A stretch of 64,000 nucleotides of DNA. Source: Lentzea alba. GTDB taxonomy: Bacteria; Actinomycetota; Actinomycetes; Mycobacteriales; Pseudonocardiaceae. The position numbers and the translations under genes are program-made. The notes under the pieces were generated by a model. That model saw only the letters and a program-made list of their open reading frames with translations. It ran no database searches and was not told where the DNA came from. Location of the stretch: the NCBI RefSeq assembly GCF_011067745.1, contig NZ_JAAMPJ010000003.1:620001-684000 (forward strand). The letters run 5' to 3'. This document shows positions 1 to 64,000 of the stretch, in pieces. Numbering within the stretch: position 1 is the first letter of the stretch; each line of letters starts with the position of its first letter.

Positions 1-2637
1 GCCGAACCGATCGGCAGCTGGGAGAGCCCGGACGGAAACCTGCGCGGCCACTACACCGGCCACTTCCTGACGCTGCTGGCGCAGTCCTACGCCTCCACCG
101 GTGAGCGGATCTTCAAGGACAAGCTCGACTACGTGGTCACCGCGCTGGGCGAGTGCCAGGACGCGCTGGCCGAGGCAGCCCGCAAGCCGACCCCCAGGGT
201 GCCCGGCCGGTCGGGCACCGCGCTGCGGCTGACCGGCACCCCGAACGGGCACCTCACCGGCGACGCGGACCGCGTCGCCGTGCCCGCCGGCGTCACGAAG
301 GGCCTGACCGACTTCACCGTGGCCACCTGGGTCAACCTGGCGGTGCGGGACGCGGACGCGCGGATCTTCGACTTCGGCCGGCCCGGTGACAGCACCGCCG
401 ACGCACAGGTCCGGATGTACCTCACCGCCCACACGTCGACCGGTGGGCCGCGATTCGCGATCACCACCAGCGGCAGCGCCGGTGAGCAACGCGTCGACGC
501 CACGACACAGCTGGTCGCCGGCCGGTGGACGCACATTGCCGTCACCAAGGCGGGCAACACAGGCACCATCTACGTCGACGGAGTGGCGGCCGGTACCGGC
601 ACTCTCGGCCTCGGACCGGCCGACCTGGGCGACACCACCGCGAACTGGCTCGGCCGGGCCCAGTTCCCGCAGGCCAACATCAAGTTCCTCAACGCGACCA
701 TCGACGAGTTCCAGCTCTTCGGTCGTGCTCTCACCGCCGCCGAGGTGGCGGCTGTGGCGCAGAACGCCGGCGCGGCGGGCACCGCGGACCTGGTGGCGTG
801 GTACCGGTTCGACGAGAACCCCGGTCCGTCCGTCGTGGACTCGTCGGGACGGGGCAACCACGCCGAGTTCTTCGGCGCCACCGACGGGCGGCGGCACCCC
901 GGCTTCCTCTCGGCGTACACCGAGGCCCAGTTCATCCGGCTGGAGGAGTTCACGAACTACAGCGGGGCCGGCATCTGGGCGCCCTACTACACCCTGCACA
1001 AGATCGTGCGAGGTCTGCTCGACGCGTACCACCTGGCGGGCAACGCGCAGGCGTTGGAGATCGCTCGCAAGGTGGGCGACTGGGTGCGCAGCCGTTTGTC
1101 CACAGTGGAGCGGGACCGGCTGAACCGGATGTGGTCGCTGCACATCGCCGGCGAGTACGGCGGCATGAACGAGAACATGGCCCATCTCGCCGCCCTCGAA
1201 CCCGACCGCGACCGCAGGGCCGGCTATCTCGCGACGGCCAAGTGCTTCGACAACCGCCGCACGGTGTTCCCCGCGGCGGTGGAGAACCGCGATGTGCTGC
1301 GAGGTATCCACGTCAACCAGCACGTGCCGCAGTTCATCGGCTATCTGCGCGTCTTCGAGCAGAACACCGCCGAACGCGACTACTTCACGGCGGCGGAGAA
1401 CTTCTGGCACATGGTGGTGCCGCACCGCATGTTCAGCCACGGCTCGGCCGGCGGCCAGTACGCGGCGGGCGACGGCTATCCCGCCAACACCAACGCGGAG
1501 CTCTTCCAGCCGCGCGGCGACATCGCGCGCTCGCTGACCTATCAGACCCGGCCCGAGACGGAACCGGACAGCGGCGGCGGCGAGACCTGCTCCACCTACA
1601 ACCTCCTGAAGCTGACCAGGAACCTGTTCTGCCACCAGCCGGACGCCGCGTTCATGGACTACTACGAACGCGGTCTGGTGAACCACGTCCTCGGTTCGCG
1701 GCAGGACGCGGACAGCGACGCCGAGCCGCTGGTGACCTACTTCCTGCCGGCGCATCCCGGCGCCACCAGGGGGTTCGGCAACCTCGGCACCTGCTGCGGC
1801 GGCACCGGGCTGGAGAACCACACCAAGTACCAGGACACGATCTACTTCCGGTCGGCCGGCGGCGGGACCCTTTACGTCAACCTCTACATCGCGTCCACCC
1901 TGAAGTGGGACGCCTTCACGATCACCCAGCAGACGGACTTCCCGCGTGAGCAGAAGAGCACGCTGACCGTCTCCGGGCGCGGCCGGCTGGAGATCAAGCT
2001 CAGGGTGCCGGGCTGGGCCCGCAAGGGCTTCACCGTGCGGATCAACGGTGTCGTGCAGCAGGCGAAGGCCGTGCCCGGCACGTATCTCAGCCTGAACCGG
2101 TTCTGGTGGCCGGGCGACCGGATCGAGATCACGATGCCGTTCAGCCTCCGGGTCGAACGGGCACTGGACGACCCGGCCGTGCAGAGCCTGCTGTACGGCC
2201 CGCTGGTGCTGCCCGCGTTGAACGACTCGCGGACCTGGCGGACGTTCTCGTTCTACCGGCACCTCAAGCTCGACGGCGACCTGCGCACGGCGGTCAGCCC
2301 GCTGGGGCAGCCCAACTTCTTCACCACGCACGGCCACACGTTGCGGCCGCTCTACATCGGCGTGGACGACGCGCACCACCTCTACTTCAAGCGGCTGGAG
2401 CCGACCGTGGTGTTCGGGTCGGCCGACTCCGCGGTGTCCAACGAGACGGTGGACGACGAAGGCTTCTCGTTCCTCGACCGCGTCTGGCAGGCGGCGCCGT
2501 TCCCGAACCACGACCGGTTCGTCCGGCGGGTCCGGGACGTGTCGGCGGAGTGGCAGCGGCGCGGCAGGTTCACCCGGCACGACCGCGAGGCCGTGATCGA
2601 CGCCGCCGTGCGGGCCGAGGAAAGCCTGCGCCCCTGA
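1..2637 (+). CDS. GH127-type beta-L-arabinofuranosidase (DUF1680) with internal LamG domain, 5' partial
   Basis: Open from the first base, so the start lies upstream of the window; 878 residues are visible. GH127 enzymes remove terminal beta-L-arabinofuranosyl residues from plant glycans and glycoproteins. The early GHYTGHFL stretch and the whole C-terminal half are GH127-like. The residues that in characterised GH127 enzymes bind zinc and supply the cysteine nucleophile are present: Glu and Cys of GETC (bases 1581-1589) and the Cys pair of GTCCGG (1792-1797). Between residues of about 70 and 265 (bases 210-800) lies a LamG/concanavalin-type beta-sandwich (FTVATWVNL, WTHIAVTK, IYVDG, IDEFQLFGRALT). 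The catalytic fold resumes after it, so this is an insertion rather than a terminal module. Secretion is likely but the signal peptide is outside the window. Confidence 0.85.
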   Translation, partial: AEPIGSWESPDGNLRGHYTGHFLTLLAQSYASTGERIFKDKLDYVVTALGECQDALAEAARKPTPRVPGRSGTALRLTGTPNGHLTGDADRVAVPAGVTKGLTDFTVATWVNLAVRDADARIFDFGRPGDSTADAQVRMYLTAHTSTGGPRFAITTSGSAGEQRVDATTQLVAGRWTHIAVTKAGNTGTIYVDGVAAGTGTLGLGPADLGDTTANWLGRAQFPQANIKFLNATIDEFQLFGRALTAAEVAAVAQNAGAAGTADLVAWYRFDENPGPSVVDSSGRGNHAEFFGATDGRRHPGFLSAYTEAQFIRLEEFTNYSGAGIWAPYYTLHKIVRGLLDAYHLAGNAQALEIARKVGDWVRSRLSTVERDRLNRMWSLHIAGEYGGMNENMAHLAALEPDRDRRAGYLATAKCFDNRRTVFPAAVENRDVLRGIHVNQHVPQFIGYLRVFEQNTAERDYFTAAENFWHMVVPHRMFSHGSAGGQYAAGDGYPANTNAELFQPRGDIARSLTYQTRPETEPDSGGGETCSTYNLLKLTRNLFCHQPDAAFMDYYERGLVNHVLGSRQDADSDAEPLVTYFLPAHPGATRGFGNLGTCCGGTGLENHTKYQDTIYFRSAGGGTLYVNLYIASTLKWDAFTITQQTDFPREQKSTLTVSGRGRLEIKLRVPGWARKGFTVRINGVVQQAKAVPGTYLSLNRFWWPGDRIEITMPFSLRVERALDDPAVQSLLYGPLVLPALNDSRTWRTFSFYRHLKLDGDLRTAVSPLGQPNFFTTHGHTLRPLYIGVDDAHHLYFKRLEPTVVFGSADSAVSNETVDDEGFSFLDRVWQAAPFPNHDRFVRRVRDVSAEWQRRGRFTRHDREAVIDAAVRAEESLRP

Positions 2638-2731
2638 ACCGTCCATTGGACTGGCGCGGACGGACCAATGTTCGATTGATTTGAATGCTCGATCTTTTGC
2701 TGTTCTCCCCGGTGTGCCTAAGATCGGGAGA

Positions 2732-3034
2732 GTGGCCGACGATTCGAATGACAGTTCGCCGTCCGGAAAACCTGAAAAACTGACCGCGGTATTGGCAATT
2801 CGAGTCGCAACGGAGCAGTTCAGTGCTCTGATCGGCAGGACCCCTGAAGCCGTTTCGGGGATTCGAGCCGTGCCGGACGGCGGGTGGTCGGTGTTGGTCG
2901 ACGTCGTCGAACTCGAACGAATTCCGGCCACCACCAGCATCATTGCGACCTATCGCGTCGACGTCGACGCCGCCGGTGAGCTGTGCGGTTGTGAACGGCT
3001 CCGGCGCTACACCCGTGGAACGACCGACATGTGA
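2732..3034 (+). CDS. gvpO: Gas vesicle protein GvpO
   Basis: 100-residue GvpO-family protein, the first gene of a gas vesicle operon. The conserved core is visible: an ATEQFSALIGRTPEAVSGI helix, the VDVVELERIP strand, then IIATYRVDVD and a C-terminal RLRRYTRG. GvpO is an accessory or regulatory gas vesicle protein found at the head of many actinobacterial gvp clusters. I chose the GTG at 2732. The frame is open back to a TTG at 2681, but those extra 17 codons do not resemble the family. A GGGAG lies just before the GTG, with tight spacing. gvpJ follows after 15 bp. Confidence 0.85.
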   Translation: MADDSNDSSPSGKPEKLTAVLAIRVATEQFSALIGRTPEAVSGIRAVPDGGWSVLVDVVELERIPATTSIIATYRVDVDAAGELCGCERLRRYTRGTTDM

Positions 3035-3049
3035 CGGGATGGGTTCTTC

Positions 3050-3367
3050 GTGGACAACAGATCCGGTTCGCTCGCCGACACGTTGGAACGCGTCCTGGAC
3101 AAAGGTGTGGTGATCGTCGGGGACATCGCCGTCTGCGTGGTGGACATCGAGCTGCTCACACTGCGGGTGCGGTTGTTCATCGCTTCCGCGCAGACCGCGC
3201 GTGAGATGGGAATGGACTGGTGGACCAACGATCCGTTCTTCACCCCCAAAGCGGTGGAACGGGCCGACGAGACGAACGAGCTCGCCCGGCAGAACGCCGC
3301 GCTGCGCGACCGCGTCGCGGAGCTGGAGCGGACGGTGCGGCGGACGGCGGAGGAAGAGCGACGATGA
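3050..3367 (+). CDS. gvpJ: Gas vesicle protein of the GvpA/GvpJ family
   Basis: 105 residues. Residues 7-50 are the small hydrophobic GvpA-type shell fold (SLADTLERVLDKGVVI, then VDIELLTLRVRLFIAS). The following AREMGMDWWTNDP segment and an acidic/basic coiled-coil tail rich in Glu and Arg are typical of the minor shell protein GvpJ rather than the major GvpA. It probably forms the tips or nucleates assembly. The start is GTG at 3050 with GACGGGATGGG upstream, and the stop overlaps the gvpF start (ATGA). Confidence 0.8.
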   Translation: MDNRSGSLADTLERVLDKGVVIVGDIAVCVVDIELLTLRVRLFIASAQTAREMGMDWWTNDPFFTPKAVERADETNELARQNAALRDRVAELERTVRRTAEEERR

Positions 3368-4047
3368 GCCGCGGCCTGTACGCCTACGCGATCACCAGGG
3401 ATCAGCCCGTCGATCTCGCCGGGCCGTGGTTGATCGGCCATCGGGGACTGGCTCTCGTCGTGGCCGAGGTCGAGCTGGCGCGGTTCGCCGGGCTCGAGTT
3501 CGAGGAACCCTCCGAGGACAGTCCGCTGGCCGTGCTGGCCCGCTACCACGACGCCGTGGTGCGCTCGGTGTTCCGGCACGCACCCGTGTTGCCGCTGCGG
3601 TTCGGCACCGTCCTGGACAGCGTCGACGCGGCCGTGCGGCTGCTCAGCGCTCGCCACGAGGAGGTGTCGGCCTGGCTGAGCCGAGTCGAGGGGCGCCAGG
3701 AGTGGGGAGTCAAAGTGCGTGCGGCGCAACGGGAACCGGCGCACCTGGACGACGTGTCCGGTACGGCCTACCTGACCCTTCGCCGGCAGCGGCTCGTCGA
3801 CGCCGACCTCGCCCGTCGTGCCGCCGCGACGTTGCACCAGGCGCTGCGCGACCGGGCGGACGAGAGCGTGTGCCGTGACCTCACCCGTGATCTGCTGCTG
3901 GAAGGGGCCTATCTGGTCGATGCCGGCCACGAGGAGGAGTTCCACGCCGAACTCGGCCGGCTGACGGCGGAACTGGGGCTCTCGGTGGAGATCACCGGGC
4001 CGTGGCCGCCGTACTCGTTCACGAAGGTGGAGTTCGCCGATGCCTGA
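3364..4047 (+). CDS. gvpF: Gas vesicle protein GvpF/GvpL family (first copy)
   Basis: 227 residues of the GvpL/GvpF family. It opens with GLYAYAITRD, followed by LARYHDAVVRSVFRHAPVLPLRFGT, the segment conserved in this family, and ends with ITGPWPPYSFTKVEF, the usual C-terminal signature. GvpF and GvpL are accessory or assembly proteins that contact GvpA. It is coupled to gvpJ by a 4-bp ATGA overlap and overlaps the next small gene by 8 bp. Confidence 0.9.
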   Translation: MSRGLYAYAITRDQPVDLAGPWLIGHRGLALVVAEVELARFAGLEFEEPSEDSPLAVLARYHDAVVRSVFRHAPVLPLRFGTVLDSVDAAVRLLSARHEEVSAWLSRVEGRQEWGVKVRAAQREPAHLDDVSGTAYLTLRRQRLVDADLARRAAATLHQALRDRADESVCRDLTRDLLLEGAYLVDAGHEEEFHAELGRLTAELGLSVEITGPWPPYSFTKVEFADA

Positions 4048-4198
4048 GCACGGCACCGCGAGTCTGGTCGACCTGCTCGACCGGGTCGTGCACCGAGGCG
4101 CGGTGGTGCGCGGCGACGTCGTGATCGCGTTGGCGGGCGTGGAACTCATCCGGCTCGACCTGAGGTTGCTGTTGATCGGCATCGGCGGCGGGCGATGA
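4040..4198 (+). CDS. gvpS: Very short GvpA-family protein, GvpS-like (52 aa)
   Basis: A 52-residue reading frame that automatic length cut-offs easily miss. It starts with ATG at 4040 inside the gvpF stop region and ends in a TGA that overlaps the gvpK ATG. The sequence keeps the GvpA-type fold (SLVDLLDRVVHRGAVV, then VIALAGVELIRLDLRLLL) and stops directly after the second hydrophobic strand, without the usual tail. The family match, the fully overlapping position and the spacing argue that it is real. The name GvpS is by position and similarity; it could equally be called GvpM or another minor GvpA paralogue. Confidence 0.75.
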   Translation: MPEHGTASLVDLLDRVVHRGAVVRGDVVIALAGVELIRLDLRLLLIGIGGGR

Positions 4199-4464
4199 GC
4201 GCACAGGACGCGGGCCGCGGACTGGGCCGGATCGTGGTGGCCGTGCTGGAGATCGTGTGCGAACTGCTCGAGCGTCAGGCGCTGCGCCGGGTGGACGCGG
4301 GCACCCTCACCGCGCAGGAGGTGGAGAACCTCGGTCAGGCGCTGATCTCGCTGCAACGCCAGTTCGCGGCGTTGCGCGAAGCACTCGGAGATCCCGACAC
4401 GTCCGGTGTCCGGCTTCCGGTCGACATCGCGAGCTTGTCGCACGAAGAGAGGACATCACCGTGA
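4195..4464 (+). CDS. gvpK: Gas vesicle protein GvpK
   Basis: 89 residues matching GvpK. It has a helical N-terminus (GRIVVAVLEIVCELLERQALRR), then GTLTAQEVENLGQALISLQ, the most conserved block of the family, and a short C-terminal tail (VRLPVDIASL). GvpK is a small accessory protein essential for vesicle formation in several organisms. It overlaps its neighbours on both sides by 4 bp (ATGA and GTGA), so translation is coupled. Confidence 0.9.
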   Translation: MSAQDAGRGLGRIVVAVLEIVCELLERQALRRVDAGTLTAQEVENLGQALISLQRQFAALREALGDPDTSGVRLPVDIASLSHEERTSP

Positions 4465-4844
4465 CCGCTCCTGCCATCCCGAACTCCGGCGGCCTCGCCG
4501 ACGTGCTGAACGTCCTGCTGGACAAGGGACTCGTGATCGACGCGTCGGTGAAGGTCTCGCTGATCGGCATCGAGATCCTGAGCATCGACATCAAGGTCGT
4601 GATCGCGAGCGTCGACACCTACATCCGGTACCTGGAGGCGATGCAACGGCTGGAGGCCACCCGCCGCGGTCTGGCGGCGGCGCCGCCCGCCGCACAGGGC
4701 ATCGGCGGCACCTACGGCCTGCTGGCCTCGGCCGTGCCGGCCATGGTCACTCCCGCCGTGGTCACGCCCGCGCCCGCCGTGGTCACGCCCGCGCCCGCCA
4801 TGGTCACGCCGGCACCCGCCCCGGCGGAGGAGCCGCAGTCGTGA
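4461..4844 (+). CDS. gvpA: Major gas vesicle shell protein GvpA-like with repeat tail
   Basis: 127 residues. Residues 9-60 are the closest match in this cluster to the main shell protein GvpA (LADVLNVLLDKGLVIDASVK, SLIGIEILSIDIKVVIASVDTYIRYLEA). An Ala-rich linker follows, then an unusual tail built from seven-residue AxVTPAP units (x is Val or Met). Most GvpA proteins are about 70-75 residues and lack such a tail. The start is GTG at 4461 overlapping gvpK, and the stop overlaps gvpL. Confidence 0.85.
   Translation: MTAPAIPNSGGLADVLNVLLDKGLVIDASVKVSLIGIEILSIDIKVVIASVDTYIRYLEAMQRLEATRRGLAAAPPAAQGIGGTYGLLASAVPAMVTPAVVTPAPAVVTPAPAMVTPAPAPAEEPQS
4740..4817 (+). repeat. 21-bp tandem repeat in the 3' end of gvpA
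   Basis: One partial and three full copies of a 21-bp unit (GCC-RTG-GTC-ACG-CCC-GCG-CCC), each encoding A(V/M)VTPAP. The copies start at 4740 (15 bp), 4755, 4776 and 4797. Bases differ mainly at third positions and in the Val/Met codon, consistent with slippage expansion under coding constraint. Confidence 0.85.
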
Positions 4845-5551
4845 GCCTGTTCCTGCACGGCGTGGTGCGAGCGGGGCACCGGCTGCCGGAGGGCTCGCCG
4901 TTGAGGTTGGTGGGCCTGGACGAGTACGCCGTCGTGGTCAGCGACCGGCGTGCGGATCACGGGTTGACCGAACAGGAGGCAACTGATCACCTGGCCGGGT
5001 TGTGCGCGCTGTTGCCGGGCGGACCGGTGCTGCCGTTGCGGATCGGCACGACCGCGGTGGACGAGGCCGCGGCCCGCGCCGCCGTGGTCGCGCTGGGGAC
5101 GTCGGTGTTGCGGCACAATCTCGAACGGCTCGACGGCGTGGCGGAGATGCACGTGCGGTTGGTGTTCGACGAGGACACCGCGCTTCGGGCGGTCCACGCC
5201 CAGGGAACGTTCACCGGCCGGGGCGGCGACCTGACCTCCACCATCGCGCAGGGCGAACTGATCGCGCGGGAAATCGTGGCGTGGCGCCGGAACCAGGTCG
5301 ACTCGATGCTCGCGCCGGTGGCGGCGATGGCGCGTTCGGTCGCTCTGGTCGACGCACCGGAACACACCGAGGAGATCCGCGCGTTCCTCGTGCGGCTGGA
5401 TCGGGTCGAGGCCGTGCGGAACGCGGTCACCGGGCTCGGCGACGTCGTGGCGACGTGTGCCGGTCCGCTGCCCGCGTTCCACTTCCTCGAGCTGACACCG
5501 CGGACAGCGCAGCGGCAGGATTTCCGACCGGCGTCGCGCTGGGGCTGGTAG
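4841..5551 (+). CDS. gvpL: Gas vesicle protein GvpL/GvpF family (second copy)
   Basis: 236 residues, the second GvpL/F paralogue. It has LFLHGVVRAGH at the start, GGPVLPLRIGT, a long central helix and a C-terminal GPLPAFHFLEL where the first copy has GPWPPYSFTKVEF. It starts at GTG 4841, overlapping the gvpA stop by 4 bp, and closes the operon. A strong hairpin follows directly at the stop codon. No gvpN (AAA ATPase) or gvpG is present in the cluster. Confidence 0.85.
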   Translation: MSLFLHGVVRAGHRLPEGSPLRLVGLDEYAVVVSDRRADHGLTEQEATDHLAGLCALLPGGPVLPLRIGTTAVDEAAARAAVVALGTSVLRHNLERLDGVAEMHVRLVFDEDTALRAVHAQGTFTGRGGDLTSTIAQGELIAREIVAWRRNQVDSMLAPVAAMARSVALVDAPEHTEEIRAFLVRLDRVEAVRNAVTGLGDVVATCAGPLPAFHFLELTPRTAQRQDFRPASRWGW

Positions 5552-5584
5552 GCCGTGGGGCGGAGGCGCGTCCGCCCCACGGCC
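5551..5584. terminator. Bidirectional hairpin terminator between gvpL and a convergent gene
   Basis: Perfect 14-bp stem (5551-5564 with 5571-5584) and a 6-nt loop. It begins on the last base of the gvpL stop and ends 9 bp before the stop of the convergent beta-propeller gene. There is no T-run, as is usual for high-GC actinobacterial terminators. Confidence 0.75.
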
Positions 5585-5593
5585 GGTCCGTGA

Positions 5594-6859
5594 TCAGCGC
5601 CTGGCGCCGGTCCAGTCCGCGGAGATGCGCGCGATGCGGACGCGTTGCGGGTGGTCACCCACGGGCACGGAGGCCACCTTCTGGCCGGTGCCGAAGTCGA
5701 TCGCGGTCACCTGGTCGGAGCCGCTCTCGGAGATGACGCACGAGCGGCCGTCGCCGCTCACCGTGGCCCAGTACGGCTTGGAGGCCGTGACGAGCGGGCC
5801 TTCCTGCAGGGTGTTGCGGTCGACGACGGTGGCGTAGTCGTCCATCGTTCCGGCGACGCACAGCTTGCTGCCGTCCGGGCTCATGGACAGGCCGTGGTGG
5901 CGCGAGTCGTTGACGTACGTCGTGCGGTCGTCGCTGGTGTTGGAGTTCTTCGGCAGCGTCTTGACCCGCGTGACCTTGTCGGTGGCGACGTCGTACTCGA
6001 TGAAGCCGTTGAAGAACGACACCTGGAAGTACAGCTTCGAGTAGTCCGGGCTGAAGACCGCGGGCCGCACGGCGTTGGAGAGGTCCTTGCGGCCGAAGGC
6101 GTCCAGCCGGCTGCGCATGTCGATGGTGCGGACGATCTGGTAGGTGTTGGCGTCGACGACCGTGATGTGCCGGTCGCCCTTCATGAAGTCCTGCCAGGGC
6201 GCGTCGAAGTTGTTGTTGACCTCGCCGATCGACATGTTCCAGAGGTACCGGCCGCCGTTGGTGAACACGTTCTCGTGCGGCTTGTCACCGCCCTTGAAGG
6301 AACCGAGCTGCTGACCGGTGTTGATGTCCAGCACGTGCACGGTGTTGGAGGTCGACGCCGAGACCGCGATCTTGGTGCCGTCGGGGGAGACGGCCATGTG
6401 GTCGGAGCGGAAGCCCGACACCGGGAACCGCCACTTGATCTGCCCGGTCGCGAGGTCGAGGGAGACGACGTCGGCGAAGCTGGGCCGCGAGACGACCATC
6501 GCCGTGCCGTCGGGGGTGGCGTACATGTCGTCGACGAACTGGTCGTGGCCCTCGCCGGGGCCCGACCGGATGCCGAGGAAGAACGCCAGCTTGATCGGGT
6601 TGAGGTAGATCTCGGTCAGGCGGGCGTCCTTGTCGGGGATGACGTTCAGCCGGCCGATCTTGGCGAAGTCGCCGGTGGACTTGATGACGTCGGCGGTGCC
6701 GTCCCAGTTGTTGCCGACGAACATCACTTCGCGCAGCGGGGCCGCGGAGGCGGCCGGCGCGGTGACGCAGGCGGCGAGCACTGCCGCCGAGGCGACGGCG
6801 TGGGTGATGCGACGGCGCGTGAGAGCGTTTCCGTTGGCTTTCCGAGCAGGGTCGGACAT
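5594..6859 (-). CDS. Secreted YncE/YVTN-type beta-propeller protein
   Basis: 421 residues from ATG 6859, which has GGAG seven bases upstream. An upstream extension of the open frame is not protein-like. The N-terminus has an Arg triplet, a hydrophobic stretch and an ASA cleavage site. A LAAC sequence inside the signal could also act as a lipobox, so exported versus lipid-anchored is unresolved. The rest shows repeated propeller blades (DHMAVSPDGTKIAVS, HHGLSMSPDGSKLCVA, YWATVSGDGRSCVIS) of the YVTN/YncE class, whose members usually bind or sense rather than catalyse. It is divergent from a TetR gene across a large palindrome, so that regulator probably controls it. The ligand is unknown. Confidence 0.75.
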   Translation of the reverse strand: MSDPARKANGNALTRRRITHAVASAAVLAACVTAPAASAAPLREVMFVGNNWDGTADVIKSTGDFAKIGRLNVIPDKDARLTEIYLNPIKLAFFLGIRSGPGEGHDQFVDDMYATPDGTAMVVSRPSFADVVSLDLATGQIKWRFPVSGFRSDHMAVSPDGTKIAVSASTSNTVHVLDINTGQQLGSFKGGDKPHENVFTNGGRYLWNMSIGEVNNNFDAPWQDFMKGDRHITVVDANTYQIVRTIDMRSRLDAFGRKDLSNAVRPAVFSPDYSKLYFQVSFFNGFIEYDVATDKVTRVKTLPKNSNTSDDRTTYVNDSRHHGLSMSPDGSKLCVAGTMDDYATVVDRNTLQEGPLVTASKPYWATVSGDGRSCVISESGSDQVTAIDFGTGQKVASVPVGDHPQRVRIARISADWTGARR

Positions 6860-6912
6860 GGCATCTCCGAGTGAGGTGGGCGCCGACGGGGAAGGCGCGT
6901 GCCGCAGGGGAA

Positions 6913-6936
6913 ATCTGAACTTGGTCAAGTTCAGAT
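6913..6936. promoter_or_regulatory. 24-bp palindromic operator between beta-propeller and TetR genes
   Basis: Two perfect 11-bp arms (ATCTGAACTTG and its complement) around a 2-bp centre, in the 157-bp divergent intergenic region. It is 54 bp from the beta-propeller start and 81 bp from the TetR start. Size and symmetry fit a dimeric TetR-family operator. Confidence 0.75.
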
Positions 6937-7016
6937 CTTGGCTACTGGATAGTAGGCTGGTGTGATGCCAGCCACAAGACCAGTGGGGAAATCCGCTGCG
7001 CAGATCCACTGGAGGC

Positions 7017-7664
7017 GTGTTGGCGGGCAGGATCACCCCAGCTGAGGGCCGCTACGGGGGCAAGGACGCGGCCGAGCGCCGGGGCGAGCGGCGCAGGCGT
7101 TTCCAGGAGGCGGGCCTGGAGCTGTTCGGCACCGGGCTGGGCTACCGGGGCACCCGCCTGGGCGATCTGTGCAAGGCCGCCGGGCTCTCCAGCCGGCAGT
7201 TCTACGAGGAGTACCGCACCCTGGAAGATCTGCTGGCCGACCTGCACCTGTACGTCAACGACGTGGCGGGCAAGGCCGTCGCCGCCGCGCTGCCCTCGTT
7301 CGGGCACCTGACCCTGACCGAGTCGCTGCCGATGTTGGTGCACGCCTACGTGCAGGGCGCCTGCGCCGACCTGCGGCACGCCCGCATCGCCTACGTCGAG
7401 GTCGTCGGCGTCAGCCCCCGGATGGACCGCCAGCGCCTCGAACGCCGCGCCATCTGGGTCGAGCTGATCAACCGGCTCGCGGCGGAGGCGGTCAACCGCG
7501 GCGAGATCCCTCCCGGCAACTACCGGATCACCGCGGCGGCCATCATCGGCACCATCAACGGTCTGATGCACGACTGGGTCGTCGGGTGGGTCGACGCGAG
7601 GCTGGACGAGGTCGCGGACGAACTGGTCCAGATGGTGCTCGGCAGGTACCAGATCGCCACCTGA
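7017..7664 (+). CDS. TetR-family transcriptional regulator
   Basis: 215 residues. Residues 20-68 form the TetR helix-turn-helix (RRRRFQEAGLELFGTGLGYR, then LGDLCKAAGLSSRQFYEEYR, with the Arg-Gln-Phe-Tyr recognition helix). The rest is an all-helical ligand-binding domain of no recognisable subclass. The start is GTG at 7017 behind GGAGG with short spacing; the in-frame TTG at 7020 is an alternative. By position it represses itself and the divergent beta-propeller gene through the palindrome at 6913-6936. Confidence 0.85.
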   Translation: MLAGRITPAEGRYGGKDAAERRGERRRRFQEAGLELFGTGLGYRGTRLGDLCKAAGLSSRQFYEEYRTLEDLLADLHLYVNDVAGKAVAAALPSFGHLTLTESLPMLVHAYVQGACADLRHARIAYVEVVGVSPRMDRQRLERRAIWVELINRLAAEAVNRGEIPPGNYRITAAAIIGTINGLMHDWVVGWVDARLDEVADELVQMVLGRYQIAT

Positions 7665-7751
7665 GGCCGTCGGTGGACTGTCGACGGATTGTCGACGGGC
7701 TCTGCCAGCGTGAGCGCCGACCGAATCGTGTCCAACCGGAAGGTACTCACC

Positions 7752-8270
7752 ATGAGAAAGCCGATCGCCAAGGCAGCGTTCGCTCTGACCGCCGCCGCCC
7801 TGGGCTTGCTCGGCACCGCCGCACCCGCATTGGCCGACAACCACTTCGACATGACGGTCCGGAGTTCGGCCAGCGGCATGTGCCTGACGCCGGAAGGCAA
7901 CTCGACGGCGGACGGGGTGCCGATCGTCCAGCTGCCCTGCACCGACAACCCGTTCCAGCGCTGGGACTTCATCGACAGGGGCAACCGCATCTTCCAGCTC
8001 CGCAACGCGGTCACGCTGAAGTGCATGGACGCGTTCGGAGCGGCCACCAACGGGACGCCGGTCATCCAATGGCCCTGTGCGGGGACCAGCAACCAGCGGT
8101 TCCAGGCGAGCCGCAACCTGCCGGACACCGTCATCCTCAGGTCGCGGGTCGCCGGCACCAGCACCCACTGCCTCGACGTGCCGGGTGGGCAGTCCACTGC
8201 GGGCCTCGCCATGCAGATCTGGCAGTGCAACAACTCCGCGGCGCAGTCGTGGAGGGTTTTTCCCGTCTGA
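7752..8270 (+). CDS. Secreted ricin B-type lectin domain protein
   Basis: 172 residues. ATG 7752 has GGAAGG seven bases upstream. A Sec signal peptide ends near APALA-DN (residue 31). The remainder is a single beta-trefoil with three degenerate QxW repeats (FQRWDF, NQRFQA, AQSWRV) and paired cysteines (MCLTP/LPC, KCMDA/WPC, HCLDV/WQC). Such modules bind galactose- or xylose-containing glycans. It has no attached catalytic domain, so it is a stand-alone secreted lectin. The stop codon directly abuts the stop of the convergent gene at 8271. Confidence 0.85.
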   Translation: MRKPIAKAAFALTAAALGLLGTAAPALADNHFDMTVRSSASGMCLTPEGNSTADGVPIVQLPCTDNPFQRWDFIDRGNRIFQLRNAVTLKCMDAFGAATNGTPVIQWPCAGTSNQRFQASRNLPDTVILRSRVAGTSTHCLDVPGGQSTAGLAMQIWQCNNSAAQSWRVFPV

Positions 8271-9107
8271 TCAGCTGGGCGGTGCCGTGGTGCCGCGCGG
8301 CAGATAACGGGCGGTGGGAGACCAGCGCGGCGTGACCTGGACACCGTCGATGCGTTCGAGCACCGACTCCGCCACGGACACGCCGAACTGGTGCACGTCC
8401 ACGCTCATCGTCGTGAGCGCGGGGGAGGCCAGGCGGCACAACGTCGAGTCGTCCCACGCCACGAGGCTCAGCTCGGCCGGGACCGCGATCCCGAGCGAAG
8501 CGGCCGCGGCGAGTCCGGCCACGGCCATCACGTCGTTGTCGTAGAGGATCGCGGTCGGCGGCTCCGGACCGTTCAGCAGCGAGGTGGTCAGCTTGGCACC
8601 CGCCTCCTCCGAGTAGTCGCCCTCGACGATCACCGGGTCGACGCCGGCCGCCGCGCAGCCCGAGAGCAGCGCGGCGGTGCGGGCACGGGTGTGCTGGAGC
8701 GCGGAAGGTCCGGTGACCCTGGCGATCCGGCGGTGGCCCAGGTCGAGCAGGTGGCCGAGCGCCTCGGTCATCGGTCCGGCGTGGTCGGTGCGGACCGCGG
8801 GCAGGTCCGGGGCGTCACCGACCACCACGGCGGGCAGGCCGAGTTCCTGGAGGACCGCCGGGCGTGGATCGTCCACGACGGGGTTGACCACGACGGTCGC
8901 GTCGATCAGGCCTCGGCTCGCCCAGCGGCGGTAGGCGGCGATCTCGGCCTCGTGGTCCGCCACCACGTGCAGCAGCACCGAGAGATCGCGCTCGGCGAGG
9001 CGTTCCTCGATGCCGGCGATGAACTCCATGAAGAACGGTTCGACACCCAGCAGCCGTGCGGGCCGGGCCAGCACGAGGCCGACCGCGCCGGTCGAGGGGT
9101 CGCGCAT
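8271..9107 (-). CDS. LacI-family sensor domain lacking the DNA-binding domain
   Basis: 278 residues corresponding to the periplasmic-binding-protein-like core of LacI/GalR regulators (GAVGLVLARPA, GHRRIARVTG, AILYDNDVMAVAGLAAA, LSLVAWDD, SPALTTMSVDV). A normal LacI protein has about 60 residues of helix-turn-helix and hinge before this; here the protein starts at MRDPSTG, just after where the hinge should be. The ATG overlaps the beta-mannosidase TGA (TGATG) and has no clear RBS of its own, so it depends on translational coupling. Upstream sequence is authentic beta-mannosidase coding sequence, so no hidden helix-turn-helix exists. It may be an orphan sensor, a dimerisation partner, or a decaying remnant. 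Confidence 0.75.
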   Translation of the reverse strand: MRDPSTGAVGLVLARPARLLGVEPFFMEFIAGIEERLAERDLSVLLHVVADHEAEIAAYRRWASRGLIDATVVVNPVVDDPRPAVLQELGLPAVVVGDAPDLPAVRTDHAGPMTEALGHLLDLGHRRIARVTGPSALQHTRARTAALLSGCAAAGVDPVIVEGDYSEEAGAKLTTSLLNGPEPPTAILYDNDVMAVAGLAAAASLGIAVPAELSLVAWDDSTLCRLASPALTTMSVDVHQFGVSVAESVLERIDGVQVTPRWSPTARYLPRGTTAPPS

Positions 9108-11560
9108 CAGGGCACCACGCCGAGGTCGTTGGCACAGCGCAGAACCAGCGGATCGGTGAAGGCCGCGGGATCGACCACGGCGTCCGTGCGGATGTGGAAC
9201 ACGCGCACCTCTCCGGCGAGCATCGGCACGAGCATGTCGTCCACCACGGCGTCGGGCGCGACCCGGTCCGCCAGGAGTGCCACGTCCTGCGCGAACGACT
9301 TGGCTCGCACCTCGACCTCGTAGCCGCCGGGCACGGCTTCCGCCTGGGCGACAAGGGGATCCGGGTGGTACGACAACTCGGCGTCCGGACGGAACGGCAG
9401 GATCGTGCGCGCGTCGGCGGTCGTCGCCACCATCACCTCCGCGTCGTCGTGCACCGGCTGCACCAGCGCTTCGTCCAGGGTGAGCACCAGAGTGGACCGG
9501 GGCGGAACCGTCCGCCGCAGTCTAGTCAGGTGCAGCGTCACCCCTCGGAACGTCTGCCGGTCGAGCGTGATGTGCGCGTCCCACGGTTCGTCGTGGTCGT
9601 TCACCGCGACGAGCACGAGCTTGTCGTCGCGGGGCTGGAAGGTCAGGATCCGGGGCGCGAACGCGTGCCGCAGCCCGTACCACAGCGGCTTGCGGCGTTC
9701 CTCGCTGTCGATCGCGGCCCACGACGTGACCGGCCAGCAGTCGTTGAGCTGCCAGACGACCGCGCCCGCCGTGCGCGGCCACCAGGAGCGGAAGTGCTCG
9801 ACGCCGAAGCTCACCGCCCGCGCCTGGTTGAGCTGCGTCGCCCAGTGCCAGTCCGGGAACCGTTGCGGGACCGGCAGGTGCGCCGCCAGGCCGCGGTCGA
9901 GCTTGCCGTTGCCGTCCTCGGCCTTCTGGTGGGTCAGGAAGCCCGGTGAGGCCGGGCTCAGCGGCTCGTCGTGGATCCAGCGGGTGAGCGTGGCCCAGGC
10001 CGGCGGGCCCTGGAACCCGAACTCCGAGCAGAACCTCGGCACGTGGTCGCGGTAGTGCGTGTAGTCGATCTCGTTCCAGACCTGCCACTCGTGCCGGGTG
10101 CCGTGGTTCTCGTCGTTCGGGTGCAGGCCCTCCACCGGGCTGTACGGGCTGCCGGGGCAGTAGAACCGGGCCGGGTCGAGCTCGGCCACGATCCGCGGCA
10201 GCAGGTCGTCGTAGTAACCCAGTCCCCAGGTCCGGCCTTCGAGCTGCTCCGGCCAGCCCCAGTCGGCGAACCCCCACAGGTTCTCGTTGCCGCCGTTCCA
10301 CAGCGCCAGCGAGGCGTGGGACATCAGGCGGACGACGTTCTCGCGGGCCTCGGCCTCCAACTCGCCGCGCACCGGTTCTTCTTCCGGGTACGCGGCGCAC
10401 GCGAGCGGGAAGTCCTGCCACACCAGCACACCGCGTTCGTCGCACGCGTCGTAGAAGTCGTCGGACTCGTAGATCCCGCCACCCCACACGCGCAACAGGT
10501 TGATGTGCGCGTCCACGGCCTGGTCGACGCGCCGGGCCAGCCGTTCGCGGGTGATCCGAGTGAGGAAGTGGTCGTCGGGAATCCAGTTGGCGCCCTTGAC
10601 GAAGACGGGCTTGGAGTTCACCACGACGGTGAACGGCGTGCCGATCTCGTCGGGTGTGGTGTCGACGGTGATCGTGCGGAACCCGATCCGCCGGGTCACC
10701 CCGTCCACCACAGCCGATCGACTGCGCAGCACGACGTCGAGGTCGTAGAGCGGTTGCCGGCCGTACCCGGTGGGCCACCACAACTCGACGTCGGGGACGT
10801 TCACGTGGGCGACCACCGTCGTCTGTCCGGCGGGGACGGTCACCGTGTGCTCGTGGGAGCCCACGGTGATCTCCAGGGTCAGGTTCTCGGCCGGTGACGT
10901 GGCCCACTCGACGTCGACGTGCAGCTCGACGTGCCCGGTCCCGTCGGGGAAGACGGTCACGACCGGGCGCACCTGAGCGAGCCGGGCCGTGTGCCAGCGC
11001 TCCAGCCGGACCGGCCGCCAGATGCCCGCGGTCTGCAGGTCCGGGCCCCAGTCCCAGCCGAAGCTGCACGCCATCTTGCGGATCATGTTGAACGGATGCG
11101 CGTTGACGTGCGCGCGCGGCCCGAGCCCCGCCTCGACCTTTTCGGCGTGCGTCAGGGCGGAGGAGAACTCCACCGCGAGGTCGTTGGCGCCGTCGACGAG
11201 GTGCTGCCGGACGTCGAAGCGGTAGCTCCGGTGCATGTTCGCGGTGTGGCCGAGCAGGTGGCCGTTGAGCTCGATCGCGGCCAGGGTGTCCAGGCCGTCG
11301 AACACGAGGTCGACCCGCTCGTCCGGCGCCACCGCCGTGGCGAGGAACGTGGTGCGGTAGCGCCAGTCCGCGCGGTGCATCCAGGTCAGCTCGGTCTCGG
11401 CCTGGTCGAGGAACGGGTCGGTGATCAGCCCGGACGCCAGCAGGTCGAGGTGGGTGCTGCCGGGCACGGTGGCGGGCACGGTCCTGCCGCGGACGTTGTC
11501 CGGCACCTCGTTCGTCGTCGCGGTCAGCTGCCAGCCGTCGTGCAGGTACTGACGGATCAA
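9107..11560 (-). CDS. GH2 beta-mannosidase (intracellular)
   Basis: 817 residues without a signal peptide. Domain order is that of GH2 beta-mannosidases: a sugar-binding jelly roll (residues 1-190, with WMHRADWRYRTTF and CSFGWDWGPDLQ), an Ig-like domain, then the TIM barrel (LLRVWGGGIYESDDFYDACDE). The acid/base Glu is in WNGGNENLW (about residue 426) and the nucleophile Glu in FCSEFGFQG (about 513). It removes beta-1,4-linked mannose from the non-reducing end of imported manno-oligosaccharides. It is the fifth gene of an operon behind a Dpp-type transporter and overlaps both neighbours. Confidence 0.9.
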   Translation of the reverse strand: MIRQYLHDGWQLTATTNEVPDNVRGRTVPATVPGSTHLDLLASGLITDPFLDQAETELTWMHRADWRYRTTFLATAVAPDERVDLVFDGLDTLAAIELNGHLLGHTANMHRSYRFDVRQHLVDGANDLAVEFSSALTHAEKVEAGLGPRAHVNAHPFNMIRKMACSFGWDWGPDLQTAGIWRPVRLERWHTARLAQVRPVVTVFPDGTGHVELHVDVEWATSPAENLTLEITVGSHEHTVTVPAGQTTVVAHVNVPDVELWWPTGYGRQPLYDLDVVLRSRSAVVDGVTRRIGFRTITVDTTPDEIGTPFTVVVNSKPVFVKGANWIPDDHFLTRITRERLARRVDQAVDAHINLLRVWGGGIYESDDFYDACDERGVLVWQDFPLACAAYPEEEPVRGELEAEARENVVRLMSHASLALWNGGNENLWGFADWGWPEQLEGRTWGLGYYDDLLPRIVAELDPARFYCPGSPYSPVEGLHPNDENHGTRHEWQVWNEIDYTHYRDHVPRFCSEFGFQGPPAWATLTRWIHDEPLSPASPGFLTHQKAEDGNGKLDRGLAAHLPVPQRFPDWHWATQLNQARAVSFGVEHFRSWWPRTAGAVVWQLNDCWPVTSWAAIDSEERRKPLWYGLRHAFAPRILTFQPRDDKLVLVAVNDHDEPWDAHITLDRQTFRGVTLHLTRLRRTVPPRSTLVLTLDEALVQPVHDDAEVMVATTADARTILPFRPDAELSYHPDPLVAQAEAVPGGYEVEVRAKSFAQDVALLADRVAPDAVVDDMLVPMLAGEVRVFHIRTDAVVDPAAFTDPLVLRCANDLGVVP

Positions 11561-12312
11561 GACGGACCTCCCTCGCGGAAGCGGGCTTCGGGGTTGGGCG
11601 CGGCGGCGGCCAGCTGCCGGGTGTACGGGTCCTGGGGGCGCACGAGCACGTCGTCGCTCGGCCCGCGTTCGACGATCCTGCCCTGGTGCATCACCAGGAC
11701 CTCGTCGGAGAAGTGCCGTGCGGTGGCCAGGTCGTGGGTGATGTAGAGGACGGCGAGGTCCTCCTCGCGCTGCAGGCGGGCGAGGAGTTTCAGGATTCCC
11801 AGCCGGATCGAGACGTCCAACATGGACACCGGCTCGTCAGCGATGATCACCCGCGCGCCCGGAGCGAGTGCGCGGGCGATCGCCACCCGTTGCCGTTGGC
11901 CGCCGGACAGCTCGTGCGGCCGCCGGCGCGCGAGGTCGGGACTGAGGCTCACCCGTTCCAGCAGCGAGGGCACCTCCGTCCGGCTGCGGCCGTGCAGTCG
12001 CAACGGCCGGGCGAGGTGGTGTTCGACGGTGTGGAACGGGTTGAGCGAGGCGAACGGGTCCTGGAAGATCATCTGCACGTGGTCGCGATAGCTCCGCCGA
12101 GGCAACGGAACGCCCTCCGGCCCGGTCAGCAGGATCTCCCCGGAGGTGGGGTGGACCAGGCGGGCGATCATCCTGGCGATCGTCGACTTGCCGGACCCGG
12201 ACGCACCGACCAGCGCCACCGTGCGGCCGGCCGTGAGCGTGAACGACACGTCGTCCACCGCGAGCACGCCGTGGAACTTCTTGGTCAGGTTGCGCACTTC
12301 GAGTGTCGTCAC
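11557..12312 (-). CDS. ABC transporter ATP-binding protein (DppF/OppF type)
   Basis: 251 residues with Walker A (GASGSGKST), Q-loop (IFQDPFASLNPF), signature (LSGGQRQRVAIARAL), Walker B (VIIADEPVSMLDVS) and H-loop (LYITHDLATA). It is the second ATPase of an oligopeptide/oligosaccharide importer. The first ATPase is fused to a permease in the gene upstream. It overlaps the fusion gene start-side and the beta-mannosidase by 4 bp each. Confidence 0.9.
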   Translation of the reverse strand: MTTLEVRNLTKKFHGVLAVDDVSFTLTAGRTVALVGASGSGKSTIARMIARLVHPTSGEILLTGPEGVPLPRRSYRDHVQMIFQDPFASLNPFHTVEHHLARPLRLHGRSRTEVPSLLERVSLSPDLARRRPHELSGGQRQRVAIARALAPGARVIIADEPVSMLDVSIRLGILKLLARLQREEDLAVLYITHDLATARHFSDEVLVMHQGRIVERGPSDDVLVRPQDPYTRQLAAAAPNPEARFREGGPS

Positions 12313-13988
12313 CGCGTCAGTGCTCCTGGTTCGCCGGTCAGACTGGGGAAGGAGGCCAGCAGCTCACGGGTGTACGGGTGCTGGGGCCGCAGGTACAGGT
12401 CCTCGGCGTCGGCGTACTCGACGACCTCGCCGTCGCGCATCACCGCGATCCGGTCGCTCAGCTCCAGCAGCAACGGCAGGTCGTGCGTGATGAACACGAC
12501 CGCGAACCCCAGCTCGTCGCGCAAGCGTTTGATCTCGTTCAGGATCTCGCGCTGCACCAGCACGTCGAGCGCCGTGGTGGGCTCGTCCATGATCATCACC
12601 TGCGGGTCGAGCAGCAGGGCCATCGCGATCATCACCCGTTGCCGCATGCCGCCGGACAGCTCGTGCGGGTAGGCGCCGAGCCTGGCCGGGTCGACGCCGA
12701 CGAGCCGCAGCACCTCCGCACACCGCAGCTCACGGTCCGGAGTGGACATTCCGGGCCGATGGGTGCGCAGGACGTCCTGCAGCTGGGCGCGGATCGGGGT
12801 GACCGGGTTCAGCGAGTTCATGGCACCCTGGAACACCATGGAGAGCCGGACCCAGCGGAACTCCCTGAGCTCCTCCGGTCCCAGCGCCAGCACGTCGACG
12901 TCCTCGAACGTGACGGAGCCGGACGTCACCTCCGCCGGTGGCCGGTGCAGGCGGTTGATCGCGTAGGCGAGCGTGGTCTTGCCGCACCCGGACTCTCCGG
13001 CGAGGCCCAGGATCTCGCCCCGCCGCAACGTCAGCGACACGTCCTTGACGGCGTGCACCGGATTGTCACCCTGGTACACGACGTTCAGGTTCCGGACCGT
13101 GAGCACGGCGCCCGGTTCCGCGGGTGCGACTTCCGCGGTGGCGGCGACCACGTCACGCTTGCGCCGGGCCCGATCGCGCAGCTTCGGGTTGATGATCTCG
13201 TCGATGCTGAAGTTGATCAGCGCCAGTGCCCCGCCGAACAACGCGATGATCAGCCCGGGCGGCACGAACCACCACCACGCTTCGCGTTGCAGCGCGAAAC
13301 CGTTCTGGGCGTAGTAGAGCATCGTGCCGAGGGTCGACGAGTTGGCCGCGCCGAGGCCGAGGAACGACAGCCCGGCCTCGCTGAGGATGGCCAGGACGAC
13401 CGCGAACACGAACTGCGAGGCCAGCAGCGGCAGCAGGTTCGGCAGGATCTCCACGCAGATCACCCGCCAGGTCCTCTCCCCGGACACCCGTGCCGCGGCC
13501 ACGTAGTCCCTGTTGCGCAACGACAGCGTTTGCGCCCGCAGCACCCGTGCGGCCGCGGCCCACCCGGTGATCGCCAGCACCAGCGAGATCGTCCACGTGC
13601 CGCGCTGGTCCGCCGGCACGAACCCGGCGACCACGATGACCAGCGGCAGGCCCGGGATCACCAGCATGACGTTGGAGAACAACGAGAAGGCCTCGTCGAC
13701 GACCCCGCCCGCGTAGGCGCCGACGATGCCGAACACGCCGGACAGCACGGTGGCCATGACGCCGACCAGCACGCCGATCCACAGCGAGCCGCGGGTGGCG
13801 TGGGCGAGCTGCGCGAGGACGTCCTGGCCGGTCAGGGTGGTGCCGAGCAGGTGCTCACCGCCGGGCGGGGTGAGCCCGATGTCCCTGATGGTGGCGGGAT
13901 CGCCGGTGAACAGCGGCCCGAACAGTCCGAACAGGACGATCAGCGCGGCCAGGCCGAGGCCGGTCACGAGTTTTCCGGACCAGGTCAT
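12309..13988 (-). CDS. Fused DppC-type permease and DppD-type ATPase
   Basis: 559 residues from ATG 13988, which overlaps the DppB stop (ATGA); the open frame runs further upstream but only as a shadow of that gene. Residues 1-275 are a DppC-type permease (LLGTTLTGQDVLAQLAH, EAA-loop-like DYVAAARVSGERTWRVI, LSEAGLSFLGLG). After a short charged linker, residues from about 300 onward form a complete ATPase: Walker A (GESGCGKTT), signature (LSGGMRQRVMIAMAL), Walker B (VMIMDEPTTALDV), H-loop (FITHDL). Both halves look intact. Fusion fixes the permease:ATPase stoichiometry and leaves DppF as the partner ATPase. Confidence 0.9.
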   Translation of the reverse strand: MTWSGKLVTGLGLAALIVLFGLFGPLFTGDPATIRDIGLTPPGGEHLLGTTLTGQDVLAQLAHATRGSLWIGVLVGVMATVLSGVFGIVGAYAGGVVDEAFSLFSNVMLVIPGLPLVIVVAGFVPADQRGTWTISLVLAITGWAAAARVLRAQTLSLRNRDYVAAARVSGERTWRVICVEILPNLLPLLASQFVFAVVLAILSEAGLSFLGLGAANSSTLGTMLYYAQNGFALQREAWWWFVPPGLIIALFGGALALINFSIDEIINPKLRDRARRKRDVVAATAEVAPAEPGAVLTVRNLNVVYQGDNPVHAVKDVSLTLRRGEILGLAGESGCGKTTLAYAINRLHRPPAEVTSGSVTFEDVDVLALGPEELREFRWVRLSMVFQGAMNSLNPVTPIRAQLQDVLRTHRPGMSTPDRELRCAEVLRLVGVDPARLGAYPHELSGGMRQRVMIAMALLLDPQVMIMDEPTTALDVLVQREILNEIKRLRDELGFAVVFITHDLPLLLELSDRIAVMRDGEVVEYADAEDLYLRPQHPYTRELLASFPSLTGEPGALTR

Positions 13989-14983
13989 GACACGGTGCTC
14001 CGATCCCTCGTGCGGGCGTCGATCAGCCCGTAGAGCAGGTCCACGACCAGGTTGGCGCCGAGCACCGCGATGGTGATCACCAGGAAGATCCCCTGCATCA
14101 GCGCGTAGTCGTTGTTCTGCACTGCTTGCAGCAACTTCGACCCGATGCCGGGATAGGAGAACACCTGCTCGGTGACGATCGAGCCGGACACCACGAACCC
14201 GAGCGAGATCGCGAACCCGGCGACCGACGGCAGCACCGCGTTGCGCGCCGCGTACCGGACCATGATCCGGCTGTCGGTGAGGCCCTTGGCCCGCGCGGTC
14301 AGCACGTAGTCCTCCGACATCGCCGACACCATCATGTTGCGCATGCCGAGCAGCCACCCGCCGATCGACGAGATGACGATCGTCAGTGCGGGCAACGTGC
14401 CGTGGTAGATCGCCGAGCCGATGAACTCAGGATCCCAGCCGGGGTCGAGGACCACGTCGTAGCCGCCGTTCAGCGGAAACCAGCCCAGTCCCGACGAGAG
14501 CGCCGCGACCAGGATCAGCGCCAGCCAGAAGTACGGCACCGCCGACAGCACCGTGGTCGCGGGCACCAGCGAGTCGAGCCAGGTGCCGCGCTTCCAGCCG
14601 ACGACCGCGCCGAGCCCGACGCCGAGCAGGAACGAGATCAGCGTCGCGAGCCCGACCAGGACGACCGTCCACGGCAACGCGTCGCCGATCACGTCCGACA
14701 CCTTCGCCGGGAACGCGCTGACCGACACCCCGAGCTCGCCGCGCAGCAGGTTGCCCAGGTACGCGAGGTACTCCGTGGCGAACGACTCCTTCCCGCCCGT
14801 GCCGAGCAGGGTCTCGTAGGCCGTGCGGGCGGCGGGATCCACGCTCCCGCCGCGTTGCTGGAGCTTGGCCATCAGGATGTCGACCGGGTTGCCCGGCAGC
14901 ATCCGCGGGATGACGAAGTTCAGCGTCACCGCCGCCCACAGCGCCGTCAGGTAGAACGCGAGCTTGCGCAGGTAATAGCCCAT
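13985..14983 (-). CDS. ABC transporter permease (DppB type)
   Basis: 332 residues, six predicted membrane segments. It has the DppB N-terminus (YYLRKLAFYLTALWAAVTLNF, then RMLPGNPVDILM) and the cytoplasmic EAA-type loop (DYVLTARAKGLTDSRIM). It forms the membrane channel with the DppC half of the fusion protein. It begins 2 bp after the binding-protein stop and overlaps the next gene by 4 bp. Confidence 0.9.
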   Translation of the reverse strand: MGYYLRKLAFYLTALWAAVTLNFVIPRMLPGNPVDILMAKLQQRGGSVDPAARTAYETLLGTGGKESFATEYLAYLGNLLRGELGVSVSAFPAKVSDVIGDALPWTVVLVGLATLISFLLGVGLGAVVGWKRGTWLDSLVPATTVLSAVPYFWLALILVAALSSGLGWFPLNGGYDVVLDPGWDPEFIGSAIYHGTLPALTIVISSIGGWLLGMRNMMVSAMSEDYVLTARAKGLTDSRIMVRYAARNAVLPSVAGFAISLGFVVSGSIVTEQVFSYPGIGSKLLQAVQNNDYALMQGIFLVITIAVLGANLVVDLLYGLIDARTRDRSTVS

Positions 14984-14985
14984 CG

Positions 14986-16644
14986 TCAGTTACCGGCGGG
15001 CTTGAGCTTCAGGTACACCTGGGAGGCGTCGGGCCGCTTCCACACCGCGGGGAACGCGTAGAGGTCGTCCTTGCTGGGCCAGCCGGTGAAGGCCTTGTCG
15101 TTGTACTCGCTCGGGATCCCGCCGGTCAGCACCGGGATGTACGGCATGTACTTCTCCAGCTCGACCTGGATCGCGTCGTAGTGCGGCTGCCGCGCGGGGT
15201 TGCCGCGGTCGGTCTTCTTGAGCTCCACCAACGCGTTGTCCACGATCGGGTTGCTGAACCGGGCGAAGTTCGGGTTCGCGGGCTGGCCCACCGGTGCCGT
15301 CGTCGCGGTCGAGAAGAAGTAGCTGTAGGTGTAGTACGGGTCCGGCGCGGGGCCCTGTTCCACCGAGTCGATCAGCAGCTCGTACTGGCCGCGGCCACGG
15401 GCGTCGGCCCACTCGTTCCACGACAGCTGCTGCGGCGTGATCTTGATGCCGACCTTCAGCAGCTGCTGGCTCAGCGTTTCGAGCGTGGTGATGTAGTCCG
15501 TCCAACCGGCGACCACCTTCACCGTGAGCGCCAGCGGTTTGCCGTCCTTGGCGTAGATGCCGTCCGCGCCCTTGGCGTAGCCCGCGGAGGTGAGGATCTG
15601 GTCGGACTTGGCGGTGTTCGCGTCCATCGGCGCCATGCGGTCGGTGAGCTTGTTCGACAGCAGCGCCGAGTCCCGCGGCTGCAGCGTGAAACCGGGTGAC
15701 ATCTCGCTGTTGACGTTCTGGAACGCCAGCGAGTTGATCTGCGTCCGGTTCATGCCGTAGTAGATCGCCTTGCGCACGGCCGGATCGGTCTGCGCGCCCT
15801 GGCACCCGAGCTGCGCGTTGGAACAGCTGAACAGCGCGACCTGGTTGAGCGGCAACGTGATCGCCTTGTAGCCGGGGTAGTTCTTCTCGATGTCCTTGAT
15901 GTCCGGGATCGGGCCGGTCTGCCAGTCGATCGACCCGGCCTTCAGCGCGTCGACACCGGCCTGGTTGCCGGACAGCGACAGGTACCTGACCTGTTTGAGC
16001 GCGGGCTCACCGCCCCAGTACTTCGGGTTGGACTTGAGGGTGAACGACTGCGCCTTGAAGTCGCCGAGCTGGAACGGGCCGGTGCCGACCGGGCTCTGGT
16101 TCACCTCGGTCGCCGGCGTGGCGTAGTTCTTCCAGATGTGCTCGGGCATGATCCAGAGCTGGCCCAGCACCTGCGGTCCGTCCATGTAGGACGGTTCGGG
16201 GAACTTGATGGTGACGTGGGTGTCGTCGACGGCGGTGGTGACGCCCTTGAAACCGGTCCTGTTGATGGCCGGGGTCTTGGCGACCATGTCGAGCGTGAAC
16301 TTCACGTCCTCGGCGGTGAACTTCTCGCCGTCGGCCCAGGTCACGTTGTCGCGCAGGGTCACCGCGAGCTCGGTGCCGTCCGCGTTCCACTTGAACTCGG
16401 TGCCCAGGAGTGGTTTCGGCGGCTGGTCCTTGGCGATGTTGAAGAAGAACAGCGACTCGTAGATCGTGCCGATCCCCTCGATCTGGGTGGGGGAGTACGG
16501 GTTGAAGTTGAGCTGGAAGTCGCCGGCCTGCCCGGTGTAGACGACGAGCGTGTCCCGGCTGCCACCACCCCCGCTCGATCCCGAGCAGGCCGCGGTGCCC
16601 GCGAGGGCCACCGCCAGACCGAGTGCGCAGATCTTCTTGAGCAT
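14986..16644 (-). CDS. Extracellular solute-binding lipoprotein, family 5
   Basis: 552 residues. It has a lipoprotein signal with lipobox GTAAC (Cys near residue 20) followed by a Ser/Gly spacer, then an SBP_bac_5 fold (VTWADGEKFTAEDVKFTLD, AIYYGMNRTQI, YMPYIPVL). Members bind oligopeptides or oligosaccharides. The operon partner beta-mannosidase and the divergent ROK repressor argue for beta-manno-oligosaccharides here, as seen with Dpp-like mannoside transporters in other bacteria. This is the first gene of a six-gene leftward operon (16644 to 8271). Confidence 0.85.
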   Translation of the reverse strand: MLKKICALGLAVALAGTAACSGSSGGGGSRDTLVVYTGQAGDFQLNFNPYSPTQIEGIGTIYESLFFFNIAKDQPPKPLLGTEFKWNADGTELAVTLRDNVTWADGEKFTAEDVKFTLDMVAKTPAINRTGFKGVTTAVDDTHVTIKFPEPSYMDGPQVLGQLWIMPEHIWKNYATPATEVNQSPVGTGPFQLGDFKAQSFTLKSNPKYWGGEPALKQVRYLSLSGNQAGVDALKAGSIDWQTGPIPDIKDIEKNYPGYKAITLPLNQVALFSCSNAQLGCQGAQTDPAVRKAIYYGMNRTQINSLAFQNVNSEMSPGFTLQPRDSALLSNKLTDRMAPMDANTAKSDQILTSAGYAKGADGIYAKDGKPLALTVKVVAGWTDYITTLETLSQQLLKVGIKITPQQLSWNEWADARGRGQYELLIDSVEQGPAPDPYYTYSYFFSTATTAPVGQPANPNFARFSNPIVDNALVELKKTDRGNPARQPHYDAIQVELEKYMPYIPVLTGGIPSEYNDKAFTGWPSKDDLYAFPAVWKRPDASQVYLKLKPAGN

Positions 16645-16682
16645 CGTTGGTCCTCCCCGTCACTGGGTGGTTCGCGGCGGAG

Positions 16683-16712
16683 ATTCTTCTGATACTAAAC
16701 AAAGAAAGTCAA
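16683..16712 (-). promoter_or_regulatory. Candidate promoter for the manno-oligosaccharide operon
   Basis: On the minus strand, TTGACT (16712-16707) is followed after 18 bp by AAGAAT (16688-16683), 39 bp before the binding-protein start. The block 16691-16712 is strikingly AT-rich for this window, as expected for a promoter/operator. No clean palindrome for the ROK protein could be picked by eye. Confidence 0.4.
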
Positions 16713-16780
16713 CGGCTCGGGATGCTTTACTGGGTGCGACTTGTCGATGAGGTCAATTCGTCGTTCGACGGAGGAGTGCA

Positions 16781-18004
16781 GTGAGCGGACCGGCGCGGGT
16801 GACCCACGCCAGCACCAGGGCAGCCGTGCTGGACCTGATCCGCGCGGCCGGCATGATCAGCCGCGTGGGGCTGGTCAACGCCACCGGCCTCACCGGCGGA
16901 ACGATCTCCACCGTCGTCCGCGGCCTGCTCGACGAGGGGCTGGTCGCCGAGACCGGGCACGCCGAGTCCACCGGTGGCAAACGCCGGGTCATGTTGCAGC
17001 TCAACCACTTCGCGCGCTACGCCGTCGGCGTGCACCTCGACGACGCGCGGATCACGTACGTGCTGACGAACCTCGGCGGCGCGGTCGTCGCGCGCATCTC
17101 GCGGGCGGGCAGCGGCACCGACGAGCCAGGGGTCGTGGCCGCCCGGATGGCCCGCGAGGTCGGCGCGCTGATCGAGAGCGTCGGTGTCGAACGCGATCGA
17201 ATCCTCGGCCTCGGCCTGGTGTCGGCCCGCCCGGCGGAGCACGACTCGTTCGCCCGGGAACTGGAGCTGGCGACGGGGCTGCCGGTAGTGCTGGACGACG
17301 ACGCGACCGCCGCGGCGATCGGCGAGCACTGGTCCGGTGGCGTCGGGGCCACGTCGACGTTCGCCGCGATCTACATGGGCACCGGCCTCGGCGCCGGCGT
17401 CGTGCTCGGCGGCTTCACGCACCGGGGCCCGAGCGGCCACGCCGGCTCGATCGGCCACACGTGCCTCGACGTCGACGGACCGCGGTGCTGGTGCGGCGGT
17501 TCGGGGTGCCTGGAGGTGCTGGCCGGTCCCGCCGCGGTCGTCGCGCAGGCGCGAGCCGACCGGTCCCTGACCCGCGCGGCCGGTCTGGTGGGAGGCCGGA
17601 CCCGCGCCGTGGCGCCGGTCGCGACGGACTTCGCGGCGATCAGCAGGGCGGCCCGGCAGGGCAACGGGCGCGCGCAGGCGTTGCTGGAGCGGTCCGCCCG
17701 CTACATCGCGGTGGCCGCGCGGTCGCTGGCCAACGTGCTGGACCTCGAGGTGCTGGTGCTGACCGGCCCGAGTTTCGCCATCGCGGGCTCGGTCTACCTG
17801 CCGGTGCTGCGCGCCGAGCTGGACACCGCGTTCATCGCCCGCGACGCGCATCCGGTCTCCGTGCGGTTGTCGGCCTCGGCCGCGTCGGCCCCGGCGATCG
17901 GGGCCGCGGCGATCGTCCTGCAGTCCGAGCTGGTGCCGCGCCGGCCAGGCCTCCGCCTCCCGGACGACCTGGCGGCTGACGAGCCCCCGGTCTTCGTCCG
18001 CTGA
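16781..18004 (+). CDS. ROK-family transcriptional repressor
   Basis: 407 residues, start GTG 16781 with GAGGAG upstream. Residues 8-60 are a winged helix (HASTRAAVLDLIRAAGMISRVGL, TGGTISTVVRGLLDEGLV). The rest is a ROK sugar-kinase-like fold with the zinc motif CWCGGSGCLE and a phosphate-loop-like DDDATAAAIGEHW. ROK repressors bind sugars or sugar phosphates. It is divergent from the manno-oligosaccharide transporter operon, so that operon is its likely target. Confidence 0.9.
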   Translation: MSGPARVTHASTRAAVLDLIRAAGMISRVGLVNATGLTGGTISTVVRGLLDEGLVAETGHAESTGGKRRVMLQLNHFARYAVGVHLDDARITYVLTNLGGAVVARISRAGSGTDEPGVVAARMAREVGALIESVGVERDRILGLGLVSARPAEHDSFARELELATGLPVVLDDDATAAAIGEHWSGGVGATSTFAAIYMGTGLGAGVVLGGFTHRGPSGHAGSIGHTCLDVDGPRCWCGGSGCLEVLAGPAAVVAQARADRSLTRAAGLVGGRTRAVAPVATDFAAISRAARQGNGRAQALLERSARYIAVAARSLANVLDLEVLVLTGPSFAIAGSVYLPVLRAELDTAFIARDAHPVSVRLSASAASAPAIGAAAIVLQSELVPRRPGLRLPDDLAADEPPVFVR

Positions 18005-18049
18005 CCGTGACGCCCCGCACCGAAGCAGCTCCCCCGTGTTGCCGACCGG

Positions 18050-18098
18050 CACGCGGGGACGCTTCGTGTCCTCATAGGAAACGAAAGGTCCCCGCGTG
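18050..18098. terminator. 49-nt hairpin, bidirectional terminator (family copy 1)
   Basis: Eighteen-position arms, 18050-18067 with 18081-18098, pair at 16 of 18 positions. The element sits between the convergent ROK gene and the beta-helix gene. It has the same length and closely related arms as the hairpin at 32251-32299. Confidence 0.7.
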
Positions 18099-18148
18099 TC
18101 CAAAGATGGGGCTGGTGGGGTCCTTGTGGGTGAACGGGCACCAGGCGG

Positions 18149-19294
18149 TTACGGGCAGACGTTCGAGGTGCTGTTGTTCAGCTTGAGGTTGCGGAAGGTT
18201 GTGTTGGTGCCGCAAGGGCTTTCGCGCACCGACGAGTTGGTGATCGTCAGGTTCTGGACGGTGATGTCGCTGTTGTTCGGGAACTCCGAGCGCGCCGCCA
18301 GCCGGATCTCCCCGCCGCCGGTCACGGTGCCGCTCTGGGCCGCGAGGTTCACGTTGTAGCAGTTCTCGATCAGGACGGCGTTGTTGCCGGTGTTCGCCAG
18401 GTCGACCCGGTCGATGACGAGCCCGCCGCTCTCCGACACGCAGAACACGCCCCGGCCGCCGCCGCGGGCCCGGACGGTGCCGACCCGGATGTTGGTCGGG
18501 TAGGAGGAACCGACGCGCCCGTTGCGGTTGGCGGTCCGGAAGGCCGCGTAACCGGTGCCCGCGCCGGCGTTCTCGGCGTCCACCGTGCCGACCGTGGCGT
18601 TGATGGTGTCGTTGAGCAGCAAGCCGGACTCGCCGACGTTGCGGGCCGTCACCGTGCCGATGGTGAGGCCGTCCACACCGTACGTCTCGACGGCGTGGCT
18701 GCCCGCGCCGGAGACGAAGACGTTGTCGATCCTGATGTTGCGGCTGCGCACGCTCGTGTTGCCGCGGTTGTCGATGCGCACGCCGAGGCCGCCGGACAGT
18801 CTCATGTCGATCTGGCCGAGGATCAGGTTGTCGACGTTGCGCATGAAGATCCCGTACAGCGGGCGTCCGGTGAGGCCGAGGTAGCGGACCTCGACGTCGC
18901 GGGTGCCGCGGGAGTAGATCGGGGCCTGGTCGCCGGAACCGGTGCCGGTCACGTTGATCGTGCCGCAGACGTCGATGCCGGTGTAGCTGGGCAACGAGAT
19001 CCGCGAGCCCGCGCTCATCGAACCGCTGCCGCGCACCAGAACCCACTGCTTCGAGGTGCGTCCCGCGCTGAGGCTGTTCACCGCCGCCTGGACGGCGGAC
19101 CTCATGTCGCTTCCGGTGTAGACGGTCCGGCCGCCGTTGCGGGCGGTCCACGTGCTGCCGCTCAGCACGGCCTCGGCGTTGAACGCCCGATCACCGCAGG
19201 CCAGGATCCCCGGCTGCGCGTGCGCCGCCGGAACACCACCGAGCAGCGCCGAGACGGCCGCGATCGCGCACACTCGCCACCTGGTCGAGAACAT
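18149..19294 (-). CDS. Secreted right-handed parallel beta-helix protein (pectin-active type)
   Basis: 381 residues from ATG 19294 (AGGAGA seven bases upstream). Sec signal peptide ending AHA-QP near residue 25. The body is made of repeated beta-helix rungs (VRYLGLTGRPLYGIFMRNV, IRIDNVFVSGAGSHAVETY, LTIGTVTARNVGESGLLLN), the fold of pectate lyases and polygalacturonases. I cannot identify a catalytic triad, so the exact activity is open. It is divergent from the alpha-xylosidase operon, sharing a region with a LacI-type operator. Confidence 0.7.
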   Translation of the reverse strand: MFSTRWRVCAIAAVSALLGGVPAAHAQPGILACGDRAFNAEAVLSGSTWTARNGGRTVYTGSDMRSAVQAAVNSLSAGRTSKQWVLVRGSGSMSAGSRISLPSYTGIDVCGTINVTGTGSGDQAPIYSRGTRDVEVRYLGLTGRPLYGIFMRNVDNLILGQIDMRLSGGLGVRIDNRGNTSVRSRNIRIDNVFVSGAGSHAVETYGVDGLTIGTVTARNVGESGLLLNDTINATVGTVDAENAGAGTGYAAFRTANRNGRVGSSYPTNIRVGTVRARGGGRGVFCVSESGGLVIDRVDLANTGNNAVLIENCYNVNLAAQSGTVTGGGEIRLAARSEFPNNSDITVQNLTITNSSVRESPCGTNTTFRNLKLNNSTSNVCP

Positions 19295-19352
19295 GGGGAA
19301 ATCTCCTTCCGCCAAAGGAATGCAGGGAATCGGCGGGGCTTCCTCACCAGGC

Positions 19353-19368
19353 ACGTTATCGCTAACGT
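19353..19368. promoter_or_regulatory. LacI-type operator upstream of GH31 and beta-helix genes
   Basis: ACGTTA-TCGC-TAACGT, containing the core GTTATCGCTAAC. It is central in the divergent region, 58 bp from the beta-helix start and 60 bp from the GH31 start. The core matches operators at 53856-53869 and 57189-57202 (consensus GTTANCGNTAAC). Confidence 0.7.
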
Positions 19369-19428
19369 TCATCTCGGAAAAGGGAATCGAAGCGATTCGA
19401 TTCGAATTCGAACGGCGAAAGCGGTCGA

Positions 19429-21657
19429 ATGAAATTCAGCAACGGGTACTGGCTGCTGCGCGACGGCGTCAAGGCGGCGCATCCGGTCGAGGTCTACGAC
19501 ATCACCCACACGGCGGGGGAGTTGGTGGTGCACGCACCGACCCGCCCGATCCGCCACCGCGGCGACCTGTTGCAGGGCCCGGTCGCGACGGTCCGCTTCT
19601 CCTCGCCCATGCCGGACGTGATCGGGGTGAGCCTGACGCACTTCCAGGGCGAACGGCGCAGGCAACCCGAGTTCCCGCTGGCCACCGGGGAGCCGTACGT
19701 GCACCTCACCGACGAGAGCCTGACCTCCGGCGAGCTGGAGGTCAGGGTCGGGCGCGACTGGAAGGTCGAGTTCGTCGCCGGCGACCGGGTGCTCACCGCC
19801 AGCGAGGGCAAGGGCATGGGCTTCCTGACGCTGGACGGCAAGCACTACGTCCGCGACCAGTTGTGCCTCGGCGTCGGCGAGGTCGTGTACGGGCTCGGCG
19901 AGCGTTTCGGGCCGTTGGTGCGCAACGGCCAGGTGGTGGACATCTGGAACGCGGACGGCGGCACGAGCAGCGAACAGGCGTACAAGAACGTGCCGTTCTA
20001 CCTGACCAACGCGGGTTACGGCGTGTTCGTCAACCATCCGGGCCACGTGTCGTTCGAGGTCGCCTCGGAAAAGGTGTCCTGCGTGCAGTTCAGCGTCGAG
20101 GGGCAGTCGCTGGAGTACTTCGTGATCTACGGCCCGAGCCCCAAGGAGATCCTGCGCAAGTACACGTTGCTGACCGGCAAGCCGACGATGCCGCCGATGT
20201 GGTCGTTCGGCCTGTGGTTGTCGACGTCCTTCACCACGTCGTACGACGAGCAGACGGTGTCGGGCTTCATCGACGGCATGATCGAGCGCGACCTGCCGAT
20301 GAGCGTGTTCCACTTCGACTGCTTCTGGATGCGCGAGTACAACTGGTGCGACTTCGAGTGGGACCCGCGCACGTTCCCCGACCCGGTCGGCATGCTGGAA
20401 CGGCTGAAGTCACGGGACCTGAAGATCTCCGTCTGGATCAACCCCTACGTCGGGCAACGATCACCGCTGTTCACCGAAGGGGTCGAGGGCGGCTACCTGC
20501 TCAAGCGACCCAACGGTGACGTGTGGCAGTGGGACCTCTGGCAACCGGGCATGGCCCTGGTGGACTTCACCAACCCGGCCGCCCGCGAGTGGTACGCGTC
20601 CAAACTGGACGCTCTGCTCGACCAGGGCGTGGACTGCTTCAAGACCGACTTCGGCGAACGCATCCCCACCGACGTCGAGTACTTCGACGGCTCCGACCCC
20701 GAGCGGATGCACAACTACTACGCCTACCTCTACAACAAGACCGTCTTCGAGGTGCTGCGCAAACGGCGTGGTGACGGCGAGGCCGTGGTGTTCGCCCGGG
20801 CCGCCACCGCGGGGTCGCAGCAGTTCCCGGTGCACTGGGGCGGCGACTGCGAGTCGACCTACGAGGCCATGGCGGAGAGCCTGCGCGGCGGGCTTTCCCT
20901 GGGGCTGTCCGGGTTCGGCTACTGGAGTCACGACATCGGCGGGTTCGAGGGCACGCCGAGTCCGGCGTTGTTCAAGCGGTGGATCGCGTTCGGCCTGCTC
21001 TCGTCGCACAGCCGCCTGCACGGCAGCTCGTCGTACCGGGTGCCGTGGCTGTTCGACGAGGAGGCCGTCGACGTGCTGCGGGTGTTCGCCAAGCTCAAGG
21101 CCCGGCTGATGCCGTACCTGCACCACGCCGCGCTGCAGGCCGCCACCGAGGGCACGCCGATGATGCGGGCGATGGCGCTGGAGTTCCCGGACGATCCGGC
21201 GTGCACCCACCTCGAACGGCAGTACATGCTCGGCGACAGCCTGCTGGTGGCACCGGTCTTCTCCGACGGCGGCGAGGTGTCGTTCTACGTGCCGGAGGGC
21301 ACCTGGACCGACTTCTTCACCGGTGCCGAGGTGCCCGGCGGCCGGTGGACAACGATGTCCTGCGACTTCCTGACCGTGCCGCTGCTGGTGCGGCCGAACA
21401 CCGTGCTCCCGCTCGGTGCCGTGGACGACCGCCCGGACTACGACTACGCCGACGGCGTCACGTTGCAGCTCCACCAGCTCGCCGACGGCGCCACGATCAC
21501 CACCGAGGTCGCCGGCACCACGTTCCACACGCGCCGGAACGGCACGCAGATCGACATCCAGGTCGAGTCGCCGCCGTCCGCGTGGCAGGTGCGGTTCCCG
21601 GCCGGTGACCCGATCGCGGGCTCCGGCAACGCTCTCACCGTCGAGGACGTCGGATGA
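19429..21657 (+). CDS. yicI: GH31 alpha-xylosidase (YicI type)
   Basis: 742 residues, no signal peptide, hence cytoplasmic. It has the N-terminal beta-sandwich and a TIM barrel with FHFDCFWMREYNWCDFEWD. The nucleophile Asp407 lies in CFKTDFGERIP, the exact YicI-type motif, and the acid/base Asp473 in HWGGDCEST. It hydrolyses alpha-1,6-linked xylose from the non-reducing end of xyloglucan oligosaccharides such as isoprimeverose. The next gene (GH35) starts inside its stop codon, so the two are co-translated. Confidence 0.9.
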   Translation: MKFSNGYWLLRDGVKAAHPVEVYDITHTAGELVVHAPTRPIRHRGDLLQGPVATVRFSSPMPDVIGVSLTHFQGERRRQPEFPLATGEPYVHLTDESLTSGELEVRVGRDWKVEFVAGDRVLTASEGKGMGFLTLDGKHYVRDQLCLGVGEVVYGLGERFGPLVRNGQVVDIWNADGGTSSEQAYKNVPFYLTNAGYGVFVNHPGHVSFEVASEKVSCVQFSVEGQSLEYFVIYGPSPKEILRKYTLLTGKPTMPPMWSFGLWLSTSFTTSYDEQTVSGFIDGMIERDLPMSVFHFDCFWMREYNWCDFEWDPRTFPDPVGMLERLKSRDLKISVWINPYVGQRSPLFTEGVEGGYLLKRPNGDVWQWDLWQPGMALVDFTNPAAREWYASKLDALLDQGVDCFKTDFGERIPTDVEYFDGSDPERMHNYYAYLYNKTVFEVLRKRRGDGEAVVFARAATAGSQQFPVHWGGDCESTYEAMAESLRGGLSLGLSGFGYWSHDIGGFEGTPSPALFKRWIAFGLLSSHSRLHGSSSYRVPWLFDEEAVDVLRVFAKLKARLMPYLHHAALQAATEGTPMMRAMALEFPDDPACTHLERQYMLGDSLLVAPVFSDGGEVSFYVPEGTWTDFFTGAEVPGGRWTTMSCDFLTVPLLVRPNTVLPLGAVDDRPDYDYADGVTLQLHQLADGATITTEVAGTTFHTRRNGTQIDIQVESPPSAWQVRFPAGDPIAGSGNALTVEDVG

Positions 21658-24431
21658 GAACGCTGAGAACCCTGCTGGCCTTGCTGATGGTGCTGGGCGT
21701 GGCCGCCACACCGGCCGCCGCCTCCGAACGCCACGACGTGGCCTACGACAGGTACTCGCTGACCGTGGACGGTCAGCGAGTGCTGTTGTGGTCCGGAGAG
21801 TTCCACTACTTCCGGTTGCCCAGCCCCGAGCTCTGGCGCGACGTGCTGCAGAAGATCAAGGCAGCGGGCTTCAACGGCGTCTCGCTGTACTTCCACTGGG
21901 GTTACCACTCGCCGGCACCCGGTGTGTACGACTTCTCCGGCGTGCGCGACGTCGACCGGTTGCTGCGGATGACCGAGGAGACCGGGCTCTACGTCGTCGC
22001 GCGGCCGGGGCCGTACATCAACGCCGAGACGACCGGCGGTGGCCTGCCCGCGTGGCTGAAAACGACGGAGGGCAGGGCCCGTTCCAGCGATCCCACCTAC
22101 ACCGCCGCCTATCGCGAGTGGCTCAGCCGGATCAACCCGATCCTGGCGCGGCACCAGGTCACCCGAGGCGGCTCGGTGATCGCCTACAACGTGGAGAACG
22201 AGTACGCGGTCAACGTCGACCCGCTGTACATGGAACAGCTGCAGCAGAAGGCGCGAGCGGACGGGATCGATGTGCCGATCACGCACAACGCCTGCTGCAA
22301 CGCGGATCTCGCGAACTGGTCGTCCGGCCAGGGCGCGGTGCAGATCCCCGGCGTGGACGACTACCCGAACGGGTTCGACTGTCAGAACCCGGACACCTGG
22401 GGAGCGTGGGGTGAGGGCGTCACGCGGCGGCTGCGCGACGACGCCCCGGTCTACGCGGCCGAGTACCAGGCGGGGGCGATCGACGGGGCCAACGCCGGGT
22501 ACGAGGGGTGCCGCGAGCTCACCGGCCCGGACTTCATGAAGGTGTACTACAAGTCCAACGTCATCGGCAGCGGTGCCACGATGTTCGGCTACTACATGAC
22601 CTTCGGCGGCACGAACTGGGGCTGGCTGCCGCAACCCAACGACGTCTACACCTCCTACGACTACGGCTCGGCGATCACCGAGTCCCGCGGCCTGACCGCG
22701 AAGTACGACGAGTTCAAGCGCCAGGGCCTGTTCATGACCACGGTCGCGCCGCTCGCCAAGACCGATCCCGGCCCGGCACCCGTGTCCGCGGACCCCGCGG
22801 TGTTCGCGCAGGCACGGGTGAACCCGGACACCGGGACGCAGTTCGTGCTCGTCCGGCACGCCGACCGCAAGACCTCGGCGGACGTCTCGACGACGTTGGC
22901 CTGGTCCACTCCGGACGGTGCGCACCAGGTTCCGGTGCGGGTCGGCGGCAGGGACGCCAAGATCCTCGTGGCGGGGTACGACCTGGGCGGGCAACGCCTG
23001 GTGTGGTCGAACTCGGAGATCCTGACCCACGTCACCGTGCAGGGCCGCGACGTCGCCGTGCTGTACGGGCGTGAAGGCGAACAGGGCTCGACGGTCCTGA
23101 GGTACTCCTCGAAGCCCCGCGTGCGGGTTCTCGACGGCGCGGTGCGGAGTTCGTTCGACGGCAAGGACCTCAAGCTCGACTACACCCACTCCGGCCTGGC
23201 CAGGGTGCTCGTGTCCGGTGGCGGCCGCCCGCCGGTGCTGTTGCTGCTCGGCACGGACCAGACCGCCGCCGAGTTCTGGCGGCTGGACACGGCGAAGGGA
23301 CCGGTGCTGGTCCGCGGCACGTCGCTGGCCCGGTCCGCGGCGATCTCCGGTGGCCGGCTGGAACTCGAGGCGGACATGGACGAGGCGGGCGAGGTGGAGA
23401 CGTTCGCACCGGTCAGCAGGCTCGTGGTGGGTGGTCGGCTCGTCCCGGCCAGGCGGACCGCGAGCGGCTCGCTCGTCGGGAAGCTTGCCGGGCCACGTCC
23501 GGTGACCCTGCCGGTGTTGTCGCAGTGGCAGTACCGGGCCGAGTCACCCGCGTCCGGCTCCGGCTGGACAGTCGCGGACAAGACCACGACCGCGAGCCCG
23601 ATCAAGCCGAAGACGCTGCCGGTGCTGTACTCGGACGAGTACGGGTTCCACCACGGGAACGTCTGGTACCGCGGCACGTTCACCGCCGGTGCCGAGAAGA
23701 CAGTGTCGGTCAACGCGATCACCGGCAGGCGGGGCAACTACCTGGTGTGGCTCAACGGTCGGTACCTAGGCTCGGCCGCGGGTGGCACCGAGGCTGACGC
23801 CGAGCCGGTCAACCCCGATCCGGGCCGCGGCGACTTCGCGATTCCGGACGGTCTGCTGAAGCCGGGCAGCACGGCCACGTTGTCGGTGCTCGTGACGAAC
23901 ATGGGCCACAACGACAACTGGACCGCCGACGACGTGAGGTTCAAGCAGCCACGCGGTTTGTACGGCGTGACGGTCGGCGACGCGCGGATCTCCTGGCAGA
24001 TCCGGGGTTCGCGGTACGACGACGTCGAACGCGGCTCGCTGAACACTGGCGGCTTGTACGGCGAGCTGGCCGGCTGGCACCTGCCGGGCAGTGGTGGGCG
24101 GTGGTCGCAACCGCCGGCCTCGATGCCGGCCGGGGTCTCCTGGTACCGCACCACGTTCGGGCTCGACCTGCCGGAGGACCAGGACGTGCCGGTGGCGGTG
24201 CGGTTCGGTGAACAGCCCGACCGGAAGTACCGGGCGTTCGTGTTCGTCAACGGCTGGAACGTGGGTCACTACATGACCGGAGCACCCCAGCGGGACTTCG
24301 TGGTTCCCACCGGGGTGCTGCGCAGGTCGAACACGATCGTGCTGGCGGTGGTCGCGACCGAACCCGGTGAGCTGGCGCCGGTCAGCCTGGTGGCATTGGG
24401 CAACCACCGCACGTCAGCTCACTTGAGGTAA
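21654..24431 (+). CDS. Secreted GH35 beta-galactosidase
   Basis: 925 residues. Signal peptide ends AAA-SE near residue 24. The GH35 barrel follows (LWSGEFHYFRLPSPELWRD, VVARPGPYINAET). The acid/base Glu183 is in YNVENEY and the nucleophile Glu in VYAAEYQAG (near residue 269). Two C-terminal jelly-roll domains (WYRGTFTAG with YLVWLNGRYLG, and WYRTTFGLD with FVFVNGWNVGHY) are typical of long GH35 enzymes. It removes beta-1,2-galactose from xyloglucan side chains or beta-galactose from galactan. Co-translated with the alpha-xylosidase. Its last 13 bp overlap the 3' end of the convergent esterase. Confidence 0.9.
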   Translation: MRTLRTLLALLMVLGVAATPAAASERHDVAYDRYSLTVDGQRVLLWSGEFHYFRLPSPELWRDVLQKIKAAGFNGVSLYFHWGYHSPAPGVYDFSGVRDVDRLLRMTEETGLYVVARPGPYINAETTGGGLPAWLKTTEGRARSSDPTYTAAYREWLSRINPILARHQVTRGGSVIAYNVENEYAVNVDPLYMEQLQQKARADGIDVPITHNACCNADLANWSSGQGAVQIPGVDDYPNGFDCQNPDTWGAWGEGVTRRLRDDAPVYAAEYQAGAIDGANAGYEGCRELTGPDFMKVYYKSNVIGSGATMFGYYMTFGGTNWGWLPQPNDVYTSYDYGSAITESRGLTAKYDEFKRQGLFMTTVAPLAKTDPGPAPVSADPAVFAQARVNPDTGTQFVLVRHADRKTSADVSTTLAWSTPDGAHQVPVRVGGRDAKILVAGYDLGGQRLVWSNSEILTHVTVQGRDVAVLYGREGEQGSTVLRYSSKPRVRVLDGAVRSSFDGKDLKLDYTHSGLARVLVSGGGRPPVLLLLGTDQTAAEFWRLDTAKGPVLVRGTSLARSAAISGGRLELEADMDEAGEVETFAPVSRLVVGGRLVPARRTASGSLVGKLAGPRPVTLPVLSQWQYRAESPASGSGWTVADKTTTASPIKPKTLPVLYSDEYGFHHGNVWYRGTFTAGAEKTVSVNAITGRRGNYLVWLNGRYLGSAAGGTEADAEPVNPDPGRGDFAIPDGLLKPGSTATLSVLVTNMGHNDNWTADDVRFKQPRGLYGVTVGDARISWQIRGSRYDDVERGSLNTGGLYGELAGWHLPGSGGRWSQPPASMPAGVSWYRTTFGLDLPEDQDVPVAVRFGEQPDRKYRAFVFVNGWNVGHYMTGAPQRDFVVPTGVLRRSNTIVLAVVATEPGELAPVSLVALGNHRTSAHLR

Positions 24432-25258
24432 CCGGAGAGGGGGATTCGCTGGTCGCGCAGGGCTTTCGCGACGACCCCGGCGATCTGCCTGGCACCGGCC
24501 GCCTCGAAGTGGGTGTGGTCGTTGCAGAAGAAGGCGCCGACCGGGCCCTTGGTGTAGTCACCGTCGTTGGGGCACAGCTTGAGCGTGTTGTAGAGCGTGT
24601 AGCTCAGCTTGTGCAGGTCGATGACGGTGACACCACTGGCTCGGGCCGCGTCGGTCGTCTCGGTGAGGAAGCCTCGGGTGCCGACGGCGGAGTTGCCGCT
24701 GCACCTGATCGCCGAGACGGGGGTCAGGAAGATCGGGGTGACGCCGCGGTCCTTGGCGGCCTTGGCCATCAGGGAGAGGAGTTCCTTGTACCGGGCGGAA
24801 CCCACGTGCCGGGGGCAGTTGCGGTCACCGTCGTTGATCCCGAACTGGATCATCAGGTAGTCGCCGGCCTTCATCCCGCTGGTGGGGTTGAGCATGTTCA
24901 GCCATCGTTGGTGGAACGTCTTGGGAGTCACGACGCATTCACCCGCCGAGTCCTTCGTGCTCTTCACGTTGGACTCGTACAACCAGGTCTGGATGCTTCG
25001 GCCTCCGACCGCGCTGTTCACCACGGTGACGTCGTTGTTGAACAACGCGTCGAACTGGCTGCCCCAGCCCACCGGGCAAGTGGACTGCGGGTTGGCCATC
25101 GTCGAGTCGCCGGCGAGCCAGACCTTCACCGGCGCGGCGGCGCCCGCGACGGTCTTCGCGGCAGGGACGCAGTCGGCTCGCTCCGCCGACGCCGGAGCGG
25201 CACCGGCGACGAACGGCAGGACGGCGAGCGCGACCACGGTCAGAATTCGTTTCCGCAC
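24419..25258 (-). CDS. Secreted SGNH/GDSL esterase, rhamnogalacturonan acetylesterase type
   Basis: 279 residues. Signal peptide ends ASA-ER near residue 25. The four SGNH blocks are present: GDSTMA (Ser), AVGGRSI (Gly), FGINDGD (Asn) and DHTHF (Asp/His). This arrangement, with long cysteine-containing insertions, is that of rhamnogalacturonan acetylesterases (CE12), which deacetylate pectin. Single gene, tail-to-tail overlap with the GH35 gene. Confidence 0.85.
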   Translation of the reverse strand: MRKRILTVVALAVLPFVAGAAPASAERADCVPAAKTVAGAAAPVKVWLAGDSTMANPQSTCPVGWGSQFDALFNNDVTVVNSAVGGRSIQTWLYESNVKSTKDSAGECVVTPKTFHQRWLNMLNPTSGMKAGDYLMIQFGINDGDRNCPRHVGSARYKELLSLMAKAAKDRGVTPIFLTPVSAIRCSGNSAVGTRGFLTETTDAARASGVTVIDLHKLSYTLYNTLKLCPNDGDYTKGPVGAFFCNDHTHFEAAGARQIAGVVAKALRDQRIPLSGYLK

Positions 25259-25297
25259 AACAGTCTCCAGACGGCAGGGTGTGTCTGATGTGGACTA

Positions 25298-26959
25298 CTA
25301 CGACTCGAACGCTCCGATGTCGGGTTTGCCTTGATACAGAGGAGTTCCGGCGAAGTCACGGCTGCCGGGGTTGCTGATCTGCGTTCCGGTGTTGATCGCG
25401 GGTGAGCCGGAGCGCACCTTCAGCGCGTACGCGAGGTCGAGCCGTGGTCCGGACTGCGGGGTGCCGGTGCCCTGGCCGAGAGACGCGACGAACAGGGGAT
25501 CGCCCCTGACCGCACTGGTGTCGTCGCCCGGGACCGGCAGGGTGGCGCCACCGTAGAGGTTGTTGCGGTAGCGCACGGTCGGGCTGGTGGTGATCGCCGC
25601 GTTCGCCACGGTGGAGTAGACGACGTTGTTGGTGATGTCGTAGGTCGACTGCAGGCTCGAGCCGTAGCCGTAGATCGCGTAGTTGCTGCGGGTGTTGTAG
25701 ATGGTGTTGTTGTAGACCGAGGCGCGTGCTGCTTTGTCCGAGTGCAGGTAGATCTGGTAGCGGGTGTTGCGGGCGATCACGTTGTAGCGCACCACGACGT
25801 CGCCGAAGACGAACTGGCACAACAGGATGCCGTCGCCGTTGTCGTGGGTGTAGTTGTACTGGACGACCTGCTTGGTCGTGCCCTTGTCCGGGTCGATGCC
25901 GTTGGAGTCCGCGCCGCCCGCGCGCTGCTTGGTCTCGGACACCTCGTTGAACTGGATCGTCACGTCGTCGGCGAAGTAGGTCTCGATGCCGGACGTGCCG
26001 GTGCGGTTCACGACGTTGCGCTCGATGACCGCGTGTCGCACGTTGGTGATGTACATGCCGTTGCAGCCGTACTCGGTGTTCGGGTGGCTGATGTGGTTGC
26101 CGCGGATGAAGACGTTGGTGTGCGGGGCGAACTTCGGGTCGTCGGCCTTGGTCCGGGTGCCCCAGCCGGTCGCGACCGCGCCGGGCAGGTCGCCGGTGTA
26201 CTGCTTCACGACGATGCCGGCGAACGAGGTGTTGGCGATGACGGAGTTCTGGACCGTGATGCCGTGCAACGTCGTCGGGGTGGACGGAGGTGCCGCCGGG
26301 TTGGGGACGCCGGTGTCGAAGACGATGCCACCGGTCTTCTTGGAGCGGTCCCAGCCCATCTTGAAGTTGATGCCGGGCTTGTTGCCCGCGGTGTCACCGC
26401 TGATCCAGTTGACCTCTCCGGTCACGTCGTGCACGTGCACACCGTCGACGACGAAACCCTCCAGCCGCCCGCCGCGGTCGCCGGTGACGTGGATGCCGCG
26501 CAGGTCCTTCAGGTTCTGGCCGGGAGTGCCGGTGGCCGGGGCCTGGTTGGTCACCTCCAGGCCGCGGATCGTCCAGAACTGCTGGTTGGACAGCCGGACC
26601 GCGTCGGCCACCTGCCCGGCACCGTCGACGCGCGGGGCGGCGCCGGTGCCGTAGCGGTCGATCGTGATGGGAGTGGCGGCGGTGCCGGACCCCTTGGGCC
26701 ACAGCTGGCCGGTCCAGCGGCCACCCGCGCGCAGCAGGATCCGGTCGCCCGGCTGGAAGGTCGTGCTGTTCACGCGGGCGAGGGTGCGCCACGCGCGGGT
26801 GCTGTCGAGCCCGGACGCCGAGTCGTTGCCGGCCGCCGCGTCGACGTAGTAGGCGGTGCCCGCTTGGGCCACCGGTTCGGCGTGGGCTGTCTGCGGCGCG
26901 ATCGCGGTGAGTGCGGCCACGATCGCGGCACAGCTCTTGAAACGTTTGAATCGCCGCAT
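25298..26959 (-). CDS. Secreted right-handed beta-helix protein (polysaccharide lyase-like)
   Basis: 553 residues. Signal peptide ends AHA-EP near residue 29. It starts with YYVDAAAGNDSASGLDSTRAW, a common opening of DUF1565/PL9-like beta-helices, followed by many Asn-rich rungs (IRGNHISHPNTEYGCNGMYI, VQYNYTHDNGDGILL, RYNVIARNTRYQIYLHS, VYNNTIYNTRSNY). It ends with SPAINTG and DIGAFE, typical of the class. Pectin or another acidic polysaccharide is the likely substrate. No catalytic residues could be assigned. Confidence 0.7.
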   Translation of the reverse strand: MRRFKRFKSCAAIVAALTAIAPQTAHAEPVAQAGTAYYVDAAAGNDSASGLDSTRAWRTLARVNSTTFQPGDRILLRAGGRWTGQLWPKGSGTAATPITIDRYGTGAAPRVDGAGQVADAVRLSNQQFWTIRGLEVTNQAPATGTPGQNLKDLRGIHVTGDRGGRLEGFVVDGVHVHDVTGEVNWISGDTAGNKPGINFKMGWDRSKKTGGIVFDTGVPNPAAPPSTPTTLHGITVQNSVIANTSFAGIVVKQYTGDLPGAVATGWGTRTKADDPKFAPHTNVFIRGNHISHPNTEYGCNGMYITNVRHAVIERNVVNRTGTSGIETYFADDVTIQFNEVSETKQRAGGADSNGIDPDKGTTKQVVQYNYTHDNGDGILLCQFVFGDVVVRYNVIARNTRYQIYLHSDKAARASVYNNTIYNTRSNYAIYGYGSSLQSTYDITNNVVYSTVANAAITTSPTVRYRNNLYGGATLPVPGDDTSAVRGDPLFVASLGQGTGTPQSGPRLDLAYALKVRSGSPAINTGTQISNPGSRDFAGTPLYQGKPDIGAFES

Positions 26960-27060
26960 GTGGCGAGGCTAGGGCTCGTTCGTCGATACGGGCAATTGGT
27001 CGAATCGACGTCGATGTCGTGATGTCAAAGGCGTTGGACGTTTGGATTGTTGCGGCGTTG

Positions 27061-27090
27061 TTCGACGATTCGGCGGTTCAATTCGTCGAA
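27061..27090. promoter_or_regulatory. Inverted repeat upstream of the GH5 operon
   Basis: TTCGACGA (27061-27068) and TCGTCGAA (27083-27090), 8-bp arms with a 14-bp spacer, in the 191-bp divergent region between the beta-helix gene and the GH5 gene, 60 bp before the chosen GH5 start. The function is a guess. Related TTCGA palindromes lie near other enzyme genes (19401, 38522, 52748). Confidence 0.35.
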
Positions 27091-27150
27091 GCGCATCGAT
27101 TTCCGGCAGGGTGTCTTGACGGGTGTGAGACGCCGTGCCAGTTTTCGTTC

Positions 27151-28845
27151 ATGTCGCGATCATTCGTTGGTGGGCGGTCGATCCGCTGGCTCATCGGTTC
27201 GGTGGTTTTCGCGGTGATCGCAGCCGGCGTCACGCCGGCGTCCGCGGAGATACGAGCCCGTAGTGCGATGGCCCAGGTCGCGGCGATGCAGCCGGGCTGG
27301 AACCTCGGCAACACGCTCGACTCCACCGGCAGCGACGAGACGTCGTGGGGCAACCCGCGCATCACGGAAGCCTTGCTGGACAACGTGAAGGCGCAGGGCT
27401 TCAAGAGCATCCGGCTGCCCGTCACGTGGAGCGCGCACCTGGCGGCGAACGGCACGATCGAGACCGCCTACCTCGACCGCGTCAAGGAGGTCGTGCGCTG
27501 GGCGTTGGCGCGCAACCTCTACGTGATGGTCAACATCCACCACGACTCGTGGCAGTGGATCAATGCGATGCCCGCCAACCGAACCGGGGTGTTGAACCGC
27601 TTCAACACCGTCTGGACGCAGCTGGCCGCCGCGTTCCGCGATTTCGGGTCGAAGCTGTCGCTGGAAAGCGTGAACGAGCCGCAGTTCGCCGGCAGTTCCG
27701 GGCAGGCGCAGGAAATCGAGCTGCTGAACGAGCTCAACGCGTCGTTCCGGGACATCGTGCGCCGGTCGGGCGGCAACAACACGAGCCGCCTGCTGGTGCT
27801 GCCCACCCTGCACACGTCGGCCGACCAGCCGCTGGTCGACGCGCTGGCGAACCAGATGCGCAGCTTCAACGACCCCAACCTGGCCGCGACCGTGCACTAC
27901 TACGGCTACTGGCCGTTCAGCGTGAACATCGCGGGTGGCACGCGGTTCGACGCCACCGCGCAGAACGACCTCACCGGCTACTTCGACCGGGTGTACAACG
28001 CCTTCGTCGCGAAGGGCGTTCCGGTGATCCTCGGCGAGTACGGCCTGCTCGGCTTCGACCGCCACACCGGGACCATCGAGCAGGGCGAGAAGCTCAAGTT
28101 CTTCGAGTACCTCGGCCACTACGCGCGGACCAAGAAGATCACCACGATGCTGTGGGACAACGGCCAGCACTTCGGCCGCACCTCCTTCCAGTGGAAGGAT
28201 CCCGAGCTCTACGCGCAGATCAGGTCCAGCTGGAGGACCCGTTCCGGCACCGCGTTCACCGACCAGGTGTTCACCGAGCGGTCGAGCGCGATCACCGCCA
28301 AGACGATCGCCCTGAACCTCAACGGGACCTCGTTCTCGGGACTGTGGCAGGGCAACACCGCGCTGGCCCGCGGGCGGGACTACACCGTCTCGGGTGACCA
28401 GCTCACGATCACCGCGCAGGCGTTGACGAGGCTGAGCGGATCGCGGCAGTACGGCACGAACGCGGTGCTGACGGCCCGCTTCTCGCGAGGCGTGCCCTGG
28501 AAGCTCAACGTGATCACCTACGACCGTCCGGTGCTCTCCAACGCAAGCGGCACAACGGCTTCGTTCGCCGTCCCGACGAACTTCCGCGGCGATCTGCTCG
28601 CCACGATGGAGGCCAAGTACGCCGACGGCACGAACGCCGGGCCGAACGACTGGACCTCCTTCAAGGAGTACGACAGCACGTTCGCGCCCGACTACTCGGC
28701 CGGGACCACCGTCCTGAGGCCGGACTTCCTCAACACCCTCAGGGACAACACGAAGGTGACGCTCACGTTCCACTACTGGAGCGGCACCAAGGTGACCTAC
28801 TACGTCACCAAGTCGGGCAGCAACGTGACGGGAGCACTCGCATGA
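27151..28845 (+). CDS. Secreted GH5 endo-glucanase/xyloglucanase with CBM_X2 and CBM46
   Basis: 564 residues from ATG 27151; the frame is open further upstream but the signal peptide (GGRSIRWLIGSVVFAVIAAG, cut near ASA) fixes this start. The RBS is weak. The GH5 barrel opens with GWNLGNTLDSTG; the acid/base Glu176 is in ESVNEPQF and the nucleophile Glu296 in ILGEYGLL. From about residue 375 a CBM_X2 Ig-like module follows (IALNLNGTSFSGLWQG, YTVSGDQLTIT), then a CBM46 module (FHYWSGTKVTYYV). This GH5_4/CBM_X2/CBM46 order is known from enzymes acting on xyloglucan and mixed-linkage glucans. First gene of a three-gene operon with CE2 and expansin. Confidence 0.9.
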   Translation: MSRSFVGGRSIRWLIGSVVFAVIAAGVTPASAEIRARSAMAQVAAMQPGWNLGNTLDSTGSDETSWGNPRITEALLDNVKAQGFKSIRLPVTWSAHLAANGTIETAYLDRVKEVVRWALARNLYVMVNIHHDSWQWINAMPANRTGVLNRFNTVWTQLAAAFRDFGSKLSLESVNEPQFAGSSGQAQEIELLNELNASFRDIVRRSGGNNTSRLLVLPTLHTSADQPLVDALANQMRSFNDPNLAATVHYYGYWPFSVNIAGGTRFDATAQNDLTGYFDRVYNAFVAKGVPVILGEYGLLGFDRHTGTIEQGEKLKFFEYLGHYARTKKITTMLWDNGQHFGRTSFQWKDPELYAQIRSSWRTRSGTAFTDQVFTERSSAITAKTIALNLNGTSFSGLWQGNTALARGRDYTVSGDQLTITAQALTRLSGSRQYGTNAVLTARFSRGVPWKLNVITYDRPVLSNASGTTASFAVPTNFRGDLLATMEAKYADGTNAGPNDWTSFKEYDSTFAPDYSAGTTVLRPDFLNTLRDNTKVTLTFHYWSGTKVTYYVTKSGSNVTGALA

Positions 28846-29915
28846 TCCGCACGACGGCCGTCGTCCTCGTCGCCGCGCTGTTCGGCGCACCCGCGGTCCA
28901 AGCCGCGCCCGGTGTCCTCGACCAGGCGCACACGGCGGGCCGGGTCACGAAGTCCGCCCAGTACACCTGGCCCGGCGTCTACTTCGAGGGCCGGTTCCGC
29001 GGCACCAGTGTCGGCATCTCGCTCAACGATTCGACGAACTACTACGACGTGCAGATCGACGGTCGAACCGTTTCGACGCTGACCAAACCGGGCCGCACCA
29101 CCTACTGGGTGCGCAACCTGAGCAACGCCGAGCACCGCGTCCGGCTGGCCAAGCGGTCCGAAAGCCCCTGGTCCGTCGGCGAGTTCGGCGGGTTCGTCGC
29201 GGGGGCCGGCGGTGCCCTGCTGAGCAAGCCGGCCGCCCGCACCCGGCAGATCGAGTTCATCGGCGACTCGCTCACCGCGGGCTACGGCAACATGTCCACC
29301 ACCCGCGACTGCTCGGCGAACGGCGGAGTGGACCGCAACACCAACGCCGACCTCAGCTTCGGCGCGCTCACCTCCCGCACGCTGAACGCCGACTACCAGG
29401 TCAACGCCATCTCCGGCCGTGGCATGGTGCGCAACTACGGTGGTGGCGAGCCGGGCACCAGCTACCGCACCTTCTACGACCGGGCGTTGCTCAACGTCGA
29501 AGGCGACGTGTGGCAGCGGCCCAGCAGCTGGCGGCCGCAGCTGGTCGTCGTCGGCCTGGGCACCAACGACTTCTCCACCGCGCTCAAGCCCGGTGAGCAG
29601 TGGCCCACCCCGGAAAGTCTCGTGGCCGCGTACAAGTCCGCGTACCACGGGTTCCTCGACAAGCTGCGCACCCGTTACGGTTCCGGCACGACGATCGTGG
29701 TGAGCGTCCCGGAGGCCTCCGGTGCGTTCGCCGAGGCCGTCCGGCAGGTCGCGCAGGAGCGGAACAACCGGGGTGACAGCCGCATCCGCTACTGGAACTA
29801 CGCTGACCCCGCACTGGACCGGCTCGGCTGCGACTGGCACTTCTCGCAGCGCGACCACCAGTTGATCTCCGTACGGCTGCACGAGTACATCAAGGGATTG
29901 AGGCTGATCTGGTGA
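28842..29915 (+). CDS. Secreted CE2-type SGNH acetyl xylan/glucomannan esterase
   Basis: 357 residues. Short signal peptide ending VQA-AP near residue 22. The N-terminal jelly roll (YTWPGVYFEGRFRGTSVGI) plus C-terminal SGNH domain is the CE2 layout. The Ser block is FIGDSLTAGYG, the Asn block VGLGTNDF and the His is in CDWHFSQRDH. It removes acetyl groups from xylan or glucomannan and so opens the polymer to glycanases. Overlaps the GH5 stop by 4 bp (ATGA) and the expansin start by 4 bp. Confidence 0.85.
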   Translation: MIRTTAVVLVAALFGAPAVQAAPGVLDQAHTAGRVTKSAQYTWPGVYFEGRFRGTSVGISLNDSTNYYDVQIDGRTVSTLTKPGRTTYWVRNLSNAEHRVRLAKRSESPWSVGEFGGFVAGAGGALLSKPAARTRQIEFIGDSLTAGYGNMSTTRDCSANGGVDRNTNADLSFGALTSRTLNADYQVNAISGRGMVRNYGGGEPGTSYRTFYDRALLNVEGDVWQRPSSWRPQLVVVGLGTNDFSTALKPGEQWPTPESLVAAYKSAYHGFLDKLRTRYGSGTTIVVSVPEASGAFAEAVRQVAQERNNRGDSRIRYWNYADPALDRLGCDWHFSQRDHQLISVRLHEYIKGLRLIW

Positions 29916-30766
29916 GACGGCGTGGACTCGCGGTACTGGTCGTGGCCGCGTCGGCACTGGCCATCGCCGGTGTCGCGCTCCGGGGCAACGCGGACGTGAC
30001 CGGCCGAGCCGTCGCCGCCGCGATCGCCACGACCACGACCACGAGTACGACGACGACCACGGCCACACCGCCACCGTCGTCGACGCCGCAGTCCACGCCG
30101 TCCGCACCACCGACGTCTGCTGAGCAGCCGGTCGCGGCGGCGGCCGGCGCGCCGCTGGCCGGGAAGATCAAGCCCGGCGTCACCCGGAACGCTCCCGCGA
30201 CGTTCTACACCTCCGACGGCGGCGGTGCGTGCTCGTACGATCCGGGCCCTGACCCGTTGACGGTCGCGATGAACTGGTCGGACTACGAGGACTCGAAGGC
30301 CTGCGGTGCGTACGTCCTGGTGCGCGCCAACGGGAAGAGCATCACCGTGCGGGTCACCAACCTCTGCCCGGCGCCGTGCCGGGTCGGGCAGCTGGACCTG
30401 AGCCGGGAGGCGTTCGCCCGGCTCGCCGACCCGCAACAGGGGGAGATCCCCGTGACGTGGACGCTGGTCAGCCCGCCGCTGCAGAAGAAGATCTCCGTTC
30501 GCTACAAGACCGGGTCCAGCCAGTACTGGTGCGGCATCCAGGTGATCGACCACCGCAACCCGGTGGCCCGGCTGGAAGTGCAGGCCGGTGGGCAGTGGAA
30601 AGAACTGCGGCGCATGGAATACAACTACTTCCTCTCCGAGAACGGTGCTGGTTGCGGCGGTGCTCTCGCCGTCACCGACATCTACGGCGAGCGCCTCGTG
30701 GTGAACGCCCTGCAGGTCTTGCCCGACGTGGCTCAGCCGACGAGCCTGCAGTTCGCCGCGCGCTGA
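29912..30766 (+). CDS. Bacterial expansin (EXLX type, DPBB plus CBM63)
   Basis: 284 residues, start GTG 29912 overlapping the CE2 stop. A signal/anchor segment (GLAVLVVAASALAIAGVAL) precedes a Thr/Ser/Pro-rich linker. From about residue 90, a double-psi beta-barrel shows GACSYD, NWSDYEDSKACGAYV and VTNLCPAPCRVGQLDLS; the Asp residues and surface pattern match microbial expansins. The C-terminal domain (WCGIQVIDHRNPVARLEVQ, EYNYFLSENGAG) is the cellulose-binding CBM63. Expansins loosen cellulose-hemicellulose networks without hydrolysis. Co-translated with a glucanase and a deacetylase. Confidence 0.9.
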   Translation: MRRRGLAVLVVAASALAIAGVALRGNADVTGRAVAAAIATTTTTSTTTTTATPPPSSTPQSTPSAPPTSAEQPVAAAAGAPLAGKIKPGVTRNAPATFYTSDGGGACSYDPGPDPLTVAMNWSDYEDSKACGAYVLVRANGKSITVRVTNLCPAPCRVGQLDLSREAFARLADPQQGEIPVTWTLVSPPLQKKISVRYKTGSSQYWCGIQVIDHRNPVARLEVQAGGQWKELRRMEYNYFLSENGAGCGGALAVTDIYGERLVVNALQVLPDVAQPTSLQFAAR

Positions 30767-32179
<1,413 letters not shown>

Positions 32180-32250
32180 CGGCCTAATTAGAACCTGTAT
32201 CGAAATGGCACTCGTTCACCCACACCAACCTCACCAGCCCCATTTTTCGA

Positions 32251-32299
32251 CACGCGGGGCCCTTTCGTTCGCTCTGACAGTACGAAAGGGCCCCGCGTG
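32251..32299. terminator. 49-nt hairpin, bidirectional terminator (family copy 2)
   Basis: Perfect 18-bp arms (32251-32268 with 32282-32299) and a 13-nt loop, between the convergent GH6 and Cip1-like genes. Same length and same outer arm sequence as the hairpin at 18050-18098, with compensating changes inside. Confidence 0.8.
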
Positions 32300-32380
32300 C
32301 CCGTCGGCAGCACGGGTGGGCTGCGGAGAGTGATGGCTGTGGCGCTGTTCACTCGAACGGGTCGACGTTCCGGGACGCCA

Positions 32381-33136
32381 CTAGCAGCCGATTCGGGTGG
32401 TCGCTAGCGCGATGTCGTCCATCCAGAGGTCGTAGGCGCCGTCGTTCGGCTGGTAGAGCTGCCAGCCGAACTTGACGGTGTTGAACTGCGGGAACACGAA
32501 GTCCACCTGGTTTCCGCCGTGGTTGCGCGTCGACACGGTGAGATCCGGCTGCGGGACGCCGTCGAACCAGAGTTCGACCCGGTTGTCGGTGGCGTCCATC
32601 CGCCACTCGACGCACTGCCAGACGTCCTCACGGGACGGGGCCGACTCGCGCCAGTTCGTCCAGTCGCCGGTCGGCCCGCCGTCGGCGCCGACGCCCCAGA
32701 ACACACCGTCCACATTGGGCGCGTACTGGCCGCCGAGTGGCCGCACGATCTCCGGCCCCTGACCGGTGGCCTCGATCAGGGTGTAGTGGGCCCAGTCGGG
32801 CTTGCGCGGGAAGGCGTCGGTCTTGAGCCGCACCCGCCCGTAGAAGCTGTTGCCCGGCGCCGAGAAGTCCTCGACCCGGAGGAACGCGCGGCCGTTGCGT
32901 TCGGTGTGCACGCGGAGAACCCGTTGGCCGCGTGGGGCTTTCTCCACGGTGAGGGTGCCGTGGCTGGTGTCGACGCCCCATTTGAGACTGGTGGCGCCGC
33001 CGAGCGGGACCGACTGGAAGTCCTCGCAGAACAGCGTGTTCGGGCGAGCGCAGGAGGGAGAGTGGGCCGCGGTGGCGGAGGGTACGACGGCCACCGCGAG
33101 TTGAAGAGCCAAGAGCACTGAGAGCGCTTTCCGCAT
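32381..33136 (-). CDS. Secreted Cip1-like concanavalin-fold protein (putative glucuronan lyase-like)
   Basis: 251 residues from ATG 33136. Signal peptide ends ATA-AH near residue 24. CARPNTLFCEDF and the later DVWQCVEWRMD, VELWFDGVPQPDL and FGWQLYQPNDGAYDLWMDDIAL resemble the concanavalin-like core of fungal Cip1, a protein co-induced with cellulases that has a lyase-type fold. Bacterial homologues exist but function is poorly known. A heparin-lyase-like fold is the other possibility. It lies next to cellulase and mannanase genes. Confidence 0.55.
   Translation of the reverse strand: MRKALSVLLALQLAVAVVPSATAAHSPSCARPNTLFCEDFQSVPLGGATSLKWGVDTSHGTLTVEKAPRGQRVLRVHTERNGRAFLRVEDFSAPGNSFYGRVRLKTDAFPRKPDWAHYTLIEATGQGPEIVRPLGGQYAPNVDGVFWGVGADGGPTGDWTNWRESAPSREDVWQCVEWRMDATDNRVELWFDGVPQPDLTVSTRNHGGNQVDFVFPQFNTVKFGWQLYQPNDGAYDLWMDDIALATTRIGC
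33120..33131. promoter_or_regulatory. AGCGCT-centred half-conserved operator at the Cip1-like start
   Basis: GAGAGCGCTTTC spans codons 2-6 of the Cip1-like gene. It shares the AGCGCT centre and the CTTTCC flank with the site at 38446-38459 and the centre with the CebR box. It may be coding coincidence. Confidence 0.3.
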
Positions 33137-33260
33137 GGGCATTTCTGGAACGTAGAGGTTGACCCGTGCGGCGGGCAATCCTGTCTTTTTCACGTTTTCC
33201 CTTGTCTTCCAACGGATTCGACGTGCCCCGGCGGAGGGGCTCGGACTGAGGTAGGTGGTC

Positions 33261-34433
33261 ATGAGTAGAAGGTTCCTCGCATTGGGCGTCGCCGTGGCGA
33301 CGGTCGTCGCGTCGGCTCTGGTGTCACAGGCCCAACCCGCCCCACCGGCCGCGGCGGCGGTGGGACTGCACATCAGCGGTCGTGACATCGTCGAAGGAAA
33401 CGGCCAGAAGTTCGTCATGCGCGGGGTGAGCCACCACCACGTCTGGGCTCCCACGCAGACCAGGGCGTTCGCCGACATCAAGGCACAGGGCGCCAACACG
33501 GTGCGCGTCGTGCTGGGCACTGGCAAGCGGTGGGGCCCGTCCAACGACGTGAGCACCGTGATCGACCTGTGCAAGCGCAACAAGCTGATCTGCGTGCTGG
33601 AGGTGCACGACACCACCGGCTACGGCGAGGAAGGCGCGGCGGCGTCGCTGGACGAGGCAGTGAACTACTGGATCGGCCAGAAGAACAACCTGGTCGGCCA
33701 GGAGGACTACGTCGTCATCAACATCGGCAACGAGCCGATCGGCAACACCAACGCCGCTCAGTGGACGGCGGCCACCGTGAACGCGGTGCAGAAGATGCGC
33801 TCCAACGGCTTCGAGCACCTGCTCATGGTCGACGCCCCGAACTGGGGCCAGGACTGGCAGAACGTCATGCGCGACAACGCCCAGACCGTGTGGGACGCCG
33901 ACGTGAACCGGAACACGGTGTTCTCCATCCACATGTACAGCGTCTACAAGGACCCCGCGACGATCACCTCGTACCTCGACGCCTTCCAGGCCAAGGGCCT
34001 GCCGCTGGTGGTCGGCGAGTTCGGCTGGAAGTTCACCGGCAACGAGGTCGACCACGAGACGATCCTGACCGAGACCCAGCGCCGCGGCCTGGGCTGGATG
34101 GCCTGGTCCTGGAGCGGCAACACCGACCCGATCCTCGACATGGTCCTCAACTTCGACCCCGGCCAGATGACCTCGTGGGGCCAGCGGATCTTCAACGGCG
34201 CCAACGGCACCAAGGCCACCGCGAAGGAAGCGTCCATCTTCGGTGGCGGCACCACGACCACGACCACCACAACGACGACGACCACGCCACCACCTGGAAA
34301 CGGCTGCACGGCCACGTATTCGGTCGCCAACCAGTGGCCCACCGGCTTCCAGGCCGACGTCCGCGTCACCGCGGCAGTGCGGCCATCAGCGGCTGGACGG
34401 TCACGTGGGCGTTCGCCAACGGCCAGAGCGTGA
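33261..34433 (+). CDS. Secreted GH5_8 endo-beta-1,4-mannanase, CBM2 lost by frameshift
   Basis: 390 residues as read, start ATG 33261 with GAGGTAGG upstream. Signal peptide ends near AQA/AAA (residue 27-33). The catalytic domain is intact: GVSHHHVWAPTQTRAFADI, ANTVRVVLGTGKRW, acid/base Glu158 in NIGNEPIG, nucleophile Glu253 in VVGEFGWKF, WMAWSWSGN. This is the bacterial GH5 subfamily 8 mannanase pattern. After the Thr-rich linker a CBM2 begins (CTATYSVANQWPTGFQADV), but a single missing G near 34373 throws the frame and the last 20 or so residues are nonsense. The enzyme should still act on mannan and feed the beta-mannosidase operon. Confidence 0.85.
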   Translation: MSRRFLALGVAVATVVASALVSQAQPAPPAAAAVGLHISGRDIVEGNGQKFVMRGVSHHHVWAPTQTRAFADIKAQGANTVRVVLGTGKRWGPSNDVSTVIDLCKRNKLICVLEVHDTTGYGEEGAAASLDEAVNYWIGQKNNLVGQEDYVVINIGNEPIGNTNAAQWTAATVNAVQKMRSNGFEHLLMVDAPNWGQDWQNVMRDNAQTVWDADVNRNTVFSIHMYSVYKDPATITSYLDAFQAKGLPLVVGEFGWKFTGNEVDHETILTETQRRGLGWMAWSWSGNTDPILDMVLNFDPGQMTSWGQRIFNGANGTKATAKEASIFGGGTTTTTTTTTTTTPPPGNGCTATYSVANQWPTGFQADVRVTAAVRPSAAGRSRGRSPTARA

Positions 34434-34597
34434 GCCAGGCCTGGAGCGCGACAGTCACCCGCAGTGGGCAGGACGTGACCGCGGTGAACATGGGTTACAA
34501 CGGCAACCTCGGCGCCGGCGCGAGCACGACGTTCGGTTTCATCGGCTCGTGGAGCGGCACGAACCCCGTTCCCGCGGTGAGCTGCTCGGCGCGCTGA
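34373..34597 (+). pseudogene. Out-of-frame remainder of the mannanase CBM2
   Basis: In the +1-shifted frame the CBM2 continues (ISGWTVTWAFANGQSVSQAW, GYNGNLGAGASTTFGFIGSW) to a stop at 34597. Restoring one G to the GG at 34373-34374 gives a continuous AGSAAISGW junction, exactly the CBM2 pattern. The residues downstream are undecayed, so the deletion is recent or is a sequencing error. Confidence 0.8.
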
Positions 34598-34621
34598 ACC
34601 CGTCCCGTTAGGCTGCGGGGC

Positions 34622-35335
34622 GTGGCCGGCCCGCGTAAACGTTCTGCGCTGATCGCCCGGCTGGTCAGCGACCAGCCGGGCGGTTCCCAGGCCGCCATCC
34701 TCGACGAGCTGCGCCGGTGCCTGCTCGACGGCGACGTGCCGCCGGGCACCGAGATCCCGCTGGACGCGGTCGCGCAGGTGTTCGGGGTGAGCCGCATCCC
34801 GGTGCGCGAGGCGCTCAAGACCCTGATCGGCGAGGGACTGGTCGAGCACCAGCCCAACCTGGGCTACCAGGTCGCCCGGCTGACCCTGCACGAGTTGCAC
34901 GAGTTGTACGTGGTGCGCGAGGTCCTGGAGGTGGCGGCGTTGACGGCCGCGGTCGCCGCGGCGGGGGAGCAGGACGACCAGGAGGCGACCGCGACGCACG
35001 AGGCGCTCGGCCAGGCCATCGCGGCCCACGACGTGCGCGGTTACCACCGCAACAGCCGACGGTTCCACCTCGCACTGGTACGGCCGTGCGGGATGCACCG
35101 CCTGCTGGCCATGCTGGAGTCGGCGTGGAACACCACGGAGCCGGTCCAGCCGATGGCCCACGTGTCCGACGGCGCCAAGGCCGAGATGCACCGCGACCAC
35201 GAGGAGATGCTCTCGGCGTTCCTCGCCCGGGACGTGGACAGGCTGGTCACGGCCGCACGGGCGCACCACGACCGGCTGCGGGCGTCACTCGCCGCACTGC
35301 CTCGTGACACAGGGTTGTTCGTCGACTCCGAGTAG
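34622..35335 (+). CDS. GntR-family regulator, FadR/FCD subfamily
   Basis: 237 residues, GTG start at 34622. The N-terminal winged helix is clear (AILDELRRCLLDGDVPPGTEI, AQVFGVSRIPVREALKTLIGEGLV), followed by an FCD helical domain with metal-ligand-type residues (LVRPCGMHRLL, DHEEMLSAFLARD). Same strand and next to the NCS1 transporter/racemase pair, so it probably controls nitrogen-compound uptake. Confidence 0.9.
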   Translation: MAGPRKRSALIARLVSDQPGGSQAAILDELRRCLLDGDVPPGTEIPLDAVAQVFGVSRIPVREALKTLIGEGLVEHQPNLGYQVARLTLHELHELYVVREVLEVAALTAAVAAAGEQDDQEATATHEALGQAIAAHDVRGYHRNSRRFHLALVRPCGMHRLLAMLESAWNTTEPVQPMAHVSDGAKAEMHRDHEEMLSAFLARDVDRLVTAARAHHDRLRASLAALPRDTGLFVDSE

Positions 35336-35440
35336 ACAGCGCCGGAATGACGGGCCGGAAGATATACGGTTCGCGTCATGACGGCGTAACACGGCAAGAC
35401 CAGGCTGCTCGCACCACACCGAGGGCTTGAGGAGTTGGTG

Positions 35441-36886
35441 ATGACCGAGACAGCCGCCCGTCCGGCGACCGCCACGACGCCGGAGTACGACCCGCGCCTC
35501 ACCAACGAGGACCTCGCTCCTCTCAAAAAGCAGACCTGGGGCTCGTACAACATCTTCGCGTTCTGGATGTCCGATGTGCACAGTGTCGGCGGGTACGTCA
35601 CCGCGGGCAGCCTGTTCATGCTCGGCCTGTCCAGCTGGCAGGTGCTGCTGGCGCTGCTCGTCGGCATCGGCATCGTGCAGGTCTTCTGCAACCTGGTCGC
35701 CAAACCGAGCCAGGTGACGGGCGTGCCGTACCCGGTCATCTGCCGGGCCTCCTTCGGCGTGCTGGGCGCGAACGTGCCGGCGATCATCCGCGGGCTCATC
35801 GCGGTGGCCTGGTACGGCATCCAGACCTACCTGGCGTCCGCGGCGCTGAACGTGGTGCTGCTCAAGCTCTTCCCCGCCCTGATGCCGTACGCGGACGTGC
35901 AGCAGTACGGGTTCCTCGGGCTGCCGCTGCTCGGCTGGGGCTCGTTCGCCGTGCTGTGGCTCGTGCAGGCGGCGGTGTTCTGGACCGGCATGGAGACGAT
36001 CCGCCGGTTCATCGACTTCTGCGGGCCCGCGGTGTACGTGGTGATGTTCGTGCTCACCGGCTACCTGATCTACCGGGCCGGCTGGGGTGCGATCGACCTG
36101 AGCATCAGCGAGGTCCGCCACACCGGACTGGCCTCCATCCCGGTGATGCTCGGCGCGATCGCCCTCGTGGTGTCGTACTTCTCCGGCCCGATGCTGAACT
36201 TCGGCGACTTCTCCCGCTACGGCCGGTCGTTCGCCGCGGTCAAGCGCGGCAACCTGCTCGGCCTGCCGGTGAACTTCCTGCTGTTCTCGGTGCTGGTGGT
36301 CGTGACCACGTCGCTGACCCTGCCGGTGTTCGGCGAGCTCATCACCGACCCCGTCGAGACGGTGGCGCGGGTCGACAGCACGTTCGCGATCGTGCTGGGC
36401 GCGCTCACGTTCACCATCGCGACCATCGGGATCAACATCGTGGCGAACTTCATCTCGCCCGCGTTCGACTTCTCCAACGTCAGCCCGCAGAAGATCAGCT
36501 GGCGCGCGGGCGGCATGATCGCCGCCGTCGGGTCGGTGCTCATCACGCCGTGGAACCTCTACAACAGCCCGGAGGTCATCCACTACACGCTGGAGGTGCT
36601 CGGCGCGTTCATCGGCCCGCTGTTCGGCGTGCTGATCGCGGACTACTACCTGGTGCGCAAGCAGAAGGTGGTCGTGGACGACCTGTTCACCATGTCGCCG
36701 AGCGGCCGCTACCACTACCGCAAGGGCTACAACCCGAAGGCCATCGCCGCGACGGCCGCCGGTGCGGTCCTGGCGGTGCTCCCGGTGCTCGTGCCCGCGC
36801 TGGCCGGTGCCGCGCAGTACACCTGGTTCATCGGCATGGCCGTGGCCCTGGCGGTCTACACGCTGGCCTCCAGGAGCGCTCGGTGA
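35441..36886 (+). CDS. NCS1-family nucleobase/hydantoin/allantoin transporter
   Basis: 481 residues from ATG 35441, GGAG six bases upstream; in-frame TTG/GTG codons just before it are alternatives. Twelve membrane segments are predicted. The NCS1 opening is present (NEDLAPLKKQTWGSYNIFAFW), as are PYPVICRASFGVLGANVPA and NFGDFSRYGRS. This family imports uracil, allantoin, hydantoins and related compounds by cation symport. Co-translated with a racemase. Confidence 0.9.
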   Translation: MTETAARPATATTPEYDPRLTNEDLAPLKKQTWGSYNIFAFWMSDVHSVGGYVTAGSLFMLGLSSWQVLLALLVGIGIVQVFCNLVAKPSQVTGVPYPVICRASFGVLGANVPAIIRGLIAVAWYGIQTYLASAALNVVLLKLFPALMPYADVQQYGFLGLPLLGWGSFAVLWLVQAAVFWTGMETIRRFIDFCGPAVYVVMFVLTGYLIYRAGWGAIDLSISEVRHTGLASIPVMLGAIALVVSYFSGPMLNFGDFSRYGRSFAAVKRGNLLGLPVNFLLFSVLVVVTTSLTLPVFGELITDPVETVARVDSTFAIVLGALTFTIATIGINIVANFISPAFDFSNVSPQKISWRAGGMIAAVGSVLITPWNLYNSPEVIHYTLEVLGAFIGPLFGVLIADYYLVRKQKVVVDDLFTMSPSGRYHYRKGYNPKAIAATAAGAVLAVLPVLVPALAGAAQYTWFIGMAVALAVYTLASRSAR

Positions 36887-37605
36887 TCATCAAGGTCGTG
36901 AACCCCAACACCAGCCTGGAGATGACCGCGCTGGTGGAACGGTCGGCCAAGGCCGTCGCCGCACCGGGGACCGAGGTGCTCGCGGTGAGTCCGGCGATGG
37001 GGCCCGAGTCGATCGAGAGCCACTACGACGAGGCGCTCAGCGTGCCGGGGTTGCTGGACGAGATCCGAGCCGGTGAAGAGTCCGGTGTGGACGGTTATGT
37101 GGTGGCGTGCTTCGGCGACCCCGGGCTCGACGCCGCGCGGGAGGTGGCGCGCGGCCCGGTCGTGGGCATGGCCGAAGCCGGTATGCGCACCGCCGCCTAT
37201 CTGGGACGAGGTTTCACCGTGGTGACGACCCTGTCCCGCACCCGCGGCCGGACGTGGGAGCTCGCCGAACGCTACGGGATGCGCGACCTGTGCCGGGGTG
37301 TGCACGCCTGTGACATCCCGGTGCTCGAGCTGGAAGGCGACGCGCTGGACGTCGTCACGGCCGCCTGCGCCCGCGCCGTCGAACAGGACGAGGCGGACGC
37401 GGTGGTCCTCGGTTGCGCGGGCATGACGGACTGGGCGACGCCGATCGCGGAGGCGATCGGCGTGCCCGTCGTCGACGGCGTCCAGTCCGCCGTCCTCACG
37501 GTGCAGGGGCTGGTGGAGATGGGGTTGCGCACCGGCAAGCGGGACGAGTTCGCCACCCCGCTGCCGAAGCGGTACACGGGGATGTTGCGCGACTTCGGTT
37601 ACTGA
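36883..37605 (+). CDS. Asp/Glu/hydantoin (allantoin) racemase family protein
   Basis: 240 residues, GTG start overlapping the transporter stop by 4 bp. It begins IKVVNPNTS, the hallmark of hydantoin/allantoin racemases, and has the two catalytic cysteines in VVACFGDPGLDAAR and VVLGCAGMTDW. It would interconvert enantiomers of the imported ring compound. The 3' end overlaps the convergent esterase by 7 bp. Confidence 0.9.
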   Translation: MIIKVVNPNTSLEMTALVERSAKAVAAPGTEVLAVSPAMGPESIESHYDEALSVPGLLDEIRAGEESGVDGYVVACFGDPGLDAAREVARGPVVGMAEAGMRTAAYLGRGFTVVTTLSRTRGRTWELAERYGMRDLCRGVHACDIPVLELEGDALDVVTAACARAVEQDEADAVVLGCAGMTDWATPIAEAIGVPVVDGVQSAVLTVQGLVEMGLRTGKRDEFATPLPKRYTGMLRDFGY

Positions 37606-38411
37606 CTGCTCGTCGGCCAGACGATCGCACTCGCGGGAATCTGGTCGTTGAGTCGGCGGAACGAGCCGGAGGACAACACGCGCTGGTCACGCAGGGCGGT
37701 GGCGACGAGCCGGGCGACCTCGATCGCACCTGACCCCTGGAAGTGCGTGTTGTCCTCGACGCCGTTGGGGTAGTTGGGACTCTGCCCGGCTTTCAGGTGC
37801 AGGAAGTACTTCTTAGTCCCCTCGACGCCCGCCCGGTTGAACAGGGCCGTGCTGGACGCGGTGAGGTCGACCAGCGGCACCTTCTTGGCCGCCGCGAGCT
37901 CGCGCATCGCCGCCGGGTAAGCCCCGTGGGTCGGGGTGATGGTGCCCGTGCTGCTGAAACGGCGTCGCTCCACGGACGTGACCAGGACCGGCTTCGCGCC
38001 CTTGGCCCGGCTCCTGTCGATGTACTGGGAGAGGTACGACTTGTAGGTCGTCGACGGCTCGGTGTAGCGGGCCGGGTCCTCCTTCTTCTCGTCGTTGTGC
38101 CCGAACGAGATGAGCAGGTAGTCACCCGGCTTGAGCCGGCTCACGATGCCGTCGAGCCGGCCCAGGTCGACGAAGCTCTTGGAACTCGCCCCGGACAGCG
38201 CCGCGTTCACCACCTTGGCGCCGGAGGTGAGGAACACCGGCAGCGCCTGCCCCCAGCCGGCTCGGGGCGCCAGGGAGGACACGTAGGTCGACGCGGTGGA
38301 GTCTCCCGCGACGAAGACCTGGACGGGTGCCGCCGCCGTCGAGGGCGTCACACCGGCACTCAGCAGCGCGGCCACGGCGAAAGCGGCGGTGGTCGCCACC
38401 GTTCTGTTCAT
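37599..38411 (-). CDS. Secreted SGNH esterase, rhamnogalacturonan acetylesterase type
   Basis: 270 residues from ATG 38411 (AGAGG upstream). Signal peptide ends STA-AA near residue 27. Ser in VAGDSTAS, Gly in ALSGASSKSF, Asn in SFGHNDEK and His in EDNTHFQGSGA make a complete SGNH set close to the CE12 rhamnogalacturonan acetylesterase pattern. It is the second such esterase in the window, distinct in sequence from the one at 24419. Divergent from the large GH2 gene. Confidence 0.85.
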   Translation of the reverse strand: MNRTVATTAAFAVAALLSAGVTPSTAAAPVQVFVAGDSTASTYVSSLAPRAGWGQALPVFLTSGAKVVNAALSGASSKSFVDLGRLDGIVSRLKPGDYLLISFGHNDEKKEDPARYTEPSTTYKSYLSQYIDRSRAKGAKPVLVTSVERRRFSSTGTITPTHGAYPAAMRELAAAKKVPLVDLTASSTALFNRAGVEGTKKYFLHLKAGQSPNYPNGVEDNTHFQGSGAIEVARLVATALRDQRVLSSGSFRRLNDQIPASAIVWPTSSQ

Positions 38412-38445
38412 CGAACCTCTTCTCCGGCCTCTTGCGCAGAGGATT

Positions 38446-38459
38446 GGTAAGCGCTTTCC
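38446..38459. promoter_or_regulatory. Near-palindromic operator in the SGNH/GH2 divergent region
   Basis: GGTAAGCGCTTTCC, palindromic except for one pair. It is 34 bp upstream of the SGNH start and 55 bp from the GH2 start. The AGCGCT centre is that of LacI/CebR-class operators. Confidence 0.45.
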
Positions 38460-38514
38460 TGTGATGGTGAGTATGGCGTCGGCGGGCGCGGAAATCGCGA
38501 CAGGGCGGTGAGTT

Positions 38515-41500
38515 TTGGCTATTCGACGGTCGAATCGATGGTCGAACAAGTTCTGGGCACTCGTACTCGGCTGCGTGGTCGCGGCCGGACTGAGCACGGT
38601 CCAGACGGCAGCACAGGCCGAGCAGGTCCGACCAGCTGCGCGGGCGGTCGACTTCACCGGAGCGTGGCAGTTCGCGCTGGTCAACACCACTGGTGAGGAT
38701 GCGCCGCAGCCCGGTGAGCACGATCCGCTGTGGCGAGACACGCGGCTGCCGCACGACTGGAGCATCGGGCTCGACCCCGTCGAAAGCGCCCACACCAACG
38801 CCGGCACCGGCTTTCTGCCAGGCGGTCTCGGTTGGTATCGCAAAACTTTCACGCTGCCGCGGTCGATGGCGGGAAAGAAAGTGTCGATCGAATTCGACGG
38901 CGTCTACATGGACTCCGAGGTGTATCTCAACGGAGTATTGCTCGGCCGTCATCCCTATGGCTACACCGGATTCGCCTACGACCTCGCCGCGCACACGGAC
39001 GGCAAGCCCAACGTCCTCGCGGTCAAGGTGCGCAACCAGGTGCCCAGCAGCCGGTGGTACTCCGGCAGCGGCATCTACCGCGACGTCCGGCTGGTCGTCA
39101 CCGATCGAACCCGCTTCACGCGCCACGGCGTGCAGGTGACGACACCGGATCTGGAGAACACGGTCAAGTCCGGTTTCGCCACGATGCGTGTGGCGACCAC
39201 GGCCGTCGCCGACAGCAGCGCCCAGGCGGAGATCGTCTCGACGGTCAAGGATCCGCGCGGCCGGGTCGTCGGCAGGGGAACGACGCGGGCGGAACTCGGC
39301 ACCACCCCGAGCACCGCCGCCACGGACATCCGGATCACCAAGCCACTGCTGTGGTCGGTGGAACAGCCGAATCTGTACACAGTGGACAGCGAGATCCGGG
39401 TTCGGGGCAAGGTCGTCGACACCGTCAGCACGCGCACCGGCATCCGGTACTTCGCCTTCGACCCGAACAACGGCTTCTCGCTCAACGGCGTGGAGATGAA
39501 GCTCAAGGGCGTCAACCTCCACCACGACCTGGGCGCGCTCGGCGCGGCGGTCTCGTCCGACGCGATCGTCCGCCAGCTGCGGATCATGAAGAGCATGGGC
39601 GTGAACGCCGTGCGCACCTCGCACAACCCGCCCTCACCGCAGTTCATCAAAGCGTGCGAGGAAATGGGCGTCCTGCTGCAGGTCGAGGCGTTCGACACCT
39701 GGCGGTCGCCGAAGGTGAAGTACGACTACGGCCGGTTCTTCGACGCCAACAGCAGCGCCGACCTCAGCGAGATGGTGCACGCCGCCAAGAACTCGCCGTC
39801 GGTCGTGATGTGGTCGATCGGCAACGAGATCCCCGACTCCAGCGCCGCCGCGGGCCCGCCGATCGCCCGGCGGCTGATCGACGTCGTGCGCGCCATCGAC
39901 ACCACCCGCCCGATCGTGATGGGCTCCGACCGGTACCGGCGGGTGCCCGCGATCGGCTCGCCGCAGGACCAGATCCTGCAGATGCTCGACGGGCTGGGCC
40001 TGAACTACAACAACGCTTCCTCGATCGACGAGCTGCACACCCGTTACCCCACCAAGTTCTTCTTCGAGGCCGAGTCGTCGTCCTCCACCTCGACCCGCGG
40101 TTACTACCAGGACCCGGAGCAGCTCAACACCGGTGAGAACTACACGCCGGGCAGGCGCAACACGTCCTCGTACGACAACAACCTCGAGACGTGGACGTAC
40201 AGCGGTGAGTACGGGTTGAAGAAGGACCGCGACCGCAAGTGGTTCGCCGGCCAGTTCCTGTGGACCGGCATCGACTACATCGGTGAACCCACGCCGTACG
40301 ACGTGTTCCCGGTGAAGTCGTCGTTCTTCGGCGCGGTCGACACCGCCGGGTTCCCGAAGGACTTCTACCACCTGTTCCGCAGCCAGTGGAGCAACGAACC
40401 GATGGTGCACCTGCTGCCGATGGACTGGACCCGCCACAAGCCGGGTGAGCCGGTGTCGGTGTGGGCGTACAGCAACGCGGACACCGTCGAGCTGTACCTC
40501 GACGGCAAGTCGCTGGGGGAGCGGAAGTTCGACACCAAGACCACCGTCTCGGGCTCGCGGTACCTGGAGACCACCGAGGCGACCGGGGACGACAAGACGG
40601 TCACCACCGGCCCGTATCCCGGCAGCTACACCAGCCCCAACGGCAGCGCCGGCAAGCTGCACCTGACGTGGTCGGTGCCGTTCCAGCCCGGCCGGCTCGT
40701 CGCGGTCGCCAAGCGGGGCGGCGTGGAGGTCGCGCGGGACGAGGTCCGCACGGCGGGTGAGCCGCACGCGCTGCGGCTGACGCCGGACCGGAGGATCACC
40801 AAGGCGGACGGCAAGTCGCTCACGTTCGTCACCGCCGAGGTCGTCGACCGCGCGGGCGTGGTCGTGCCGGACGCGGACGACCTGATCTCGTTCCAGGTCT
40901 GCGGCGGCACCCTGGCCGGATTGGACAACGGCCGTCAGGAGAGCGCGGAGAACTACCAGGCTCCGGCGCGGACGGCGTTCAACGGCAAGGCGCTCGCGAT
41001 GGTCCGATCAGGACAGTCGTCCGTGATCACGGTGACAGCGCGGGCACCGGGACTGCGCACCGCGAACACCGTCGTCGTGGCGGCCGGCGGACGACCAGGC
41101 CGCGCACCCGTCACCGCCGGTCCGCAACCCGCCCCGGCGCCGGCACCGACGGCGGACGCGAGCTACTCGGGCGCCCGCACCACGATCCCGGCCGCGATGC
41201 TCGACGGAAACGCTTCGACGTACTGGTCGAACTACTACCTCAAGCGCGCCACGGGCCTGCTGCCGGCGGTGAGCCGGGCGCACGCGACGGACTGGGTGTC
41301 GCTGCCGGTGCCGGGCGGAGCGGTGAGCTCGGTCCAGGCCTCGTTCCTCACCGACGCGGCCCACGCCCTGCCCGCGTCGATCGCGGTGTCGTACTGGAAC
41401 GGCGAGAAGTTCGTGCCGGTGCGCGACGCGAAGATCGAGTGGGGCAGCGCGGTGAGCATCACCTTCGCTCCCGTGCGCACTGACCGCCTCCGGCTGGACC

Positions 41501-41568
41501 TCACCAGCTCCGCACCGGGAACCACACACGGGTTCCTCGGTATCTCGCAAGCCACGGTTGGAAGTTAG
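38515..41568 (+). CDS. Large secreted GH2 beta-galactosidase with DUF4982 and discoidin-like C-terminus
   Basis: 1017 residues from TTG 38515. No better start precedes the signal peptide (FWALVLGCVVAAGLS, cut near AQA), and the RBS is weak. GH2 domain order is seen: sugar-binding (WRDTRLPHDWSIG, GGLGWYRKTF, GYTGFAYDL), Ig-like, then barrel (VNLHHDLGALG, GVNAVRTSHNPPS). Acid/base Glu438 is in SIGNEIPDS and nucleophile Glu518 in FFFEAESSSS. A DUF4982-type domain (VWAYSNADTVELYLDGKSLG), an Ig-like region and a C-terminal F5/8-type carbohydrate-binding domain (IPAAMLDGNASTYWSNYY) follow. It probably cleaves beta-galactosyl residues from pectic galactan or arabinogalactan. It is followed closely by a CE1-type esterase. 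Confidence 0.85.
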   Translation: MAIRRSNRWSNKFWALVLGCVVAAGLSTVQTAAQAEQVRPAARAVDFTGAWQFALVNTTGEDAPQPGEHDPLWRDTRLPHDWSIGLDPVESAHTNAGTGFLPGGLGWYRKTFTLPRSMAGKKVSIEFDGVYMDSEVYLNGVLLGRHPYGYTGFAYDLAAHTDGKPNVLAVKVRNQVPSSRWYSGSGIYRDVRLVVTDRTRFTRHGVQVTTPDLENTVKSGFATMRVATTAVADSSAQAEIVSTVKDPRGRVVGRGTTRAELGTTPSTAATDIRITKPLLWSVEQPNLYTVDSEIRVRGKVVDTVSTRTGIRYFAFDPNNGFSLNGVEMKLKGVNLHHDLGALGAAVSSDAIVRQLRIMKSMGVNAVRTSHNPPSPQFIKACEEMGVLLQVEAFDTWRSPKVKYDYGRFFDANSSADLSEMVHAAKNSPSVVMWSIGNEIPDSSAAAGPPIARRLIDVVRAIDTTRPIVMGSDRYRRVPAIGSPQDQILQMLDGLGLNYNNASSIDELHTRYPTKFFFEAESSSSTSTRGYYQDPEQLNTGENYTPGRRNTSSYDNNLETWTYSGEYGLKKDRDRKWFAGQFLWTGIDYIGEPTPYDVFPVKSSFFGAVDTAGFPKDFYHLFRSQWSNEPMVHLLPMDWTRHKPGEPVSVWAYSNADTVELYLDGKSLGERKFDTKTTVSGSRYLETTEATGDDKTVTTGPYPGSYTSPNGSAGKLHLTWSVPFQPGRLVAVAKRGGVEVARDEVRTAGEPHALRLTPDRRITKADGKSLTFVTAEVVDRAGVVVPDADDLISFQVCGGTLAGLDNGRQESAENYQAPARTAFNGKALAMVRSGQSSVITVTARAPGLRTANTVVVAAGGRPGRAPVTAGPQPAPAPAPTADASYSGARTTIPAAMLDGNASTYWSNYYLKRATGLLPAVSRAHATDWVSLPVPGGAVSSVQASFLTDAAHALPASIAVSYWNGEKFVPVRDAKIEWGSAVSITFAPVRTDRLRLDLTSSAPGTTHGFLGISQATVGS

Positions 41569-41575
41569 GAGCGCC

Positions 41576-42463
41576 ATGTTACGCACGGCTTTAGCTCTGG
41601 CCGTCCTGCTCGGTGTCGTCGTCACACCGCAAGCCTCCGCCGCCTCTCTCGTCGAGGTGACGAACTTCGGTCCGAACCCCAGCAACCTCCGTCTGCACGT
41701 CTACAAACCGGACCGCGTCGCCGCGCGGCCGGGCGTCCTGCTGGCTCCGCACTACTGCACCGGTTCGGGCCCGGACATGTTCCGCGGCACGGAGTTCGCG
41801 AAGCTGGCGGACCAGTACGGGTTCGTCGTGCTCTACCCGTCGGTCACCCGTGCCGACAAGTGCTTCGACGTGTACTCCCCGCAGGCGTTGCGCCGCGACG
41901 GCGGGAGCGACCCGGTCGGGCTGGTGTCGATGGTGCGCTGGGCCCTGCGGCAGTACCAGGGCGACCCGGCCCGCGTGTACGTCACGGGCATCTCGTCCGG
42001 CGCCATGATGACCAACGTGATGGTCGCCAACTACCCGGACGTGTTCGACGCCGGCGCGGCGTTCGCCGGTGTGCCGGACGGCTGCTTCGCGACGAACAAC
42101 GGCTCGACCTGGAACAGCGAGTGCGCCAACGGCCGGATCCTCAAGACGCCGCAGCAGTGGGGCGACATCGCGCGGTCGGCGTTCCCCGGCTACAACGGCA
42201 AACGGCCGCGCATGCAGCTCTGGCACGGCACCGCGGACGACATCCTGCGCTACCCGAACTTCGGCGAGGAGGTCGACCAGTGGACCAACGTCCACCGGCT
42301 GACCACCACGCCGACGTCCACCGACTACCCGCAGGCGAACTGGACCCGCCGCAAGTACGGCGACAAGGTCGAGTCCATCTCGCTGCAGAACGTCGGCCAC
42401 AACCTGATGGCGTCCGGGATGGCGTTGCGCGCCGTCCAGTTCTTCGGCCTCGACCGCAGGTGA
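41576..42463 (+). CDS. Secreted CE1/LpqC-type polysaccharide esterase
   Basis: 295 residues from ATG 41576 with TTAGGAG upstream, 7 bp after the GH2 gene. Signal peptide ends ASA-AS near residue 23. Alpha/beta-hydrolase with nucleophile Ser in TGISSGAMM, the Asp in HGTADDIL and His in VGHNLMAS. The short CE1/PHB-depolymerase-like architecture is shared by acetyl xylan and feruloyl esterases; which ester it cleaves cannot be read from sequence. Likely in an operon with the GH2 enzyme. Confidence 0.8.
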   Translation: MLRTALALAVLLGVVVTPQASAASLVEVTNFGPNPSNLRLHVYKPDRVAARPGVLLAPHYCTGSGPDMFRGTEFAKLADQYGFVVLYPSVTRADKCFDVYSPQALRRDGGSDPVGLVSMVRWALRQYQGDPARVYVTGISSGAMMTNVMVANYPDVFDAGAAFAGVPDGCFATNNGSTWNSECANGRILKTPQQWGDIARSAFPGYNGKRPRMQLWHGTADDILRYPNFGEEVDQWTNVHRLTTTPTSTDYPQANWTRRKYGDKVESISLQNVGHNLMASGMALRAVQFFGLDRR

Positions 42464-42470
42464 GCGGGCG

Positions 42471-43928
42471 TCACACCGACACACCGTCGAGCTGGAAGGT
42501 CTGCACCTGACCCGCCGCGAACGAAGCCCGCAGCAGCTTGCCGTCCAACCGGACGTCGGTGCGCTGGACGTACCTGTCGCTGCCGCTGGTCGTCGAGGTG
42601 GACCACCGGGTGATGAGCCCGGTGGGCAGGGTGGCGAACCTGGTCAGGTCGAAGGTGATCGTCTGCGACGCGGTCGCGGTGTTGACGCCGACGAGCACCA
42701 GCCGGCGTGCGGCGGGATCGTAGGCCACGGCGGCGTTTCCGGTGGACGCGGAGATGATCCGCATGCCCGGCCGGATGTGCCGGGTGAACTGCGCCAGCAC
42801 GTAGAGCTTGTTCTGCACGGCGCCCGCCTGCAGCGTGGTGCCGTCGTAGGCGATCAACGCCCACACCGGGGTCGGGTCCATGACCTGCCAGTAGCACCAC
42901 GCCGTCGGGTGCAGCCAGCGCCAGTCGAGGCACAGGTTGCTGGCCATCGACAGGCCGGTGCCGTCCTTGTCGCCGTACTCGGAGTTCCACAGCGTCTTGC
43001 CGGCGGTCCGGGCATCGGAGTAGAGGAGGTCACGACGACCACCTGAACCCTGGTAGCCGTGCACGTTGATCTGGTTCACGACGGACTTCGTGGTGGTGTC
43101 GAAGGAGTTCCAGGTGCTGCGCGCCGCGTCGTAGCTGGTCTCGTCGGACGCCGAGATGCGGGTGCCGGACAGGCCGCGGTTGTTCAGCTCCTCACGCAGG
43201 TACTGCAACACGGTGCGCTGGAGCGACGGGGCGAAGTGACAGCCCTCCTGCTTGCCGGTGGCCGACCAGTAGTCCGACGCGGGCTCGTTGAACGGGTCCA
43301 CCGTGCGGAACCCGATGCCCCAGCGGTCGCGGAACTGCCGCACGACCTCGGCCATGTAGGAGGCGTGGGTGCGGTAGTTCCACGACTGAAGGTTGTTGCT
43401 GCTCGCGCTGGCGGCGCCGGACGGGTTGTGGTTGATGCACATCCACCACGCCGGTGAGTTGGAGAACAGCTCCGTGATGGCGCCGCGCGCCGCGGCTTTG
43501 ACCAGGGACGCGCGCTGTTTCGCGTCGGCACCCCACTGCCACGAGCCGGGGTCGGTGTTGCGCCAGTCCTGCCAGAAGGTCTCGATCTGCTTGAAGCGGG
43601 GGATGTTCGGTGAGGCGACCATGCTCTCGCCGTTCACGCTGTTCCAGCTGCACGCGCCGAGGTTGTAGCGGGCGATGTTCATGCCCAGGCCGGGCAGCGT
43701 CGTTCCGTTGTAGGTGACCGACTTCGTGGTGAACCAGAGGTCGGCGAAGTCGTCGCGGTCGCCGAACACGTTGGCCCACCAGGCGAGTGACGTGCCCCAG
43801 CCTTCCCACGTGCCGTAGCTCGTGCTGGGGTCGACCGTGATGGTCTGGTCGGCACTGGCGCTGGTGCCCAGGGCTGTCGCCGCGACGGCGGCCGCCGCAC
43901 CGGACAACACTGTCCTGCGGGTGACCAT
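42471..43928 (-). CDS. Secreted GH30_5 endo-beta-1,6-galactanase
   Basis: 485 residues from ATG 43928 with a strong AGGAGG. The N-terminus has a Tat-type RR motif (VTRRTVLSG) and is cut near ASA. GH30 core: GWEGWGTSLAWWANVFG-like opening, MNIARYNLGACSWN, FSNSPAWWM. Acid/base Glu in VDPFNEPAS (about residue 215), nucleophile Glu in LWNSEYGD (about 317), then a C-terminal beta-domain. The WEGWGTSLAWW opening is characteristic of subfamily 5, endo-beta-1,6-galactanases acting on arabinogalactan side chains. Last gene of a leftward operon starting with a sugar-binding protein at 50022. Confidence 0.8.
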   Translation of the reverse strand: MVTRRTVLSGAAAAVAATALGTSASADQTITVDPSTSYGTWEGWGTSLAWWANVFGDRDDFADLWFTTKSVTYNGTTLPGLGMNIARYNLGACSWNSVNGESMVASPNIPRFKQIETFWQDWRNTDPGSWQWGADAKQRASLVKAAARGAITELFSNSPAWWMCINHNPSGAASASSNNLQSWNYRTHASYMAEVVRQFRDRWGIGFRTVDPFNEPASDYWSATGKQEGCHFAPSLQRTVLQYLREELNNRGLSGTRISASDETSYDAARSTWNSFDTTTKSVVNQINVHGYQGSGGRRDLLYSDARTAGKTLWNSEYGDKDGTGLSMASNLCLDWRWLHPTAWCYWQVMDPTPVWALIAYDGTTLQAGAVQNKLYVLAQFTRHIRPGMRIISASTGNAAVAYDPAARRLVLVGVNTATASQTITFDLTRFATLPTGLITRWSTSTTSGSDRYVQRTDVRLDGKLLRASFAAGQVQTFQLDGVSV

Positions 43929-43936
43929 GGTTCCTC

Positions 43937-45907
43937 CTAAGGACTTGGCAGGGTGATCCTCGAATCGAGTCCATCGCTCCACCGCAGCACGATCTCGTTG
44001 CCGCGCACGATGAGCTGTGGGGTGGCCACGGCCTCGCCGCCCCGGTCCAGGCGCACGACGGCGGCGAGCACGTCACCCCGTGCCACGGGACCGGTCGTGG
44101 CCAGCCAGGGGACCGCGGTGTACTTGCCGAGCGGGGACGTGCCGGTGCCGGTGTGCACGCCGGCCTGGTCGAACCCGCGCAGGGCTTGCAGGGAAGAACG
44201 CAGGCGTGCCCCGGTGACCACGACCTCTTCGCCGTCCGCGGTCTCCTCCCGCGGCCGGGTGTCGGCCGCGACCGGCCAGCCGGAAACCCGCAGCCGGGAG
44301 CCATGGGGGGCACATTCATGGACGTGAGGTCCATGAATGTGCCCCCCATGGCTCTTCCGGGCGGGTGGGTCGCCGTCCACGCGCACGATCCGGATCTCGA
44401 CCGCGCTGCGCACGACGGAGACCACGAGCACGGGCGGTCCCTCGATGATCTCGCCGCCGCGGCCCGAGCCGTGGTCGGGGGAGTCGTCGGCGCTGGTGTC
44501 GACCCAGCGCACGGGTCCCCGTGACGCACCGGCCACCACACCGCCGGGCAGCTCTTCGGCGAACAACGTCCGGAAGCCCGCGCGGTGGCTGGCCGCACCC
44601 GCGGAGTCGAGCAGCACCACCGAGTTGTCCGTGGAGACCGGCATCGTCGCCGTGGAGTAGCCCAGTTTCGCGTACAGGGGCGAGTCCGCCCGCTGGTCAC
44701 CGGGCAGCGCGTGATCGGTGCCGTGGTTCACCGTCGTGACGATGCCGTCGGCACGACGCGCCGACACCAGCCAGCCCGGTGCCGCGATCACCCGCGTGTA
44801 GTCCATTCTCTCCACCGGCAGCGGCCGCTCTACGTCCGTCCACACGGGATGGTCGGCGGGCAGCGCCAGGCCCAGCATGCCCTTGGCGGCCCAGTAGGGC
44901 GATCCCGGTCCGGAGTAGGCCTGCCGCAGCGCGGGCCAGCCGCCGTGCCAGCCGAGGCGCAGCAGGCCGTCGGGCTCGAGAGCGCCGTGGTCCACGAAGT
45001 GCCGCAGCACCCCGGACGCCGCCCGCCGCAGCAGGCCGGGTGAGGGCCCCGGCACGCCGGTCATCGCGGCGACCCAGAACGGTGCCGCGGCGGCGAACCG
45101 GTAGGTGAGGCTGCGGCCCTGCATCAGCGGCGAACCGTCGGCGCCGAGCAACGCGGCCGCGTCCTCCAGGTACCGCGCGAGATCGTCGGACCAGGTGCGG
45201 CGGAGGTCCTGCGAGCACAGCGAGTCCGGGACGTCGAACAGATGCGTCCACAGCAGCGGGTACAGGTGCAGCGCCCAGCCCGTGTAGTGGTCGTACGCGC
45301 GTTCCTCGCCGTCGCTGAGCCACCCGTCCGCGCGCCGGAACGACGCGTGCAGAGCGAGGTCCTGCTCGACGTCCTCGACCGACCAGGGGCCGCCGACCTC
45401 GCGCAGGAACGACTCGACGACGATCCGGAACCACACCCAGTTGATCGGCGGGTACGGCTGGCCGACCACGGTGCCCAGCCAGTCCACGACCCGTTGCCGC
45501 ACGCCGTCGTCGAGGTGGTCCCACAGCCACGGCTTGGTCAGTTGCAGCACCAGCGCGATTGACGCGGCCTCGACCTTGGCCTGCCCCAGCTCGTCGGGCC
45601 GGGGCCAGGCCTCGGGTGAATGCGGATCGGTGCCCGCGGCGAGGCCCCAGGCGTACCGCTCCAGCAGCGCCGGGTCACCACCGCCCGCGACCCGGAACCC
45701 GGCGAGCAGGAACGTGCGCGCGAACCCTTCCAGCCCGTCGGAGACGGGGCCGTACCGGCTCGGTTCGCCGGGCAGGTCGATCCGCGCGCACCGCGGCGAC
45801 CAGTGCTGGTGGACGGCGTCGAGCAATTGGTCGGCCACCGCCTCCCAGTGCGCGCGGGTCCAGCCCGTGCGCGGGGAGAGGAAGCGGTTCTCGGGTGGGA
45901 GGATCAT
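43937..45907 (-). CDS. DUF2264 family protein (GH154 beta-glucuronidase-like), with palindrome insertion
   Basis: 656 residues from ATG 45907, which overlaps the dehydrogenase stop; no signal peptide, so cytoplasmic. Family blocks of DUF2264 (alpha/alpha-barrel, residues 1-380) include NRFLSPRTGWTRAHW, RYGPVSDGLEGFARTFLLAG, NWVWFRIVVESFLR, DGWLSDGEERAYDHYTGWAL and RSLTYRFAAAAPFW, followed by a beta-rich C-terminus. Some members are beta-glucuronidases of family GH154; I recall this from arabinogalactan systems and cannot verify it here. Residues of about 518-537 (KSHGGHIHGPHVHECAPHG) are encoded by a 57-bp perfect palindrome and look foreign: six His and one Cys in 19 residues. Confidence 0.8.
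   Translation of the reverse strand: MILPPENRFLSPRTGWTRAHWEAVADQLLDAVHQHWSPRCARIDLPGEPSRYGPVSDGLEGFARTFLLAGFRVAGGGDPALLERYAWGLAAGTDPHSPEAWPRPDELGQAKVEAASIALVLQLTKPWLWDHLDDGVRQRVVDWLGTVVGQPYPPINWVWFRIVVESFLREVGGPWSVEDVEQDLALHASFRRADGWLSDGEERAYDHYTGWALHLYPLLWTHLFDVPDSLCSQDLRRTWSDDLARYLEDAAALLGADGSPLMQGRSLTYRFAAAAPFWVAAMTGVPGPSPGLLRRAASGVLRHFVDHGALEPDGLLRLGWHGGWPALRQAYSGPGSPYWAAKGMLGLALPADHPVWTDVERPLPVERMDYTRVIAAPGWLVSARRADGIVTTVNHGTDHALPGDQRADSPLYAKLGYSTATMPVSTDNSVVLLDSAGAASHRAGFRTLFAEELPGGVVAGASRGPVRWVDTSADDSPDHGSGRGGEIIEGPPVLVVSVVRSAVEIRIVRVDGDPPARKSHGGHIHGPHVHECAPHGSRLRVSGWPVAADTRPREETADGEEVVVTGARLRSSLQALRGFDQAGVHTGTGTSPLGKYTAVPWLATTGPVARGDVLAAVVRLDRGGEAVATPQLIVRGNEIVLRWSDGLDSRITLPSP
44298..44354. 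repeat. 57-bp perfect palindromic element inserted in frame in the DUF2264 gene
   Basis: Two perfect 26-bp arms (44298-44323 and 44329-44354) around a 5-nt loop. The length is exactly 19 codons, so the reading frame is kept. A related but diverged palindrome lies at 51245-51299. Confidence 0.9.
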
Positions 45908-46914
45908 GCCTGCACCGCGAGTCCGTGCCTGGTCACCGGTTCCAGCGGAGGCTGCCCGGAGACGTAGCGTTCCAGTTCGTCGAGCGCGGCCCCGGCCATG
46001 AGCCTGGTCTCCGAGCCCAGCGACCCGGCCACGTGCGGGGTGATCACGACGTTGGGCAGGTCGTACAGCCGTGACCAGGCGGGCAGCGGCTCGGGGTCGG
46101 TCACGTCCAGCACGGCGTGCAGGCGCCCGTGCGAACACGCCTCCTCCAGCGCCGCGGTGTCCACAAGGGACCCTCGGGCGGTGTTGACGAGCGTCGCGTG
46201 CTCCGGGAGCGCGGCCAGTTCCGCCGCCCCGATCAGATGGCGGGTCTCCGGCAGCGCGGGCGCGTGCAGGCTCAGCACGTCGGCCTGGGGCAGTGCCTCG
46301 GCGAGCGTGACGACCTCGGCGCCGGCCGCCCGCACCAGTGCGGGGTCGACGACGGGGTCGACCACGAGCAACCTGCCGACCTGAAGCCGCCGCAGCAGTT
46401 CCACCACCCGCCGGCCGACCCGCGAGAACCCGACCAGCACGATCGTGCGTCCCAGCCCGGACAGCTCGCCGCGGCGGTCGCGGTAACCCCAGTCCTCGCG
46501 GAACCGGCGGGCGTCCGCGGCCAGGAACGGCACCTTCTTGAACGCCCACAGGATCGACGCCACGGTGTACTGCGCGACCGGTTCGGCGTTGATGTGCGCG
46601 GCCGTCGTGACGAGGACGTCGCGGTCGAACACGGCGTCACCGACGTGGGACCGCACGCTGCCCGCCGCGTGCAGGGCGGCGCGCAACTCGGGCGCCGCAG
46701 CCAGCACGTCGGAGTCGATCGGCGGACAACCCCACGAGGTGATCAGCACCTCGACCGAGGCCAGCCGGCGGCGCACGGCCGGTGAGGAGAAGTCGTGCGC
46801 CACCAACGGGTTGCCGGGCCTGGCCAGCCGCGCGAGCCGTTCCAGCTCGCGCGGGCCGAACTGCAGGTCGGCGACGTCCGGGCTCATGGCGAGCATGACC
46901 TCGGGCCTGCTCAT
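45904..46914 (-). CDS. D-isomer-specific 2-hydroxyacid dehydrogenase family protein
   Basis: 336 residues from ATG 46914, overlapping both neighbours by 4 bp. Rossmann motif VLVGFSRVGRRV (Ser where many members have the middle Gly). Catalytic Arg in NTARGSLVD, Glu in VTDPEPLP and His in ITPHVAGSLG. It uses NAD(P)H to interconvert a 2-keto and 2-hydroxy acid. Being inside a sugar-uptake operon with a glucuronidase-like gene, it may act on a uronate-derived acid, but the substrate is inferred only from context. Confidence 0.85.
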   Translation of the reverse strand: MSRPEVMLAMSPDVADLQFGPRELERLARLARPGNPLVAHDFSSPAVRRRLASVEVLITSWGCPPIDSDVLAAAPELRAALHAAGSVRSHVGDAVFDRDVLVTTAAHINAEPVAQYTVASILWAFKKVPFLAADARRFREDWGYRDRRGELSGLGRTIVLVGFSRVGRRVVELLRRLQVGRLLVVDPVVDPALVRAAGAEVVTLAEALPQADVLSLHAPALPETRHLIGAAELAALPEHATLVNTARGSLVDTAALEEACSHGRLHAVLDVTDPEPLPAWSRLYDLPNVVITPHVAGSLGSETRLMAGAALDELERYVSGQPPLEPVTRHGLAVQA

Positions 46915-47771
46915 TTGACGCTCCCCGCGGCCAGACCCTTGCGCCACTGCCGGTTGAGCACCAGGAACGCCACCACCAGCGGCAGCACCGCGAGCAGCGA
47001 CCCGGTGATCACCAGCGGGGTGTACTGCGGGAACTGGGTCTGCCGGGTGCTCCACTGGAACAGCCCGAGGCTGACCGGGAAGAGCTTCGGGTCGGTGAGC
47101 AGGACCAGCGGCAGGAAGAAGTTGTTCCAGATCCCGATGAACTGGAACAGCAGCACGGTGACCACACCGGGACGCATCATCGGCAACGCCACGGTGAAGA
47201 ACGTGCGCAGCTGGCCCGCCCCGTCGACGCGCGCCGCCTCCAGCACCTCGTCCGGCACCGACGCGTCCGCGTACACCTTGGCGAGGTAGACGCCGAACGG
47301 GTTGGTGAGCAACGGGATGAACACCGCCCAGAACGTGTCCACGACCCGCAGCTCGGACGCCAGCAGGTACATCGGCAGCGCCAGCACGGTCGTGGGCACG
47401 AGCACGCCGGTCAGCGTCAGCCCGAACAGCACCCGACGGCCGGGAAAGCTCGTCTTGGCGATGGCGTAGCCGCACGCGGCGCAGATCAGCGCGCCCAGGA
47501 CCGCCCCGCCTCCCGCGTACAGCACGGAGTTGAGCAGCCAGTGCCAGAAGATGCCGTTCTCCTGCGTGAACAACGTCTTGACGTTGGTCCACAGGTTCCA
47601 CTCGCCGAACTCGAACGCGCCGGTCGTGGAGAAGTCGCCGAGCGACTTGGTCGCCGAGGTGACGAGCCACACCAGCGGCAGCAGGCTGTACAACGCGGCG
47701 ACCACGAGGATCACGTGCACCGCGGGCACGGAGACCCAGCGGGACTTGCTGTCCACAATGGACGTGCTCAT
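46911..47771 (-). CDS. ABC sugar transporter permease (MalG type)
   Basis: 286 residues from ATG 47771. Six membrane segments are predicted, with the MalG-type EAA loop (EVLEAARVDGAGQLRTFFTVALP) and a C-terminal RQWRKGLAAGSVK, the usual ending of this family. Start and the preceding gene's stop overlap as TGATG. No ATPase is encoded in the operon, so it presumably uses a shared MsiK-like ATPase elsewhere. Confidence 0.9.
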   Translation of the reverse strand: MSTSIVDSKSRWVSVPAVHVILVVAALYSLLPLVWLVTSATKSLGDFSTTGAFEFGEWNLWTNVKTLFTQENGIFWHWLLNSVLYAGGGAVLGALICAACGYAIAKTSFPGRRVLFGLTLTGVLVPTTVLALPMYLLASELRVVDTFWAVFIPLLTNPFGVYLAKVYADASVPDEVLEAARVDGAGQLRTFFTVALPMMRPGVVTVLLFQFIGIWNNFFLPLVLLTDPKLFPVSLGLFQWSTRQTQFPQYTPLVITGSLLAVLPLVVAFLVLNRQWRKGLAAGSVK

Positions 47772-48700
47772 CACGACCTCCTCGTCGAGAAGCGCATGAC
47801 GACGGCGGACAGCAGCGCGCAGATCACCGCGAGCAGCACCGACGCCGCCGCGGCCCGGCCGTTGTCGCCGGCGACGAACGCGGCTTCGTAGACGTACATG
47901 CTCGGCGACCAGGTGCTGGTCACCGTGCCGGTGAAGCCCTTGAGCACCATGGGTTCGGTGAAGACCTGCAACGAGCCGATGACGGTGAACACCGCGGCCA
48001 CGAAGATCGTCGGCCGGATCACCGGGATCTTGATCGACCACGCGGTGCGGAACCCGCCCGCGCCGTCGGCCCTGGCCGCCTCGACGATCTCCCTGGGGAC
48101 GGCCTGCAGGGCGGTGTAGAAGATGATCATGTTGTAGCCGACCCATTGCCAGGTCGCGATGTTCGCGATGGACGGCAGGATGGCGCCGTCGCTCAACGCG
48201 TCGATCCCGAACAGTCCCTTGATCGGGCCGATCGTGGGGCTGTAGAGGTAGGCCCAGATCAGGCCGCCGATGACCACCGGCACCGCGTACGGCACGAACA
48301 CCGCCAGCGACCACATCTGCTTGAGCCGCACCACACCGGAGTCCAGCAGCAGCGCCAGGACGAGTGAGCCGATCAGCATGCTCGGGATGTGGATGAGCGC
48401 GAACAGCGCGACGTTGCCCAGGCTCGCGTGGAAGGCGGAGTCCACGATCACCGAGAGGTAGTTGCCGAGCCAGACGAACACGTTCTCGGGACCGGAGAAA
48501 CCCAGGCCCTGAAGTCGTTCGGTGAACAGGCTGAGGTACAGCGCGTACGCCACCGGCACCAGCACGGTGCACAGGAGCAGAATCGCGAACGGCACGGCCA
48601 GCACCGCTCCCGCGAAGTCCTTCTTGCGGGCGCGGGCGGTGACCGGGACGTTTCGAGGTGCTTCCCGCGGTGTTGTCCGCTCGGGCGCGAGGACGCTCAT
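47771..48700 (-). CDS. ABC sugar transporter permease (MalF type)
   Basis: 309 residues from ATG 48700. It has a charged N-terminus, six membrane segments and the EAA loop (EIVEAARADGAGGFRTAWSIKIP). Partner of the MalG-type permease downstream; overlaps the binding-protein stop by 4 bp. Confidence 0.9.
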   Translation of the reverse strand: MSVLAPERTTPREAPRNVPVTARARKKDFAGAVLAVPFAILLLCTVLVPVAYALYLSLFTERLQGLGFSGPENVFVWLGNYLSVIVDSAFHASLGNVALFALIHIPSMLIGSLVLALLLDSGVVRLKQMWSLAVFVPYAVPVVIGGLIWAYLYSPTIGPIKGLFGIDALSDGAILPSIANIATWQWVGYNMIIFYTALQAVPREIVEAARADGAGGFRTAWSIKIPVIRPTIFVAAVFTVIGSLQVFTEPMVLKGFTGTVTSTWSPSMYVYEAAFVAGDNGRAAAASVLLAVICALLSAVVMRFSTRRS

Positions 48701-50022
48701 GCCGACTTCCCTTCTCGTACCGAGAGTCCTCTGGTGCGCATGTCGGCCACGGCATGCTGCTGGACCTTCCGCAGCGCGTCGGGCAACGTCGTCCCGCCAC
48801 TGCGGACCGGTCCGAAGGAGTCCGAGATGGTCGAGAACAGCCGCAGGGCGTTCGGGCCCCACGTCCAGTCCGGCACCCGCTTCGCCGCTTCGTCGAGCAC
48901 GTCGTAGACCGGGTCGCCGAGGAAGAAGCCGCCCTTGTACGCCTGGCGCGCCACGGCGCGGTTGGGCAGGTGCGCGGGGAACGGCGTGCTGAAGGCGCTG
49001 CCGATCTTCGGCACCTCGGGGTTCGTGCTGAGCCAGCGCAGGAACGTCATGGCGGCCTCCGGGTTCTTGCTCTCCGCGGAGACTCCCCACGCCGTGCCGC
49101 CCTGGATCCCGTTGGCGGGCTTGCCGTCCCAGGTGGGCATGGTCGCCACGGCCCAGCGCCCGGTGTCCTTCGGGATGGACCGGTTGAGCGTGCCGACGCT
49201 CCACGACGCGCCGAGCACGCCCCACAGCTTGCCGTCGTGGATCCCGGCGATCCAGTCCTGCGAGCCGTAGACGACCCCGGCGACCTGGTTGCCGGTGATC
49301 ATCGACTGCCAGTAAGACGCCGTGCGCAGCGTGCCCTCACCGGCGATGTCGACCGCCCAGGTGTCGCCCTGCGCCGTCCACCACGGATCGCCCGCCTGCC
49401 ACGACATGCCCGCGAAGAACGAGCCGTCGTTGAGCGGGAACGAGCAGATGCGCGCCTGCGGGTCGATCTGCTTGACGGCCGCGGCCGCCGTGCGGAACTC
49501 GTCCCACGTGCGCGGCAACGCGATGCCGTGCTGGTCGAACAAGTCCTTGCGGTAGTAGAAGACCATCGGCGCGAGGTCCATCGGCACGCCCCACGTCCGC
49601 CCGTCGGGCCGCACCCCGCGCCACGCGGCGGGGGAGTACTGGCTCTCCAGGTCGGCCATGTCCGCCGTGAGGTCGCGCAGCCCGCCGGTGAGCAGGATCT
49701 GCGGCAGACCCTGGTACTCGACGTGCAGCACGTCCGGCGCGTTGTGCGCGCGGATGGCGTTGGTCTGCTGGGCGTAGCCGCCGGACAGACCCGCCGCGAT
49801 CACCCGCAGCTCGACGAACACGTCCTTCTGCGCTGCGTTGAACGCGGCAACGTACTTGTCCATGCCGGTCAGCCACGACCAGATGGTGATCTTCGTGGCG
49901 CCCGGTGGTGCGGCGGTGGCGGTGCAGCCGCCGACGAGACCCGCCGCGCCCAGGGCGGCGGAAGCGCGCAGGAAGCCGCGGCGGGAGATGCCGCGGGCCT
50001 GCAGCGCGGGGGAAAGCTTCAT
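48697..50022 (-). CDS. Extracellular sugar-binding lipoprotein, family 1
   Basis: 441 residues from ATG 50022 with AGGAGG upstream. The N-terminus combines a Tat motif (SRRGFLRAS) with a lipobox (VGGC), so it is a Tat-exported lipoprotein. The family 1 sugar-binding fold shows ITIWSWLTGMDKYVAAFN, WGVPMDLAPMVFYYRKDLFD, ALPRTWDEFRTAAAAVKQ and TAWGVSAESKNPEAAMTFL. First gene of the six-gene leftward operon ending with the GH30_5 galactanase. Predicted ligand: beta-1,6-galacto- or glucuronosyl-galacto-oligosaccharides. Confidence 0.85.
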   Translation of the reverse strand: MKLSPALQARGISRRGFLRASAALGAAGLVGGCTATAAPPGATKITIWSWLTGMDKYVAAFNAAQKDVFVELRVIAAGLSGGYAQQTNAIRAHNAPDVLHVEYQGLPQILLTGGLRDLTADMADLESQYSPAAWRGVRPDGRTWGVPMDLAPMVFYYRKDLFDQHGIALPRTWDEFRTAAAAVKQIDPQARICSFPLNDGSFFAGMSWQAGDPWWTAQGDTWAVDIAGEGTLRTASYWQSMITGNQVAGVVYGSQDWIAGIHDGKLWGVLGASWSVGTLNRSIPKDTGRWAVATMPTWDGKPANGIQGGTAWGVSAESKNPEAAMTFLRWLSTNPEVPKIGSAFSTPFPAHLPNRAVARQAYKGGFFLGDPVYDVLDEAAKRVPDWTWGPNALRLFSTISDSFGPVRSGGTTLPDALRKVQQHAVADMRTRGLSVREGKSA

Positions 50023-50088
50023 TGCTGACCCTCCTGCGGGAGTGATGTGGCACACCTCACCTCGTGGCACACTCAGCGGTCAACGAAA

Positions 50089-50120
50089 CGATCAGAAACG
50101 CTCGGAACCGACCAGAAGCG
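50089..50120. promoter_or_regulatory. Direct-repeat operator candidate upstream of the DeoR-LacI hybrid regulator
   Basis: CGATCAGAAACG (50089-50100) and CGACCAGAAGCG (50109-50120), 10 of 12 identical, offset by exactly 20 bp (about two helical turns) in the 103-bp divergent region. Direct repeats are common for DeoR-type proteins. A second pair, GTGGCACAC at 50047-50055 and 50064-50072, lies closer to the transporter gene. Confidence 0.5.
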
Positions 50121-50125
50121 AAGAG

Positions 50126-51229
50126 ATGAACCAGAAGTTGGCTGCTCAGCGCCATGAGCTGATCCTGCGTGCCGTCCGGACGCACGGCACGGTCCGATTG
50201 CAGGAGCTGGTGGACCTGCTCGGCGCGTCGGCGGTGACGGTGCGCCGGGACGTGACCGCCCTCGCCGACCGAGGCCTCGTCGTGCGCGTGCACGGCGGCA
50301 TCACCATGCCCAGGCACGCCGAGCCGTTCCCCCGCGGCGCGCAGTCCCTGGTGGGCCCCGCACCGGTGCACCCGCTGGTCGGCATGGTCGCGCCCTCGGT
50401 GGAGTACTACTGGCCGGCGGTGATCCAGGGCGCGCAGACCGCCGTGGCCGCGGCGGGCGGACGGCTGGTGCTGCGCGCGTCCAGCTACGACGCCGCCGAG
50501 GACCGCCGCCGCGTTCACGAACTGCTCGACCGCGGCGTGCAGACCCTGCTGGTCGCCCCGAGCACGACCGGACGCGCGGGCGTCGAACTGCTGCGCTGGC
50601 TCGGCGCGCAGAACGTCCCGGTCGTGCTCGTCGAACGCCTTCCACCACCCGAGCTGCCCACGATCGCGCTGGACGCGGCGGTGACCGACCACGCGATCGG
50701 CGCCGGGCTCGCCGTGCGGCACCTGGCCACGCTCGGCCACCAGCGCATCGGCCTCGTCACCTCCCGGCAGAGCCCGCACAGCGACGCCATCCGGACGGGC
50801 TGGACGACCGCCGTGTCGTCGCTGGACCTGCCGTTCCACGGAGTTCCTGTGCTCGACGTACCGCCGTACGGCTCTCCACAGTGGACTCGCGCGGTCGACG
50901 AGGTGATCGACGAATGCCTGGCCGCCTCCGTGCACGCGGTGCTGGTGCACGCCGACCGCGAGGCGATCGGGTTGCTCGAACGCACCCGCGAACGCGGCAT
51001 CCGCGTGCCCGACGATCTCGCCGTGGTGTCGTACGACGACGAGGTGGCGGCCGCGTCCGACCCGCCGCTGACGGCCGTGCGGCCCCAGAAACACCGGCTC
51101 GGAGCACTGGCCGCACAACTCGCGCTGGCCCGGCTGGCGGACCCGCTGGACCGCCCGGTGCACCGCGTGGTCCTCTGGCCGACTCTGACCGTCCGGGAGT
51201 CCTGCGGAACAGCCCTCACCGCGGTGTGA
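50126..51229 (+). CDS. Hybrid regulator: DeoR-type HTH fused to LacI-type sugar-sensor domain
   Basis: 367 residues from ATG 50126; the longer open frame upstream is a shadow of the binding-protein gene. Residues 5-58 are a DeoR helix-turn-helix (RHELILRAVRTHGTVRLQEL, ASAVTVRRDVTALADRGLVVRVHGG). From residue 85 the LacI-type sensor follows (VGMVAPSVEYYWPAVIQGA, LGHQRIGLVTSRQ, VPDDLAVVSYDD, PPLTAVRPQKHRLG). Divergent from the galactan operon and probably its repressor, with a sugar released from the polymer as inducer. Confidence 0.85.
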   Translation: MNQKLAAQRHELILRAVRTHGTVRLQELVDLLGASAVTVRRDVTALADRGLVVRVHGGITMPRHAEPFPRGAQSLVGPAPVHPLVGMVAPSVEYYWPAVIQGAQTAVAAAGGRLVLRASSYDAAEDRRRVHELLDRGVQTLLVAPSTTGRAGVELLRWLGAQNVPVVLVERLPPPELPTIALDAAVTDHAIGAGLAVRHLATLGHQRIGLVTSRQSPHSDAIRTGWTTAVSSLDLPFHGVPVLDVPPYGSPQWTRAVDEVIDECLAASVHAVLVHADREAIGLLERTRERGIRVPDDLAVVSYDDEVAAASDPPLTAVRPQKHRLGALAAQLALARLADPLDRPVHRVVLWPTLTVRESCGTALTAV

Positions 51230-51244
51230 GGCCCGGCCCGGGAG

Positions 51245-51299
51245 GTTGATGAGGGGAGCTTTCCCAAACCTCAGGTTTATGAAAGCTCCCCTCATCAAC
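51245..51299. terminator. 55-bp palindromic element at a convergent junction
   Basis: Perfect 19-bp arms (51245-51263 and 51281-51299) with an inner AAACC/GGTTT stem in the loop, between the regulator stop and the GH30 stop. Probably a bidirectional terminator. It is related in sequence to the palindrome inserted at 44298-44354. Confidence 0.75.
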
Positions 51300-51317
51300 G
51301 TCGCCACGGGAGCGGGG

Positions 51318-52691
51318 TCAGGGGGTGAGCTTGTAGGTGATCAGGGAGCGGGCGGGGATGGTTGTGGTGAATTTGCCGCCAGCCAGGCGGATGGGGGGCT
51401 GGGCTGTGGTGTTGCCTGTTGTGTTGGTCAGGTAGGGGGTTGCCTTGGTGGCGGCGGAGTTTTTGACGGTGTATGAGATTGATTCGTCGGTGGTGCCGGT
51501 GTTTAGCGCTACTACGGCTAGAGAGCCGTCTGTGTTGCGGAAGGCGGACAGCTGCAGGTTGCTGTTCGAGGTCGTTGCGCCTACACGTGTTGCGTTGGGA
51601 CGGATGAAGCGGCTGTAGTTCGCCAGGGCCCACAACCGTTTCGAGACGTGGTAGTTGTCGCCGTCCATCTGGATCAGACCCCGCGTGGTGCCGACCGAGG
51701 CGCCGTACCAGTACACGTAACCGTTGGCGTTGCCGGTGGTGAGCGCGGTGTGCACGGCCTGGGCGATGGTGAAGCCGTCGTAACCGCTGCCGTCGTCCCA
51801 GTTCTCGTTCCACGTCGTGCCGTTCGGCGACCACTCCGACATCCAGGTGCGCTTCGACGTCGGCAGCGGGCCGCTGACCGGCGAGGCGTAGGTGTGGCCG
51901 GTGTGCGTCGCGACGATGCGGCGTGCCACCGGGTCGGCCTCGATCGCCTTGCTGTAGGGGGCTTGGTGGTCCCAGCCGAACGAGTCGCAACAGGCGACCT
52001 TCAGCCGCGCGGTCGCCGCGATCGGTCCGAGGACCTTGGTGAACTCCACCGCCTGCGCCGGGGTGAAGCGCATCGACGAGTAGGTGGCGGTGTAGTCGGG
52101 CTCGTTGGTGAACCCGATGTCGGTGATCCGGATGCCTTCCTGCGCGTAGAACTTGGCGTACTGCACCAGGTACTTCGCGTACGCGCGCCGCCAGTCGCCG
52201 CTCGCGCAGGACGCGCCGGACAGGCCGCAGAGACTGCCGCCGTTGGCTTCGTCGCCGTTGGTCTTCATGTAACCGGGAGCGCTCCACGCGTTGGCGTAGA
52301 AGCGGTTCACCCCGTACGCCTTGGCCTGCTGGGCCAGCCAGACCTGGCTCTCGTCGTCGCGATCCCAGACGTAGCGCGGGATCGCGTCCGGACCGCCCGG
52401 ATCCTCGGGCTGGATGGAGTTGGCGGAGGTCGACCCGATGCCCAGCCTCAGGATGGACATGCCGGCACCGGAGGTGCGCGACAGCAGCAGATCGAGGATC
52501 TCACGTTGTTTCGGAGCCGACAGGCCTTGCGAGCCGTGCATGATGTCGGCACGGCCGAACGCCTCGGAGAACCCGAAACCGTCGATCTGCTGGAGCCGGT
52601 GCCGGACGTCGATGGTGGCCGTGGTGGCCTCGGCCGGAGAGGTGAGGGAGCTCAGGAGGACCAGCGCTGCGACTGCTACCGCTGAAGTCAT
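51318..52691 (-). CDS. Secreted GH30 glycanase, xylanase-like (subfamily 7 type)
   Basis: 457 residues from ATG 52691. Short signal peptide ends AEA-TT near residue 22. GH30 blocks: IDGFGFSEAFGRADI, GMSILRLGIGS, FYANAWSAPGYMKTNG. Acid/base Glu in GFTNEPDYT (about residue 196), nucleophile Glu in TWMSEWSPN (about 286), then a C-terminal beta-sandwich. The FGFSEAF opening resembles subfamily 7 xylanases more than glucosylceramidases. It adjoins the GalM/GH3/LacI xylan genes. Confidence 0.75.
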   Translation of the reverse strand: MTSAVAVAALVLLSSLTSPAEATTATIDVRHRLQQIDGFGFSEAFGRADIMHGSQGLSAPKQREILDLLLSRTSGAGMSILRLGIGSTSANSIQPEDPGGPDAIPRYVWDRDDESQVWLAQQAKAYGVNRFYANAWSAPGYMKTNGDEANGGSLCGLSGASCASGDWRRAYAKYLVQYAKFYAQEGIRITDIGFTNEPDYTATYSSMRFTPAQAVEFTKVLGPIAATARLKVACCDSFGWDHQAPYSKAIEADPVARRIVATHTGHTYASPVSGPLPTSKRTWMSEWSPNGTTWNENWDDGSGYDGFTIAQAVHTALTTGNANGYVYWYGASVGTTRGLIQMDGDNYHVSKRLWALANYSRFIRPNATRVGATTSNSNLQLSAFRNTDGSLAVVALNTGTTDESISYTVKNSAATKATPYLTNTTGNTTAQPPIRLAGGKFTTTIPARSLITYKLTP

Positions 52692-52747
52692 TCACCCAGA
52701 ATGCTGTAGTCCTTGCGGCGCAAGCAATCTCGGAGGAATTCTTCGAC

Positions 52748-52757
52748 TCGAATTCGA
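52748..52757. promoter_or_regulatory. TCGAATTCGA palindrome upstream of the GH30 gene
   Basis: A 10-bp palindrome 57 bp before the GH30 start codon, in the 71-bp gap to galM. The same decamer occurs at 19402-19411, inside TTCGAATTCGAA upstream of GH31. Possible operator; unproven. Confidence 0.3.
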
Positions 52758-52762
52758 CTCGT

Positions 52763-53848
52763 TCAGCCGACCGAGAGCTCGTAGACGGTCTCCTGCGTGT
52801 AGGTCTCGCCGGGACGCAGCACCGTGCTGGGGAAGTCCGGGCGGTTCGGCGAGTCGGGGAAGTGCTGTGCCTCCAACGCGAATCCCGCGCGGTGCCCGTA
52901 CGGGCGGCCGCTCGTGCCGACCAGCGCGTCGGTCAGGAAGTTGCCGGAGTAGAACTGCAGGCCCGGTTCCGTCGTCCGCACCGTGAGTGTGCGGCCGGAA
53001 CCCAGGTCGTGCACCCGCGCGGCGAAGGCGGGGTCGTCGAGCACCCAGTTGTGGTCGTAACCGTGGCCGATGCGCAGCTGGGGGTCGGCGGCGTCGATGC
53101 GGGCGCCGATCGGCGTCGGCTCGCGGAAGTCGAACGGGGTGCCGCCCACGGGAACCGGAACGTCCTGGGGGATCAGGGATTCGTCGACCGCGCAGAACGA
53201 TCCCGCGCGGATCGTCAGCAGGTGCCCGCTGATGTCGCCGGAGCCTTCACCGGCGAGGTTCCAGTACGCGTGGTTGGTCAGGTTCAGCACCGTCGGCGCG
53301 TCGGTTTCCGCGCGGTAGTCGATGGTCAGCCGGTTCCGCGTGTCCAGGCGGTACGTCACCACGGTCGTGACCCGGCCGGGGAAGCCCTGGTCGCCGTCCG
53401 GGCTGACGTGGCTCAGGCGCACCCCGACGGAGTCCTCGTCGCCGAACGTGCTCGCCTGCCAGACGTGCGTGTCGAACCCCGAGGGGCCGCCGTGCAGGCA
53501 GTTCGCGTTCTCGTTCGCGGCGACGCGGTACTCCGTGCCGTCCAGGCTGAACTTCGCGTCCGCGATCCGGTTGGCATAACGGCCGATCAGGGCGCCGAAG
53601 AACACCCGGCCCGCGTCCGGCCGGTTGTTGGCGACGTAGCTGTCCAGGTCCGCGAACCCAAGCACCACGTTCGCCGGCACGCCGTCGCGGTCCGGTGCGT
53701 CGAGCGACTGGATCACACCGCCCAGGTCGAGCACCCTGACCGTGATCCCACCGGGGTTGACCAGCACATATCGGTGCACGGCCGTGTCACCCACCTTGCC
53801 GAAGAGCTCGGTGGTGACCGTGGGGGTGGCGGTGCCGGATCGGTGCAT
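52763..53848 (-). CDS. galM: Aldose 1-epimerase (galactose mutarotase family)
   Basis: 361 residues, no signal peptide. Family blocks: VRVLDLGGVIQSL, FFGALIGRYANRIADAKF, CLHGGPSGFDTHVW, VLNLTNHAYWNLAGEG (catalytic His), DHNWVLD and GFALEAQHFPDSPN (catalytic Glu). Speeds anomer interconversion of released sugars such as xylose, galactose or glucose. Preceded by its own LacI-type operator that overlaps the GH3 stop codon. Confidence 0.9.
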   Translation of the reverse strand: MHRSGTATPTVTTELFGKVGDTAVHRYVLVNPGGITVRVLDLGGVIQSLDAPDRDGVPANVVLGFADLDSYVANNRPDAGRVFFGALIGRYANRIADAKFSLDGTEYRVAANENANCLHGGPSGFDTHVWQASTFGDEDSVGVRLSHVSPDGDQGFPGRVTTVVTYRLDTRNRLTIDYRAETDAPTVLNLTNHAYWNLAGEGSGDISGHLLTIRAGSFCAVDESLIPQDVPVPVGGTPFDFREPTPIGARIDAADPQLRIGHGYDHNWVLDDPAFAARVHDLGSGRTLTVRTTEPGLQFYSGNFLTDALVGTSGRPYGHRAGFALEAQHFPDSPNRPDFPSTVLRPGETYTQETVYELSVG

Positions 53849-53855
53849 GCCGCCA

Positions 53856-53869
53856 TGTTAGCGCTAACA
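53856..53869. promoter_or_regulatory. LacI-type operator overlapping the GH3 stop codon, upstream of galM
   Basis: TGTTAGCGCTAACA, a perfect 14-bp palindrome, 7 bp before the galM ATG. The GH3 TAG stop lies within it. Core GTTAGCGCTAAC fits the GTTANCGNTAAC consensus shared with 19353 and 57189. Confidence 0.8.
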
Positions 53870-56158
53870 GTCGATCTCGAACTCCGGTGTGAGGACGCGG
53901 TCGAAGCCGACGCGCCGGCGAGGTCCGGTCAACGTCGCGCGCACGGTGGCGTGGATGTCGGTGCTGGACCTCCCGATGCGCAGCTCGACGTTCCCGGGAT
54001 CGACCTGGCGGTGCCCCGACCGGCCGGTGTAGGAGGTCAGGTCGGCGTGCAGGATCGCGGTGACCACCCTGGTCTGGCCGGGCGCGAGGTCGGTCTTGAC
54101 CGCGCCGATCAGCTGCTGGACGGGCCGGGCGACCTCGGCCACCGGGTCGTGCAGGTAGATCTGGACGACCTCGGTGGTGGCGATCTCCGTGTCGTTGCGC
54201 AGGACCGCGACCACCCGGCAGACGCCGTCGGTCGGCCATTCCCGTGCTTCCGCGCCCGCGGTGACCCAGCTGACCGGGGCGTAGGACAGTCCGTGCCCGA
54301 ACGCGAACAGTGGCGTCGGGTCGACGGTGCTGACCTCGCTGCGGGCGCCGAGCTGAGCCGTGAGGTACGTCGACGGCTGACTGGCACCGGCACCGGGGAA
54401 GCTCACCGGGAGCCGTCCCGACGGGTTGATCCGTCCACTGAGGACTCCGGCCAGTGCCGCCGCGCCCTCTTCTCCCGGGTAGAAGCCACACACGACCGCG
54501 GCGAGCCGGTCGATCTGCCGGGACAGCTCGTACGGGCGGCCGGACAGCAGCACCAGCACGACCGGGGTGCCGGTGGCCAGCAGGGCCTCCAGCAGCTCCT
54601 CCTGCCGTCCGGGCAACGTGAGATCGGCGGCGTCGCAGCCCTCACCGGACGTGCCGCCGCCGAACAGACCGGCCTGGTCGCCGAGCACCGCGACGCAGAC
54701 CTCCGCGCGCCGGGCGGCCTCGACGGCCTCGGCGATCTCCTCGTCGGTCCCGCCGAGCACCGGGCAGCCCAGCGCGAACGTGACGTCGTGGTCGGCGCGC
54801 AGGAAGTCCAGCACCGTCGGCACCTCGATGCCCATCGGCACGTCCGGGTGGTGGACGCCGACGTGCAACGGGAACGAGTAGCACCCCATCATCGCGCCGG
54901 GATCGTTCGCGCGTGGCCCGACGACGGCGACCCGGCGCTCACCGGTCAGCGGCAGCACGCCGTCGTTGTGCAGCAGGACGATCGAGCGTTCGGCGACCTC
55001 GCGGGCCAGGGCACGGGACTCGTCGTCGTCGAGCACCAGGTCCGGCGAAGGATCCGGGGCGTAACCGGGGTCGAGCAGCCCGAGCTCGCACTTCTGCCGC
55101 AGCACGCGTTCCAGCGCCCGGTCCACCAGTGCCATGTCGACGCGGCCGGACTCGAGCCCGGCCAGCAAAGGGTCGCCGTAACAGTCCACAGTGGGCAGTT
55201 CCACGTCGATGCCCGCGGCCAGCGCCTGCCCGGCCGCGTCCTCGCGATCCGCCGCGACGGAATGCAGCTTGTGCAGGAACGCCACCGAGAAGTAGTCCGC
55301 GACCACGGTTCCGGTGAAGCCGTACTCCTCGCGCAGGAGGTCGGTCAGCATCGACGCGTCCGCGGCGACCGGGACGCCGTCGTTGTCGGTGTAGGAGTTC
55401 ATCACCGACCGGGCACCGGCGCGCAGGGCCATCTCGAACGGCGGCAGGATCACGTCCGCGAGCTCACGCGGACCGATCGACACCGGCGCGAGGTTGCGAC
55501 CCGCCCGGGACGCCGAGTAGCCCGCGAAGTGCTTGAGGGTGGCCACCACGCCCGCCGACTCCAGGCCGCTGACGTACGCGGCGCCGATCGTGCCGACGAG
55601 CAGCGGATCCTCGCCGATGGTCTCCTCGATCCGGCCCCACCGCAGGTCGCGCGCGACGTCGAGGACCGGGGCGAGCCCCTGGTGCACGCCGAGCCGGCGC
55701 ATCGCGGCGCCGATGCGGAAACCCATGCGCCGCACCAGGTCCGGCTCGAACGTGGCACCCCAGCACAGCGGCGACGGGTACGCCGTCGCCTGCCAGGCGG
55801 CCAGGCCCGTGAGGCACTCCTCGTGCACCATCGCCGGGATGCCGAACCGGTTGCCCGCGATGATCTTGCGCTGGGTCCGGGCCAGGCTGTGCGCGCCCAC
55901 CTCCGGCGCGATCGGGCGAGTGCCGAACACGCGGGTGAGCTGGCCGATGCCGTGCCGGGACAGCTCGTCGAGGTCGGGTGGCTCCACCGCGAAGTCGTGC
56001 TGGTGCGGCGCCATCTCGCCGCCGGAGTCGATGCCGACCCAGACGCCGTGCAGCTGGGCGATCTTCTCGCGCGGGGTCATCCGCGCCATCAGGTCGCGCA
56101 CGCGCTGATCGGGGGAGAGGCCGGCGTCCCGCCAGCCCGAAGTCGCTTCGGTGGTCAC
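53864..56158 (-). CDS. GH3 beta-xylosidase/beta-glucosidase (intracellular)
   Basis: 764 residues from GTG 56158, which overlaps the LacI stop (GTGA); the longer open frame is a shadow of lacI. No signal peptide. GH3 N-terminal barrel (LMARMTPREKIAQLHG, VARDLRWGRIEETIGEDPLLVG, TLKHFAGYSASRAGRN); nucleophile Asp near residue 287 in GTVVADYFS. C-terminal alpha/beta sandwich (ERSIVLLHNDGVLPL, VAVLGDQAGLFGGGTSGEGCD) and fibronectin III-like domain (FAFGHGLSY). It finishes imported xylo- or gluco-oligosaccharides; beta-xylosidase is most likely given the GH10 and GH30 xylanases and the transporter nearby. Confidence 0.9.
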   Translation of the reverse strand: MTTEATSGWRDAGLSPDQRVRDLMARMTPREKIAQLHGVWVGIDSGGEMAPHQHDFAVEPPDLDELSRHGIGQLTRVFGTRPIAPEVGAHSLARTQRKIIAGNRFGIPAMVHEECLTGLAAWQATAYPSPLCWGATFEPDLVRRMGFRIGAAMRRLGVHQGLAPVLDVARDLRWGRIEETIGEDPLLVGTIGAAYVSGLESAGVVATLKHFAGYSASRAGRNLAPVSIGPRELADVILPPFEMALRAGARSVMNSYTDNDGVPVAADASMLTDLLREEYGFTGTVVADYFSVAFLHKLHSVAADREDAAGQALAAGIDVELPTVDCYGDPLLAGLESGRVDMALVDRALERVLRQKCELGLLDPGYAPDPSPDLVLDDDESRALAREVAERSIVLLHNDGVLPLTGERRVAVVGPRANDPGAMMGCYSFPLHVGVHHPDVPMGIEVPTVLDFLRADHDVTFALGCPVLGGTDEEIAEAVEAARRAEVCVAVLGDQAGLFGGGTSGEGCDAADLTLPGRQEELLEALLATGTPVVLVLLSGRPYELSRQIDRLAAVVCGFYPGEEGAAALAGVLSGRINPSGRLPVSFPGAGASQPSTYLTAQLGARSEVSTVDPTPLFAFGHGLSYAPVSWVTAGAEAREWPTDGVCRVVAVLRNDTEIATTEVVQIYLHDPVAEVARPVQQLIGAVKTDLAPGQTRVVTAILHADLTSYTGRSGHRQVDPGNVELRIGRSSTDIHATVRATLTGPRRRVGFDRVLTPEFEIDC

Positions 56159-57171
56159 GCGAGCCGCCTCGTCGAGTGCCGGACCACCAGATCGGTGCCC
56201 AGCGTGATGTGGGTGTCGCCGGTCTCTTCCCGGTTGATCAGCTGCACCAGCAATGTGAGCGCGCGGTGGCCCATCTCGCGGATCGGCTGCTGCACGGTGG
56301 TGAGCGGCGGTGTGCACAGCGCCGACTCCGGGATGTTGTCGAACCCCACGACCGAAAGATCGTCGGGCACGCGCAGGCCGAGCTCCAGCGCCGTCTCGAT
56401 GACCGCGATGGCGCTGATGTCGTTGGCGGCGAACACGGCGGTCGGCCGGTCGGGCCCGCGCAGCAGCTCGCGCGCGGACTGCGCGGCGACGTCGTGGTCG
56501 TAGTCGCCGCGCCGGATGAGGCTCGTGTCCACCGGGACGCCGGCCGCGACCAGCGCCCTGCGGTAGCCCGTTTCCCGTTGCTGCGCCGACTTCAGGTCCG
56601 CGCGGCCGGTGAGCAGGGCGATGCGGCGGTGGCCCAGTTCGAGCAGGTGCTCGGTCGCGAGCTGTCCGCCGCGCAGGTTGTCGGAGTCGATGGTGGGCAA
56701 CGGAGACCGTCCGGTGTGCGGGTCGACCGCGACGACCGGGGTGCCCGGCAGACCTTCGAGGTCGACCGCCGGCGTGACGAGCACGGCGCCGTCGACGAGG
56801 GTGCCGCTCAACCGGGTCAGGTAGCGCTGTTCCCAGCCCTGCGGATCGCCGGTGCGCCCGCCGGCCGAGTACACGACCAGCTCGAAACCGGTGCCGCGGA
56901 TGGCGTCCGCCGCGCCCTTGAGCAGTTCGGTGCTGAACGGCTCTATGTCCGCCACCAGGATCCCGATCACGTTCGTCCGGTGGTTGCGCAGGCTCTGCGC
57001 GACCAGGCTCGCCTCGTAACCGAGTTCCTTGATCACCGCGGTCACCCGCGCGAACGTCTCCGCGGAGACGCCGTAGCGCTGGTTGAGGACCTTGGACACG
57101 GTGGCGACCGAGACGTTCGCTTGCGCTGCGACGTCACGGATGGTGACGCGAGAACGTGGAGGCACCGCCAC
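56155..57171 (-). CDS. LacI-family transcriptional repressor
   Basis: 338 residues, GTG start at 57171. Complete architecture: helix-turn-helix (VTIRDVAAQANVSVATVSKV, YEASLVAQSLR hinge) and sugar-binding core (VIGILVADIEPFS, LGHRRIALLTGRADLKSA, VFAANDISAIAVIE, DLSVVGFDN). Divergent from the transporter/xylanase operon and upstream of GH3 in the same operon. It probably binds the operators at 57189 and 53856 and is induced by xylo-oligosaccharides. Confidence 0.9.
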   Translation of the reverse strand: MAVPPRSRVTIRDVAAQANVSVATVSKVLNQRYGVSAETFARVTAVIKELGYEASLVAQSLRNHRTNVIGILVADIEPFSTELLKGAADAIRGTGFELVVYSAGGRTGDPQGWEQRYLTRLSGTLVDGAVLVTPAVDLEGLPGTPVVAVDPHTGRSPLPTIDSDNLRGGQLATEHLLELGHRRIALLTGRADLKSAQQRETGYRRALVAAGVPVDTSLIRRGDYDHDVAAQSARELLRGPDRPTAVFAANDISAIAVIETALELGLRVPDDLSVVGFDNIPESALCTPPLTTVQQPIREMGHRALTLLVQLINREETGDTHITLGTDLVVRHSTRRLA

Positions 57172-57188
57172 AGGCTAGCCGTGTAAAA

Positions 57189-57202
57189 CGTTATCGACAA
57201 CG
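57189..57202. promoter_or_regulatory. LacI-type operator next to a -35-like TTGACA
   Basis: CGTTATCGACAACG, palindromic except one pair, followed at 57204-57209 by TTGACA. It lies in the 124-bp region between the divergent lacI and binding-protein genes. No convincing -10 could be placed. Confidence 0.75.
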
Positions 57203-57295
57203 ATTGACACGACGGTTTCGAGGGTGGAGTCTCACTGGCGTCTCACGCATCGTCACACCCCGTCCAACTCGGCCGACGTCGTCAGGAGTGGACCC

Positions 57296-58561
57296 ATGCG
57301 TTCTGCAACCCTGCGTTCCGGGCGGAAATTCTCACTCGCCCTGGTCGCGCTGCTGCTGGCCGCCTGCAGCGGTTCCGGGGGAGAGGCCAGCGGACCCGCC
57401 ACGCTGACCTGGTGGCACAACCGGACCACCGAGCCGATGAAGTCGGTCTGGCAGAAGATCGCCGACGACTACCACCAGGCTCACCAGGACGTCTCGTTCA
57501 CGGTCGAACCGATCCAGAACGAGCAGTTCCAGACCAAGGTGCCGCTGGCGCTGCAGTCGAGCACGCCGCCGGACCTGTTCCAGCAGTGGGGCGGCGGCCA
57601 GCTCGCCGACCAGATCCGTTCCGGCAAGATCGCCGAGATCGCGCAGGCGCAGCTCGGCGAGTACGGCAAGGGCTGGCAGGTGAACGGCAAGCAGTACGGC
57701 CTGCCGTACCAGATGCACGCCGTCGGGTTCTGGTACCGCAAGGACCTCTTCACCCAGGCCGGCATCACCAGCCCACCGTCCACACTGGACGAGCTGAACG
57801 CCGCCGTGGCCAAGCTCAAGACCGCGGGCCTGGTCCCGATCGCGATCGGCGGCAAGGACCGCTGGCCGGACGCGTTCTACTGGGGCTACTTCGCGGTCCG
57901 GCAGTGCTCCATCGACGCGCTGAAGAACGCCGTCGCCAAGACGGAGCTCACCGACCCGTGCTTCACCAAGGCCGGGGAGAACCTCAAGACGTTCCTGGAC
58001 ACCAAACCGTTCCAGGACGGGTTCGTCGGCACGCCCGCCCAGCAGGGCGCCGGCAGCTCGGCGGGCATGCTCGCCAACGGCAAGGCCGCCATGGAACTGC
58101 AGGGCGACTGGGACCCGGACGTGATGACCGCGCTCACCGAGGACAAGCAGCTCGACTCGAAGCTCGGCTGGTTCCCGTTCCCGACGGTGCCGGGCGGGCA
58201 GGGCGACCCGAGCGTGCTGCTCGGCGGCGGTGACGGCTTCTCCTGCACCACCCGCGCGGCCAAGGCGTGCGAGGGATTCCTGCAGCACCTGGTCAGCGAG
58301 GAGATCCAGAAGAAGCTGGCCGAGACCGGTTCGGGCCTGCCCGTGAACCCGGCCGCGGTGGCGTCGCTCAAGACCGAGACGCACAAGACGATCTCCGAGC
58401 ACATGGCCAAGGCGAAGCACCTGCAGTTCTACTTCGACACCGCGTTCCCCACCAACGTCGGCCAGGCGCTCAACGACGCGATCGCGAACTTCTTCGCCGG
58501 GCAGGGCGACCCGTCGACGATCACACAGTCGGTGAGCAAGGCAGCCGCCGGTAACAAGTGA
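57296..58561 (+). CDS. Extracellular sugar-binding lipoprotein, family 1 (xylo-oligosaccharide type)
   Basis: 421 residues from ATG 57296, CAGGAG upstream. Lipobox LAAC with Cys near residue 24. Family 1 features: ATLTWWHNRTTEPMKSVWQK, TPPDLFQQWGGGQLADQI, YGLPYQMHAVGFWYRKDLF, TLDELNAAVAKLK. First gene of a four-gene rightward operon with two permeases and a GH10 xylanase, so xylo-oligosaccharides are the probable ligand. Confidence 0.9.
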   Translation: MRSATLRSGRKFSLALVALLLAACSGSGGEASGPATLTWWHNRTTEPMKSVWQKIADDYHQAHQDVSFTVEPIQNEQFQTKVPLALQSSTPPDLFQQWGGGQLADQIRSGKIAEIAQAQLGEYGKGWQVNGKQYGLPYQMHAVGFWYRKDLFTQAGITSPPSTLDELNAAVAKLKTAGLVPIAIGGKDRWPDAFYWGYFAVRQCSIDALKNAVAKTELTDPCFTKAGENLKTFLDTKPFQDGFVGTPAQQGAGSSAGMLANGKAAMELQGDWDPDVMTALTEDKQLDSKLGWFPFPTVPGGQGDPSVLLGGGDGFSCTTRAAKACEGFLQHLVSEEIQKKLAETGSGLPVNPAAVASLKTETHKTISEHMAKAKHLQFYFDTAFPTNVGQALNDAIANFFAGQGDPSTITQSVSKAAAGNK

Positions 58562-59535
58562 TGAGCACGGCAACCAGCGCCGCGACCAGCGCGCGCCCCC
58601 GGACCGCCCCCGCGCCGCACGCGCCGGCGGCCGGGGGCACCCGCCGGCGGTCCCGGACCCGCACCCGTCTCGAACTCGCACTGCTGCTGGGACCAGGTCT
58701 CCTGCTGTTCGCCGGCTTCGTGCTCGTGCCGATCGGCGTGGCCGGGTTCTACAGCCTCTACTCGTGGAACGGCTTCGGCCCGCTGACGGACTTCGTCGGC
58801 CTGCGCAACTACACCGACGCGTTGTCCGGTGCGGTGTTCCAGGGCGCGATCGGGCACAACCTGGTCATTGCCGTGCTCTCGATCGTCGTGCAGCTCCCGT
58901 TGAGCATCGGGCTCGCCCTGCTGCTCAACCGGAAACTGCGCGGCAGGACGTTCCTGCGGATGGTGGTCTTCGCGCCGTACGTGCTGTCCGAGGCCGTGAC
59001 GGCGGTGATCTGGCTGCTGATGCTGCAACCCGGCGGGTTCATCGACGCGGTGTTGCGCGGGATGGGTCTCGGTGGCCTGGTCCAGCTCTGGCTGGCAGAT
59101 CCGTCCATCGTGCTCTACACGTTGTTCCTGGTGATCACCTGGAAGTACATCGGGTTCGGCGTGATCCTGCTGCTGGCCGGCCTGCAGGGGGTTCCGGTGG
59201 AACTGCGCGAGGCCGCCGCGCTGGACGGCGCGTCGAGCTGGCAGATCACCCGCAACGTCGTCCTGCCGTTGCTGGGCCCGACGATCCGGATCTGGATCTT
59301 CCTGTCGGTGATCGGCTCGCTGCAGCTGTTCGACCTGGTCTGGATCATGACCCTGGGCGGGCCCGCCAACGCGTCCACGACGATGGCGACCTACCTCGTG
59401 GACCACGGTTTCAAGCGCTACGAGTTCGGGTTCGGCAGCGCGGTCGCGGTGATCCTCTTCATCATCTGCTTCCTGTTCGCTCTGCTGTACCAGCGGTTCG
59501 CGTTGCGCCGTGACACGGAAGGAGCGATCGGGTGA
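58561..59535 (+). CDS. ABC sugar transporter permease (MalF type)
   Basis: 324 residues. ATG 58561 shares its A with the binding-protein TGA; the GTG one codon before is an alternative. A Pro/Arg-rich cytoplasmic N-terminus is followed by six membrane segments and the EAA loop (ELREAAALDGASSWQITRNVVLP). Like the other sugar transporters here it has no ATPase gene beside it. Confidence 0.9.
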   Translation: MSTATSAATSARPRTAPAPHAPAAGGTRRRSRTRTRLELALLLGPGLLLFAGFVLVPIGVAGFYSLYSWNGFGPLTDFVGLRNYTDALSGAVFQGAIGHNLVIAVLSIVVQLPLSIGLALLLNRKLRGRTFLRMVVFAPYVLSEAVTAVIWLLMLQPGGFIDAVLRGMGLGGLVQLWLADPSIVLYTLFLVITWKYIGFGVILLLAGLQGVPVELREAAALDGASSWQITRNVVLPLLGPTIRIWIFLSVIGSLQLFDLVWIMTLGGPANASTTMATYLVDHGFKRYEFGFGSAVAVILFIICFLFALLYQRFALRRDTEGAIG

Positions 59536-60347
59536 TGCGCCGCAACGCCGTCGGCTACCTGGCCGCGTTCGCCGTCATCGGGGTCACGGTCGTTCCGCTG
59601 CTGTTCGTGGTGCTGGGCGGCTTCCGGACGACGGCGCAGATCAACGCGTCGCCCGCCGGGTTGCCCGGCCCGTTGGTGTGGGACAACTACGTCGCGGTGC
59701 TCGGCTCGGTGGAGTTCTGGAGGCTGCTCGGCAACAGCCTGCTGATCGCGGTGATCGCGACCACGCTGGCGGTCGGTCTCGGCGCGATGGCCGCGTTCGC
59801 GTTGTCCCGCTATGCCTTCAAGGGCCGCGAGGCGGTCTACACGTTGTTCACGCTGGGCCTGTTGTTCCCCATCGGCGTCGCCACGCTGCCGCTGTACCTG
59901 TGGCTGCGCCAGTTGGGACTGCTGGAAAACCCTCTCGGGGTCGCGATTCCGGAAGCGGCGTTCTCGCTGCCGGTCACGATCGTGATCCTGCGCCCGTTCA
60001 TGCGGGCGATCCCCGGTGAGCTCGAGGACGCGGCCCTGCTCGACGGCGCCGCCAAGCTCGGGTTCTTCTGGCGGATCCTGCTGCCCCTGTCCCGTCCCGC
60101 GCTGATCACGGTGTCCGTGCTCGCGTTCGTCACGAGTTGGAACTTCTACCTGCTGCCGCTGCTCGTCTTCAACGACTCCGCCCACTTCACGCTGCCGCTG
60201 GGCGTGGCGATGTTCCAGTCGGAGCACACCCAGGACACCGCGAAGGTGCTCGCCTTCACCGCGTTGTCCATGCTGCCGGCTCTCGCGTTCTTCGTGCTCG
60301 CCGAACGACGGATGGTCGGCGGGCTAACGGGATCGGTGAAGGGATGA
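59532..60347 (+). CDS. ABC sugar transporter permease (MalG type)
   Basis: 271 residues. The GTG at 59532 is best spaced from GGAG at 59521; the ATG at 59535 is the alternative. Six membrane segments, EAA loop (ELEDAALLDGAAKLGFFWRILLP) and a C-terminal RRMVGGLTGSVKG, the standard MalG-family ending. Overlaps the MalF-type gene by 4 bp. Confidence 0.9.
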   Translation: MMRRNAVGYLAAFAVIGVTVVPLLFVVLGGFRTTAQINASPAGLPGPLVWDNYVAVLGSVEFWRLLGNSLLIAVIATTLAVGLGAMAAFALSRYAFKGREAVYTLFTLGLLFPIGVATLPLYLWLRQLGLLENPLGVAIPEAAFSLPVTIVILRPFMRAIPGELEDAALLDGAAKLGFFWRILLPLSRPALITVSVLAFVTSWNFYLLPLLVFNDSAHFTLPLGVAMFQSEHTQDTAKVLAFTALSMLPALAFFVLAERRMVGGLTGSVKG

Positions 60348-60350
60348 GAG

Positions 60351-61343
60351 ATGTTCGCTCGATTAGCAGTGGCAACGGTGGCACTGTTGCTGGTGCCGGT
60401 GGTCCCGGCGTCGGCCGCGGGACCGTTGAAGGACAGAACGAACAGGTACGTGGGCAGCGCGGTGGCTGCCCAACCCCTGAACAGTGAGGCGGACTACCGG
60501 TCCGTGCTGACGCGCGAGTTCGACAGCGTCACGCCGGAGAACGAGATGAAGTGGGCCGTCGTCGAACCGAACCGCGGCCAGTTCAACTGGTCCGGCGCGG
60601 ACGCGATCGTCAACTACGCGCGGCAGAACGGGAAGTCCGTGCGCGGGCACACGCTGGTGTGGCACAGCCAGTACCCGGGCTGGTTGAACAACCTCGGGTC
60701 GAGCGAGCTGCGAAGCGTGGTGCAGCAGCACATCAACACGGAGATGGGCCGGTACCGCGGCCGGATCCGCGCGTGGGACGTCGTCAACGAGATGTTCAAC
60801 GAGGACGGCTCGCGCCGGCAGTCGATCTTCCAGCAGCGCATGGGCGACAACTACGTCGCCGACGCGTTCCGCTGGGCGCGCGCCGCCGATCCGTCGGCCA
60901 AGCTCTACATCAACGACTACAACACCGAGGGCGTCAACGCGAAGAGCAACGCCCTCTACAACCTGGTGCGCACGCTCAAGCAGCAGGGCGTGCCGATCGA
61001 CGGCGTCGGCATCCAGACGCACCTGTCGATCCAGTACGGGTTCCCGACCAGCATGCGGCAGAACCTCGAGCGGCTCGCCGCTCTCGGCGTCGACATCGCG
61101 ATCACCGAGGCCGACGTCCGCATCCCGCTGCCGGCCGACTCGACCAAGCTCAACACACAGGCGAACTACTACAAGCAGGTCTGGGACGCCTGCCACGCGG
61201 TTTCGCGGTGCGTCGAGTTCACCACCTGGGGCTTCACCGACCGCCACTCGTGGGTGCCCGGCACGTTCCCCGGTGAGGGCGCGGCCTGTCTGTTCGACAC
61301 CAACCTGAGGCCGAAACCCGCGTACACCAGGATCAATCCGTAG
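60351..61343 (+). CDS. Secreted GH10 endo-beta-1,4-xylanase
   Basis: 330 residues, starting 3 bp after the permease stop. Signal peptide ends ASA-AG near residue 23. Full GH10 core: VTPENEMKWAVVEPNRG, GHTLVWHSQYPGW, acid/base Glu147 in WDVVNEMFNE, IDGVGIQTHLS, nucleophile Glu253 in AITEADVRIP, TTWGFTDRHSW. Catalytic domain only, no CBM. It makes the xylo-oligosaccharides that the three preceding genes import. Confidence 0.95.
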   Translation: MFARLAVATVALLLVPVVPASAAGPLKDRTNRYVGSAVAAQPLNSEADYRSVLTREFDSVTPENEMKWAVVEPNRGQFNWSGADAIVNYARQNGKSVRGHTLVWHSQYPGWLNNLGSSELRSVVQQHINTEMGRYRGRIRAWDVVNEMFNEDGSRRQSIFQQRMGDNYVADAFRWARAADPSAKLYINDYNTEGVNAKSNALYNLVRTLKQQGVPIDGVGIQTHLSIQYGFPTSMRQNLERLAALGVDIAITEADVRIPLPADSTKLNTQANYYKQVWDACHAVSRCVEFTTWGFTDRHSWVPGTFPGEGAACLFDTNLRPKPAYTRINP

Positions 61344-61350
61344 CGGGAAG

Positions 61351-61388
61351 TCCGCCCAGCACACCGATTCGGCGGTGTGCCGGGCGGA
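61351..61388. terminator. Hairpin terminator between GH10 and the convergent GH38 gene
   Basis: Sixteen-position stem (61351-61366 with 61373-61388) with one mismatch and a 6-nt loop, 8 bp after the GH10 stop and 7 bp before the GH38 stop, so likely bidirectional. Confidence 0.75.
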
Positions 61389-61394
61389 ACCGCA

Positions 61395-64000
61395 CTACTG
61401 CCTCACGGTGATGGAGACCGAGGGGGAGTAGTACAACTTGCCGTGCGCGGTCACCCGCACGAGCGCCCACCAGTGCGCACCACGGCGCGCGGTGGCCGCG
61501 GCGGTGGCCGTCACGGGCACGGTGATCCTGCCTCCCGGCGGGACCACGAACGGCTGGGCCCGCGGGCCGATGGTGAGCTCGTCGCCCCAGGTGCCGAACG
61601 GGCTGATCACGGTGACCTCGCCGCGCACCTCGCTCTGCGTGCGGTTCTGCAACGTCACCGGCAGCAGCGAGTGCTCACCGGGGGCGAGCAGCAGCGCACC
61701 CGCCCTGAGCATGACCTCGACCAGGTCCCGTTCCGTGGTGGCGCCGGACACGACCTCGACGGTGTCCTCCAGCACCTGGCCGAGGTGGTCGCGGATGCGC
61801 GCGGAGTGCAGGTGCCGGCCCGGCCTGCCCTGCACGGTCGCGGTGAACTCGGCGTACTCACCGGCGGCGAGGTCGTAGTCCCACGACTGACCGCCGGTGA
61901 AGTCGAGGCGTCCCTTGGCAGGGGTGCCGCTGCAGCTGACGGTGATCCGGGCCTGGCCGGACGCGCCGGGGGCCAGGCGCATGAACGACGGGGTGACGTG
62001 CACGGTCACCGGCAGGTTTCCGACGGGAGCGGGGCCCGCGTTGTGCCGCCAGTATCGCGTGTAGACCGGTTGGACCGCTTCGACGGATTCGACGGCGGTA
62101 CCGGGGAGCGCGGTGGAGGGCACCAGCCGCAGCGTTGCGACGTCGGCCGCCCCCAACGCCACCTCGGCCTGTCCGGAGTGGACGGTCAGCGGTTCGAGGT
62201 CGCGTTCCTCCAGCAGGTCCGTGCGGTGCGCCGCGTCCAGACCGCCGAACAGCGAGACCGACGCGGTCACCGGGGTGCCGGCTGACTCGTACAGCCGCAC
62301 CGAGAGATCCGAGCCGTGGTCGTCGGTGCAGGACGCTAGCGGGTTGCCGCGCGTCTTGGCCGCCGTCAGCAGCACGCTCGGTGGTGATACGGCCAGCAGG
62401 CTCAGCGCCGCGGGCAGATCGCCCTCCGTCGCCGGCACCTGCAGGGCGTGGACCGGGTGGTTGACGTCCTGGCCGGCCAGGGCGAACCCCGCCTGCCGCC
62501 AGTCGCCCGCGCCGGAGACCAGGCTCAGGTCGAACGTGTGGGACCAGTGCTGCCAGGCGAAGCTCGACCCGTCCGGCACCGTGCGGCGGTCGCCGTCGAT
62601 CCACACCTCGGCCGGCCAGCCGCTGCACGACCGCATGAGCGACACGTGCAACGTGCCGTCCGGTGCCACGACGAATCCCGGCGTGCCGCGGTTGACGACG
62701 GCCACCGAGTGGTCGACGGCGGGATCGGTGGTGCTGCCGGGCGCTTCGACGCACCCGTCGGCGAGGTCGTCGATCAGGGCGTCCACGTCGGTCACGATCA
62801 ACACCGGCAGGTCCCGCGGACCGCGCAGGTCGGCGTTCGGCACCCACTGCTCCGCTCGCGGACGCACGGCGGGGACGAACACCCTGCCGTGGGCCTCGAG
62901 GGCTTCGCGGCTGCCTGCCGCGAAGGCCAGCACGGAGTTGGTGAAGTCGTTGTGCCCCACGACGATGCGCACGTCGGGAAGGTTGGAGTCGACGTCGAGC
63001 GAACCGTAGCGGGGGCCGGACGGCCGGGTGCACGTGGCCGTGACGCCCTTGGCGGCCAACGCGGCCAGCAGGGCCCGCCCGTCCTCGGCGACGACCTCGG
63101 CGATCCCGATGGCGTGCAGCACGCCGTCCGTCAGCCGGAGCTTCACCGTGGCGGAGAGGCCCGCCCAGGTGTGCGCCGGGCTGTCCAGCGTCCAGAGGTG
63201 TTCGGCGGCGTCGACGTCCGGGAAGCCGAAGGACCGGCCCACCGCGGCGAACCCGACCTCGGCCACCGGCAGCGCGCCGGGCAGCTCGAAGGCGAACCGG
63301 CTGCGCAGCAATCGGTCCTGGCCGATCGAACCGTCCACGAAGGACCGGACGTCGACGCGCGGCAGGCCGTGCCACAGCGTCACCCGCTGGGTGATCCGCA
63401 GATCGCCGAGGACCGTGCGGCTGACCAGGCGTTCGCCGATCGGGCTCGTCTCGGCGTGCACCTCGGCCGGTCCGGCGCTCACCCCGGGGCCCTTGGGCAG
63501 CAGGTGCCACGGTCCCTCACCCCACACGGGATGGCCGGGATGTTCTTCCTGCACCACGAACTCCGCCGCGAGACCGCCGGGACGCACCAGTTCGCGTCCT
63601 GCCTGACGGTCGTAGACGCTCCTCAACGCACCGCCTTGGGCCGGATCGGCTTCGACGATGAACGTGTCGGAAGCGATCGCCACGCCGTCGCGCGGCAACC
63701 AGGACGGCGGCACCGACGACGAGTCGACCACGCGGTACACCCGGTACCCGGTCGCCGGCACCTGCCGCGCCAGGAAGGTCAGCGTCAGTTCGAGCGTGCC
63801 GTCCGGGTGCCGGACCACGGCCTCGGTGACCGCGGCGACCTCCTGCCCGTCGGCGTCCCGGACGCGGGCTCCCCGGAAACCGGGCAGGCGCACCGTCACC
63901 GTGGCCAGGGCGTCCCTGGCGAAGGCCAGGGTGTTGACGACGATCACCGCCTCACCGGCCCCGGTCGTGTCGGCGCGGGCAGCCAGGTGCGTGATCGCGC
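61395..64000 (-). CDS. GH38 alpha-mannosidase, C-terminal portion with NEW3-type domain (partial)
   Basis: The frame stays open to the window end, so the N-terminal catalytic barrel lies outside; 868 residues are visible. What is seen is the GH38 C-terminal beta-rich region: an IVVNTLAFARDA start of the mid-domain, VPATGYRVYRV, then IASDTFIVEADPAQGGALRSVYDRQAGRELV and the glycoside hydrolase 38 C-terminal blocks (QRVTLWHGLPRVDVRSFVD). The last 230 residues form NEW3/Ig-like carbohydrate-associated domains (VHVTPSFMRLAPG, LLPVTLQNRTQSEVRGEV). Alpha-mannosidase is the likely activity, but the catalytic Asp is not in the window. Confidence 0.75.
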   Translation of the reverse strand, partial: AITHLAARADTTGAGEAVIVVNTLAFARDALATVTVRLPGFRGARVRDADGQEVAAVTEAVVRHPDGTLELTLTFLARQVPATGYRVYRVVDSSSVPPSWLPRDGVAIASDTFIVEADPAQGGALRSVYDRQAGRELVRPGGLAAEFVVQEEHPGHPVWGEGPWHLLPKGPGVSAGPAEVHAETSPIGERLVSRTVLGDLRITQRVTLWHGLPRVDVRSFVDGSIGQDRLLRSRFAFELPGALPVAEVGFAAVGRSFGFPDVDAAEHLWTLDSPAHTWAGLSATVKLRLTDGVLHAIGIAEVVAEDGRALLAALAAKGVTATCTRPSGPRYGSLDVDSNLPDVRIVVGHNDFTNSVLAFAAGSREALEAHGRVFVPAVRPRAEQWVPNADLRGPRDLPVLIVTDVDALIDDLADGCVEAPGSTTDPAVDHSVAVVNRGTPGFVVAPDGTLHVSLMRSCSGWPAEVWIDGDRRTVPDGSSFAWQHWSHTFDLSLVSGAGDWRQAGFALAGQDVNHPVHALQVPATEGDLPAALSLLAVSPPSVLLTAAKTRGNPLASCTDDHGSDLSVRLYESAGTPVTASVSLFGGLDAAHRTDLLEERDLEPLTVHSGQAEVALGAADVATLRLVPSTALPGTAVESVEAVQPVYTRYWRHNAGPAPVGNLPVTVHVTPSFMRLAPGASGQARITVSCSGTPAKGRLDFTGGQSWDYDLAAGEYAEFTATVQGRPGRHLHSARIRDHLGQVLEDTVEVVSGATTERDLVEVMLRAGALLLAPGEHSLLPVTLQNRTQSEVRGEVTVISPFGTWGDELTIGPRAQPFVVPPGGRITVPVTATAAATARRGAHWWALVRVTAHGKLYYSPSVSITVRQ

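Follow-up and report, generated by a model that had tools for sequence, protein, structure and literature searches.

Among short palindromic repeats of the REP class, some occur inside ORFs, some are inserted within other palindromes, and for most conv-REPs the distance to either 3' end is no more than 20 bp (Di Nocera 2013, PMC3733652). Repeats of this sort for which no transposase is known pose an open problem, a case of which, stated in the same paper, is the CGTC REPs. In pneumococcus, the terminator-like repeat SPRITE is enriched between convergent genes and has been suggested to be a co-opted terminator (PMC3049150). The words Actinobacteria and Streptomyces are absent from PMC3733652 and from PMC6006769, and a literature search from which subscription papers were mostly missing returned, in the titles and abstract openings among the matches listed, no such repeats for Lentzea, Amycolatopsis, Saccharopolyspora, Streptomyces, or actinomycetes. 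The repeat described here came to light in a stretch of 64,000 nucleotides from Lentzea alba, referred to below as the window, in which one copy lies inside a protein-coding gene.

A palindrome within a DUF2264 gene

The palindrome spans positions 44298 to 44354 of the window (57 bp, to which no strand applies) and is built of two perfect 26-bp arms around a GTGAG centre, just as an earlier note on this DNA had reported. Alignment of 38 copies from the genome resolves it into a 51-bp core, with 23-bp arms at 44301-44323 and 44329-44351 and the centre at 44324-44328, plus 3 further complementary bp at either end; these outer bases, GAG and CTC, are not common to the other copies, and the repeated unit is 44301-44351. 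The palindrome is genuine, and chance falls far short of explaining it. Perfect 26-bp arms with loops of 0-20 nt are expected about 1e-8 times per 64 kb at the composition of the window, where the runner-up perfect arm is 14 bp (loops of 3-12 nt) and one 18-bp perfect arm with a 13-nt loop is also found. The very stable mid-gene mRNA hairpin that the note anticipated is borne out by the computed fold of the surrounding 83 nt, at -73.9 kcal/mol with a z of -10.9 and none of 200 shuffles as good. A microRNA identity was rejected, as all four Rfam matches fell under the gathering scores and were to animal families that fit any long hairpin.

The host gene (43937-45907, minus strand) encodes a 656-aa DUF2264 protein (PF10022, E 1e-107) and follows, in the direction of transcription, genes for a transport permease and a 2-hydroxyacid dehydrogenase, with a gene for a GH30-type glycosyl hydrolase downstream. 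Some DUF2264 match is present in 20 of 24 Lentzea genomes (E up to 1e-20), and orthologues at 85-92% identity were found in nine of the genomes searched besides L. alba. Residues 517-537 of the L. alba protein are missing from all nine, leaving a clean gap in which none carries a non-palindromic segment of similar length. At the DNA level the difference is a 63-bp in-frame insertion on the minus strand (21 codons, 44294-44356, one of the equivalent placements, with coordinates derived by hand from comparison with orthologue DNA). The in-frame insertion proposed in the earlier note is thus upheld, with its size corrected from 57 bp and 19 codons to 63 bp and 21. Read from the sequence, a direct repeat of CCGGG (CCCGG on the coding strand) is found at 44294-44298 and again at 44357-44361, and the empty sites of the orthologues hold a single copy of CCGG, in most of them CCCGG. 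In the 63-bp gain, the 51-bp core is preceded by five bases and followed by seven, which close with the second CCCGG, and the bases adjoining the insert differ from those of the relatives in a way that makes the stem longer.

Within the 12 codons around the insert, five nonsynonymous differences separate L. alba from L. kentuckyensis (G013), its closest relative by DUF2264 identity, and none separates L. kentuckyensis from G005, but two further genome pairs give 3 and 3.5, so that a local burst of change beside the insert is not established. The dN/dS ratio between L. alba and L. kentuckyensis is 0.13 before the insert, a value that averages the whole divergence of the two and cannot prove function since insertion, and rises to 0.73 after it, as compared with 0.38-0.70 after the insert in the other four pairs. 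Judged by these ratios, the C-terminal part of the gene is loosely constrained and fast-evolving in all five pairs. The His-rich peptide is the direct spelling of one open frame of the palindrome, and the proposal that its HIHGPHVH stretch binds metal found no support, as nothing shows selection or metal binding. An AlphaFold2 model of the protein depicts the insert as a loop between two strands, with a mean pLDDT of 42.6 that is too weak to rest on.

A repeat of convergent gene ends and its sister families

BLAST and pattern searches of the 10.2-Mb L. alba genome located 39 places, of which 38 belong to what is here termed family A, so that the window copy has 37 counterparts and the repeated nature of the palindrome is borne out; the remaining place, L076, is a relative and is left out of the family A counts. 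Both 23-bp arms of the 51-bp element match the consensus exactly in 33 of the 38 copies, around a 5-nt centre that reads, with orientations merged, CTCAG in 15, CTCAC in 11, CTGAC in 9, CACAG in 2, and CACAA in 1. The outer flanks are not conserved, and many copies are preceded by A runs and followed by T runs. A search of L. alba with a 20-base arm at up to three mismatches gave 38 places in each orientation, of which one forward and one reverse place belong to L076, and listed no solo arm away from a 51-bp copy; a role as a DNA-uptake sequence was rejected on this account. Across 390 genomes of the Pseudonocardiaceae, the arm at up to two mismatches occurs 37 times in each orientation in L. 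alba and once in each in L. kentuckyensis, and elsewhere a variant arm is found in six genomes of genus g11 and once in G002.

Family A is a 3'-end element, mostly of convergent genes. With gene calls from a simple codon-usage caller made for this analysis, 28 copies lie between convergent genes (29 when L076 is included), eight between co-directional genes, and one between divergent genes, while the window copy alone is fully contained in a gene; at L092, the element and the end of a predicted gene share 36 bp. The gaps to both gene ends are 0-20 bp in 23 of the 28 convergent copies. Among the 37 copies not wholly in a gene, the convergent share of 28 compares with 126 of 748 neighbouring gene pairs in a background taken from 800 kb of one contig (P 6e-15). 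The likeness to the protein-coding palindromes of Rickettsia drawn in the earlier note finds no support in this distribution.

Family A is part of a superfamily of 51-bp palindromes of equal build and differing arms. A degenerate centre pattern, at up to two mismatches, matches 53 of the 390 Pseudonocardiaceae genomes, in 7 of 46 genera and in 18 of 24 Lentzea genomes, and the reversed control pattern has no match in any of the 390. The number of matches per genome ranges from 0 to 416 in the family and from 0 to 130 within Lentzea, with 112 in L. alba, 130 in L. kentuckyensis, and 75 in G006; these are pattern matches, and 10 of the 109 examined in full had fewer than 19 of 23 complementary arm positions. 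The rich Lentzea genomes are G000 (L. alba), G013, G006, G008, and G001, and the pattern finds no match in G003, G007, G012, G015, G017, or G023, although G012 and G015 still give 1-3 half-arm matches to family F. In 148 genomes drawn from the class, the sole pattern match is L. alba itself, and the control matched once in another genome. A 6.9-Mb genome of genus g11 (G181) holds the 416 matches, far above its relatives, and the ten listed are mostly at two mismatches.

Related families have expanded patchily among genomes. For instance, exact matches to the F half-arm number 61 forward and 61 reverse in L. alba, 46 and 52 in G006, and 3 and 0 in L. kentuckyensis, and family B (up to one mismatch) is represented by 83 and 82 matches in L. 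kentuckyensis, 47 and 50 in G008, 37 and 37 in G002, and 7 and 16 in L. alba. The window itself has a family F copy at 51245-51299, between predicted convergent genes with gaps of 15 and 18 bp, and at 18050-18098 and 32251-32299 two CACGCGGGG..CCCCGCGTG-type hairpins (family E), both also between predicted convergent genes. Many contig ends of the G002 draft fall inside B-type palindromes, and such elements may therefore fragment assemblies and have their numbers underestimated.

Since the arms are imperfect palindromes in their own right, the element is built like a REP doublet, or REPIN. The evidence comes from an alignment of 45 distinct 51-mers (46 rows were retained and L089 was left out), in which the rows were preselected for complementarity (at least 19 of 23 pairs matched, which 10 of 109 failed) and part of the arm is fixed by the search pattern. 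Covariation along the long stem is 0.488 against 0.149 in shuffles, with paired changes. Within the arm, pairing of position i with 22-i holds in 82% of cells, against 34-52% when the register is slid, and half-arm covariation is 0.252 against 0.159 shuffled, above all shuffles; two of five half-arm measures do not exceed the shuffles, namely those for pairs in which both sides have changed (reached by 111 of 500 shuffles) and for pair types (301 of 500). Like REPs and REPINs, the element thus joins imperfect palindromic monomers of the 20-40 bp class in an inverted doublet and is mainly extragenic near 3' ends, with 37 of 38 copies not wholly in a predicted gene. The alignment shows no conserved tetranucleotide that would correspond to the GTAG/CGTC tag at the hairpin foot, and GACGTC is present in some copies through the variable centre.

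The same sites in related genomes

Flank pieces of 37 family A sites were searched in L. kentuckyensis, where 32 were retrieved and 26 had both flanks in place, and in G005, where 35 were retrieved and 24 had both flanks. Different families sit at identical gene-end sites in L. kentuckyensis: at 11 of the 26 comparable sites, L. kentuckyensis carries a superfamily palindrome with other arms, none of them family A (7 B, 2 C, and 2 E-like by eye). The expected occupancy is 6-8%, based on 130 matches and an estimated 1600 or so convergent pairs, which gives a P of 1e-7 to 2e-6 that is rough because the number of convergent pairs is extrapolated. The remaining 15 sites comprise nine with another perfect hairpin of at least 9 bp nearby, five without one, and one that was not aligned. 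At L090, the L. kentuckyensis hairpin also persists beside the A copy in L. alba. None of the 24 comparable sites in G005 is occupied. Two of the 11 sites occupied in both L. alba and L. kentuckyensis, L099 and L102, have matching centres, and at L099 both species have the rare centre CACAA, though 7 and 8 of 23 positions differ in its two arms. The L. kentuckyensis orthologue of L085, designated L171, has no such palindrome but contains GGACCTGAGGT, the centre of an element and perhaps a decayed copy.

L. kentuckyensis does have an A copy at the orthologue of one L. alba site, L080, and family A was therefore probably present in the common ancestor at one site or more. Most simply, it would have multiplied to 38 copies in the L. 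alba lineage; the hairpins of the relatives are assumed to be the older state at the other sites. The compared sites other than the in-gene copy differ from the relatives by more than a clean insert, and a direct repeat at the edges (5 bp) is observed at the in-gene copy only.

The searches for a source covered transposases, parents, and donors. A Y1_Tnp profile search of L. alba, the sole transposase family searched, found no intact REP transposase (RAYT/TnpAREP); its one partial match (profile 34-121; L221, G000 C9:92367-92621) is open for 103 codons and has no superfamily palindrome within about 1.5 kb. According to PMC6006769, PF01797 aligns just in part with most TnpAREP groups, so that a divergent transposase could be missed. 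No autonomous MITE-type parent with family A ends was found at up to three mismatches, a parent with diverged ends being possible. Phage, plasmid, or viral origin was rejected, with no match of the window copy in plasmid and phage collections and no exact match of the degenerate centre in viral contigs. The mean flank similarity among copies is 6.1 (741 pairs), compared with 4.0 when the flanks are shuffled, and some pairs, L077 and L097 among them, share flanks on both sides. The flanks of L092 are the most similar to those of the in-gene copy (tied rank 8 of the 741 pairs), which is suggestive only of L092 as its donor. Copies' own flanks fold together better than mismatched flanks (P 0.001 at 15 bp, 0.083 at 25 bp, and 0.039 at 35 bp), a hint that the outer flanks may have been pre-existing hairpins.

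Proposed spread of the repeat and comparison with known elements

We favour, with a probability of roughly 0.55, a REPIN-like non-autonomous repeat that spreads into gene-end hairpin sites and of which the window copy is a tolerated stray. Family A would spread within Lentzea genomes as a hairpin-forming doublet of two imperfect 21-bp palindromes around a short centre, presumably mobilised in trans as a single-stranded hairpin. Copies would settle at gene 3' ends, chiefly between convergent genes and often where relatives hold another hairpin, and from their place and fold the convergent copies would be harmless and probably serve as two-way transcription terminators. The window copy would have strayed into a region of the DUF2264 gene under weak constraint, and may have persisted because its frame is open and the added length is a whole number of codons. 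The doublet build, the bursts, and the insertion with a direct repeat all speak for the REPIN-like reading. Against it, the Y1_Tnp search linked no enzyme with the element, the edge repeat is seen at a single copy while other compared sites show more than a clean insert, 5 of the 15 unoccupied L. kentuckyensis sites have no hairpin of at least 9 bp, the L090 hairpin persists, and two of the five half-arm covariation measures do not exceed shuffles.

Several of these observations also fit copying by repair, which overlaps with the REPIN-like reading and, taken as the whole explanation, is possible but distinctly less probable. Replication stalls or breaks at palindromes, and in the course of repair or template switching a family member would be copied, along with a few bases of its flanks, into another hairpin or a short homology. 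With one arm as the template for the other, the arms would remain perfect, and the centres would vary because the centre is the hairpin tip, in keeping with 33 of 38 copies whose arms are unchanged while the centres fall into five classes (15/11/9/2/1). The 11 of 26 L. kentuckyensis sites with another palindrome, and the other hairpin at 9 of the remaining 15, are likewise consistent with repair copying, as are the flanks common to pairs such as L077/L097, although stop codons and A/T runs account for part of the flank similarity (6.1 against 4.0). Next to the in-gene copy, the bases differ from those of the relatives so as to lengthen the stem, but the excess of amino-acid changes there is not clear (5 against 0, but 3 and 3.5 in other pairs), and both the short direct repeat of this copy and the bursts of single families in some genomes, which resemble mobile elements, argue for the REPIN-like reading over repair alone. 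A more doubtful proposal holds that overwritable palindromes are genus-wide, such that convergent sites are inherited and arms are swapped family by family in each genome and kept perfect by arm-to-arm copying; the rare CACAA centre, kept at L099 in both species despite the arm differences, points in this direction. It is unlikely that the copies are plain two-way terminators kept alike by selection, with the in-gene copy an accident. Such a role would suit the flanking A and T runs and the closeness to both gene ends (at most 20 bp in 23 of the 28 convergent copies), but it does not account for identical arms in 33 copies, given that the relatives have quite different arms, or ordinary hairpins, at those sites. 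Least probable by far is a selfish protein palindrome of the Rickettsia kind in which the peptide is of consequence, a reading for which one could cite the open, in-frame, His-rich insert and the dN/dS of 0.13 in the earlier part of the gene (with the limit on function since insertion given above); only 1 of 38 copies is wholly in a predicted gene, and the insert precedes the fast-evolving C-terminal part.

The range from 0 to 130 matches per Lentzea genome, the shared copy at L080, and the differing families at the same sites make it testable which factor multiplies such repeats. Also testable in Lentzea is whether repeats of this kind colonise the hairpins at gene ends in high-GC bacteria and take their place, and the in-gene copy provides a clean pair of filled and empty sites.

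Among known systems, the Rickettsia palindromic elements, as reviewed in PMC10969869, resemble the window copy as palindromic repeats in frame inside a gene, but they are about 150 bp long and nearly half lie in genes, unlike a 51-bp element with one of 38 copies so placed. SPRITE is likewise a hairpin repeat near 3' ends with enrichment between convergent genes, and differs in being AT-rich, with a long T-rich tract after its 18-bp stem; half-palindrome pairing is not described for it in the available text of PMC3049150. The closest counterparts are the REP doublets or REPINs (Bertels and Rainey 2011, PMC3116915; Di Nocera 2013, PMC3733652), as these accounts present them, which are also inverted pairs of short palindromes and mainly extragenic. 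The 51-bp Lentzea element, of a type with superfamily matches confined to the Pseudonocardiaceae in the genome samples searched, differs from these in its long, mostly perfectly matched arms and in the several arm families within one genus, and it has neither the GTAG/CGTC tag nor an intact REP transposase that could be found. Sharing the build and placement of a REPIN, yet with no such tag or transposase, the Lentzea element is therefore a REP-related variant rather than a REP.
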